From Candidatus Nanohalarchaeota archaeon QJJ-7 (lineage in GTDB: Archaea > Nanohalarchaeota > Nanosalinia > Nanosalinales > Nanohalalkaliarchaeaceae), in NCBI GenBank assembly GCA_022865215.1, contig JALIDP010000005.1:1-36624 (forward strand): a stretch of DNA of 36,624 bases, read 5' to 3'. Numbering within the stretch: the first letter of the stretch is position 1; every line of letters starts with the position of its first letter. The notes under the pieces are model-generated. The model was given only the letters and a program-made list of their open reading frames with translations. It had not been told where the DNA came from and searched no databases. The position numbers were made by a program, and so were the translations under genes. Of the stretch, positions 1 through 36,624 are shown in pieces.

Positions 1-2624
1 TCAGCCAGTTCCTGGTGATCGCGCCCGTCCAGCTCCGCTTCAACCTTGGGGATGTCATCTCCCAGCTCGGGCCCTGCTTCCTCGTAGTCCAGCTTCACCT
101 CGTATTCGAGCTCCACTTCCTCGAACTCCACACTCTTCGCGTTCAACCTCTCCTCCATAAGCTCTTCCAGCCTCTCCACAGCTTTCTCGACACCCTCTCC
201 ACCTCCCACAGTAACCTTCTTCACAGGATGTCTCAAGTTGATACCTTCCCTCTGCCGCAGACGGGAGACCGCTTCCTCGGCCTCCTGGAACACCTCCATG
301 GAATCTTCAAGCCCCTTGTCTACTCTCGCCCCGTCCACCTCAGGGTAATCTTCCAGGTGGATGGAGTTCTCTCCCTCCCACCTGTATTCCGCCATGTAGG
401 GGGTGAAGGGCGCAAGGACCTTCATCAACTGGCCAGTCACCTCTCTCAGAGTCCACTCTGCAGCCTTCCTGTCTTCACCGCCGTAACCTGGGCGGAGACG
501 GTCCCTTATCATCTTGATGTAGGTCCTGGAGAGATCATTTGCCGCAAAGTCCTCTATCTCTCTCACAGCCCTGTAAGCCGTGAAATCGGGCTCGCTCGAA
601 TATTTCTTGACCGCCTGTACCATAGAGTTGAGCCTTGACAGGATCCACCGGTCCTCGAGCTCCAGATGTTCAGGTTCTTCACGCTCAGAGGTGTAAGTAT
701 CACGGTAATTGAACGTGTTCCAGAGGATGTTCATGAAGTCGAAGGACTCCTCCACCTCGTCCCACTCCCAGCTCCAGTCCTCGCTCACATCCTTTGTAAG
801 TATGTAATACCGCAACAGGTCTCGGCCATATCTCTCTATCACTTCTTCCGGCCTTACAATGATCCCCTTCGATTTGGACATCTCCTGGCCTTCCAGCTTC
901 ACCTTCCCATGGTAGACCACGTTCTCGAAAGGACGGGTATCGTGGGTCATCAGAGAGGTTATGAACTGGCTGTTCCACCATCCTCTTATCTGGTCGAAAC
1001 CTTCCTCTTCCAGGTCCACAGGACCTTCTTCTTCAAATGTAAATTCCACGTCCGGGTGTTTCAACGAAGCCCAGGGGGCAACACCTGAATCGAACCAGAC
1101 GTCCAGGACGTCAGGTATCCTCTCCATCGAACCTCCACACTCGCTACACTCCAGTTCCACCCGGTCTATGTAGGGCCTGTGAAGGTCGTCAGGAACCTCC
1201 GGAAGTTCACTCCTGGATCCGACAACCTGCGTGTTATCGCACTCATTGCACTCCCAGATCGGTAACGGGATCCCCCAGTAACGCTGCCTCGATACCGGCC
1301 AGTCCCCTAACTGTTCCAGCCACTCCTCGAACTTCTTTCCAGACCATTCAGGCACCCAGTTGACCTTATCGTTCTCCTCGAGAAGCCGGTCCCGGAACTG
1401 TGTCGCACCGAAGAACCACTGAGGTACCGCCATCTGTAACAGCGGTGTATCACACCGCCAGCACTTCGGGTATTCGTGGTTAACCTCCCCGCTGTGAACC
1501 AGCGCGTTGTGCTCTCTCAGGTCCTCCATTATAGTCTCGTCAGCCTCCTTGACATCCATACCCTCGTATTCACCCGCTTCTCCTGTGAACTCGCCCTTGA
1601 GGTTCACCGGGTTGATAAGCGGGAGGTCTTCTTCCTTCCCCATCTCATAGTCTTCTTCCCCGTGACCGGGTGCGGTATGTACCAGGCCTGTACCCGATTC
1701 CAGGTCCACGTACTTCTCCGAAAGAACCACACGACCGGTCATATCGGCCTGTACCGGAACTTTATCTCTCATCGGATGGGTGTATTCCGTACCTTCCAGA
1801 TTCTCGCCCTCCACAGTTTCAATCACTTCGTAATCCTCCACACCGAACTCTTCCATCAGCCCTTCGACCAGTTCACTGGCTATCCAGACCTTCCTGTCAT
1901 CGAAATCGACTAGCGAGTATTCGAAATCAGGGTGGACCATGACCCCTGTGTTAGCGGGCAGGGTCCACGGAGTAGTGGTCCAGATAAGCAGCTCCTCGTC
2001 CCTGCCATGGACGGGTAAAGCCACGTATACTTCCGGATCTGTGATGTCTGTATACTCTATCTCGTTGTACGCGACCGCGGTCTCACATCTCGGGCAGACG
2101 TGCACCGAATACTTGTCCTGGTAGAGGAAGCCCTTTTCATACGCCTCCTTGAACGTCTCCCAGGCTCCTTCGATGTAGTAGTTATGGAGAGTCAGGTAAG
2201 GGTTCTCCCAGTCCATCCAGACCCCCATCTCCTTGAAATCCTGGTTCATGTCCTCGATGTATTCCGTCGCGAAGTCTCGACACTCGTCTATAAAGTTGGC
2301 GACCCCGAAGTCCTCGATATCCTGCTTCTTCTCGAAACCCTCCTGCTCCTCGACCTTGTTCTCTATCGGGAGGCCATGCGTGTCGTATCCTGGCTGTGCA
2401 TGCACGTAGTAGCCGTTCATCCTGTGGAACCGGATAAAGTAGTCCTTCACGATCTTCCCCATCGCGGTCCCCATGTGCATCGAACCGGTCGGGTACGGAG
2501 GACCGTCGAGAAAGTAGAAGATTTCGCTCCCTTTGTTCTTCTCCAACGCCTTTCTACGGGTATCATCTTCCTCCCATTCCTTCTTCACCTTATCCTCTAT
2601 TTCTTCAGGATCGTAGTTGGCCAT
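1..2624 (-). CDS. ileS: Isoleucyl-tRNA synthetase, C-terminus cut by window edge
   Basis: Charges tRNA-Ile with isoleucine in the cytoplasm. The frame is open from an ATG at 2624 to base 1, so it is absent from the ORF track. About 874 residues are present; archaeal IleRS is about 1,040, so the tail of the anticodon-binding region is missing. Near the N-terminus the class I HIGH region reads YPTGSMHMGTAMGK, followed by GYDTHGLPIE, typical of IleRS. The KMSKS loop reads GQEMSKSKGIIV near residue 580. Zinc-type CxxC pairs (for example ECSECGG and WECNECD) lie between them, as in other IleRS proteins. A TATA-like element about 28 bases upstream is shared with the divergent deacylase gene, which suggests a nearly leaderless mRNA. 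Confidence 0.96.
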   Translation of the reverse strand, partial: MANYDPEEIEDKVKKEWEEDDTRRKALEKNKGSEIFYFLDGPPYPTGSMHMGTAMGKIVKDYFIRFHRMNGYYVHAQPGYDTHGLPIENKVEEQEGFEKKQDIEDFGVANFIDECRDFATEYIEDMNQDFKEMGVWMDWENPYLTLHNYYIEGAWETFKEAYEKGFLYQDKYSVHVCPRCETAVAYNEIEYTDITDPEVYVALPVHGRDEELLIWTTTPWTLPANTGVMVHPDFEYSLVDFDDRKVWIASELVEGLMEEFGVEDYEVIETVEGENLEGTEYTHPMRDKVPVQADMTGRVVLSEKYVDLESGTGLVHTAPGHGEEDYEMGKEEDLPLINPVNLKGEFTGEAGEYEGMDVKEADETIMEDLREHNALVHSGEVNHEYPKCWRCDTPLLQMAVPQWFFGATQFRDRLLEENDKVNWVPEWSGKKFEEWLEQLGDWPVSRQRYWGIPLPIWECNECDNTQVVGSRSELPEVPDDLHRPYIDRVELECSECGGSMERIPDVLDVWFDSGVAPWASLKHPDVEFTFEEEGPVDLEEEGFDQIRGWWNSQFITSLMTHDTRPFENVVYHGKVKLEGQEMSKSKGIIVRPEEVIERYGRDLLRYYILTKDVSEDWSWEWDEVEESFDFMNILWNTFNYRDTYTSEREEPEHLELEDRWILSRLNSMVQAVKKYSSEPDFTAYRAVREIEDFAANDLSRTYIKMIRDRLRPGYGGEDRKAAEWTLREVTGQLMKVLAPFTPYMAEYRWEGENSIHLEDYPEVDGARVDKGLEDSMEVFQEAEEAVSRLRQREGINLRHPVKKVTVGGGEGVEKAVERLEELMEERLNAKSVEFEEVELEYEVKLDYEEAGPELGDDIPKVEAELDGRDHQELA

Positions 2625-2646
2625 GGACGTAAGGATGCTGAGGAAC

Positions 2647-2658
2647 ATTAAAAAATTA
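2647..2658. promoter_or_regulatory. Shared symmetric TATA box for ileS and ybaK-like gene
   Basis: ATTAAAAAATTA lies midway between two divergent start codons (2624 and 2680), about 28 bases from each. It is nearly symmetric, so one TBP site could serve both directions. A GGAGGG Shine-Dalgarno-like motif follows on the plus side only. Inferred from position and composition. Confidence 0.55.
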
Positions 2659-2679
2659 CCGTGAGGAGGGTAAGAGAGT

Positions 2680-3126
2680 ATGAGCCACGAGCTGGAAATC
2701 TTCTGCGAGCAGAACGGGATCGAGGCCGAGTTCCGAGAGGCCCCCGGGGCAGAAACAGCAGAAGGAGCTGCGGAAGCTCTCAACACTACTCCCGAACACA
2801 TAATCAAGAGCCTCGTCTTCTTCGCGGACGGTGAACCCGTCCTTGTGATCGTCCGTGGAAGCGACCACGTCAGCGAGAGCAAGGTCTCTGAAGTCCTGAG
2901 AGCCGGTAAATGCAGGCTTGCGGAGCCAGAAGAGGTGGAGAAGGAGACCGGTTTCTCTGTCGGAGGGGTTCCTCCGGTAGGAGCGGGTCTGCCGAAGCTT
3001 GTGGATTCCAAAGTCCTGGAGATGGACAAGGTTTACGGCGGGGGAGGAAAATCGGACCGCATAATCGCTCTCGACCCGAGGTTCATAATCAGGGAAGACG
3101 ACCTGGTCGAGGACGTGACAGTGTAG
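2680..3126 (+). CDS. YbaK/ProX-family aminoacyl-tRNA deacylase
   Basis: A single-domain YbaK/EbsC protein of 148 residues, the usual family length. These enzymes hydrolyse mischarged tRNAs such as Cys-tRNA(Pro). The family core is visible: the IIKSLVFF segment with the conserved lysine and the TGFSVGGVPPVG loop that shapes the substrate pocket. The ATG follows a GGAGGG motif. It is divergent from ileS, a reasonable partner for a translation quality-control enzyme. Substrate specificity cannot be read from the sequence. Confidence 0.9.
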   Translation: MSHELEIFCEQNGIEAEFREAPGAETAEGAAEALNTTPEHIIKSLVFFADGEPVLVIVRGSDHVSESKVSEVLRAGKCRLAEPEEVEKETGFSVGGVPPVGAGLPKLVDSKVLEMDKVYGGGGKSDRIIALDPRFIIREDDLVEDVTV

Positions 3127-3157
3127 CGATTTAAAACTCGCTCTCCTTAGATCTTTC

Positions 3158-4237
3158 ATGTACAGTGAAGCGATCTCCTACCTGGAATCTGTAGGGAAAG
3201 ACGAAGATGTTCTGATAGTCCACCACTGGGACATGGACGGAAGCGCCTCTGCGGCTATAATCTCCGAGGTACTCGAGGAGACGAGGGGGAGACCTGCGGA
3301 CACTATAGTCGTCCCTAAGGGAAGGAAACACAACGTGGGAAAGAGGGCGGAGAACGTGGTGGAGAACAAGGAGGTGGAGCGTCTGATCGTTCTCGATATG
3401 AACGTTCCTTCAGATCGTGTGGAGGAGCTCGCAGGACTCGGATCGGAGATCCTGATAATCGACCACCACAACTTCGACGAGGTTCCTGAAGATGCGGTTT
3501 TCGTTAATCCGCGACGGGAAGACGAGGAAGCATACGTGCCCGCGGCGAAGCTGTGCAACGACATCGCCTCCCGCTTCGATCTCGAACTGGACTGGATCGC
3601 AGGTCTCGGGGTTATACAGGACTTCGCGGTGGAAGGTCACGAGGAGTTGTTCGAGCAACTGAAGGAGGATTACCCGCGCTACTTCCCTGAAAATATAACC
3701 CAGGAGGAGATGGCGAAAAACTGCCGTTACGGCGAATATTCTTCGATCATGAACATCAAGCCGTACAACCAGACGGACAGGTGCGCGAGGCTGGCGCACG
3801 ACGCACTGTTGAAATCTGACGGGTTGAAAGAGCTGGAGATGCAGGACGAGTACGGGAAACTGGAGGAGTACTACAGGCAGATGCAGACGGAAGTGGAACG
3901 CGCCACGGAACGGTTCAACGAGGAGAAGCAGGTGTTCGAAGAGGAGAAGCTCGTTTTCTTCGAATTCGACTCCGACTTCCACATCAACTCTTCCATAGCT
4001 ACTTCCATCTCGCTGGACGACCACGACTGGATCTATCTAGTGGCGAACACGCACGGCGGCGAGGCGAACGTCTCCGCGAGGTGCCAGTCAGGGAGGGTGG
4101 ACCTCGGATCACTGCTTCAGGAGGCACTGCCAGAAGACACAAAGGGAGAAGCTGGAGGTCACAAAAGGGCGGCAGGCGCTTCTTTACCCGTCGAAAGGCT
4201 GGATGAGTTCCTGGACAATCTCAGGGGAAAACTCTAG
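3158..4237 (+). CDS. DHH/DHHA1-family phosphoesterase (RecJ-like)
   Basis: A DHH-superfamily hydrolase of 359 residues. The N-terminal metal-binding motifs are HHWDMDGSAS (about residues 21-30), LDMN and IDHHN. The C-terminal DHHA1 domain carries GGHKRAAGASLP. Archaeal relatives include single-strand exonucleases and nanoRNase/oligophosphodiesterases, so a nucleic-acid or dinucleotide substrate is likely but not determined. A TATA-like ATTTAAAA lies 25 bases before the ATG, just after the ybaK-like stop, so it has its own promoter. Its stop codon overlaps that of the convergent fibrillarin gene in a CTAG. Confidence 0.9.
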   Translation: MYSEAISYLESVGKDEDVLIVHHWDMDGSASAAIISEVLEETRGRPADTIVVPKGRKHNVGKRAENVVENKEVERLIVLDMNVPSDRVEELAGLGSEILIIDHHNFDEVPEDAVFVNPRREDEEAYVPAAKLCNDIASRFDLELDWIAGLGVIQDFAVEGHEELFEQLKEDYPRYFPENITQEEMAKNCRYGEYSSIMNIKPYNQTDRCARLAHDALLKSDGLKELEMQDEYGKLEEYYRQMQTEVERATERFNEEKQVFEEEKLVFFEFDSDFHINSSIATSISLDDHDWIYLVANTHGGEANVSARCQSGRVDLGSLLQEALPEDTKGEAGGHKRAAGASLPVERLDEFLDNLRGKL

Positions 4238-4887
4238 TTCTTCTGCAACACCAGGAAGAGATGGTCCTCGTGGAACGGTTCCAGCTTCTTACCCGCCAGG
4301 ATCTCGAATTTGTCTTTCAACCGTTCTTTCGATTCTTCGAAGACTTCTACCGGTTCCTTCTCGCTCGAGACCGACTGGGCCTTGATAGCGAGGAAGACAT
4401 GACCGTCCTCCTTCAGGAACATCTCCGCGTTCCTCTCCAGGATGCGGACCTGGCCCTGCTGGGCCACGTCCTGGTAGATCACGTCGACCTTCGAGCACAG
4501 AGGCGCGTACTCTTCTGGCTTCCTCGCGTCCGCGAGTATCGGAGCAACGTTCTCCCGCTCCTCAACAGCTGAGAGTATCTTCCTTGCGATCTTTGGCGAG
4601 TATTCTACGGCGTATACCATTCCGGAGGAAACGATGTCTGAGAAGTGAGATACGGTAGTGCCTGTAGAAGCTCCCAGGTACAGGACCTCTGAGTCCCGAT
4701 CGACCGGAAACACGTGAAGGTCTTTCTTCATCGCAGCCGCTGCCTTGGAACGGTCGGGGTTCCAGGACCGGTACTCCGTTCCGACCTCCTGCACCGTCCG
4801 TTCTCCATAGACTGTCTCTCCTGGAACGAGGTTCTCGGTGTAAAACGTGTCTTTCTCCTGAAATATTCCGGGAAAGATATCATCCAT
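4234..4887 (-). CDS. flpA: Fibrillarin-like rRNA/tRNA 2'-O-methyltransferase
   Basis: The catalytic SAM-dependent methyltransferase of the archaeal C/D box RNP, which 2'-O-methylates rRNA and tRNA. It has 217 residues, the typical archaeal length. Diagnostic segments are EYRSWNPDRSKAAAA, the SAM motif VLYLGASTGTTVSH, AVEYSPKIARK, and DVIYQDVAQ followed by FLAIKAQSV. Its start overlaps the 3' end of nop5 by 8 bases, so the pair is translationally coupled, consistent with their 1:1 complex. The stop overlaps the DHH gene through CTAG. Confidence 0.97.
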   Translation of the reverse strand: MDDIFPGIFQEKDTFYTENLVPGETVYGERTVQEVGTEYRSWNPDRSKAAAAMKKDLHVFPVDRDSEVLYLGASTGTTVSHFSDIVSSGMVYAVEYSPKIARKILSAVEERENVAPILADARKPEEYAPLCSKVDVIYQDVAQQGQVRILERNAEMFLKEDGHVFLAIKAQSVSSEKEPVEVFEESKERLKDKFEILAGKKLEPFHEDHLFLVLQKN

Positions 4888-5827
4888 CCTTTATCTCCTC
4901 GAACGTTTCTTTCACTTCGCCTCTCAGTTTGTCGCCCCTGTAGTCGTCCCCGTACTGGTCCAGCCTCGCCGCTATCGATGCCTTGTTCGCGAGGACCCGC
5001 GCCATCTTCCCCTGTTCCTCCTGAGAAACTTTCCGCACGTACTCGTGCATGAAAAGAACTCCATGCTTCGGAGCGTCTCCTTCTCCCCTGACGTGGCGGA
5101 ACATCGCCTTCTCCGCCCCGAGGACCTGTACGGTGGATGAAGGCATCTTCGCCAGTTTCTCGAGTGAACCCGCAAGCGAGATCACGCGGGCAGCTAGCAC
5201 AGGTCCGAGGACTGCGGAAAGGTTGGGAGCCACTTCTTCAGCCAGCTCCTGCACGTAGCTCTCCACTTCCTCTCTCAGCCTGTAACCCTCCTCCAGTTCT
5301 CCTGCCAACTTCTCCAGTATCTCAGCATCTCTCCCTGTTATATCCATACCAGTACTTCCTTCCGCAAGCGATCTGTAATCTTCTTTATCCCCTCTATCCG
5401 CATCCTCTGCCACAGTTCCCGCAAATTCCCCGTTGTCACTGATCTCTTCTTCAAGCTCCGGGAAGTGGAGCGAGTACCACGGACGGAGACGTTCGGAGAG
5501 CTCGTTGTTCCTCTCGTCCAGGTCCTCAAGAGCTCGGACAGCCTGGACTACCAACTGGTCCCGGTCTCCCGATTCTCTGATCCCCTGCTCGGTCAGTTCT
5601 CTCGCCACCTCTCTCTGAAGCTCGTGGATCTGTTCCTCATCAATACCTGAGATATCAGACATCCTCTCTGTACTCAATATGACTTCATCCGCCGCGCTGT
5701 ACTCTTCCTCCAGCGGCTGTTCCTCTTCAAGAACTTCAGGAAGCTCGGACTCCTCGAACTTCTCTGAATCCACCAGCTCTTCCCCGTCGAACACGTAGAT
5801 ACCTGTGACAGTCTTAGCCAGTTCCAT
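4880..5827 (-). CDS. Nop5/Nop56/58-family C/D RNP scaffold
   Basis: Scaffold of the C/D box RNP, joining fibrillarin to the L7Ae-bound guide RNA. The NOP domain is clear: APNLSAVLGPVLAARVISLA, then the conserved GAEKAMFRHVRG and KHGVLF RNA-binding loop. A long coiled-coil region with an acidic insert (about residues 110-165) precedes it. The ORF track starts at a TTG at 5896, but I chose the ATG at 5827. It has a TATA-like ACTTTAAGTC 28 bases upstream, and the protein then begins MELAKTVTGIYVFDG, a plausible Nop5 N-domain. No lysine-rich C-terminal tail is present. Confidence 0.94.
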   Translation of the reverse strand: MELAKTVTGIYVFDGEELVDSEKFEESELPEVLEEEQPLEEEYSAADEVILSTERMSDISGIDEEQIHELQREVARELTEQGIRESGDRDQLVVQAVRALEDLDERNNELSERLRPWYSLHFPELEEEISDNGEFAGTVAEDADRGDKEDYRSLAEGSTGMDITGRDAEILEKLAGELEEGYRLREEVESYVQELAEEVAPNLSAVLGPVLAARVISLAGSLEKLAKMPSSTVQVLGAEKAMFRHVRGEGDAPKHGVLFMHEYVRKVSQEEQGKMARVLANKASIAARLDQYGDDYRGDKLRGEVKETFEEIKDG

Positions 5828-5948
5828 ACGTTCTGAATCTGGGTACGCAAGACTTAAAGTATAGAGGAGGAGTTCTCCCCCGTCACCTACGTTCAATCCT
5901 TCTCGGGCTCCTTTACCTGTTTTCGAAGGGTTTATAAGAACTTGTCCT

Positions 5949-5962
5949 CCGGTTTAAACCGG
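5949..5962. promoter_or_regulatory. 14-bp perfect palindrome next to the S17e start
   Basis: CCGGTTTAAACCGG is a perfect palindrome ending one base before the S17e ATG, downstream of a separate TATA box (TTTATAAG, 5932-5939). It covers the expected transcription start, so it could be an operator or an alternative TATA. Function is inference. Confidence 0.4.
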
Positions 5963-5963
5963 T

Positions 5964-6155
5964 ATGGGACGCGTACGCCCGAGACACGTGAAGAGGCTCT
6001 CAAGGCAGCTAGTTGAAGAGCACGAGGACCGGTTCGAAGAGGACTTCGACCACAACAAGGAGGTCCTCAAGGATATGGAGCTGGTCGACAGCAAGAAGCT
6101 ACGGAACCGAGTTGCAGGATACATCATCAGCGTTCTTGAGAACAAGAAGTTCTAG
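5964..6155 (+). CDS. rps17e: Ribosomal protein S17e (eS17)
   Basis: A small-subunit ribosomal protein of 63 residues, matching archaeal eS17 length. The N-terminus MGRVRPRHVKRLSRQLVE and the closing SKKLRNRVAGYIISVL are the family hallmarks. TTTATAAG lies about 28 bases upstream of the ATG. Its TAG overlaps the convergent stop of the ribbon-helix-helix gene in CTAG. Confidence 0.95.
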   Translation: MGRVRPRHVKRLSRQLVEEHEDRFEEDFDHNKEVLKDMELVDSKKLRNRVAGYIISVLENKKF

Positions 6156-6604
6156 TCTCCGTTGAGGTCATCCCAGACCCGGTTCAGGTTCTCGATATCC
6201 CCCTCATCGAGACGCATTTTCTCCACAGTCTTCTCAAGCTCATCTAAATCCTCCCGCATCTGATCAAAATCGTACTCTATCCACTCATCTTCTTCAACAA
6301 CCTCCTCAAGCTCATGTTTCCCAAGTTCATATCCTATAGCGTTCCTTAGAGCTTGCGCTTTATGGACTTCTTCCTCCTCCGCCTTCGTGTAAAAGCCCTC
6401 GATTACACCGTCATTGGAGTCTCTGAAGGTCACTTTACCCTCGTGTTCGGAGAAATACCGGAGAGGGACCTTACCAAGGAAAGGTTCAAATTTGGAGGCA
6501 GCAGTCCTGATAGCCTCACCCCCACTCTCGTACTTGCTATCCACTAACTCCTCTATACCTCTACGATAGCTCTTAGGTAGCCTAATGGACTTCGTCTCGG
6601 CCAT
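6152..6604 (-). CDS. Ribbon-helix-helix protein with C-terminal extension
   Basis: About 150 residues, not matched to a named family. The N-terminus (SIRLPKSYRRGIEELVDSK followed by GGEAIRTAASKF) has the strand plus two-helix pattern of CopG/MetJ-like DNA-binding domains. A middle domain and a glutamate-rich helical C-terminus follow. A regulator role is inferred from the fold pattern alone. Two ATGs are possible (6613 and 6604); I chose 6604 because an AT-rich TATA (TTTATAATATTTG) lies about 26 bases upstream. Confidence 0.72.
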   Translation of the reverse strand: MAETKSIRLPKSYRRGIEELVDSKYESGGEAIRTAASKFEPFLGKVPLRYFSEHEGKVTFRDSNDGVIEGFYTKAEEEEVHKAQALRNAIGYELGKHELEEVVEEDEWIEYDFDQMREDLDELEKTVEKMRLDEGDIENLNRVWDDLNGD

Positions 6605-6620
6605 ATGTAACATTCAAAGA

Positions 6621-6640
6621 ACAAATATTATAAACAAATA
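6621..6640. promoter_or_regulatory. AT-rich promoter with direct repeats before RHH gene
   Basis: Two ACAAATA copies 13 bases apart (6621-6627 and 6634-6640) flank the TATA-like element of the ribbon-helix-helix gene. Such proteins often bind repeated half-sites in their own promoters, so this is a candidate autoregulatory operator. Inference from spacing only. Confidence 0.35.
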
Positions 6641-6702
6641 ACTGGTTGTGCCGCGGTATAGATAATCTTAGGACATTAACAGATGAGGAAATCTGCCAGA
6701 AA

Positions 6703-7050
6703 TCAGCGGTGGATGTGAGCGTAGTCAGGAGTGGCGATCAGCCAGTCCTCATCGATCCCTGCAACGTCACCGTCAACGGAACGTACCGTCTTCTTGATCC
6801 TGTCGATCGCACGCTTCAGGTCGGTCATGTCCTTGTCCCTCAGGGGCTTGATCTTCACCCAGACGATATCCCCGTTACGGATCATGTCCTGGACAGGCTC
6901 CACGTCCCCGTACTCGTTAAGAGTATGGACACGGATCTTCACCTCCCCGGACTCTTCCTCAGTAATCTCGTCAAGTTCTACGTATTCGTCTTCATCAAAG
7001 CTTTCTACCTGGGCGCTACCTCTCGAACCAAAAAGTCTGTCTAGTGGCAC
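6703..7050 (-). CDS. sepF: Archaeal SepF cell-division protein
   Basis: FtsZ membrane anchor of archaea that divide with FtsZ. It has 115 residues with a short N-terminal segment (MPLDRLFGS), probably the membrane-targeting helix, an acidic linker (EYVELDEITEEESGEVKI), and the SepF core with NGDIVWVKIKPLRDKDMTD and VDGDVAGIDEDWLIATP. The core fits archaeal SepF (DUF552). The start is GTG, preceded by AAAGGAGG at good spacing; TATA (GCTATTTAAG) lies about 45 bases upstream, so this mRNA has a short leader with a ribosome-binding site. Confidence 0.9.
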   Translation of the reverse strand: MPLDRLFGSRGSAQVESFDEDEYVELDEITEEESGEVKIRVHTLNEYGDVEPVQDMIRNGDIVWVKIKPLRDKDMTDLKRAIDRIKKTVRSVDGDVAGIDEDWLIATPDYAHIHR

Positions 7051-7119
7051 TGTCCTATTTCCTCCTTTAACACAGTCTAGCTTTAGAAGACTTAAATAGC
7101 TTGTCCTAACGCGACCGGC

Positions 7120-7374
7120 TCAGTCCTCGGTGTCCGCGCTCTCTAACGTGGAAGCGATATTCCAGATCTCGGTCCTCGTATGCTGTGCGATGTTAGGATC
7201 GTTGGAGACCTCATCGAGATAAGAAGCCGCGGTGTTGATACGGACAGAGAAATCTTCATCCTCGTCTCTAAGAGTATCGATACATCTGTCCAGAGCGTCC
7301 TTCACGTTGCTCGGGACTGAATCGTCCTCTTTCAGACTTTCCATCTGCTGTATTGCTCTTTCCAGTTTCGACAT
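7120..7374 (-). CDS. UPF0147 family protein
   Basis: A small helical protein of about 84 residues matching the archaeal UPF0147 family by the pattern LERAIQQMESLKEDDSVPSN, DALDRCIDTL and the INTAASYLDEVSNDPN segment. Molecular function is unknown. It lies just downstream of prefoldin beta and probably shares its transcript. The ORF track uses a GTG at 7383; I prefer the ATG at 7374, which has AGGTG six bases upstream. Confidence 0.87.
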   Translation of the reverse strand: MSKLERAIQQMESLKEDDSVPSNVKDALDRCIDTLRDEDEDFSVRINTAASYLDEVSNDPNIAQHTRTEIWNIASTLESADTED

Positions 7375-7385
7375 CGAAGACACCT

Positions 7386-7721
7386 TCAGCTTGCGAGAGA
7401 GCCATCTCCCGACATCTCACCTCGAAGCTCACTCTGAGATTCCTGCAACTTTTCCTTCAGCTGGTCCTCCTTCCTCTGGAGAGAATCTACCTTCATATCC
7501 AGATCCTCTTTCTTCTCTTCAAGTTCTTCCTCCAGCTCCTCTCGGTCTCTCCGGATAAGGAGTTCACCTACAGACCGGTAAAGCTCTTCTGTCTCCTCAT
7601 CCATCTCCTCCAGCGCCATCTCGACCTCCTCCTTCTGGGTCTTCAGGTTCTCTTTCTGCATCATTATAGTCTGTAACTGTTGCTGGATCTGCATCATTTC
7701 TTTCTGGTAGTCTTCTTCCAT
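7386..7721 (-). CDS. pfdB: Prefoldin beta subunit
   Basis: Subunit of the hexameric prefoldin chaperone that holds unfolded proteins for the thermosome. At 111 residues it has the expected two long amphipathic helices (QIQQQLQTIMMQKENLKTQ and the C-terminal QRKEDQLKEKLQ stretch) around a short hairpin (ELYRSVGELLIRRD). It ends the exosome superoperon after pcc1, the usual archaeal order, with AAGGTGA before the ATG. Confidence 0.94.
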   Translation of the reverse strand: MEEDYQKEMMQIQQQLQTIMMQKENLKTQKEEVEMALEEMDEETEELYRSVGELLIRRDREELEEELEEKKEDLDMKVDSLQRKEDQLKEKLQESQSELRGEMSGDGSLAS

Positions 7722-7722
7722 T

Positions 7723-7947
7723 TTATTTCACCTTTTTCTCCATAAATTTGGTTGCGAGCCGGGTCAGCATCAACGCGGTGTTTGCCCCGCCTCTTAGCGA
7801 TCCGAGCTTCTCCGACTCCACGCTTATCTCGAGTTTCTCGCCGGCACTAGTATCGAAACCGACCTTATCCGAACTCCTGAGTGACGGGGAGACCGCTTTC
7901 CTCACGTTCCCAGGCTCTTCCACGTCCAGTTCGAGGTCGGCTCTCAT
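7723..7947 (-). CDS. pcc1: KEOPS complex subunit Pcc1
   Basis: The small dimerisation subunit of KEOPS, which makes the t6A modification in ANN-decoding tRNAs. The 74-residue length fits. The C-terminal helix region LRGGANTALMLTRLATKFM is characteristic, and the N-terminus is rich in beta strands. Its ATG overlaps the RpoP stop as ATGA, and pfdB follows; RpoP-Pcc1-prefoldin is a conserved archaeal order, which supports a call that would be weak from 74 residues alone. Confidence 0.88.
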   Translation of the reverse strand: MRADLELDVEEPGNVRKAVSPSLRSSDKVGFDTSAGEKLEISVESEKLGSLRGGANTALMLTRLATKFMEKKVK

Positions 7948-8081
7948 CTCGCCTTCACTGGATTGGATTCTTCAGACCTCTTCTTCAGCACTGCCCGACC
8001 TGAACAGTGGGGGCAGATTATCTTATCCCCTAGGGGGTCGATATCGACTTCGTTCTCACATTTCGTGCAAACGTAACTCAT
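7944..8081 (-). CDS. rpoP: RNA polymerase subunit P (Rpo12)
   Basis: A 45-residue zinc ribbon too short for the ORF track. It starts MSYVCTKCENEVDIDP and contains CPHCSGRAVLKKRS; the two CxxC pairs and the basic tail are the Rpb12/RpoP pattern. It is a core subunit of archaeal RNA polymerase. The ATG at 8081 overlaps the L37Ae stop by four bases (ATGA), and its own TGA overlaps the pcc1 ATG in the same way, so the three genes are translationally coupled. Confidence 0.93.
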   Translation of the reverse strand: MSYVCTKCENEVDIDPLGDKIICPHCSGRAVLKKRSEESNPVKAR

Positions 8082-8287
8082 GATTCCACCTCAAGTTCAT
8101 CCTTAGCCTCTTCAAGTTCTTCGACTTCTTCCTTCTTCGCTCTCTTTAACATCTGCTCGGCACCTGTATCCGGTTCATATGCGCCTCCTGCGATCTTGTT
8201 ACCGCATTTTCCACATTCCCATATACCCGAAGCTGTCCTCTCCAGCTTCCCTTTTCCACATTCCGGACATTTTTTTGTCTCCGGCAT
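8078..8287 (-). CDS. rpl37ae: Ribosomal protein L37Ae (eL43)
   Basis: A zinc-ribbon large-subunit protein of 69 residues. It shows CPECGKGKLERTASGIWECG and CGKCGNKIAGGAYEPDTG, the eL43 signature with four zinc cysteines. The C-terminus is an acidic helical tail, an apparent halophile addition. Its own TATA (ATTTAAAAAGCC, 8307-8317) abuts the rrp42 stop, and AAGGTGAT precedes the ATG, so this part of the superoperon has an internal promoter. Confidence 0.95.
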   Translation of the reverse strand: MPETKKCPECGKGKLERTASGIWECGKCGNKIAGGAYEPDTGAEQMLKRAKKEEVEELEEAKDELEVES

Positions 8288-8317
8288 AGAAAATCACCTT
8301 ACACAGGCTTTTTAAAT

Positions 8318-9127
8318 TCACTCCTCGAGCGCTTCTCTCACCGTATCGCGCAGGAAACCTGACATTTCCTCGGTCATACTGACTATATCAATCGCATCAC
8401 TGTCAGAGATAGGCCGTTCCTTTCCTTTCTGGAGCGATACCAGGTTATCGTCGTCATTCAGAGTCACTGTCAACCGGGCTGATTCAACATCTTCTTCCTC
8501 GCCCGTAGTATCCAGCAAAATGTTGTCCCCTATCTTTCTCCCAGTCAATGTTACAGGGATTCCTTCCGCAGGGATTTCCTCTCCGTCCTTGTCTCTGTCT
8601 ATCTCATCCTCTTCCTCGTCATAGTAAGGGAACGTCCCGTCAAGCAGTGCCGTAATCGCCCCGAGGAAAGATGCATCGATAAGGTTCCCATCGAAGTCTA
8701 GTACATGGATATCCACGAACAGCAACCAGCATTTCTCTCCTTCCTCGATACCGAGATCTTCCAGGTCGATTATACCCGATTCACGTATACCCCGGTCCAC
8801 GACCCGTGCGAGTTCCACAGCTTCGATAGTCGGAGGACCTGACTCCCAGTCTTCCGAAGCCATCGGTCCAAGCTCCGCGTTAGTTATCAGCGTACCGGAT
8901 TCAGGCGAGTCATCGTACGGTTCATCTACTTTGGTAGAGATACCTACAATCAGTTTCGTATCCCCCATCTCAACGTAGGCAGATCCATCCGCCGTCTCCC
9001 GGATATAACCGGATTCTAATTTGATATCTCTGAAATCTTCCATGTCACGGTTATCCAACCGTTCCCCATCCTCAATCATCTCTTCTATATACTCCTGGTT
9101 GATCTCGAGCTGTGTCTCTCTTCTCAT
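8318..9127 (-). CDS. rrp42: Exosome subunit Rrp42
   Basis: The structural RNase PH-like partner of Rrp41 in the hexameric exosome ring that degrades or tails RNA. It has 269 residues, the archaeal Rrp42 length. It begins with the helical NQEYIEEMIEDGERLDNRD and continues with the RNase PH fold (GSAYVEMGDTKLIVGIS, DIHVLDFDGNLIDAS). An acidic insert (DEEEDEIDRDKDGEE) sits in the second half. Its ATG overlaps the rrp41 stop as ATGA, so the pair is translated together. Confidence 0.96.
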   Translation of the reverse strand: MRRETQLEINQEYIEEMIEDGERLDNRDMEDFRDIKLESGYIRETADGSAYVEMGDTKLIVGISTKVDEPYDDSPESGTLITNAELGPMASEDWESGPPTIEAVELARVVDRGIRESGIIDLEDLGIEEGEKCWLLFVDIHVLDFDGNLIDASFLGAITALLDGTFPYYDEEEDEIDRDKDGEEIPAEGIPVTLTGRKIGDNILLDTTGEEEDVESARLTVTLNDDDNLVSLQKGKERPISDSDAIDIVSMTEEMSGFLRDTVREALEE

Positions 9128-9852
9128 TGTCTTATCGCCTCCATAGAGTCTTTCGCAACTTCTTTCTGTATCTCGTGGAGTTTCTCACAACCCTTCTGTG
9201 CCAGTTCCAGGCCCTCTTCCAGGTCGGAAGGAGGGATATCTCCATCCATCTGGAGCAGGGTTATCTTGTCGGGGTCCGCGTCTATCATCGCTACAGGGAT
9301 ATCAGCCTTCCCGTAAGCGTCTTCCTCACCCGCCACATCGAGAACCATCGTATCCTCAAGCTTTCCTACTGCAGAAGCCTGCACTATCCCCCTCATCGGG
9401 ATACCTGCATCGACGAGCGCGAGACCCGCCGCAGTTATACCAGTTACACGGGTGGAAGCATCCGCTTCCAGAACTTCTACAAGCACTTTTATCTCCGCCT
9501 TGGGAAACTCTTCCAGGAAAACAGCTGGTTCCAGGGCCTTCTCTGTAACGAGAGATATCTCCTTGTCCCTCCTGCCAGGTGCAGGGTTCATCCTGTCGTC
9601 CACCGAGAACGGTGCCATGTTATACCTCGCGTTCAGGACCGCCCGGTCCGGCTCTCTCATATGTTCCGGGTGGAGCTCCTGCGGACCGAAGACCGCTGCC
9701 ATGACCCTTGTATTACCAAGTTCCACGTAGGCGGAACCATCGGCTCTCTTCAGTGTATCCATCTCCATCTCTATCTCACGGATTCCGTCCGGGGATCTTC
9801 CGTCCAGTCTTTCTCCATCGATTATCAGGTCTTCCTTCTCTTTCTGCGGCAT
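9124..9852 (-). CDS. rrp41: Exosome catalytic subunit Rrp41
   Basis: The phosphorolytic 3'-5' exoribonuclease subunit of the archaeal exosome. It has 242 residues with the RNase PH fold: GERLDGRSPDGIREI, GSAYVELGNTRVMAAVFGP, the phosphate/RNA-binding PGRRDKEIS segment and the active-site region DAYGKADIPVAMID. The aspartate of GKADIP, expected in catalytic Rrp41 and not in Rrp42, is present. The start overlaps the rrp4 stop by one base (TGATG). Confidence 0.97.
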   Translation of the reverse strand: MPQKEKEDLIIDGERLDGRSPDGIREIEMEMDTLKRADGSAYVELGNTRVMAAVFGPQELHPEHMREPDRAVLNARYNMAPFSVDDRMNPAPGRRDKEISLVTEKALEPAVFLEEFPKAEIKVLVEVLEADASTRVTGITAAGLALVDAGIPMRGIVQASAVGKLEDTMVLDVAGEEDAYGKADIPVAMIDADPDKITLLQMDGDIPPSDLEEGLELAQKGCEKLHEIQKEVAKDSMEAIRQ

Positions 9853-10538
9853 CAGATATCACCTCCGTTCTCTTCAAGCCACTCCTCCATCTTCTCTGTC
9901 AGGTTATCTGTGTGCGCTTCATCAGCGACCTTCCTGATAGCCTCTACAGCGAGCGACTCTCCTGTACCATCTATCCATACCCGACCGTTCTGTCCTATAA
10001 CTATCATCGTATCCGTCGCGTCCTTGATCATCTCCACCATAGTCCCCTTAGAACCGATTATCCTCGGGACCTTGGCAGGCGCAACCGATATCACTCGTCC
10101 GCCTTCTAATTCCCTGGCGTTCTCGTGCTCCATAGAAAGTTTCACGTCCATACCCTCGGTAACCCCCTTCACCTTCGCTACTATAACGTCCCCGATACCG
10201 TACCACTGGGATATATCATCATCGTGGTCCACGTACTCATCCACTGCTGCGTTCACGTGCATAAAAGCACTCCACGGACATCCTATATCAACATTCCAGT
10301 TGGAAGGGCCGACACGCTCCACTTCGCCTATAACCAAATCTCCCTGGCTCGGAACGTAAGGGTTGTATCTTGGGATAACCTGTACAGAATCCTCTGAACG
10401 GAAGTCTGCAGCTCCAAGGAATCTAGAACGGATAGTACCTCCTGACTCGAAGGCTCCGTCCCCCGCTGTAAACTCTTCGCCTTCGTACAGCTCCTGTCCA
10501 GGAACTACGATATCTCCTTTTTCCACTTTCTTAGCCAT
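9852..10538 (-). CDS. rrp4: Exosome RNA-binding subunit Rrp4
   Basis: A cap subunit that feeds RNA into the Rrp41-Rrp42 ring. It has an N-terminal domain (EKGDIVVPGQEL), a central S1 domain (GDLVIGEVERVGPSNWNVDI to VTEGMDVKLSM), and a C-terminal KH domain with RIIGSKGTMVEMI. The ORF track starts at 10604, but the ATG at 10538 has AGGTG seven bases upstream and gives the family-typical MAKKVEKGDIVVPG start. Only a weak TATA candidate (around 10564-10570) is visible, so it may depend partly on upstream transcription. Confidence 0.95.
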   Translation of the reverse strand: MAKKVEKGDIVVPGQELYEGEEFTAGDGAFESGGTIRSRFLGAADFRSEDSVQVIPRYNPYVPSQGDLVIGEVERVGPSNWNVDIGCPWSAFMHVNAAVDEYVDHDDDISQWYGIGDVIVAKVKGVTEGMDVKLSMEHENARELEGGRVISVAPAKVPRIIGSKGTMVEMIKDATDTMIVIGQNGRVWIDGTGESLAVEAIRKVADEAHTDNLTEKMEEWLEENGGDI

Positions 10539-10651
10539 CTTTTCGCACCTTGAATCGGAGAAGTTAACGTACCTTGCAACACTTCTCCTCTCTTCTTTTC
10601 TCATTTAAAGACAAACTAGAAAACTTTATATACCTGATTCGAAGGAAGGAA

Positions 10652-11446
10652 TCAGTTTCCGTCGGAACTGATCCCAGAAAGAAATTCTTCCAACTCCGAC
10701 ATCTCGAAAGAGCCTATCCTCTCACCCCCAGGAATACCGCCCCATGTCCCAGTTACCTTCACTAGGTCCAGCCCTCCATCAACTCTCTCCCCCGTCCTTA
10801 CAATCTCTCCTGTATGGGTGGGAAGGAGAAAGTTGTTTCCTTCTTCCCTGATCCTGCCCACATACAGGTCCACCTTTTTCTCCAGTCCCGAATTCACCAT
10901 CCCTATAAACTCATCATCGATAGATTCCTTCCCCGTATCCTGCGCACTTCTCCCGAGCTCCATATAGACAATTGCCTCTTCACGCCTCCTAAGATCGGAA
11001 AAATTAGGAAGATCGCTGTAGGATTCTCGTAACTCGTTGTAAATCTCATCCAGCTCTTCTGCGGTATCCCCCACCGGACAGGATATTCTATCGGAATCAA
11101 CGTCCACACCTATGGACATCCTCCACAAACCCTTCTCTACAGCTTCAGAATCCGAAAAATCCAGATTATCGGAGGATCCGTATCCTGAGCGGTGATGCTC
11201 CACGTAAGCTTTTCCAAACAGTGTAACCCTATACTCCTCTTCCTCCACCATCCCAAGTGAATCGAGATCTCTTACAATCCTTTCCTCCTTCTTGGTCCGC
11301 CCACTAGAGAGAGTTTCGCTTTCTATCCTCTGAAGGACCCTGTAATAATCCTTCGTATCCGATATTTCACCGATATCACAGGCCAACCTTGAAACCTCTT
11401 CCTCCAGCTCTTGATAGCTCTTAACAACTTCTGATGATGTTGTCAT
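10652..11446 (-). CDS. Unknown protein inserted between SBDS and Rrp4
   Basis: 264 residues, family not recognised. Residues about 40-85 (RVLQRIESETLSSGRT, then RIVRDLDSLGMVEEEEYRVTLFGKAYVEH) look like a winged helix. The rest is acidic, mixed alpha/beta, with GIPGGERIGSF near the C-terminus. No signal peptide or membrane segment. It interrupts the otherwise conserved SBDS-rrp4 step of the superoperon. An AT-rich TATA (TTTAATAAAAAAG) lies about 28 bases before the ATG at 11446, so it may be expressed on its own. Its GC content looks lower than its neighbours'. A DNA- or RNA-binding regulator is a guess only. Confidence 0.75.
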   Translation of the reverse strand: MTTSSEVVKSYQELEEEVSRLACDIGEISDTKDYYRVLQRIESETLSSGRTKKEERIVRDLDSLGMVEEEEYRVTLFGKAYVEHHRSGYGSSDNLDFSDSEAVEKGLWRMSIGVDVDSDRISCPVGDTAEELDEIYNELRESYSDLPNFSDLRRREEAIVYMELGRSAQDTGKESIDDEFIGMVNSGLEKKVDLYVGRIREEGNNFLLPTHTGEIVRTGERVDGGLDLVKVTGTWGGIPGGERIGSFEMSELEEFLSGISSDGN

Positions 11447-11484
11447 CAAAGAGAAAATAAAACTCTACTTTTTTATTAAAGCAG

Positions 11485-12171
11485 TCAGATGTCGGTCACT
11501 TCAACTTCCCCGCTCGTTATCTCCTCCAGCTTCTCCATCAACTTGGTGGAGACGCCCGCAGGAATCTTCACACGGGCCATGAACGCATCGTTCCCCCACT
11601 CCTCTTTCAGGACCTCAGAACTCATCTCCTGGATCTTCCCGTAAGCCTTCCCCGAATACTTGCTCGGCACCCTTATCGCTATCTCCTTCTCCTCCATCGA
11701 GATAGGGATCTTCGGCCGGATCGCATCAAGGACCTCCTGCACCTGTTCTTCAGCATCTTTCATCGCTTCCACCTGGATCCCGGTCTCTTCCATCGCATTC
11801 TCTATCCTCTTTGGCGGATGAGGAGCGTTGGTCTGAGGGTTCATCGCCCTCCTCGCGATTATGTTCACCACCTGCTTCCGCTTCTCCTCCCTGAGTTGAT
11901 TCTTCTGTTCAGTGGTGAGCTCCATCTCACCTTTCTCGAAAAGTTTCTCTGCAGCCTCCACGATGTTCCGGGTACCGAACTCGTCCTCCACGTTCTCCAT
12001 AGAAGCCTTTTCTGCAGCTGCAGCGTCAGTGAAAATCTCTTGGACAAACAGAACACGATCGAAAGAATCTATCTCATCTCGCCTGTAAGCAAACGCTTCG
12101 TCCGGGTCAACCAGGATCTCGAACTCCCTCTCGTTAGAATACTTGACGGTTATAGCGTCTTCCGGATCCAT
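11485..12171 (-). CDS. Ribosome maturation protein SBDS
   Basis: Archaeal orthologue of SBDS/Sdo1, which acts in large-subunit maturation and ribosome activation. It has 228 residues and the usual three domains: the FYSH domain (ITVKYSNEREFEILVDPDEA, VLFVQEIFTDA), a helical middle (TEQKNQLREEKRKQVVNIIAR, APHPPKRIENAM) and a ferredoxin-like C-terminus ending VKIPAGVSTKLMEKLEEIT. TTTTAAA lies about 23 bases before the ATG, so the mRNA is probably leaderless. Confidence 0.96.
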   Translation of the reverse strand: MDPEDAITVKYSNEREFEILVDPDEAFAYRRDEIDSFDRVLFVQEIFTDAAAAEKASMENVEDEFGTRNIVEAAEKLFEKGEMELTTEQKNQLREEKRKQVVNIIARRAMNPQTNAPHPPKRIENAMEETGIQVEAMKDAEEQVQEVLDAIRPKIPISMEEKEIAIRVPSKYSGKAYGKIQEMSSEVLKEEWGNDAFMARVKIPAGVSTKLMEKLEEITSGEVEVTDI

Positions 12172-12213
12172 ATCGAGGAACTACTCAGAGAGGTTTAAAA
12201 CGGTTACCTGAAA

Positions 12214-12915
12214 TCAGAGTTCGAAACCTCGATCCTCAAGATCTTCAGGCATCAACCGGTCGAAATCTTCCTTTCCGATGACCGACATCTCGATGTTGCT
12301 GATATCGATGTCCTCTTCAGCCTCCTTGAGTGCATCGAGTGCGAGCTGGATCGCTTCGTCCTCTTCCATCCCTTCCTCGTACTCCTCACGGAACAGGTCG
12401 TTCGCATTCTCCGCACCTCTACCGATCGCTATGACGTTCCATTCCTTGAGGATTCCTGAAGGATCGGTCTGGTAGAGCTCAGGTGAATCCCGGGCCCCAC
12501 CGACAAGCATCGCCACACCGAACGGTCGCACACCCCCATACTGTGTGAACATCTGCTGCCTGTCCGCAAGGAACTTGGCCATCGCAGAAGTCGGGATCGG
12601 CTCGTCGTAGAGCATCACATTCCTCTGCGCCTCCTCCCGTGCCTCGTTAAGAAGTGCTCTACCATCAGATACCAGCCCTGAAACCGTAACTCCTATATGA
12701 TCATCGACCTCGAAGACCTTGTCCGGGTTCCTCGACTGTAGTTCAGGGTTCTCACGTGTCGCCGCGAGTATAACTCCTCCATCGAATGTTACCCCTATCG
12801 AAGTTGAACCCTTCTTTACAGCTTCTCTCGCGTACTCCACCTGGAAGAGGCGGCCTTCAGGAGAGAAGATAGTCTTCGCACGGTCGTACTGCATCTGCTG
12901 GTTACCGAGTTGCAT
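12214..12915 (-). CDS. psmA: Proteasome alpha subunit
   Basis: The outer-ring subunit of the 20S proteasome, which gates entry and docks PAN-type ATPases. It has 233 residues with the alpha-type N-terminal signature YDRAKTIFSPEGRLFQVEYA and the core AVKKGSTSIGV, which separate it from the catalytic beta subunit. No beta subunit lies in this window. The promoter has TTTTATAAAAC, and GGAGGA precedes the ATG, so this gene has a short leader with a clear Shine-Dalgarno sequence. Confidence 0.97.
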   Translation of the reverse strand: MQLGNQQMQYDRAKTIFSPEGRLFQVEYAREAVKKGSTSIGVTFDGGVILAATRENPELQSRNPDKVFEVDDHIGVTVSGLVSDGRALLNEAREEAQRNVMLYDEPIPTSAMAKFLADRQQMFTQYGGVRPFGVAMLVGGARDSPELYQTDPSGILKEWNVIAIGRGAENANDLFREEYEEGMEEDEAIQLALDALKEAEEDIDISNIEMSVIGKEDFDRLMPEDLEDRGFEL

Positions 12916-12974
12916 CTTGTTATCCTCCTAGAACCTGTCCTACGGTTTCGCTGGAAGTTTTATAAAATGAATGT

Positions 12975-13400
12975 CTACCCGCTGGCCAGTATATCAAATT
13001 CATCAAGCTCATCTGGTACCTTCTCCCGCTTCTCATCATATTTAATCTCCTCCCTATAAGTTCCATCCTTATCTACAAGCCATTCAACGATTTCGGGGGT
13101 TTCAGGAACCCTCGATACATCAAATCTCTCTTCATCTTGGTAGTCTCCTCTAGAGTTATTTTTCTCCTCCAGGAGTCCATGGATACTTTTTTCCACAACT
13201 GAATCAGAACTATCTACTCCAAGTTCATCCGTTATATTGAGTATCAGTGCGAAGGTTGCATGCTTCTGTTGAGACTTATTCTTGTAGGCATGAGAGAACT
13301 GTCCTATTATCTGCTCATACCTTTCATCCGGATCAATATCTAGATAATCCGATATCTCAAAAGAAAGACGATGGAGCTGAATCAATTCTTGTTTCTTCAT
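12975..13400 (-). CDS. UPF0058-like protein, first copy
   Basis: A helical protein of 141 residues. MKKQELIQLHRLSFEISDYL and the later HATFALILNITDELG match the UPF0058 family of small archaeal proteins common in haloarchaea, where paired histidines have suggested metal binding. Function is not established. The C-terminal half (about 75-141) is acidic and low in complexity. It has its own TATA (TATTTATTAGTC) about 25 bases before the ATG. Its location between pop5 and psmA is not part of the classical superoperon. Confidence 0.75.
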   Translation of the reverse strand: MKKQELIQLHRLSFEISDYLDIDPDERYEQIIGQFSHAYKNKSQQKHATFALILNITDELGVDSSDSVVEKSIHGLLEEKNNSRGDYQDEERFDVSRVPETPEIVEWLVDKDGTYREEIKYDEKREKVPDELDEFDILASG

Positions 13401-13456
13401 AGAAAAGACAGGCAGATAGACTAATAAATACCTAATACATCAGGGATGCATTTTAT

Positions 13457-13912
13457 TCAAGTGAACCCTTCGTATCCCGCATCATCCTCTTCCGGTTCTT
13501 CCACTTCTTCTCCTTCCTCTATATGCCTGTTTTCTATAGGATCTTTCTCCTGCTCTTCCACTTCCTCGTGACCCCCCAGGATCTTCTCACCGAGTTCCTG
13601 TAGATCCGTATCGGACTCTTTCTCTCCCCCATCCAGTCTCACCTGTGTATCCCTCCCCTCCCCGTAATTTAGAGAGAACAGGGCCTCCGCCAGAGTCATC
13701 ACCACGCCCTTGTGGCCGGTCATGGCGCTGTGTACTGAGGCAGGGCTGACCTCCAGACCGGTGTAATCGTTGAGCCTCGACCCTTCCACCGCCTCCTCCA
13801 GATCCTGGGATCCGTACTGAACTACGGTATACTCGCCCGTCTCTCGCGCGTAGATGTGCCTCATAACTTCGGTCAGAAGCCTGTGAAGATGAGGCCGCGC
13901 ATGCTTTTCCAT
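13457..13912 (-). CDS. UPF0058-like protein, second diverged copy
   Basis: 151 residues. RPHLHRLLTEVMRHI and HKGVVMTLAEALFSLN resemble the two histidine-bearing helices of UPF0058 and of the neighbouring gene, separated by a longer loop. The last 55 residues are acidic and probably disordered. I infer a tandem duplication followed by divergence. A TATA-like TTTTTAAGC lies about 35 bases upstream of the ATG. The family assignment is weaker than for the first copy. Confidence 0.6.
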   Translation of the reverse strand: MEKHARPHLHRLLTEVMRHIYARETGEYTVVQYGSQDLEEAVEGSRLNDYTGLEVSPASVHSAMTGHKGVVMTLAEALFSLNYGEGRDTQVRLDGGEKESDTDLQELGEKILGGHEEVEEQEKDPIENRHIEEGEEVEEPEEDDAGYEGFT

Positions 13913-13972
13913 CAGGGCCTGTCAAAGTATTATCGAGAGACGCTTAAAAAGAGATACTGACCAGAGGGATAT

Positions 13973-14341
13973 TCAGAGATACTTCTCCCGTGCAGAATCC
14001 ATGGTCCCGGTCACTCCCAGGATCTGGAGGGCGGCTTCTTCTCCCCCTATCTCCTGGACCAGAGCGAGTGCCGCCCTCACCTCCTCCACGTAATCCTTTT
14101 TCACTTTCACCGCGCCTTTCTGCTCCTCCTCGTTGAACATACCTTCGATTATCCACGGATCTGCCTTCGCGGTACCTTCCTGACCTAGGAAATCGAGTAC
14201 CGAGTCCCACACAGCGTCCAGAACCTGGCCCAGTTCCCTGTCCTTCCGGCAGATGATCTCGAAGACTATATACCTCTTCTTTTCCCGTAGAGACGAGGGA
14301 AGAGTCTGGAGTTTCTCGCTAATCCTGGACCACCTCCACAC
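13973..14341 (-). CDS. rnp2: RNase P protein component 2 (Pop5)
   Basis: Protein cofactor of archaeal RNase P, which trims tRNA 5' ends and pairs with Rpp30. The core LPSSLREKKRYIVFEIICRK matches the Pop5 N-terminus and GVTGTMDSAREKYL its C-terminus. Length from here is 122 residues, close to the family norm. The start is uncertain: the ORF track uses a TTG at 14410; I list the GTG at 14341, but a full GGAGGTG motif points instead to an ATT at 14326 overlapping the rpp30 stop (see findings). The frame is reliable. Confidence 0.88.
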   Translation of the reverse strand: MWRWSRISEKLQTLPSSLREKKRYIVFEIICRKDRELGQVLDAVWDSVLDFLGQEGTAKADPWIIEGMFNEEEQKGAVKVKKDYVEEVRAALALVQEIGGEEAALQILGVTGTMDSAREKYL

Positions 14342-15047
14342 CCGGCCGCACGAACTCGTCCGAAGTGACCTCTTCAGCCCTCTCCAGGACTCTTTCAGGA
14401 ACCTCGGCAACGGTACCGAAGCTCTCCTTCAGGTCCAGTCCGAGGATCCGCGGGAAAGCTGACAGTTCCCGGGGAGCCCTGAGATGCCAGACTGATGAGG
14501 CACCGCTGGAAGCTATCAGCGGAGCACCGAAATGTTCGCATAGTCTCACATTTCTCCTCATATGTGACAGGACGTGCATCCTCACTTTCCCGTAGGTCTC
14601 CAGAAGCTGGCGGAGGTTGAGCTGTACAGCGACGTTGTTCTCCGCGGCCTGTCGGGCTATAACGTGATCCAGACCTGAATCTGTCCTGTCCCTTTCCGGG
14701 TGCGCGAGCACATCAACCCGTGAATCCGAGGACGCTGCCCTGTTGACCTCCGCATCTCCACCGTGCACCACGACCACTTCCACCCTCTCCCTGAACCTTC
14801 TCAGCATGTCCTTCAGGTCCTCCGGGTCTTCTGGTCTCAGCTTCGCCCCGAGGTGTAGATCAAGAGGAGCCTCTGCTCCTTCTATAGCCTGGGCCGTCCT
14901 TTCAATATCTTTCTCCTCGGCCACGTAATCAGAGACCGCTAAACCGTCAAAACCGAGCTTTTTAGCCCTATCAGCCAGTTCCTGTATAGAATCATCTCCC
15001 GAAGATAGCTCGGACTGGATATCCAGGTCGTAGAACCTCCGGTCCAT
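14319..15047 (-). CDS. rnp3: RNase P protein component 3 (Rpp30)
   Basis: The TIM-barrel (PHP-like) protein of RNase P, partner of Pop5. It has 242 residues, the usual length. Visible features are FYDLDIQSELSSGDDSIQEL, KKLGFDGLAVSDY, VVVVHGGDAEVNRAAS, VDVLAHPERDRTDSGLDH and the terminal RVLERAEEVTSDEFVRPGVE. It is cotranscribed with pop5, whose coding region overlaps its end. A TATA-like ATTTAAGTTT lies about 25 bases upstream. Confidence 0.94.
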   Translation of the reverse strand: MDRRFYDLDIQSELSSGDDSIQELADRAKKLGFDGLAVSDYVAEEKDIERTAQAIEGAEAPLDLHLGAKLRPEDPEDLKDMLRRFRERVEVVVVHGGDAEVNRAASSDSRVDVLAHPERDRTDSGLDHVIARQAAENNVAVQLNLRQLLETYGKVRMHVLSHMRRNVRLCEHFGAPLIASSGASSVWHLRAPRELSAFPRILGLDLKESFGTVAEVPERVLERAEEVTSDEFVRPGVEVVQD

Positions 15048-15092
15048 AGACCTGCCTTTATAAATGAAACTTAAATCAGTGATGGAGAAACA

Positions 15093-15668
15093 TCAGTTCT
15101 CGCGGTTACCGCTCGATTTCTTGGACGGCCGGGCCTTCTCGGCACCTTTACCTTTGTTGTTCAGGCCTCTACCTTTCTTGCCCGCGGAGGTCTTCCCTCT
15201 CTCAGCTCGCCCGCTCTCTTCAGTTATCCAGTTGATATCATCGTCATTCTTGATCTCCGGGTGTTCCGGATCTACCAGTATAACTTCGAACCACTTATGA
15301 GTTCCGTCTTCTGCAACCTGGTAGGAGTTGAGGATCTCCATGTTCGGATGCTTCTTTGAAACACGTTCCTCGACTATCCTCTGGTGGGACTTTGATGGGG
15401 AGAACTTTGTCTGCCCAGCCCTCTTCGGACGCCTACCTCCTGTCGGCCTCCTCCGTTTCCGTCCTCCTCTCTTCACTCTACCTCTTACAACACTGAAACC
15501 GTTCTTCGCTTTATAACCTAGAGAACGTGCCCTATCGATACGGGTCGGGTTTTCGACCTTGACTATCGAAGGTTCTCTCCGCCACTTCACGAGCCTCTCT
15601 CGCCATAGTTCGCCGAGATTCTCCTTCGGGTTCTTCCATGCGTCCCTCACATGCTTGTAGAGGCCCAT
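15093..15668 (-). CDS. rpl15e: Ribosomal protein L15e (eL15)
   Basis: A large-subunit protein and first gene of the superoperon. It has 191 residues. Hallmarks are [34 protein letters not shown], the basic [20 protein letters not shown] and [18 protein letters not shown]. It keeps a strongly basic C-terminus, in contrast to the acidic proteins around it. GCTTTAAAAGATT lies about 25 bases before the ATG and probably drives the operon. Confidence 0.96.
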
Positions 15669-15756
15669 GGGGTCACAGAAGTAGGAAATCTTTTAAAGCA
15701 TGTTCGGACGGCGCAACTGTTATAAACAAGAGAGGAGAGTTCAGGAATGTGATAAG

Positions 15757-16146
15757 ATGGGTCCAAGAGGAAAGATGATCATCGGGGCGATAATGGTCGT
15801 CCTGGGAGTCTGGTGGTACATACCCAACGGCCCGTTCAACTCTGCCGCAGTTTCGTTCTCCACGCTCACAAACCTGCAGAGTCTTTCAGTTGCTGTGCAG
15901 GGAGGTCTAGGGCTCTTGCTCGTCCTGGTAGGAGCGTTCGTCGTCTGGATAGAGCGCGATGAACTGAGGATCAGGAAAGAGATGGAGTCCCGCGAGTTTG
16001 GTGAGCAGGTGCAGGAAAGCGTGGAAGCAGTCGCGGAACAGGCCGCAGACGATAAAGAAGAGGAAGAAGGATTCGTCTGCGACGAGTGCGGAGACGAGTT
16101 CGACTCGGAACGTGGCCTGAGTATCCACCAGGGACAGAAGCACTGA
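15757..16146 (+). CDS. Two-TM membrane protein with C-terminal C2H2 zinc finger
   Basis: 129 residues, no named family recognised. Two hydrophobic segments (KMIIGAIMVVLGVWWY and GLGLLLVLVGAFVVW) are followed by an acidic helical linker and a zinc finger CDECGDEFDSERGLSIHQGQKH-like at the very end (C-x2-C, H-x4-H), probably cytoplasmic. The upstream extension in the ORF track is unlikely; the ATG at 15757 has TTATAAAC about 34 bases upstream and a purine-rich GAGGAGAG between. DUF211 and VIT1 genes follow within 10 bases each, so it heads a three-gene operon. A role in sensing or metal homeostasis is a guess. Confidence 0.82.
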   Translation: MGPRGKMIIGAIMVVLGVWWYIPNGPFNSAAVSFSTLTNLQSLSVAVQGGLGLLLVLVGAFVVWIERDELRIRKEMESREFGEQVQESVEAVAEQAADDKEEEEGFVCDECGDEFDSERGLSIHQGQKH

Positions 16147-16155
16147 GGAACCAAC

Positions 16156-16443
16156 ATGGCTCCCATAAGACGTATCGTCCTCGATGTACTGAAGCCGCAC
16201 GAACCCTCGATGCTCGAACTGGCAGAGAGGTTGGCAGACACTGACGGTGTCGACGGGACCAACGCCACGATGGTGGAGATAGACGAGGAGGTCGAGAACG
16301 TCAAGGTCACCGCGACAGGCGATGACATCGATTACGATGCGGTCAAGAGGGAGGTAGGGGATATGGGTGGGAGCGTCCACTCGATAGATGAGATAGTCTG
16401 TGGCGAGAAGCTGGTGGAGGAGAGCAAGACCCCGCAGGACTGA
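16156..16443 (+). CDS. DUF211 family protein
   Basis: A small ferredoxin-fold protein of 95 residues. IRRIVLDVLKPHEPSMLELA, VENVKVTATGDDIDYDAV and GGSVHSIDEIV are DUF211 hallmarks. The biochemical role is unknown; ferredoxin-fold proteins of this size often act as ligand- or metal-binding regulators. It is sandwiched between the TM/zinc-finger gene and a VIT1-type transporter, which suggests a shared pathway, possibly iron or manganese handling. Confidence 0.9.
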   Translation: MAPIRRIVLDVLKPHEPSMLELAERLADTDGVDGTNATMVEIDEEVENVKVTATGDDIDYDAVKREVGDMGGSVHSIDEIVCGEKLVEESKTPQD

Positions 16444-16448
16444 ATACG

Positions 16449-17033
16449 ATGCTGAAAGAAAATCTGGGTTTTCTGAAAGAAGCTTTCAGGAGGGAAGAGG
16501 TCCGCTCCATCTCCAGACGTTACTTCATCTCGAACGGATTCGATGGGACACTGACCGCCATCGGGATCACTGTCGGATCTTATCTTTCCGGAGTACCTTC
16601 AGGTATGACCGTAGTCAAGATAGGTATCGGAGCGGCTGTCGGGCTCGCCACCTCCGGTCTCTGGAGCGTCTGGGAGATAGAGCGGGCAGAAAAGTTGGCG
16701 GAACTCCAGAAGATGGAGGACGCGATGCTAGAGGAACTTGAAGGGACGGAATTACAGGAAAGGAAAAAAGAAGCGAGAGTGGTCAATTCGCTCATGAGCG
16801 GTACCGGTCCGGTGGTCGCGATGCTGCCTATAATCTCACCCTTCCTTTTCGCGCCTTCCGCTCTCTCGATGTTCGGGGCAGTGATGGCGTCTGTCGGGAT
16901 AGGTATAGGGGTCCTGTTCGCCTTCGGTTCCTACATGGGAGAAATATCGAAGCAGAAGTGGTGGAAAGCAGGTCTGAGGATGGGTCTGGCCGGTCTGGTC
17001 GTCGCGTTGATCAACGTGCTATTGCCGGGCTAG
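16449..17033 (+). CDS. VIT1/CCC1-type transporter family protein
   Basis: An integral membrane protein of 194 residues of the VIT1/CCC1 (DUF125) type, whose characterised members move iron or manganese. The first membrane helix region reads YFISNGFDGTLTAIGITVGSYL, the family signature. An amphipathic charged helix (about 76-110) precedes GTGPVVAMLPIISPFLF and two more hydrophobic stretches; the proline-rich helix is typical. It starts 5 bases after the DUF211 gene. The substrate is inferred. The stop overlaps the next convergent gene in CTAG. Confidence 0.86.
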   Translation: MLKENLGFLKEAFRREEVRSISRRYFISNGFDGTLTAIGITVGSYLSGVPSGMTVVKIGIGAAVGLATSGLWSVWEIERAEKLAELQKMEDAMLEELEGTELQERKKEARVVNSLMSGTGPVVAMLPIISPFLFAPSALSMFGAVMASVGIGIGVLFAFGSYMGEISKQKWWKAGLRMGLAGLVVALINVLLPG

Positions 17034-17554
17034 TCGAAGAACTTGCGAACCGATTCCCTGGCGAGCCGGTCGATAATTTCCTGGCCGTTTTCCACCATCA
17101 TATCTGCAGCAACCGCAACCTTTTCTGGATCAGATATCTCTGGAGAACCCATAAATCTCGCCTTTACATCTCCGTCCACCTGTACCTGGACATCTGAACT
17201 CGTCTCTAGATCTTCAATGATGTTCGTTATCTCCTTATCAGGATAGTGCCAGGGATATATCAACTTCATCTCGATAGGAGAGGTATCCGCAGGATCGTAC
17301 CTGAAATCCATGCGACCAGTGATATCAGCCTCTCCCATCCTTTCCTCGTATTTACGTTCAGGATCCTGAGCAGGGATCTCGACATTCCCCTGGTAATCTA
17401 TCACCGCTCTGATAGAGCTGATCGCTCCGTCTTCAAGTTCCTCCACAGGACGATAGTTGCCTGACTCACCGTCCAAGAAGAATGCTCCGTACGACTCCAT
17501 CGCAGATATAAAGGAGTCCCTGCCTTCCTCATAAGAAGAGGTATCGGTAGCCAT
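17030..17554 (-). CDS. Hypothetical acidic protein
   Basis: 174 residues, not recognised. It is soluble, without signal or membrane segments. The composition is acidic with alternating strands (IRAVIDYQGNVEIPAQ, ITGRMDFRYDPADTSPIEMKLI) and a C-terminal helical region (KVAVAADMMVENGQEIIDRLA). It lies downstream of abce1 by about 50 bases and in the same orientation. Nothing in it supports a function. Confidence 0.65.
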   Translation of the reverse strand: MATDTSSYEEGRDSFISAMESYGAFFLDGESGNYRPVEELEDGAISSIRAVIDYQGNVEIPAQDPERKYEERMGEADITGRMDFRYDPADTSPIEMKLIYPWHYPDKEITNIIEDLETSSDVQVQVDGDVKARFMGSPEISDPEKVAVAADMMVENGQEIIDRLARESVRKFFD

Positions 17555-17606
17555 AGAGCCCTCTGAGACGGTAAGGATTAGCTATCATTAAGAACTTTAT
17601 GGGTGG

Positions 17607-19388
17607 TCAACCCGCATAGTACTCTCCTGAATCCCTTTGCTCCCGGTCCTTTCTACTACCAGGCTTGTTGGCTCTCGGCCTCGCGGTCTCCGGATCTCTC
17701 CGGAAGGTAACTTCCATCGTCTCGAGGAACTGGTTGACACCGGCTTCAGCGCCTCGGGGCTCTGTACCGTAACCCTCTTCTCCTGGATTTCCTTCAAACA
17801 CTATAGCCCGATCCGACACGTAATCGAGGAGTAAAAGGTCGTGATCGATGACCATGCAGGATGTCTCCTCTTTCTCCACGAAGGTCCGCAGGTTCTTCGC
17901 CAGAGAGACTCTCCTGTCAACGTCAAGATAGGCAGAGGGCTCGTCCAGCAGATAGATATCCGCGTCCCTGGCAAGGGCGAGAGCTACCCCCACTCTCTGT
18001 AACTCTCCACCTGAAAGGTCCTGCACCCCTGATTCGTACAGCGTCTCCAGGTCGAACGGTTTCTTTATACGGGACTTGAACCTCTGGGAGTAGATGTCAG
18101 CTTCCTTTGATAATCGCTGTCTCACTGTCCCCTCGAAATCAGTGTCTATGTACTGGGGTTTATAGGAGATATTGGCCCCCTCAGGGACCTTCCCACCATC
18201 AGGTTCCATCGCCCCAGCCAGCATCTTCGCGAACGTTGTCTTACCCAGCGCGTTCCTTCCAAATATACCGATCACTTCCTGCTCGTGGATGGATCCTCCC
18301 GAAGTTTCGAGAGAGAAGGAGCCGAAATCTTTCTCTAAAGTAGGGAAGGACAGGACCTCATCATCCTCTACCACTTTCCTCTCCTTCCGAGTATGGAAGT
18401 CGATAGACTCCTCTCTGATCTGGAGGTTCTGTTCGGGCAGCTTACCCTCCAGGAACCGGTTTATGCCTTTACGGACTCCCATCGGGTCGGATACGACACC
18501 GAATCCACCAGGCTCACCGTACAGTAGATGGATGTTATCGGATAACAGGTCGAGGGTGGCGAGGTCATGCTCCACGACCATGACCTTCCTGTCCTTCACA
18601 ACATCTCGCAACAGTCTTGCCAGCTTCAGCCTCTGGCCGACATCCATATAGGAGGACGGCTCATCCACTAGGTACAGGTCTGCGTCCTTCAACAGGGTGG
18701 CGGCGACCGCCACTCTCTGTAACTCCCCGCCTGAAAGCTCTCCAAGGTCTCTATCCGATATATCTCTAAGTTCCAGCCGCTCCATCAGGTCTTCGAGCGC
18801 ATCTCTCTCATCGTTCTTCTCGAGTAACTCGATAACAGTTCCAGAACTCTCTTCAGGGATGCGATCGACCTGCTGGGGTTTGTAGGCCGCTTCGACCCCT
18901 CCATCCTTCAGAGCTTCGAGGTGGTTCTGGATCCTCTGGCCCCTGAAATCCTCTATAATCTCGCCCCATCCACTCTCCTCTGAGTAATCTCCGAGGTTCG
19001 GTTTGAGAAGCCCCGCGAGGATCCTCAAGGCAGTGGACTTTCCTGTACCGTTCCTGCCGAGCATCCCCACAACTTTACCCTCTACAGGAGCGGGAAGTTC
19101 GTACAGACGGAAAGAGTTCTCTGCGTACTGGTGGATCAGCTGACCTTCTTCAGTCGGCAGCCTCATGATCTTTATCGCATCGTTCGGTATCTTCTTCTCT
19201 ATCAGACGGTGTTCCTCCATCACGTTCTCCTGGTCTATATGTAGCTCTCCTTCATCGTCGACATGGAAGCCTTCACCACGACCTGAACGGTTCAGAGGGT
19301 CGTACTTGACAGCTATATCCCTCACTTCATCGGTCACCTTGTCCTGGTCGATGACCGCGATGTACTTCTCCTTGTCCAGTTCTGACAT
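17607..19388 (-). CDS. ABCE1/Rli1 ribosome-recycling ATPase lacking Fe-S ligands
   Basis: Twin-ATPase ribosome-splitting factor. Both nucleotide-binding domains look intact: NBD1 with GRNGTGKST, LSGGELQRVAVA, VDEPSSYMDV and VVEHD; NBD2 with FGRNALGKTT, LSGGELQRVGVA, LDEPSAYLDV and VIDHD. The family C-terminus FRRDPETARPRANKPGS is present. The N-terminal two-[4Fe-4S] ferredoxin domain aligns in length (IAVIDQDK at 10-17, AVKYDP at 26-31, KKIPNDAIKI at 65-74), but all eight ligand cysteines are replaced by V, V, A, D, V, E/H, L and I. Only one Cys occurs in 593 residues. Promoter CTTTAAGCC and GGAGGT precede the ATG. It is uninterrupted, so not a frameshift artefact. Confidence 0.95.
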   Translation of the reverse strand: MSELDKEKYIAVIDQDKVTDEVRDIAVKYDPLNRSGRGEGFHVDDEGELHIDQENVMEEHRLIEKKIPNDAIKIMRLPTEEGQLIHQYAENSFRLYELPAPVEGKVVGMLGRNGTGKSTALRILAGLLKPNLGDYSEESGWGEIIEDFRGQRIQNHLEALKDGGVEAAYKPQQVDRIPEESSGTVIELLEKNDERDALEDLMERLELRDISDRDLGELSGGELQRVAVAATLLKDADLYLVDEPSSYMDVGQRLKLARLLRDVVKDRKVMVVEHDLATLDLLSDNIHLLYGEPGGFGVVSDPMGVRKGINRFLEGKLPEQNLQIREESIDFHTRKERKVVEDDEVLSFPTLEKDFGSFSLETSGGSIHEQEVIGIFGRNALGKTTFAKMLAGAMEPDGGKVPEGANISYKPQYIDTDFEGTVRQRLSKEADIYSQRFKSRIKKPFDLETLYESGVQDLSGGELQRVGVALALARDADIYLLDEPSAYLDVDRRVSLAKNLRTFVEKEETSCMVIDHDLLLLDYVSDRAIVFEGNPGEEGYGTEPRGAEAGVNQFLETMEVTFRRDPETARPRANKPGSRKDREQRDSGEYYAG

Positions 19389-19418
19389 GATTGAAACTTG
19401 ACCTCCTGGCTTAAAGGT

Positions 19419-19925
19419 TTACTCGTAACTGAGAACTATCATCTCTCCTGTTAGATCTTCGACTAGATCCCGGAACTCCTCCTTGGTGAAAGGTACACGT
19501 GGTTCATAGTCCTCGTCCACGGTCACCTTTTTTTCCTCCCCGTCCGGCCTGTAAACTGTTCTTATCCCCTCATATTCCACAGGAGAGAGAAGCTTATCAA
19601 CAACCTCAGTGACCTCGCCTGTATCCTCCACGACACGGATAGACTTATCGAACTCGTCCGCTATCTTTTTCACCACACGTCCGTCCCTACCAACGACCTT
19701 CGGACCGTCACCTTTGCCTGTCAATATAACTACAGCGTTGGAGGTCTGGACCGTCCTCTTGATGGTGATGTCCTCGAGAGTCCCTATCTTGTCAGAAAGC
19801 CGGTAGAGAAGCCGGGATAAATCCACATCTACTTGAGTGATATCGCCATCATCGAGCTTCGACCTGCATCCGTTGCAGAGTATGTCATCGTTCTCCAGGC
19901 AGACACTGCATAGCGGTGTTTGCAT
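19419..19925 (-). CDS. Zinc-ribbon plus KH-domain RNA-binding protein
   Basis: 168 residues. The N-terminus holds CSVC and CNGC pairs (a small zinc ribbon), followed by a helix, then a NusA-type KH domain with VVGRDGRVVKKIADEFDK (GxxG motif GRDG) and a short C-terminal domain. This matches a conserved archaeal NusA-like KH family of unassigned function, probably RNA- or ribosome-associated. It lies immediately upstream of abce1, whose TATA box abuts its stop codon. TTTTAAATAG is about 30 bases before its ATG. Confidence 0.82.
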   Translation of the reverse strand: MQTPLCSVCLENDDILCNGCRSKLDDGDITQVDVDLSRLLYRLSDKIGTLEDITIKRTVQTSNAVVILTGKGDGPKVVGRDGRVVKKIADEFDKSIRVVEDTGEVTEVVDKLLSPVEYEGIRTVYRPDGEEKKVTVDEDYEPRVPFTKEEFRDLVEDLTGEMIVLSYE

Positions 19926-19950
19926 CCTCTGTAGTAGAGGGAAAGCGAAT

Positions 19951-19982
19951 CTATTTAAAAGCGTTTCCTGGGCGGATAAAAG
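19951..19982. promoter_or_regulatory. Divergent promoters for KH-protein and YchF genes
   Basis: CTATTTAAAA (19951-19960) fits the minus-strand KH gene at about 30 bases. GATAAAAG (19975-19982) fits the plus-strand ychF gene at about 26 bases. A GGAGG lies between the second box and the ychF ATG. Assigned by distance only. Confidence 0.5.
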
Positions 19983-20003
19983 CGTTGGAGGCTACAAGGA
20001 ACT

Positions 20004-21173
20004 ATGAAGCTCGGTATCGTTGGAAAACCGAACGTGGGCAAGTCCACCTTCTTCCGCTGTATCTCGGATGTTAAAGCAGAAGTCGGAAGTTACCCTTTCA
20101 CGACTGTCGACCCTAACACAGGTATAGGTTACGTGCGGGTTGAGTGCGCGTGTAACCGGCTTGAAACAGGATGCGATGCGGACAGGTGCCACGGAGGGAA
20201 GCGGTTCGTTCCCGTTAACGTTTCCGACGTTGCAGGTCTCGTACCTGGAGCTGCGGAAGGACGGGGGATGGGGAACGAGTTCCTGGACTCGGTGAGGGAG
20301 GCAGACGTATTGATCCACGTGCTGGATGTTTCAGGGAGGACAGACGAGAAGGGGGAACCAACGGAGGATTACGATGTTTCGAAAGACGTCGAATTCGTGG
20401 AGAACGAGTTCGATTCCTGGATGCTATCGCTTGTACAAGACCGCTGGGACGAGCTCCTGAAAGGTATGAGGAGCAGTGATCTCCAGCCGGAACAGGTGAT
20501 AGCCGAGAAGTTCTCCGGTCTCGGCATCGGGAGGAGAGAGGTTGGAAGTGCACTCGACGCGGACAGGTCTGAGATGGAGGACTGGGGCGAGGAGGAGCTT
20601 GAAGGGTTCGTAAAGGAACTGAGGCAGGAGGCGAAACCTGTGTTATACGCGTGCAACAAGGTAGACGTTCCCTCGTCCGAAGACAACCTGGAACGTTTGA
20701 GGGAGGAGTTCCCGGAAAGGACCTTCGTACCGATGAGCGCACAGGCAGAACTGACTCTTCAGGGGGCGGAGGACCAGGGAAAAGTTGAATACGTTTCCGG
20801 CGATAACGGTTTCAAGGTTATCGGAAAACTGACTGGGGAACAGGAAGAAGGGCTGGAACATGTGGAGGCGTTGATAGACAGGCACGGAGGAACAGGCGTC
20901 CAGAGAGTCCTGCAGGACGCGGTCTTCGACCTTCTAGACATGATAGTGGTATACCCTGTCGAGGACACAGGGAGTTACGAGGACCAGCACAGTAACGTGT
21001 TACCAGATGCTGTACTGTTGCCGAGCGGCTCGACACCGCTAGACCTGGCCCGGGAGATACACAGCGATATAGCCGAGGGCTATGCGAAGGCTGTTGACGC
21101 GGAGAGCGGGAGGGCTATAGGGAAGGAAACGGAACTGGAAGGCGGGCAGATAGTGAAGATAGAAACGGGCTAA
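20004..21173 (+). CDS. Archaeal YchF/OLA1-like GTPase
   Basis: An Obg-related P-loop NTPase of 389 residues, found in all domains and linked to ribosomes or stress. The G1 motif is GKPNVGKST; G3 is DVAGLVPGAAEGRGMGNEFL; G4 is NKVD. The archaeal cysteine-containing insert (ECACNRLETGCDADRC) is present. A TGS domain closes the protein (VVYPVEDTGSYEDQHSNVLP, LPSGSTPLDLAREIHSDIA). The family often prefers ATP when the G4 motif is altered; here NKVD is canonical, so GTP is the expectation. Confidence 0.93.
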   Translation: MKLGIVGKPNVGKSTFFRCISDVKAEVGSYPFTTVDPNTGIGYVRVECACNRLETGCDADRCHGGKRFVPVNVSDVAGLVPGAAEGRGMGNEFLDSVREADVLIHVLDVSGRTDEKGEPTEDYDVSKDVEFVENEFDSWMLSLVQDRWDELLKGMRSSDLQPEQVIAEKFSGLGIGRREVGSALDADRSEMEDWGEEELEGFVKELRQEAKPVLYACNKVDVPSSEDNLERLREEFPERTFVPMSAQAELTLQGAEDQGKVEYVSGDNGFKVIGKLTGEQEEGLEHVEALIDRHGGTGVQRVLQDAVFDLLDMIVVYPVEDTGSYEDQHSNVLPDAVLLPSGSTPLDLAREIHSDIAEGYAKAVDAESGRAIGKETELEGGQIVKIETG

Positions 21174-21328
21174 CAGCCTGCTACCGGCCCCCCTCTCTTC
21201 CAGACTCTCGTTCTATGAATCCCTGAAACCGTATCTTATATATGTCACACCTGAAAAACTTTTTTTAAATGAGTGTGGTATAATATCCGGAGGAAAGATT
21301 TACAGGTTATAGCCTCGTGAATGTGACG
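21174..21328. other. 155-base gap between ychF and beta-helix gene
   Basis: It holds a run of seven T (about 21260-21266), a plausible archaeal terminator for ychF, and then GGTATAATATCC (about 21282-21293) as a likely TATA region for the beta-helix gene. No RNA gene or ORF is visible. Confidence 0.4.
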
Positions 21329-22537
21329 ATGAACACGGTTGTCGGGGCAACAGTCTTAATGGCGGTGTTAGTAGTAGTCCTGACCCTCTCTACCGGAACC
21401 TCACAGGCCGTTCCAGATATCTCTGATATCTCTGACTTCAAATCCTCTTCAGTGAACGATATGGAGTCTACACAGGATACTGATCAAGAAAATACTGATG
21501 AGAACACTGACGAAGAGACGGAAAATGGAGATTCTCAAGGCTCTATACAGGAGTATGAAACGATTGGTGGCGGGTCGCCTTACATCCAGAAGGTTGAGTC
21601 GGAAGGAGGGCAGACCTTCTGCAGCTCTTCAAGCGGCGATATTGTGGTCCAAGAAGGTAGTCTGACTGGTTTGAAGGATGCTTTAAGTATGGCAGGTCAG
21701 GATGACGTGGTCTACATCCCGGGGGATATGACTATCGATATGGAGTTCAACACCCAACTTCAGGTGCCGGAGGGCGTGACAGTTGCCAGTAACCGAGGAT
21801 GCAATGGCGCTGAGGGCGCACTTATCACGACGGATATGAAGCAGGAGGATGACTGGGTCGGTGCCGACGAGATAATCCTGAGCGACAACACACGCATCAC
21901 CGGGTTGAGATTGGAAGGTCCCTATGGCGAAAGTGATTTTTTTGAATTCAAGGATGACTACACCAACGGTATAGAAGCCGGAGGCGCTTCAAATGTTGAA
22001 ATCGATAATGTAGAGGTTTACGGCTATCCCAACGGTATCCACGGCGGGGATTTACATGTACATCACAGTCATATCCACCACAACTCCGAGGAAGGTCTCG
22101 GATACGGGATCTCATCTCCGAAGACAGGATCGTTAATCGAATACAACTATATGGACTATAATAGGCATCATGTTGCGGGAAGTGGAGACAGCGATGTGGG
22201 CTATATTTTCCGGTATAACGTTATAGGGTCTCACGGTATGATACACTCTCTCGACATGCATCCGCCAGGCGGAGATACAATCAGGATACACCACAATACG
22301 ATCAAGTTCCAAGGAAACGCAAACGTCAGAATTAGAGGCATCCCAGAAAACATCGCCGAGATACACCATAACTGGTTCTATAATGATATAAGCCCCTGCA
22401 CCGGTGAAGGGCACTGTGCTATAAACCAGCGGGAGGTTTCAGAATTTACTAATTTAGATTTCTATGAAAATCATTACGGTACCAGTGAACCGGCCTGTGG
22501 AATAGGGGCGCCCCGCGAAGGATGCCCTCCTCCTTAA
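21329..22537 (+). CDS. Secreted right-handed beta-helix protein
   Basis: About 402 residues. A hydrophobic N-terminal segment (TVVGATVLMAVLVVVLTL) ends in TSQA-VPD, a plausible signal-peptidase site, though the basic n-region is missing and it could stay as an anchor. An acidic Asp/Glu/Thr linker follows (about 45-75), then a parallel beta-helix domain resembling pectate-lyase-like folds (DDVVYIPGDMTI, NVEIDNVEVYGYPNGIHGG, HHSHIHHN, IRIHHNTIKFQGNANVRI). Several cysteines may form disulfides. A polysaccharide or cell-surface target is likely; the enzyme activity is not readable. Base composition is more AT-rich than its neighbours, suggesting transfer. A GTG at 21317 is an alternative start. 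Confidence 0.82.
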   Translation: MNTVVGATVLMAVLVVVLTLSTGTSQAVPDISDISDFKSSSVNDMESTQDTDQENTDENTDEETENGDSQGSIQEYETIGGGSPYIQKVESEGGQTFCSSSSGDIVVQEGSLTGLKDALSMAGQDDVVYIPGDMTIDMEFNTQLQVPEGVTVASNRGCNGAEGALITTDMKQEDDWVGADEIILSDNTRITGLRLEGPYGESDFFEFKDDYTNGIEAGGASNVEIDNVEVYGYPNGIHGGDLHVHHSHIHHNSEEGLGYGISSPKTGSLIEYNYMDYNRHHVAGSGDSDVGYIFRYNVIGSHGMIHSLDMHPPGGDTIRIHHNTIKFQGNANVRIRGIPENIAEIHHNWFYNDISPCTGEGHCAINQREVSEFTNLDFYENHYGTSEPACGIGAPREGCPPP

Positions 22538-22564
22538 GAAACAGAGTCATGAAGATAAATCGGA

Positions 22565-23656
22565 CTACTTCGTTCTCAGTTCGACAACGTCCTCATCCTG
22601 CAGGACGTGGTCCTCCCCCACCTTTTGCTCCGGAAAGTCCGCGCTGGAACCCCAGATCCTCGCGTGCTTGAAGTTGGAGAAGTCTCCCGCAAGAGTATCA
22701 AGGACTTCTCCTATCGTGGAACCTCTATCGACTATCAGCGGCTCCTCCCTGTCCGGATCCTTACCCGGCTTCTTCATATAGACCCGCATGAACCGAAGTT
22801 TCTCCCATATCCTCTTCTTGAGTTCCTCGACACCTTCACCGGTCTCTGAGGAAAGCATGACAGCTCCAGGGAACTGGTCCTCCAGATCTTCCATCTCCCC
22901 TTCTGATACCTCATCAACCTTGTTTATCGCTCTCACTGAGGGCATATACTCGCGGTTATCGGAGAGCGCGTCCACCAACCTATCCAGATCCAGGTCCTCC
23001 CTAAGGATCACTGAAGCGTTTACGAGACCCTTCTCCCTCAGAAGTTCCTCCACAGTCTCCATGTCAAGCCCTGACTGATCAACAGTACTCTTCACGGTCA
23101 TCCCCCCGGAATCTTTCCTCGTGATCTTGACTTCCGGCGGCTCCTGGTCCAGCCTCAGACCCGCATCGTAGAGCTCCTGCTCCATCTCCTCGAACCCGGA
23201 AAGCTTCTCCGGGGAGGCCATCATCAGTACCAGATCGGAGTTCCTGACCACGGAAAGGACCTGCTTCCCTCCTCCTTTTCCCTGGGCTGCACCGCCTATC
23301 AGCCCTGGAACGTCGAGGAGCTGGATCTTGGCGCCACGGTACTCCAGCATCCCTGGCACGACTTCCAGAGTTGTGAACTCATAGGACCCGGTCTCGGAGT
23401 CAGCGTTGGTTATCTGGTTGAGGAGCGTCGACTTTCCTACCGAAGGAGGACCGACTAGCGCGACTGTCGCATCACCCTTCTTCTCTGCAGAGTAACCGGT
23501 GTAACCTCCTCCTGTCTCTTTTGATCTCTTCTCCCGCTCCTCCTTCAATTCAGCGATCCTGGCCTTGAGCCTCCCACGCTCCGTCTCTGTCGCCTTGTTA
23601 ACAGGGGTCTCCTCCAGCTTCTCCTTCAGCTTCTGTATATCGTCATCGATGCCCAT
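22565..23656 (-). CDS. DRG-family GTPase with TGS domain
   Basis: An Obg/DRG GTPase of 363 residues, orthologous in type to eukaryotic DRG1/2, which act with translating ribosomes. It has an N-terminal helical region, G1 GPPSVGKST, G3 DVPGLIGGAAQGKGGGKQVL, G4 NKVD, SSETGEGVEELK, and a C-terminal TGS domain (RVYMKKPGKDPDREEPLIV, FKHARIWGSSADFPEQKVG). I chose the ATG at 23656 over the TTG at 23665 because GGGAG lies at good spacing. TATA CTTTTAAACC is about 45 bases upstream. Confidence 0.94.
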   Translation of the reverse strand: MGIDDDIQKLKEKLEETPVNKATETERGRLKARIAELKEEREKRSKETGGGYTGYSAEKKGDATVALVGPPSVGKSTLLNQITNADSETGSYEFTTLEVVPGMLEYRGAKIQLLDVPGLIGGAAQGKGGGKQVLSVVRNSDLVLMMASPEKLSGFEEMEQELYDAGLRLDQEPPEVKITRKDSGGMTVKSTVDQSGLDMETVEELLREKGLVNASVILREDLDLDRLVDALSDNREYMPSVRAINKVDEVSEGEMEDLEDQFPGAVMLSSETGEGVEELKKRIWEKLRFMRVYMKKPGKDPDREEPLIVDRGSTIGEVLDTLAGDFSNFKHARIWGSSADFPEQKVGEDHVLQDEDVVELRTK

Positions 23657-23838
23657 GTAGAGCAACTCCCGAGAAAAGGTTAAGAAAACCCCGACCGGTT
23701 TAAAAGCGTTCGTGGGGAAGAGCGAAAAGAGAGATAACCACTTTAAAGTTACAAATTTTCACTCAAACAAGGCTTTTCTCCCCGCATGAAAGAGTCGTTT
23801 ATAAAGATTTGAAACATACGCCAGTAAAGGTGGTTCTT
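23657..23838. other. 182-base divergent region between DRG and Lrp genes
   Basis: It contains the DRG promoter (CTTTTAAACC, about 23699-23708), a perfect palindrome ACTTTAAAGT (23740-23749), and the Lrp-gene TATA (TTTATAAAG, about 23797-23805). No RNA gene or ORF is seen. The palindrome is a candidate regulator site; Lrp proteins commonly control their own promoters. Confidence 0.45.
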
Positions 23839-24300
23839 TTGACAGAAAAGACAGAGATAGACGATCTAGATAGAGAAATCCTAAACGTGCTACTTGAAGA
23901 AGGCAGGAAATCTTTCAGACAGGTAGCAGAGGAAGTGGACTCGACACCTGCAACGGTCATAAACAGGGTCGAGAGGTTGCAGGAAGAAGGAGTCGTCACC
24001 GGTTACAGTGCGGATGTCGACTACCGGAAGCTGGGATACGATGGGCTCGCAGCTGTGGAGGTCGTCTACAGGGGAGGATCCCTGGACGAACTCAAGGATC
24101 AGGTGAAGGAGTATAACAATGTGGTCAGCGCCTACACAATCACAGGAGACACCGATCTACTCCTCCTGGTGAAGTTCAGTGACAGGGACGATCTCAACCG
24201 TTTCGTGCAAGAAGAGCTGGCAGGTTCGGGTAAGGTGGACAAGACCATAACACATGTCGCGCTCGAGGTTCTGAAGGAAGGGGAAGAACCTCCGCTCTGA
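23839..24300 (+). CDS. Lrp/AsnC-family transcription regulator
   Basis: About 153 residues with an N-terminal helix-turn-helix (DDLDREILNVLLEEGRKSFR, TPATVINRVERLQEEGVV) and a C-terminal RAM ligand/oligomerisation domain (AAVEVVYRGGSLDELKD, AYTITGDTDLLLLVKF). The start is uncertain. The track uses a TTG at 23809; a GTG at 23830 would be leaderless, and the TTG at 23839 has AAGGTGG before it. The effector and target genes are unknown. It lies upstream of the oapABC-like operon but is separated by its own spacing. Confidence 0.88.
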   Translation: MTEKTEIDDLDREILNVLLEEGRKSFRQVAEEVDSTPATVINRVERLQEEGVVTGYSADVDYRKLGYDGLAAVEVVYRGGSLDELKDQVKEYNNVVSAYTITGDTDLLLLVKFSDRDDLNRFVQEELAGSGKVDKTITHVALEVLKEGEEPPL

Positions 24301-24370
24301 ACCTTCGTAACCTCCGGGTGAATGGATTTTTATATCTCCCTTGCGAATAGGTGTATAATCGGTGTAAGGC

Positions 24371-24991
24371 ATGTTTAGGAGCATCAAAAGGTTCTGGAAC
24401 AGTCTATTCGGTTCAGAAAGCGATATCTCCCTCGGTATCTACGGACCTCCCAACGCTGGTAAGAGTACTCTAGCCAACAAGATCTCCGAAGATCTTACAG
24501 GTGAGGAGTTGAGTAATGTTTCGGAAGTACCACACGAAACGAGAGAAGTGGAGAAGAAAGAGAAGGCAGTGCTAGAATACGACGGTAAGAAGGTGCAGAT
24601 GAACCTCCTCGACATGCCTGGCATCTCCACCAAGGTCGACTTCAAGGACTTCACACAGTACGGGATAGATGAAGGGGAAGCCAAGAACCGTGCGAAGGAG
24701 GCAACGAAAGGAGTTGTAGAGGCTATAAAGTGGCTGGACGATGTCGATGCCTGCCTGGTCCTCTTCGACTCGACCGAGGACCCATACACCCAGGTAAACG
24801 TCACAATCGTCGGGAACCTGGAGGCAAAGGATATCCCTATCCTGGTGGTAGCGAACAAGATCGACAAGGAAGATGCGGATCCGGAAGCTGTGAAGGAGGC
24901 ATTCCCACAGCACCCGTTCTTGGAGATATCTGCGAAGGAGGAAGAAAACATCGAGAAACTTTACAAGGAGATAACCCACCGCCTGAGCTAA
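24371..24991 (+). CDS. oapA: Era-like GTPase, OapA type
   Basis: A small GTPase of 206 residues with G1 GPPNAGKST, G3 DMPGI, G4 NKID and the G5-like SAKEEENIEKLY. A short basic, aromatic N-terminal helix (MFRSIKRFWNSLFG) may contact membrane or nucleic acid. In haloarchaea a GTPase of this kind is followed by a DUF2073 protein and a zinc-ribbon protein, named oapABC for their location at a replication origin. The same three-gene order is seen here, which supports the symbol; the biochemical role is not settled. Confidence 0.8.
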   Translation: MFRSIKRFWNSLFGSESDISLGIYGPPNAGKSTLANKISEDLTGEELSNVSEVPHETREVEKKEKAVLEYDGKKVQMNLLDMPGISTKVDFKDFTQYGIDEGEAKNRAKEATKGVVEAIKWLDDVDACLVLFDSTEDPYTQVNVTIVGNLEAKDIPILVVANKIDKEDADPEAVKEAFPQHPFLEISAKEEENIEKLYKEITHRLS

Positions 24992-24992
24992 A

Positions 24993-25367
24993 ATGGACGG
25001 GATCCCGATAGAGTTCGTCGCCAAAAGCAGACTCCAGGATAAAGAGTTCGCAGACAAGCTGGACCTGATCCTGGAAGAGGTGCAGGAGGGCAAGATACTG
25101 ATCCTGGAGGAGACGCTGTCACCGCAGGAGGAAGGCCGTTTGATCCAGGGAGCGATGGAGAGGGCTGGAGAAGAATTCCCCGGCATCGAGTTCTCCACTC
25201 TGGAAGGTCACGAAGATGTTTTCGACAAGTTCTTGAACAATATCTATGACGTTGTAGGGAGGAACAGGAGGAGAGGACTGACGATAGTCGGGAACTCTGA
25301 TGTGATGGGGGAAGTAGAAAAACAGGAGGATTCAGTGTCATTACTGGCTACAGCGGAGGAGGACTAG
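24993..25367 (+). CDS. oapB: DUF2073 protein, OapB type
   Basis: 124 residues matching DUF2073 by FVAKSRLQDKEFADKLDLIL, KILILEETLSPQEEGRLI, FPGIEFSTLEGHEDV and RRRGLTIVGNSDVM. No catalytic motif is visible. It begins one base after the oapA stop and ends one base before oapC, so the three are one translational unit. The family function is unknown. Confidence 0.83.
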   Translation: MDGIPIEFVAKSRLQDKEFADKLDLILEEVQEGKILILEETLSPQEEGRLIQGAMERAGEEFPGIEFSTLEGHEDVFDKFLNNIYDVVGRNRRRGLTIVGNSDVMGEVEKQEDSVSLLATAEED

Positions 25368-25368
25368 A

Positions 25369-25815
25369 ATGGCTCACAGGTGCATGAACTGCGGGAAGGA
25401 GTACGAGGAGGGTGACGACGCGCTTATAGCGGGGTGCGAAGAATGCGGCTCCACTCTTTTCCTGTACGAGCAGGAAGGGGAAGAGGAGCTCGACACGTCC
25501 GAACTGACCGAGGAGAAGAAGTCAGTGATGGACGAGATAGACAAGTTTTTGAGGGACGTTAAGAGCCGTGTGACTCCTGCCGATGATTTCCAGTTCGACC
25601 TGCAGTCCATCACGGTGAAAGAGGACGGCGTTTACGAGATAAACGTTCAGAAGCTTCTCGAAGAGATCCCGCTTATCGTGGAGATCAAAGACGGTGAATA
25701 CCGCCTCCACCTCGCCTCGGTGTTCAGCAAGGGTAAGGAGAAGGGCCTGAAACTGGAAGATCTGGATCTTGACGAGGAGGTCAAGGAGAAGATCCGGGAG
25801 AACCACTCCGCGTAA
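25369..25815 (+). CDS. oapC: Zinc-ribbon protein, OapC type
   Basis: 148 residues. The N-terminal zinc ribbon reads CMNCGKEYEEGD and CEECGSTLFLY (two CxxC pairs). A glutamate-rich linker and a C-terminal domain with ITVKEDGVYEINVQKLLEEI and DGEYRLHLASVFSKGKEKG follow. It matches the archaeal zinc-ribbon family found after DUF2073 genes. The function is unknown; nucleic-acid or protein binding is likely for a ribbon of this kind. Confidence 0.83.
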   Translation: MAHRCMNCGKEYEEGDDALIAGCEECGSTLFLYEQEGEEELDTSELTEEKKSVMDEIDKFLRDVKSRVTPADDFQFDLQSITVKEDGVYEINVQKLLEEIPLIVEIKDGEYRLHLASVFSKGKEKGLKLEDLDLDEEVKEKIRENHSA

Positions 25816-25847
25816 CTGATTTAATGGTGGATACCCCTTTCTCTGGT

Positions 25848-27734
25848 ATGCCTATAAAGTGGCTTGAAGAGACAGGTGAGGAGAGAGTCGTTGGTAAAAA
25901 AGGTTCTAGCCTATCGAGAGCGAAGGAATCCGGTCTTGAGGTCCCCCGGGGTTTTGTTATCACTGCTCCTACATTCGAAGATTTTGTGCAAGAGAGAGAT
26001 CTGGAGGAGCGGATACAGAAGATCCTGGACCGCACGGACAGGAACGACCTTGAGAGCGTGAGGAGGGCAGAGAACCAGATAAGGTCACTCATAGAGGATG
26101 AAGAGGTCCCGGAGGAAGTGAGGGAGGAGATAGAGGAGGCTTACGAGAAGATCAACATGAGCGAGGAGGTGAGGAGCGCGGGCGAGGAAGCTGTCGATCT
26201 CGTCGGTGGTCAGAGGGAGACGGAGTTCGTTGCGGTACGGTCCTCTCCCACAGGTGCGAGGATTCCAGGGGCGCATCACTCGGAGCTCAACGTGAACGGG
26301 AAGGACGCGGTCATAGACGCTTTGAAGGACTGCTGGGCCTCACTATATTCTTCGGAAGCGCTTAGCATGGAGGAGGAGCTGGGAAGCATCCATTCCATGG
26401 CGGTCATAGTGCAGAGGATGGTGGAACCGGAGGTCTCGGGTTCCGCGTACAGCAGTGATCCTCTGGGAAGAGAGGAGACTCTCGTGGAGTCGGTCTGGGG
26501 TCTCGGGACAGGACTCTCTTCAGGTACGGTGACCCCTGACAGGTACCTGATAGACGAGCGGGGAGAGGTGCAGAGCAAGGAGATAGCCAACAAGGGCTGG
26601 AAGATAGTCAGGGATCCTACATCAGGCAAGAACCTGAAGCAGAGAGTTTCCGGTAACAAGAGGGATTCTGAAAGCCTGGAAGATAATCGCTACTCAGAAC
26701 TTGTCGAGACCGTGAGGAAAGCTGAGAACACTCTCGGGGGAGATGTCAAGGTCGACTTCGCCCTGGCCAGGAACGGTGTCCAGATCCTGGACGTGGAGAA
26801 GACTCAGGCTTCTGGCGGTGAAGGGCGGGAGAGGGAAGGTGTCGTACGGGGGATAGGAGCGTCTCCGGGAGAGGTCGAGGGAGAGGTGAACGTGATATAC
26901 AGCGATACCGACATCGAGAAGATAGAGGATGAAGAAGTGGTCGCCTCTGTGGAGGCTGCGGAACGGCTTATACCTATTTTACACAGGGTCTCAGGTATAG
27001 TTTCGGATGAGGGAGGGGTCTCATCCAACCTTTCAGTTCTCGCCCGGGAACTCGGAGTCCCTGCGATAGTCGGGACCAAGAACGCGACCGACATGCTGAC
27101 ACGGGGGGAGACCGTGACAATCAACGGTTACACAGGAACTGTTTTCGAAGGAGAGAAGGAGAGTGCGGAGGTGGAGGTCAGCCAGTCTTCAGTGGGAGAG
27201 GCTCCCCTGACCGCGACCCATGTTAAGGCACTGAATTCTGTTTCTCCAGATGCTGAAGGGGCTGTAATCCCTGATTATATCAACCCGAGGAAGGCGGAGC
27301 AGGTCGCGAGAGAATATAGGCCTGAACGGGTTTGGATCCGTACAGACCCGAGAGGTTTCGACCAGCCGAACCTTGGAGTTATAGGGAGGAGAGAGGACGA
27401 GGCGGACGGTGTCGTGCTGGAATCCTACGGGAACGTTATGAGGACGCCAGACCTGGTGACCAGCGGAGTCTCGTTCCTCGGGATCGATGTCGGCTCGCTG
27501 GAGGATGATGGTGGAAGGGAAGCGCTGATGAACGCTGTGGAGAAAGTAGGGGAAGAGGCAGAGGGTGCGGAAACCGCTGTACTAATGGATGAGACTGATC
27601 CCGGATGCGTGGAGAAGGCGGTCCAGAGCGGTATCGACACGGTCGCGGTCCCGGAACACGAGGTCTCCAGGGCAAGGAGGGCTGTGGCGAAGGCGGAGAG
27701 GAAGTTCATGCTGGACAGGCTGAGGGAGCTGTAA
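25848..27734 (+). CDS. PEP synthase-like protein lacking catalytic histidine
   Basis: About 628 residues, shorter than PEP synthases (about 760-820). The ATP-binding region is recognisable: KKGSSLSRAKESGLEVPRGF, FVAVRSSPTGARIPGAHHSE, AVIVQRMVEPEVSGSAYS and WGLGTGLSSGTVTPDRYL. The swivelling phosphohistidine domain is present (ELGVPAIVGT), but the motif is GGVSSNLSVLAREL, with Asn (402 of the track ORF) where the phosphorylated His sits in GGxTxHAA. The C-terminal PEP/pyruvate barrel is reduced to about 150 residues and has no CGQ motif, although AVQSGIDTVAVPEHEV still resembles its last segment. It cannot do normal catalysis; perhaps a regulator or binding protein. The ATG at 25848 is preferred (TATA GATTTAAT 26 bases upstream); the track uses 25824. 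Confidence 0.85.
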   Translation: MPIKWLEETGEERVVGKKGSSLSRAKESGLEVPRGFVITAPTFEDFVQERDLEERIQKILDRTDRNDLESVRRAENQIRSLIEDEEVPEEVREEIEEAYEKINMSEEVRSAGEEAVDLVGGQRETEFVAVRSSPTGARIPGAHHSELNVNGKDAVIDALKDCWASLYSSEALSMEEELGSIHSMAVIVQRMVEPEVSGSAYSSDPLGREETLVESVWGLGTGLSSGTVTPDRYLIDERGEVQSKEIANKGWKIVRDPTSGKNLKQRVSGNKRDSESLEDNRYSELVETVRKAENTLGGDVKVDFALARNGVQILDVEKTQASGGEGREREGVVRGIGASPGEVEGEVNVIYSDTDIEKIEDEEVVASVEAAERLIPILHRVSGIVSDEGGVSSNLSVLARELGVPAIVGTKNATDMLTRGETVTINGYTGTVFEGEKESAEVEVSQSSVGEAPLTATHVKALNSVSPDAEGAVIPDYINPRKAEQVAREYRPERVWIRTDPRGFDQPNLGVIGRREDEADGVVLESYGNVMRTPDLVTSGVSFLGIDVGSLEDDGGREALMNAVEKVGEEAEGAETAVLMDETDPGCVEKAVQSGIDTVAVPEHEVSRARRAVAKAERKFMLDRLREL

Positions 27735-27768
27735 CTCCTTTTTAAAGCTCTGAGAAAGTTTCTCACAT

Positions 27769-28719
27769 ATGGAACTCGAAGAGGCGCTGGATAAGGTGGA
27801 AAGAGAGGGCTACGAGAGTGTAGGGCTCCAGGGACCTGCCGGCCTGAAAGGAGAGATGCTGGAGATAGCAGAGGAACTGGAGGATAGGGGTGTGGAACCA
27901 CTACTGCTTGCAGAGGCCACGTTCGGCGGCTGCGACCTGGCGGACCACAAGGTGGAGGAGCTGGGAGGTGAGGCACTGGTACACCTCGGCCACTCACCGT
28001 TCTACCTCGGCAGCGGAGAAGTCAGTGGCGACAACATCGATGTTTTACACGTCCCGTACCGGCTGGACCGCGACTTTGTACCCGTACTTGAGGAGGAAGC
28101 GGACAGGATAGAGGAGGAGAAGCTCGGAGTCCTGACCACTGCGCAGCATACGGAGAACGTTGATGAAGTCATGGAATGGTTGAACGAGAACGGGTTTGAT
28201 GCGGTAAGAGGGGGAAAAGGTTCCCGTGTCAGGAACGAGGGACAGGTGCTCGGATGTGATGCGGGCGCCGCACTTTCTATAAAGGACGAGGTGGATGCGT
28301 TCCTCTATGTTGGATCTGGAAAGTTCCACCCTGAACAGATAGCCAGGCACGGGAAGACCTACGTGCTCGACCCGGTACAGAATAATCTAGAAGAGTTAGA
28401 AGCGCTCTCTCAGGACGAGTATCTCCAGCAGCAGTACGCAAGAGTTCTGAAGCACAAGGATACGGAGAACTGGGGCGTGATAGCGACGATAAAAGAGCAG
28501 CAGCCCGGGACCGTTGTTGATTACGTTAAGGACAAGCTGGAGGAGCACGGAAAGAACGTGCACGTGTTCGTGGGCGACAGGATAATGGAGAGCGACTTCA
28601 AAGGTTTCGATATAGATATCTTCGTCAATACCGCCTGTCCTAGGATGGTGGATGACTTCGAGGATTTCACGTTAGTGAATCCTGAAGCACTGAACGTTCT
28701 GGACGAGGTCCGGGATTGA
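27769..28719 (+). CDS. dph2: Diphthamide synthesis radical-SAM-like enzyme Dph2
   Basis: Archaeal Dph2 uses a [4Fe-4S] cluster and SAM to transfer an aminocarboxypropyl group to a histidine of elongation factor 2. It has 316 residues. The three widely spaced ligand cysteines are present at C55 (FGGCDLAD), C163 (LGCDAGAA) and C290 (NTACPRMVDD), close to the positions known in Pyrococcus Dph2. GSGKFHPEQIA is also typical. CTTTTTAAAGC lies about 26 bases before the ATG. This shows the organism still makes Fe-S enzymes. Confidence 0.95.
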   Translation: MELEEALDKVEREGYESVGLQGPAGLKGEMLEIAEELEDRGVEPLLLAEATFGGCDLADHKVEELGGEALVHLGHSPFYLGSGEVSGDNIDVLHVPYRLDRDFVPVLEEEADRIEEEKLGVLTTAQHTENVDEVMEWLNENGFDAVRGGKGSRVRNEGQVLGCDAGAALSIKDEVDAFLYVGSGKFHPEQIARHGKTYVLDPVQNNLEELEALSQDEYLQQQYARVLKHKDTENWGVIATIKEQQPGTVVDYVKDKLEEHGKNVHVFVGDRIMESDFKGFDIDIFVNTACPRMVDDFEDFTLVNPEALNVLDEVRD

Positions 28720-29055
28720 CTATTCCTCTCCCAGGATCTCATCGATCTCGTCGGACGCTTCCCCCCTCGTCATCTCTTCCAGCTCTTCCTCTTCGTAACC
28801 TCGATCCCTGAGGATGTCTCTCTGCTTGTCGCTGACCGACTTGGAACGCCATTCTTCGCGGTCCTCCTCCTCATCTGGCTGTGGAAAGCCTCGCCTCTGC
28901 TCGCCTATCTGTTCAGTCCTGCGGTCCCTCCCTATCTCTGCAAGAACCGCTTCTGTCAGTTCGGCAGCCTCCTCAGAATCCATACCCTCCTGTCTCAACT
29001 CTGTATAGACGTGTTTCGCGGTCTCAGTCCACCTTTCAACGTCTTTATCGGCCAT
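28720..29055 (-). CDS. Hypothetical acidic helical protein
   Basis: 111 residues, not recognised. It is highly charged and helical with a disordered middle (RRGFPQPDEEEDREEW). The C-terminus SDKQRDILRDRGYEEEELEE with TRGEASDEIDEIL resembles the short helical motif seen at the ends of various archaeal and bacterial proteins, where a Ser/Thr-x-KQ helix precedes a GEAS helix. Its stop codon abuts the Dph2 stop with no gap. Confidence 0.62.
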   Translation of the reverse strand: MADKDVERWTETAKHVYTELRQEGMDSEEAAELTEAVLAEIGRDRRTEQIGEQRRGFPQPDEEEDREEWRSKSVSDKQRDILRDRGYEEEELEEMTRGEASDEIDEILGEE

Positions 29056-29075
29056 GCACCAGTTTTCCTCTCAAA

Positions 29076-29084
29076 GCTTAAATC
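29076..29084. promoter_or_regulatory. Shared TATA box for divergent genes
   Basis: GCTTAAATC lies 25 bases from the minus-strand ATG (29055) and 26 from the plus-strand ATG (29106). No second TATA-like element is visible between the genes, so one site probably serves both. Inferred from position. Confidence 0.5.
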
Positions 29085-29105
29085 AGCGTGGCCCTACACA
29101 AGGTT

Positions 29106-29735
29106 ATGGACAAGACACGGCTCCAGATGCTGCTCTCGCGCCTGAAACCCCTGGAGGACCCGGATGCAGAACTGGAACAGTACCGCACCTCTCCTGATAT
29201 CGCTGCAGATGTTCTCAACCGGATGGAGCTGGAAGGAGCATTGGAAGGAAGAGCTGTGGACCTGGGATGCGGGAACGGCGTATTCGCCATCGGTGCAGGT
29301 CTTTTGGGTGGAGAAGCATTAGGTATCGACTCGGACATGGAAGCGGTGGAGACGGCGAGGGAGAACCTGGAGAGGGTTGAGGAGGAAACAGGAGAGAATC
29401 TGGATGTGGAGTTCAAAGAAAAGGATGTTAAGGACCTGGAGATGGATGCAGAAAGCGCTGTCACAAACCCTCCTTTCGGGGTTCAGAAGCGGGACATGAA
29501 CCGGGTCTTTCTCCGTGCAGCGTTCGAGACCGCTCCCCTTGTCTATGCAATCCTCCACAGATCGGAGATTAACCCACGGGAGACACAGGAGTTCCTGCAG
29601 AACTTTGCATCGGACAACGGTTTCGAAGCGGACGTTGTCGCCACGTACGATTTCCCGCTCCCGAGGACCCAGGAGTTCCACGAGAAGGAGAAGAAGTATA
29701 TAAAAGTGGACCTGTACCGCTTCTTACAGGTGTAA
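29106..29735 (+). CDS. METTL5-like RNA adenine-N6 methyltransferase
   Basis: About 209 residues. It begins LQMLLSRLKPLEDPDAELEQYRTSPDIAADVL, as in METTL5, which methylates an adenine of small-subunit rRNA in eukaryotes. The SAM motif is AVDLGCGNGVFAIGAGLLGG, followed by GIDSDMEAV and the catalytic AVTNPPFG. VYAILHRSE fits the family substrate-binding region. The ATG at 29106 is chosen over the GTG at 29088 because of TATA spacing. The rRNA target is inferred by homology. RpoL follows directly. Confidence 0.9.
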   Translation: MDKTRLQMLLSRLKPLEDPDAELEQYRTSPDIAADVLNRMELEGALEGRAVDLGCGNGVFAIGAGLLGGEALGIDSDMEAVETARENLERVEEETGENLDVEFKEKDVKDLEMDAESAVTNPPFGVQKRDMNRVFLRAAFETAPLVYAILHRSEINPRETQEFLQNFASDNGFEADVVATYDFPLPRTQEFHEKEKKYIKVDLYRFLQV

Positions 29736-29738
29736 GAA

Positions 29739-29987
29739 TTGGAACTAGATGTGCGTGAACAGGACGGTAAATTGATTGTGGCGCCTTCGGAACGGAACCA
29801 CACTATGATGACTCTCCTGAAGCAGCCTGTCTGGGATGCGGGTGGGAAGGCCGGTTACAACCAGGGGCATCCATACGAGGGTAGCGGTGGAGAACTCGTT
29901 ATCGAAGCCGAAGACCCTGAAGAGGTTCTCGAGGAGGCTGTAGAAACGGTACGGGATGAGCTGGAAGAGTTCAAGGACGCTTTCTGA
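29739..29987 (+). CDS. rpoL: RNA polymerase subunit L (Rpo11)
   Basis: The alpha-like small subunit that dimerises with RpoD. It has 82 residues. NHTMMTLLKQPVWDAGGKAGYNQGHPYEG fits the RpoL core (usually DHT-LNLL ... Y-I-HP), and the rest forms the long C-terminal helix EDPEEVLEEAVETVRDELEEF. The start is TTG with AGGTG six bases upstream, overlapping the end of the methyltransferase transcript. It is more acidic and diverged than usual. Confidence 0.85.
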   Translation: MELDVREQDGKLIVAPSERNHTMMTLLKQPVWDAGGKAGYNQGHPYEGSGGELVIEAEDPEEVLEEAVETVRDELEEFKDAF

Positions 29988-30293
29988 TCATACCTTCTCG
30001 ACTTCTTCCTTCCCGATCAGGTACCTCACGGTCAGGTATACGAGGAACGCTATTATCAGGAAGTCAAGTAACGCACCTATGATGTGGCCGATCCCGAACT
30101 CAGCCTGGTAAAGCGTCACGGTGGCTTCTCTCCAGCTCTCTCCGGGAAGGATCACTCCTATGATAGGCATCAGTACGTTTTCCACGAACGCATTCACCAG
30201 GTCCTTCGCCGCTGTACCGATAACGATCGCTATGGCCAGCCCGATAACGCTGTACTCCTTCAGGAACCGGATGAAGTCCTCGGATACCTCCAT
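29988..30293 (-). CDS. mscL: Large-conductance mechanosensitive channel
   Basis: A pressure valve for hypo-osmotic shock. It has 101 residues: an N-terminal amphipathic helix (EDFIRFLKEYSV), a first membrane helix (IGLAIAIVIGTAAKDLVNAFVE) with the conserved small-residue pattern, LMPIIGVILPG, a second helix (GALLDFLIIAFLVYLTVRYL) and a short charged tail. It is shorter than bacterial MscL but complete. Its stop abuts the rpoL stop (TGATCA). Confidence 0.93.
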   Translation of the reverse strand: MEVSEDFIRFLKEYSVIGLAIAIVIGTAAKDLVNAFVENVLMPIIGVILPGESWREATVTLYQAEFGIGHIIGALLDFLIIAFLVYLTVRYLIGKEEVEKV

Positions 30294-30314
30294 AAAAAGG
30301 TTTTTTCACCCCCG

Positions 30315-30323
30315 ATTATTAAT
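30315..30323. promoter_or_regulatory. Shared TATA box for mscL and DUF99 genes
   Basis: ATTATTAAT lies 26 bases before the mscL ATG (30293) and 27 before the DUF99 ATG (30346). No other TATA-like element is present in the 52-base gap. Inferred from position. Confidence 0.5.
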
Positions 30324-30345
30324 GTTATCGCGAACAGTTTCTTCC

Positions 30346-30927
30346 ATGAGAGCTGTGAAGGACGAGGTCAGGCTTCTAGGGGTTGATGATGCCCCGTTCG
30401 AGTTCGAGGACGAGACTACAGAACTGGTCGGGACTGTCTTCCGTGGAGGCGACTATATCGAAGGAGTTCTCGTGGAAGAGGTCGAGGTGGACGGGTTCGA
30501 CGTGACCGAGAAACTGTTGAAGATGGTGAACGAGAGCAGGCATAAAGATCAGATCCAGGCGGTCCTGCTTGATGGTGTAACTTTCGCGGGTTTCAACGTT
30601 GTCGACCTTGAAAAGGTCGCGGAGGAGGGGGAAGTGGGTGCGATAGCGGTGAGCCGGAACGAACCGGACAGGGAGAGGATGGACAGAGGCCTGGATAACG
30701 TGGAAAAAAAGCAGGAGAGGAAGGAGATGATAGATAAAGCTGGGGAGGCGAAGCGGCACGAACAGGATGAAGGCCCGGTGTTCTTCCAGCATTCAGGTAT
30801 CTCGGAGGAGAAGACACGAGAAGTTCTGGAGCTGGCGAACGTCCGCGGAGTCCTTCCGGAACCGGTGCGCGTATCGCATCTCATAGCCGCAGGTCTAAAA
30901 AGCGGCGAATCAAAGGGAAGTGCATAG
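30346..30927 (+). CDS. DUF99 family protein (UPF0215, endonuclease-V-like fold)
   Basis: 193 residues from the ATG at 30346; the track ORF begins far upstream through the mscL gene and is not credible there. KDEVRLLGVDDAPFEF is the DUF99 signature, with acidic residues at the position of the endonuclease V active site. VLLDGVTFAGFNVVD and GAIAVSRNEPD are also conserved. The family is annotated as a dU endonuclease, but activity is not established here. It may be cotranscribed with the signal peptidase gene 2 bases downstream. Confidence 0.88.
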   Translation: MRAVKDEVRLLGVDDAPFEFEDETTELVGTVFRGGDYIEGVLVEEVEVDGFDVTEKLLKMVNESRHKDQIQAVLLDGVTFAGFNVVDLEKVAEEGEVGAIAVSRNEPDRERMDRGLDNVEKKQERKEMIDKAGEAKRHEQDEGPVFFQHSGISEEKTREVLELANVRGVLPEPVRVSHLIAAGLKSGESKGSA

Positions 30928-30929
30928 AT

Positions 30930-31376
30930 ATGGGGTTGAAGAACGATGTCGCTTTCGTTGCTGTAGCACTACTCCTGGCCTACGGGATCTACCAGACTGT
31001 AGGTCTAGCTCTGGGGACGCAGGTGCCCGTGGTGGCAGTCACTTCGGGTTCCATGGAACCGAACCTTCACCGCGGAGACATGATAGTTGTCGAGGGAGAA
31101 CCATGGGAGGAGATAGAGGTCGGTGAGATAATAGTTTTCGAATCAGGAGACATGCCGGTACCGGTTATCCACCGGGTTATAGAGAAGAACGAGACAGCTC
31201 TCCAGACTCAAGGGGACGCACTGAATACCCAGCACGAGTTCGAGAAGCACATAACCGAGGACCAGGTGATGGGGACAGCCCTTTTCTCGATCCCGATGAT
31301 AGGCCACGTGAAACTGGTGCCGACCTGTTTCTACCTCCAGATCCAGCGGAATAATGTCCCTCCCACGATCTGCTGA
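30930..31376 (+). CDS. Type I signal peptidase (Sec11 type)
   Basis: A membrane protease of 148 residues that cleaves signal peptides. One N-terminal membrane helix (VAFVAVALLLAYGIYQTVGL) precedes the catalytic serine S41 (VTSGSMEPNLHRGDMI), the histidine H81 (VPVIHRVI, replacing the bacterial lysine) and D96 (QGDALN). This is the archaeal/ER Ser-His-Asp arrangement. It could process the beta-helix protein in this window. The start is 2 bases after the DUF99 stop. Confidence 0.93.
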   Translation: MGLKNDVAFVAVALLLAYGIYQTVGLALGTQVPVVAVTSGSMEPNLHRGDMIVVEGEPWEEIEVGEIIVFESGDMPVPVIHRVIEKNETALQTQGDALNTQHEFEKHITEDQVMGTALFSIPMIGHVKLVPTCFYLQIQRNNVPPTIC

Positions 31377-31415
31377 AAAATCTACTTTTAAGCCTTCAGT
31401 GCCGTTTCCCACCAC

Positions 31416-32162
31416 ATGAAGCTGCTAGGCCGGTTCGAGACGGTGGAAAGCTATCCCGCCATATATGACCCTGAGGCGGACGCAGCAGTGGTTTCGGACC
31501 TGCATCTCGGTCTCGAATCGCTGATGGCTGAAGGCGGGGTATTCATGCCGAAGTTCCAGCTGAAGGAGATGAAGGAGGATCTTGAGGAGCTGCTGGAACA
31601 GACCGGTGCGGAGAAGCTTATCGTCCTGGGAGACGTGAAGCACGAGTTCTCCGAAACCTCGAAAGGAGAAAAGGAGGAGGTTCAGGAACTGCTCGACTTT
31701 CTCTCCGACAGGGTAGAGGAAGTACTGTTGGTCAAAGGAAACCACGACAACTATCTTATATACGCTGTAGAAGATTACGATCACGTGGAACTGGAGGACA
31801 GATTCGTGCTGGAGGACGCGCTCTACATCCACGGACATGAACTGGTCGAGGACCTGGAGACCTTCGATGCCTCTTACGTAGTTATCGGACACGAGCATCC
31901 TGCACTAGCGCTGAAAGACGAGGTCGGTGTAAAGGAGAAGCTCCCCGCATTCCTCTACGGTGAGATGGATGACGGGAGGGAATTACTGGTGCTTCCTGCG
32001 TTCTCCAAACTGGCAGATGGTTCCCAGGTCAACCAGGTGAGTGAGGAGGAGCTGATGTCACCGTTCCTGAAGCAGAAGATAGATATAGGCGAGATGGAGG
32101 CAGTAGGTGTTGACAGGGAAGCAGGACTCTTCGAGTTTCCCTCGCTCCGTAAACTGCGGTAG
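31416..32162 (+). CDS. Calcineurin-like metallophosphoesterase
   Basis: 248 residues of the archaeal SbcD-related phosphoesterase family (TIGR00024 type). Metal-binding motifs in order are VSDLHLGLES, LGDVKHEF, KGNHDNYL, HGHEL and IGHEHP. The substrate is unknown; relatives are linked to a Lhr-type helicase in some genomes. CTTTTAAGCC lies about 26 bases before the ATG. Its last codons and stop form part of a hairpin (32148-32171). Confidence 0.93.
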   Translation: MKLLGRFETVESYPAIYDPEADAAVVSDLHLGLESLMAEGGVFMPKFQLKEMKEDLEELLEQTGAEKLIVLGDVKHEFSETSKGEKEEVQELLDFLSDRVEEVLLVKGNHDNYLIYAVEDYDHVELEDRFVLEDALYIHGHELVEDLETFDASYVVIGHEHPALALKDEVGVKEKLPAFLYGEMDDGRELLVLPAFSKLADGSQVNQVSEEELMSPFLKQKIDIGEMEAVGVDREAGLFEFPSLRKLR

Positions 32163-32171
32163 CAGTTTACG
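32148..32171. repeat. Inverted repeat across the phosphoesterase stop codon
   Basis: Arms CGTAAACTGC and GCAGTTTACG with a GGTA loop: ten perfect pairs. The second arm can instead pair with another CGTAAACTGC at 32259-32268, giving a larger structure around the two following hairpins. Confidence 0.75.
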
Positions 32172-32175
32172 TCGA

Positions 32176-32238
32176 TCGAGTTAAATCGCATCTTTCTCGG
32201 AGAAAGATGCTCGAACATCGTTCCGGAGGAACGATGTG
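32176..32238. repeat. Tandem-hairpin element, copy 1
   Basis: TCGAGTTAAATC leads into two 23-base hairpins separated by TCGA. Hairpin one (32188-32210) has arms GCATCTTTCT and AGAAAGATGC; hairpin two (32215-32237) has arms ACATCGTTCC and GGAACGATGT, with a GGA loop. A related block lies at 33844-33907. It sits between convergent stop codons. Role unknown: transcript end, small RNA or remnant mobile element. Confidence 0.8.
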
Positions 32239-32269
32239 ATCTCCGGTTTATCGAGCTCCGTAAACTGCG

Positions 32270-32662
32270 CTAGTGCAGGATGTTACCCTCTTCGTCAGGA
32301 TCGTAGATATCGGCTTCGTTCTCCTCCCTCTCCTCTTCCTCCATCTCTTTCAGTTTCTCCTCCTTCGCCTCTTCTTTCAATTCCTTGAACCTCTTGCTGG
32401 CCATGTCCTCTTCTGATCCATCGGAAGATTTCTCTTCTTCTCGAGGTTGCCTTACCGGTGAAGGTTCCGGTTCAGGGGAAGCCTCCTTCCTCTCCGGAGA
32501 ACCTGTTTCGGCGGGAGAACTTTGATCTTCCACCTTCTCCTCCCCCGGCTGTATGTCCAGTCCTTTAAGTCCTGAATCTTCGGAACTTTCCTTTCTTTCA
32601 GGACTCTCGTCACTCTCCAGCTTGGACTTGATCTTGTCCGCGGGGTCCTCCTCGAATTCCAT
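32270..32662 (-). CDS. Acidic disordered protein
   Basis: 130 residues from the ATG at 32662; the track extension to 32866 runs antiparallel to no promoter and reads through the DedA gene in another frame. MEFEEDPADKIKSKLES is followed by a low-complexity Ser/Pro/Glu region and a charged helix (MASKRFKELKEEAKEEKLKE). It is probably an intrinsically disordered protein; no family recognised. TATA TTTTAAATAAG lies about 23 bases upstream and overlaps the DedA stop. Confidence 0.62.
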   Translation of the reverse strand: MEFEEDPADKIKSKLESDESPERKESSEDSGLKGLDIQPGEEKVEDQSSPAETGSPERKEASPEPEPSPVRQPREEEKSSDGSEEDMASKRFKELKEEAKEEKLKEMEEEEREENEADIYDPDEEGNILH

Positions 32663-32675
32663 ATGAAAAGGATAT

Positions 32676-32696
32676 GACTGCTTATTTAAAACAGTC
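32676..32696. promoter_or_regulatory. TATA box framed by inverted repeat
   Basis: GACTG and CAGTC flank the TATA-like TTATTTAAAA of the disordered-protein gene. A regulator bound here would block TBP. The arms are only five bases, so chance is possible. Confidence 0.35.
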
Positions 32697-33339
32697 CCGG
32701 GAGTAACGCCATTAACCCGGGAGATGAACCTGCTTTGAGCCCGTAATAGGCCACGAATCCCAGGAAGCTTTCGTAAGTCAGGAACCCTAGGAACGAGTAG
32801 ATAGCGAAGGTCCGGATGTTCAACCGGGCGATCCCTGCCGGTACTGCTGCCCATCCACCTATCCACGGGACTATCCTGAGGAAGTACATACTGAGCCTAC
32901 CGTGTTCAACCACGATCCAATCCAGAAACCTCCACTTCTTTGAGTTCCTGTCAGAGATTAAACGTTCGCCTGCAAGCCTCGATATCAAGTAGATGACAAA
33001 GTTGAACGCTGTTATCGTGGCCGCACCTATGATCGCTATGATTAGAACATCCAGGGGAGAATCAGCAACCTCCAGGACATAAAGAGGGGTAACTGTCTCG
33101 GCCGGGACAATTAGGAAGAGAAGGAGCCCTTTGATGGAAGAGGCTCCGATATAGGCCCAGATCCCGTAGGTGGCTATAGCTGTCTCGAGGGCGGAATAGG
33201 CAGTGCCCGCGATACCGCTCACAGGGCTGTTCTCCAGCATCTGGAAGAGGTCTATAACAGCTCTTCCCTGAAGGTATCCCAGGGGTGAACCTACTGACAG
33301 ACCTATCATCAATGCCTGGACCTTCTGGAGTATGGACAT
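32686..33339 (-). CDS. DedA/VTT-domain membrane protein
   Basis: 217 residues with several membrane segments (IKGLLLFLIVPAETVTPLYV, VLIIAIIGAATITAFNFVIYLI, FAIYSFLGFLTYESFLGFVAYYGL). The motif YFLRIVPWIGGWAAVPAGIARLNIRTF matches the DedA/SNARE-associated domain (R-x-P ... AG ... M/L-x3-F). Such proteins move lipids across membranes. GTTATTTATTAC is about 26 bases before the ATG, consistent with a leaderless transcript. Confidence 0.87.
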   Translation of the reverse strand: MSILQKVQALMIGLSVGSPLGYLQGRAVIDLFQMLENSPVSGIAGTAYSALETAIATYGIWAYIGASSIKGLLLFLIVPAETVTPLYVLEVADSPLDVLIIAIIGAATITAFNFVIYLISRLAGERLISDRNSKKWRFLDWIVVEHGRLSMYFLRIVPWIGGWAAVPAGIARLNIRTFAIYSFLGFLTYESFLGFVAYYGLKAGSSPGLMALLPGLF

Positions 33340-33458
33340 CAGGTAGGGGTTCCCCTTCCTGTAATAAATAACCGCGCCCTTTACCCCTTATAGGCCGGTA
33401 TTCCGGGAGTCGAAACCCTTAAATAGTTGTCAGGCGCAGCCATTTCCAGTGGTAAGAT

Positions 33459-33803
33459 ATGGTTGATGTACCGGACGAGGTTGACAAGGAAGATCTGGCA
33501 TTCCCGCATTCGCGGATAGTAAACATGGTCAGGGACGAGACTAAAGATGGACAGTATGTAAGGAAGTCGGTCTATCATGGACTGAATCTTCTTTTGGGTA
33601 ACATCGCAGAGGATATAATCGACAAGCTCGTGCAGACAGATGCTGCGTACATCGAAAAACACGATCTCGACCGCGCCTCGCGGAAGTACGAGAACATCGA
33701 GGAAGTGATGGAGGAGAAGGAGAGGATCATCAAGCATCTCCGCGCGTTGGAGGAGGACGTGAACAAGCTCTCAAGGGACATCGAACGTGCCGGGATGGAC
33801 TAA
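33459..33803 (+). CDS. Histone-fold protein with coiled-coil tail
   Basis: 114 residues. Residues about 12-75 fit an archaeal histone fold: LAFPHSRIVNMVRDE (short first helix), SVYHGLNLLLGNIAEDIIDKLV (long middle helix) and YIEKHDLDRASRKY (loop and last helix with the D-x2-A pattern). A 40-residue helix follows (IEEVMEEKERIIKHLRALEE), with heptad-like hydrophobics suggesting a coiled coil. Histones with such tails are known in archaea as a non-nucleosomal class. Positive surface is low. Whether it binds DNA cannot be read from the sequence. Confidence 0.7.
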   Translation: MVDVPDEVDKEDLAFPHSRIVNMVRDETKDGQYVRKSVYHGLNLLLGNIAEDIIDKLVQTDAAYIEKHDLDRASRKYENIEEVMEEKERIIKHLRALEEDVNKLSRDIERAGMD

Positions 33804-33836
33804 ACGCATCCGAGCGTCAGCGAGGATGGAACCGCG

Positions 33837-33920
33837 ATGAACTTCAAGTGGAAGTCACCTGCTTCCATCGGAAGCAGGTTCAAACAGCGTTCCAGGGGAA
33901 CAATGTGGGGCGCCTCTTAA
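33837..33920 (+). other. Possible 27-codon micro-ORF over hairpin copy 2
   Basis: ATG at 33837 to TAA at 33918-33920 would give a basic 27-residue peptide (MNFKWKSPASIGSRFKQRSR at its start), ending one base before the next gene's ATG. GAGG lies 11 bases upstream of its start. It could be a leader peptide, but chance is equally possible. The basic composition is unlike the acidic proteins around it. Confidence 0.2.
33844..33907. repeat. Tandem-hairpin element, copy 2
   Basis: TCAAGTGGAAGTC leads into a 23-base hairpin (33857-33879; arms ACCTGCTTCC and GGAAGCAGGT), spacer TCAA, then a second hairpin (33884-33906; CGTTCC-type arm GTTCC / GGAAC, two mismatched pairs). Architecture and orientation match copy 1. 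It lies between the histone gene and the next small gene. Confidence 0.75.
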
Positions 33921-33921
33921 G

Positions 33922-34140
33922 ATGGAATGGGTGAAAGCAGGTAAGAACGAGTGGAGGCTCTCATCCCCTGATTTTGAAGGAACTGCTGTTCTCAACCAGA
34001 CCAATGAAGGTTACATCGCATTGGTCAGAGTAGAGGAGAAGCAGTTCGACATGGAACTTTTGAACGACCGCGAGTTCTTCGAGAAGGAGGAGGAAGCGAT
34101 GGAGTTTCTCAGGGACAGGATGGACCGGGACAGTTACTGA
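33922..34140 (+). CDS. Small hypothetical protein
   Basis: 72 residues, not recognised: MEWVKAGKNEWRLSSPDFEG followed by YIALVRVEEKQFDMELLNDR and a charged helix. It has no TATA box at the usual distance and no ribosome-binding site before its ATG. It may depend on the histone transcript, or on the hairpin-containing region upstream. A T-rich run about 15 bases after its stop (CTCTTTTTATTA) may end transcription. Confidence 0.6.
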   Translation: MEWVKAGKNEWRLSSPDFEGTAVLNQTNEGYIALVRVEEKQFDMELLNDREFFEKEEEAMEFLRDRMDRDSY

Positions 34141-34212
34141 ATCTTCTACACTCTTTTTATTAGCACCAGAATTCCAAAATGCTTATATATAACTTCCTCT
34201 AAGTAACAACAT

Positions 34213-34509
34213 ATGCTTGGTGGGGTGGACTCCTGGGAGGACACTGGAATAAGCGGGATCCTGGGAGACCCAGACGACGATCAGAACAGCTGGAGATCTG
34301 TCCCTCAAGGGATATCTCGGGCCTACGAAGAAGATGTCAGTGATCAAGACGAAGGAGTTTCAGAATCCCGAGATCTAGACTACTGGGAACCGGAAGAGAA
34401 AGGAAGCAGTGGCGCGGGACTCGATCGGGGTTTCAATCCACAAAAAGATACTCTCCGGAATCGTCAGAGCATACGAGAAAAGAGAAGGTATGAACAGGAA
34501 GTCTGGTAG
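34213..34509 (+). CDS. Small acidic hypothetical protein
   Basis: 98 residues, not recognised. It is rich in Asp, Glu, Gly and Ser with no evident domain, ending in a basic stretch (RNRQSIREKRRYEQEVW). It is probably disordered. It has one of the best promoters in the window: CTTATATATAAC about 26 bases before the ATG. Confidence 0.55.
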   Translation: MLGGVDSWEDTGISGILGDPDDDQNSWRSVPQGISRAYEEDVSDQDEGVSESRDLDYWEPEEKGSSGAGLDRGFNPQKDTLRNRQSIREKRRYEQEVW

Positions 34510-34566
34510 TCTGTAAAACTCGAAATCTTTTTAAGGCAGTTCCATGTAGCTTCATGAAGGGCATCC

Positions 34567-34950
34567 TTGGAAATCGAAAATCTAGCCCGAAAGCTGAGTC
34601 GAAAATCCCGGCAAACTCCCGGTTCTTCCACGTTCCTTCACGTCATCGACCGGACTTCCTATCCTTCACATTCCTACAATCTCGTACTGGACAGTGAGGA
34701 AGGGTGTTTGAACCCGGAAAATGCCTACCAGGCCAGGCACGGCGAGAACGTCCGTGTTGACGAGGTCAACTCGGAATTCTTCGGCAGTGAAGACCTTCTG
34801 GACCCGGCGATGTTCGTCGAGAGGATGGACCGATACGGGGACCTCGAAACGGTGCAGGAAGGACTGGAAGCAGGTGACGGGAACTATCCCACTGTAACAC
34901 TGGAAAGAGACGGAGAAACAGGAGCGTACCTGGACCCTGAAGCGGTGTAA
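34567..34950 (+). CDS. Hypothetical protein with TTG start
   Basis: 127 residues, not recognised. The N-terminal 40 residues are basic (LARKLSRKSRQTPGSS), and the rest is acidic (NAYQARHGENVRVDEVN, TVTLERDGETGAYLDPE). The start is a TTG after GAAGGGC. An ATG at 34554 opens another frame that closes after 48 codons, so a frameshift or error near the N-terminus is possible. TTTTTAAGG lies about 25 bases before 34554. Confidence 0.55.
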   Translation: MEIENLARKLSRKSRQTPGSSTFLHVIDRTSYPSHSYNLVLDSEEGCLNPENAYQARHGENVRVDEVNSEFFGSEDLLDPAMFVERMDRYGDLETVQEGLEAGDGNYPTVTLERDGETGAYLDPEAV

Positions 34951-34951
34951 A

Positions 34952-35362
34952 TCAGGGTTTCAGGCGTTCCCGGACCTGTGAAGAGCCGTCAGTGTTTCCC
35001 TCGTATTTCCCGATGCGCACGATTTCGATGTTCCCGAAACCCTGTACCTCAAGCTCCTCCTCCAGTTCTTCAGCATCGCGGTCCTGGTCGTAACCCAGTG
35101 TTATGATGTCCGGACGCAGCTCCTCCACGGAGTCGAATATGTTTTTCTCCGAACCGAGGACCGCCCGATCAACCATCTCCAATGCCTGGACCACCTTCCG
35201 ACGGGACTCCTCGTCAATACCGAGTTCCTTGTCGCTGGAGACACGGGAATCCCGCGCTATAACGACCACGAGTTCATCCCCCAGTGATGCCGATTCCTCC
35301 AGGTAATGGAGATGGCCGGGGTGGATGATGTCGAAGGTTCCCTGCGCCATGACCTGTTTCAT
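34952..35362 (-). CDS. ribL: Archaeal FAD synthase (RibL-type cytidylyltransferase fold)
   Basis: 136 residues. AQGTFDIIHPGHLHYLEESA carries the GTFD-x2-H-x-GH nucleotidyltransferase motif. VVVIARDSRVSSDKE, GSEKNIFDSVEELRPDIITLGYDQD and SSQVRERLKP fit the archaeal FAD synthase, which converts FMN and ATP (or CTP) to FAD. A glycerol-3-phosphate cytidylyltransferase-like alternative is less likely by length and family pattern. It is convergent with the preceding gene, one base between stops. Confidence 0.87.
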   Translation of the reverse strand: MKQVMAQGTFDIIHPGHLHYLEESASLGDELVVVIARDSRVSSDKELGIDEESRRKVVQALEMVDRAVLGSEKNIFDSVEELRPDIITLGYDQDRDAEELEEELEVQGFGNIEIVRIGKYEGNTDGSSQVRERLKP

Positions 35363-35434
35363 AAGTGCCGGTTCAGGGTGGAGCTTGAAGAACCTTCCGG
35401 AGCAAGTTTAAATCTTGGCTTTAACCAGATGTAT

Positions 35435-35740
35435 ATGAGCGCTGAAGAGAAAGCGGGAGCAATCGACCGCGCCCTTGAAACCGGAAACTGGGAACGGATA
35501 GTTAACGAAACCCGCGCCAGGTTCAATGAGGATCTCCCCAAGGTCGAGTCCAAGATAGGCGACCAGGGATACGGCGATGTCGAGAGGCAGGGCCGGAGAG
35601 TGTCCTACGACCAGGAAGACGGAATCGTCCACGTAATCCAGGAGTACGAAACCTCTGTCGGACCTGTAGAGGTGCTCGCTGAGGTCTCGGAAGAGGAGGG
35701 CTACACGGTCGAGATCCATCATCGCAGGAACAGGAACTGA
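35435..35740 (+). CDS. Hypothetical protein
   Basis: About 101 residues, not recognised. The ATG at 35435 (or 35429) has TTTAAATC about 25 bases upstream; the longer track start at 35306 lies inside ribL on the opposite strand. A helical N-terminus (EEKAGAIDRALETGNWERIV) is followed by a strand-rich half (GIVHVIQEYETSVGPVEVLA, EEGYTVEIHHRR). No signal peptide or membrane segment. Confidence 0.6.
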   Translation: MSAEEKAGAIDRALETGNWERIVNETRARFNEDLPKVESKIGDQGYGDVERQGRRVSYDQEDGIVHVIQEYETSVGPVEVLAEVSEEEGYTVEIHHRRNRN

Positions 35741-35775
35741 ATGGCTTAAATATTTTTGTTATAAATTAGTGGTTA

Positions 35776-36285
35776 ATGTACTCCGGATTCATTGAAACTA
35801 TCGAAAAATCACCAAGACCGGAAATTATCGCAGGTTTTGACGATTTCATGGAAGAGATCGGGGAGGTCTACACCGAGGCGAACAGCCAGGACATCGAACT
35901 CGTTCCTGTAGAACAGAGGTTAGCAAGGGCTTACGCCGGCCCGACCGTGGCAGGCACTAACACCGACAGTACGACATACCACGCCTCCACTCCGGAGAAG
36001 GAAGCAAATATAGAAGTCGAGGTCCGGGACTACTCCCGTCCCGACCTGGAAACGATGCTGGAGAATCAAGGCGGAAGTGCAACCATCAGCACGGACGCAT
36101 CTAGAAACCACCTGAGAGACATTGTTCTGAAACTGGAGGAGGGTTCAGACCTCCTGTTCGACCTTGTCGGGGACGCGGCCTACGACCTCCTGGAACCATA
36201 CGCGGCCGATTACGAGCGGGACGAGACCGGGAGTGAAAGACGGAGAAGGTTCGTGTTCGAGCGCAGGGACGTTGAGAGACTCTAG
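35776..36285 (+). CDS. Hypothetical acidic protein
   Basis: 169 residues, not recognised. It mixes strands (NIEVEVRDYSRPDLETML, SATISTDASRNHLRDIVLKL) with a C-terminal helix and a basic end (TGSERRRRFVFERRDV). No membrane segment or signal. TTAAATATTT lies about 26 bases before the ATG. The stop overlaps the helicase stop as CTAG. Confidence 0.62.
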   Translation: MYSGFIETIEKSPRPEIIAGFDDFMEEIGEVYTEANSQDIELVPVEQRLARAYAGPTVAGTNTDSTTYHASTPEKEANIEVEVRDYSRPDLETMLENQGGSATISTDASRNHLRDIVLKLEEGSDLLFDLVGDAAYDLLEPYAADYERDETGSERRRRFVFERRDVERL

Positions 36286-36624
36286 GAGAAGAATTTCTCC
36301 ATCTCCTGCCATGGGGCCTGAGTAACTGTGAAGTCCTCCTCCGGCGGGAACACCTTTCGATAGTTGCCCCAGGTATACCTCTCGTCCATGTAAACAATCA
36401 CGCCTTCATCGTTCTTTGAACGGATGCACCTCCCTGCGGCCTGCATAGCACGGTTCATAGCGGGGTACGCGTAACCGTAGTCCCAGCCCCGGTCGAACTT
36501 GTAGTCGTAAAAGTCGATCAACGACTTGGTCTCCAGGTCCGGACGTTGCAGCGGCAGACCGACAACAAAGACGGCGTTCATCAGTTTCCCGGGGTAATCG
36601 ACACCTTCACCGAACGACCCGCCG
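36282..36624 (-). CDS. XPD/DinG-type helicase, C-terminal fragment cut by window edge
   Basis: Only the last 114 residues lie here; the gene starts beyond base 36624. GSFGEGVDYPGKLMNAVFVVGLPLQRPDLE is the superfamily-2 helicase motif V region of the Rad3/XPD/DinG family, and MNRAMQAAGRCIRSKNDEGVIV is motif VI. The family moves 5'-3' on DNA in repair; the Fe-S-cluster region would lie in the missing N-terminal part. The ATG marked in the ORF track is internal. Confidence 0.85.
   Translation of the reverse strand, partial: GGSFGEGVDYPGKLMNAVFVVGLPLQRPDLETKSLIDFYDYKFDRGWDYGYAYPAMNRAMQAAGRCIRSKNDEGVIVYMDERYTWGNYRKVFPPEEDFTVTQAPWQEMEKFFS

Follow-up and report, generated by a model that had tools for sequence, protein, structure and literature searches.

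Two short blocks of the same build, one lying between convergent genes and one ending a single base before a start codon, raise the question of what keeps their base pairing while their sequence changes: a task of the folded RNA at the neighbouring genes, the way in which hairpins arise locally, or the recognition of something that moves. The blocks lie in a window of 36,624 nucleotides (the whole stretch of DNA that was analysed), one contig of the 753-kb, 34-contig assembly of Candidatus Nanohalarchaeota archaeon QJJ-7 (labelled G000; other G numbers denote compared genomes), whose proteome is strongly acidic (D+E 19.2%, K+R 10.2%). The phylum sample comprised 28 genomes of 0.5–1.2 Mb each, and the genome-wide conclusions rest on covariance model R2. 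The blocks are best explained as two copies of a non-autonomous mobile palindromic element (probability about 0.85), and mRNA effects of the window copies, if there are any, are secondary.

Layout and setting of the two window copies

Both blocks consist of a 10-bp hairpin, a TCRA linker and another 10-bp hairpin, and the two-copy layout described in the earlier note on this DNA is thus real:

32188..32210, no strand assigned: copy 1, first hairpin, 10 bp, loop CGG (direct sequence; R2 match C30:32184-32241, E=2.3e-16)
32211..32214, no strand assigned: copy 1, TCGA linker (direct sequence; T-Y-R-A is the commonest linker in alignments A4 and A5)
32215..32237, no strand assigned: copy 1, second hairpin, 10 bp, loop GGA (sequence analysis)
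33857..33879, no strand assigned: copy 2, first hairpin, 10 bp, loop ATC (R2 match, E=7.1e-14)
33880..33883, no strand assigned: copy 2, TCAA linker (direct sequence)
33884..33906, no strand assigned: copy 2, second hairpin, 8 of 10 pairs formed (direct sequence)

Five of the ten pairs of the first hairpin (pairs 1, 3, 5, 6 and 10) differ between copy 1 (arms GCATCTTTCT/AGAAAGATGC) and copy 2 (arms ACCTGCTTCC/GGAAGCAGGT), and each is altered on both sides, as had been claimed. The second hairpins are identical at 19 of 23 positions, again as claimed, but the earlier note missed that pairs 4 and 5 of copy 2 (G.A and C.A) are unformed. Its TC(G/A)A leader is present 8–9 nt 5' of the first hairpin in both window copies but, judging by alignments A2 and A4, is not a regular feature of the element. 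A scan of the window for tRNA found none, so the window copies are not BHB introns, although other copies do occupy tRNA introns.

Copy 1 separates a calcineurin-like phosphoesterase gene from a convergent ORF, and its surroundings are marked by a repeat:

32144..32162, plus strand: left direct repeat, 19 bp, GCTCCGTAAACTGCGGTAG, holding the stop of the phosphoesterase gene (31416-32162) and matching the right copy at 18 of 19 positions
32255..32273, plus strand: right direct repeat, GCTCCGTAAACTGCGCTAG, holding the stop of a minus-strand ORF (32270-32866)
32162..32171, plus strand: inverted copy of the repeat core, GCAGTTTACG, at the left edge of the insert

None of 300 shuffles gave a match as good as 18/19, and the 19-bp repeat is a probable target-site duplication. 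The two repeat copies supply both convergent stops, as though the insertion had doubled a pair of overlapping stops (CTAG). The copy on contig C26 is flanked by a 17-bp repeat (15/17). Overall, a clear flanking duplication was found at two of the five sites tested (S27ae, aEF1B and window copy 2 have none) and an insert in a CCA-adding-enzyme gene has no long duplication; the insertion chemistry is therefore not uniform. Set against the marks of a MITE, namely terminal inverted repeats in common with an autonomous transposon together with a target duplication, the record consists of 19- and 17-bp duplications at two sites and none at three, with a partner search limited to PF01797.

Copy 2 is located between a 114-aa ORF and a 72-aa ORF, ends 1 base 5' of the ATG of the latter and is part of a larger insert:

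33804..33921, plus strand: larger insert around copy 2, CATCCGAGCG..GGATGGAACC..GTGGAAGTC, then the module, then GGGGCGCCTCTTAAG (sequence searches)
33837..33920, plus strand: open frame through copy 2, MNFKWKSPASIGSRFKQRSRGTMWGAS followed by a stop 1 base before the ATG of the ORF 33922-34140 (putative reading frame only)

This insert is approximately 86–89% identical over about 100 nt to copies 5' of the aEF1B, S27ae and sugar epimerase genes of QJJ-7, giving four sister copies with a common outer frame, each ending 1 base 5' of a start codon in a stop-G-ATG junction. The reading frame is likewise open in the three sisters of copy 2. Because the loop codons of these gene-start copies are non-synonymous (CGG, ATC, TGT, ACA), the stems are kept and the relatives lack the copies, the open frame is taken as read-through DNA and not as a gene, and a conserved small protein was rejected.

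Pairing and distribution of the double hairpin

The unit spans approximately 54–63 bp and is made of two 10-bp hairpins with 3–5-nt loops and a T-Y-R-A joint. Across loci and lineages the stem arms follow a loose common sequence, RCANCNTTCY, with a linker that is mostly T-Y-R-A. The reverse complement of the element gives an identical layout and both strands fold equally, so that the acting strand cannot be read from the sequence. A total of 18 hairpins with arms of at least 10 and loops of 3–5 occur in 534 kb of QJJ-7 compared with 1.3 in Markov shuffles, and hairpin pairs (arms of at least 7, gap of at most 9) number 17 in QJJ-7 and 16 in G014 with 0 in the shuffled sequences of either genome. 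A second hairpin class (GAAANYC..GRNTTTC, loops 3–4) is also in excess and is often found near modules (L022:15298-15415, L024:8298-8350, L118 and L126).

Among 22 aligned copies, 85.4% of the pair cells form (67.6% when shuffled), double-sided changes occur in 18 of the 20 pairs and the covariation is 0.478, compared with 0.171 for shuffled and 0.06–0.13 for slid alignments. The relatives in alignment A4 were recruited by model R1 on sequence alone, with no contribution from structure, and even so 209 of 259 pair cells are formed in its copies outside the seed. These values support the earlier claim that selection or a mechanism preserves the folded form. The wider interpretation built on the window itself holds less well: because both copies are, on the reading preferred here, paralogous members of a mobile family, their "compensation" is a comparison of two insertions, and it provides no evidence for one conserved function at the locus.

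The earlier note had named a lack of further copies, or a loss of pairing in them, as the outcome that would speak against it. A covariance-model search of the genome and its relatives instead found further copies in which the pairing is kept. Model R2 matches 15 places in QJJ-7 and has matches in 11 of the 28 phylum genomes, within 10 genera. A degenerate pattern searched against the genomes of 84,980 species matched two records only, both archaea (a Methanonatronarchaeales MAG and Methanomicrobiaceae archaeon UBA207), and an exact pattern scan of genome contigs gave no match. Outside the phylum, R2 finds about 50 places in G061 (Methanomicrobiaceae) and about 19 in G060 (Methanonatronarchaeales), both counts being drawn from metagenome assemblies, and only three borderline matches in 32 other archaeal genomes. 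Among the genomes compared, QJJ-7, G001, G060 and G061 are rich in copies, and G003, G016 and G005 have none. The copies of these two outside lineages were not used in building R2 and show 93.0% pairing (72.9% shuffled) and a covariation of 0.524 (0.183 shuffled), in an alignment that was fitted to R2 and so leans towards structure. Searches of virus, plasmid and phage sequence sets found no copy in viral contigs and no plasmid or phage match, and cargo of a virus, plasmid or phage was rejected on the basis of these records.

tRNA loci, coding sequences and empty sites

tRNA genes together with the DNA within 100 nt of them make up 1.6% of the sample and hold six of the 15 copies in QJJ-7, a strong enrichment (P=8e-8, with contigs partly chosen for carrying matches). 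Three of the 15 are inside tRNA introns (Gln(TTG), Arg(TCG) and Ser(TGA)), and copies in relatives are found within the introns of Met, Ala, Arg(TCT), Glu and Thr tRNAs. The remaining locations are tRNA 3' flanks, positions 5' of genes, gaps between convergent genes, and coding sequences.

The tRNA loci have further peculiarities. ARAGORN predicts introns in a large share of the tRNA genes of QJJ-7 and G014 (L022, L024, L030, L116, L119, L120 and others), several of them longer than 100 nt and rich in hairpins, with the Ser(TGA) intron of QJJ-7 given as 315 nt. A second tRNA 3' end, running from T-loop through acceptor, follows many of the tRNA genes (Gly, Leu, Ser, Phe, Arg, Met) at a distance of 48–65 nt (seen in L022, L026 and L030 of QJJ-7, L120 of G014 and L208 of G001), and several inserts between a tRNA and its duplicated 3' end carry an inverted copy of the T-arm. 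At L103:293-510 (QJJ-7, C15) an extra copy of a tRNA-Ala 3' end has a double-hairpin module inserted into its T-loop, so that one insertion is nested in another. The intron of a tRNA-Ser(CGA) in G007 (L035) resembles, as its reverse complement, the outer frame of the gene-start copies (GAGAGTGGAACCGTAGTGAC...CTAAG) and has no double hairpin.

Within genes, the CCA-adding-enzyme gene of G001 contains a net in-frame insert of 57 nt that is absent from 17 aligned relatives, QJJ-7 included (IDPENHH-AAHHDDSENRRSSTRSRGNGA-LPNYL in G001, IDPEGRHDKLPNYL in QJJ-7). tblastn matches across the site are contiguous in most of the phylum, and the A. fulgidus CCA-adding enzyme, for which there is a structure, also lacks the insert. 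A gene of QJJ-7 that we take to belong to the DUF2070 family is longer by a net insert of about 63 nt (about 21 aa) than its counterparts in G003 and G018, and comparable inserts are found in a copper ATPase gene (17-aa gap) and in a DapA-like gene of G008. PolB of G060 carries an insert, too; in L282 of that genome the family B DNA polymerase gene has two adjacent modules near its C-terminus. A gene for an MFS-type transporter in G061 (L287) contains three in-frame modules. A NUDIX gene has an insert at the same site in two genera, so that shared descent is likely. At gene junctions, the S24e-S27ae pair has no intergenic bases in the closest relative (G001) and an element-bearing insert in QJJ-7, and the element 5' of aEF1B is found in none of 20 relatives.

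These empty sites demonstrate insertion at new sites; the evidence for mobility consists of cross-species empty sites and flanking duplications, and neither polymorphism between strains nor a transposition event was seen. One module of QJJ-7 (C21:709-771, L109) splits an ORF with the frame intact on both sides and contains an in-frame TGA, and may mark a pseudogene or recoding. In yeast mitochondria, coding inserts called byps are left unspliced but are bypassed. Bypassing of this kind was rejected as superfluous here wherever an insert keeps the frame, a verdict that does not extend to the C21 module with its in-frame TGA.

Origin of the element and comparison with known systems

The element is dispersed, related in sequence over distant archaea, keeps its pairing and is inserted at sites that are empty in relatives. 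It is tolerated where little harm is done, that is in tRNA introns, in tRNA 3' flanks, at gene junctions and in frame within protein genes. A mobilising enzyme may recognise the folded single strand, either DNA during transposition or RNA, and such recognition would explain why the pairing is kept despite sequence drift. The inserts within genes, which are open, hydrophilic and a multiple of three in length, would then be the survivors of selection against damage. The element is probably mostly selfish, as REP doublets and Rickettsia palindromic elements have been argued to be.

A cis-acting regulatory RNA, serving as a 5' leader or 3' end structure that governs the flanking genes of the window through re-initiation, mRNA stability or termination, would suit the four sister copies with their stop-G-ATG junctions, the copy between convergent genes (a place where REPs are often found) and the strong folds of the element copies (z of -2.1 to -3.3). 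It is nevertheless distinctly improbable, since the element is missing 5' of S27ae and aEF1B in all relatives examined, other copies reside in tRNA introns, tRNA flanks and coding sequences with no common set of target genes, and there is no Rfam match even at E=1. The Rfam 15 covariance models gave no match in the window and chance-level matches only in L267; a terminator, riboswitch or other known RNA was rejected on the lack of an Rfam match and the presence of the element within coding sequences. Independent birth of hairpins by template switching or fold-back replication, with no mobile family involved, would account for the direct-inverted-direct arrangements at window copy 1 and at tRNA 3' trailers and for the excess of hairpins of other sequence (78 with arms of at least 8, compared with 26 expected). 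The common sequence disfavours it: the stems are related across loci and lineages by their RCANCNTTCY arms and TYRA linker, the pattern scan matched archaea only and the gene-start copies share 86–89% identity over about 100 nt. Such local birth is improbable for the double hairpin itself and possible for the extra hairpins around modules.

Two further alternatives concern the means of movement. The module might belong to tRNA introns that are excised by the bulge-helix-bulge endonuclease and then reverse-spliced or copied back elsewhere, in line with the three copies found inside tRNA introns in QJJ-7 and several such copies in relatives. This route is retained, as an unlikely one, on account of the tRNA-Ser(TGA) intron: its outer frame recurs in the gene-start copies, with a similarity that stops at the 5' intron boundary, CTTAGGAGG. 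The intron-like frame is, however, antisense to the gene in the gene-start copies, the minimal inserts in coding genes consist of the two hairpins only, with no intron ends, the equal folding of both strands gives no evident RNA polarity, and no examined G061 copy is near a recognised tRNA. Movement as a classical REP or BIME by a RAYT transposase (Y1, IS200/IS605-like) would fit the imperfect-palindrome doublets and their intergenic and in-frame intragenic positions with inserts of 20–30 aa, as in REP doublets (PMC3733652), but is very improbable indeed: the Y1 transposase domain PF01797 is present in 5 of 14 control genomes and absent from all 28 phylum genomes, for which this explanation was rejected, and alignments A4 and A5 contain no GTAG or CGTC tag column, with TYRA standing between the hairpins.

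The non-autonomous mobile element preferred here adds several archaeal lineages, with genomes of tiny or ordinary size, to the range of palindromic DNA that invades genes in frame, and ties such DNA to tRNA introns and to the question of how these arose and spread in archaea. It also presents an orphan mobility mechanism, as a high-copy mobile hairpin lacking the transposase expected for REP-like DNA. Empty sites in relatives allow the inserts to be dated, so that the gain of introns and of peptides is accessible to direct tests. Tentatively, TYRA-linked doublets might form a third superfamily of mobile prokaryotic palindromes, specific to archaea (the nanohaloarchaeal-type phylum, Methanonatronarchaeales and Methanomicrobiaceae), which would use tRNA introns and 3' ends as safe harbours, be moved by a non-Y1 enzyme or by tRNA-intron RNA, and act as a source of tRNA introns and in-frame protein segments.

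Mobile hairpin-built elements also occur in organelles, where mitochondrial double-hairpin elements and the hairpin repeats of fungi, algae and sponges are described as mobile (for example PMC2800124, PMC2670323 and PMC4478555). The mitochondrial double-hairpin elements are like the archaeal element in being mobile and built of hairpins and differ from it in residing in organelle genomes. We know of no tRNA-intron preference among them. Methanocaldococcus jannaschii is said to contain palindromic repeats with coding potential. These are likewise archaeal and fused into protein genes but belong to another archaeal class, a likeness drawn from description only. Fusion of archaeal repeats into protein genes is mentioned where PMC2229807 cites Suyama et al. 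2005.

Two further parallels are bacterial. REP doublets of the GTAG and CGTC palindrome superfamilies are small palindromes, mostly dimers, found between genes and in frame within genes with 20–30 aa; their palindromes are tagged by an unpaired tetranucleotide, and CGTC families have no dedicated transposase (PMC3733652). The archaeal element shares the dimeric palindromes, an unpaired tetranucleotide, the intergenic and in-frame intragenic positions and, with the CGTC type, the lack of a dedicated transposase, whereas it differs in an exactly 4-nt TYRA linker in place of the GTAG or CGTC tag, in 10-bp stems with 3–5-nt loops, in its enrichment in tRNA introns and flanks and in having no RAYT. 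Rickettsia palindromic elements (Ogata et al. 2000) are inserts of 105–146 bp with long stem-loops, known from intergenic DNA and RNA genes as well as from conserved protein genes, whose frame they keep (PMC2229807). The archaeal element resembles them in kind, being in frame in the CCA-adding enzyme, DUF2070, Cu-ATPase, DapA-like and PolB genes, absent from the orthologues, and also present in tRNA introns and at gene junctions, but it consists of two short hairpins of about 55 bp, and the likeness is one of kind, taken from descriptions and not from sequence. The earlier statement that no REP family fits is thus correct as to sequence (a TCRA linker, not GTAG or CGTC, and no RAYT), but the kind of element is a known one. 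By tag and by enzyme the double hairpin is not a REP; by analogy, it may work as REP doublets and Rickettsia palindromic elements do.
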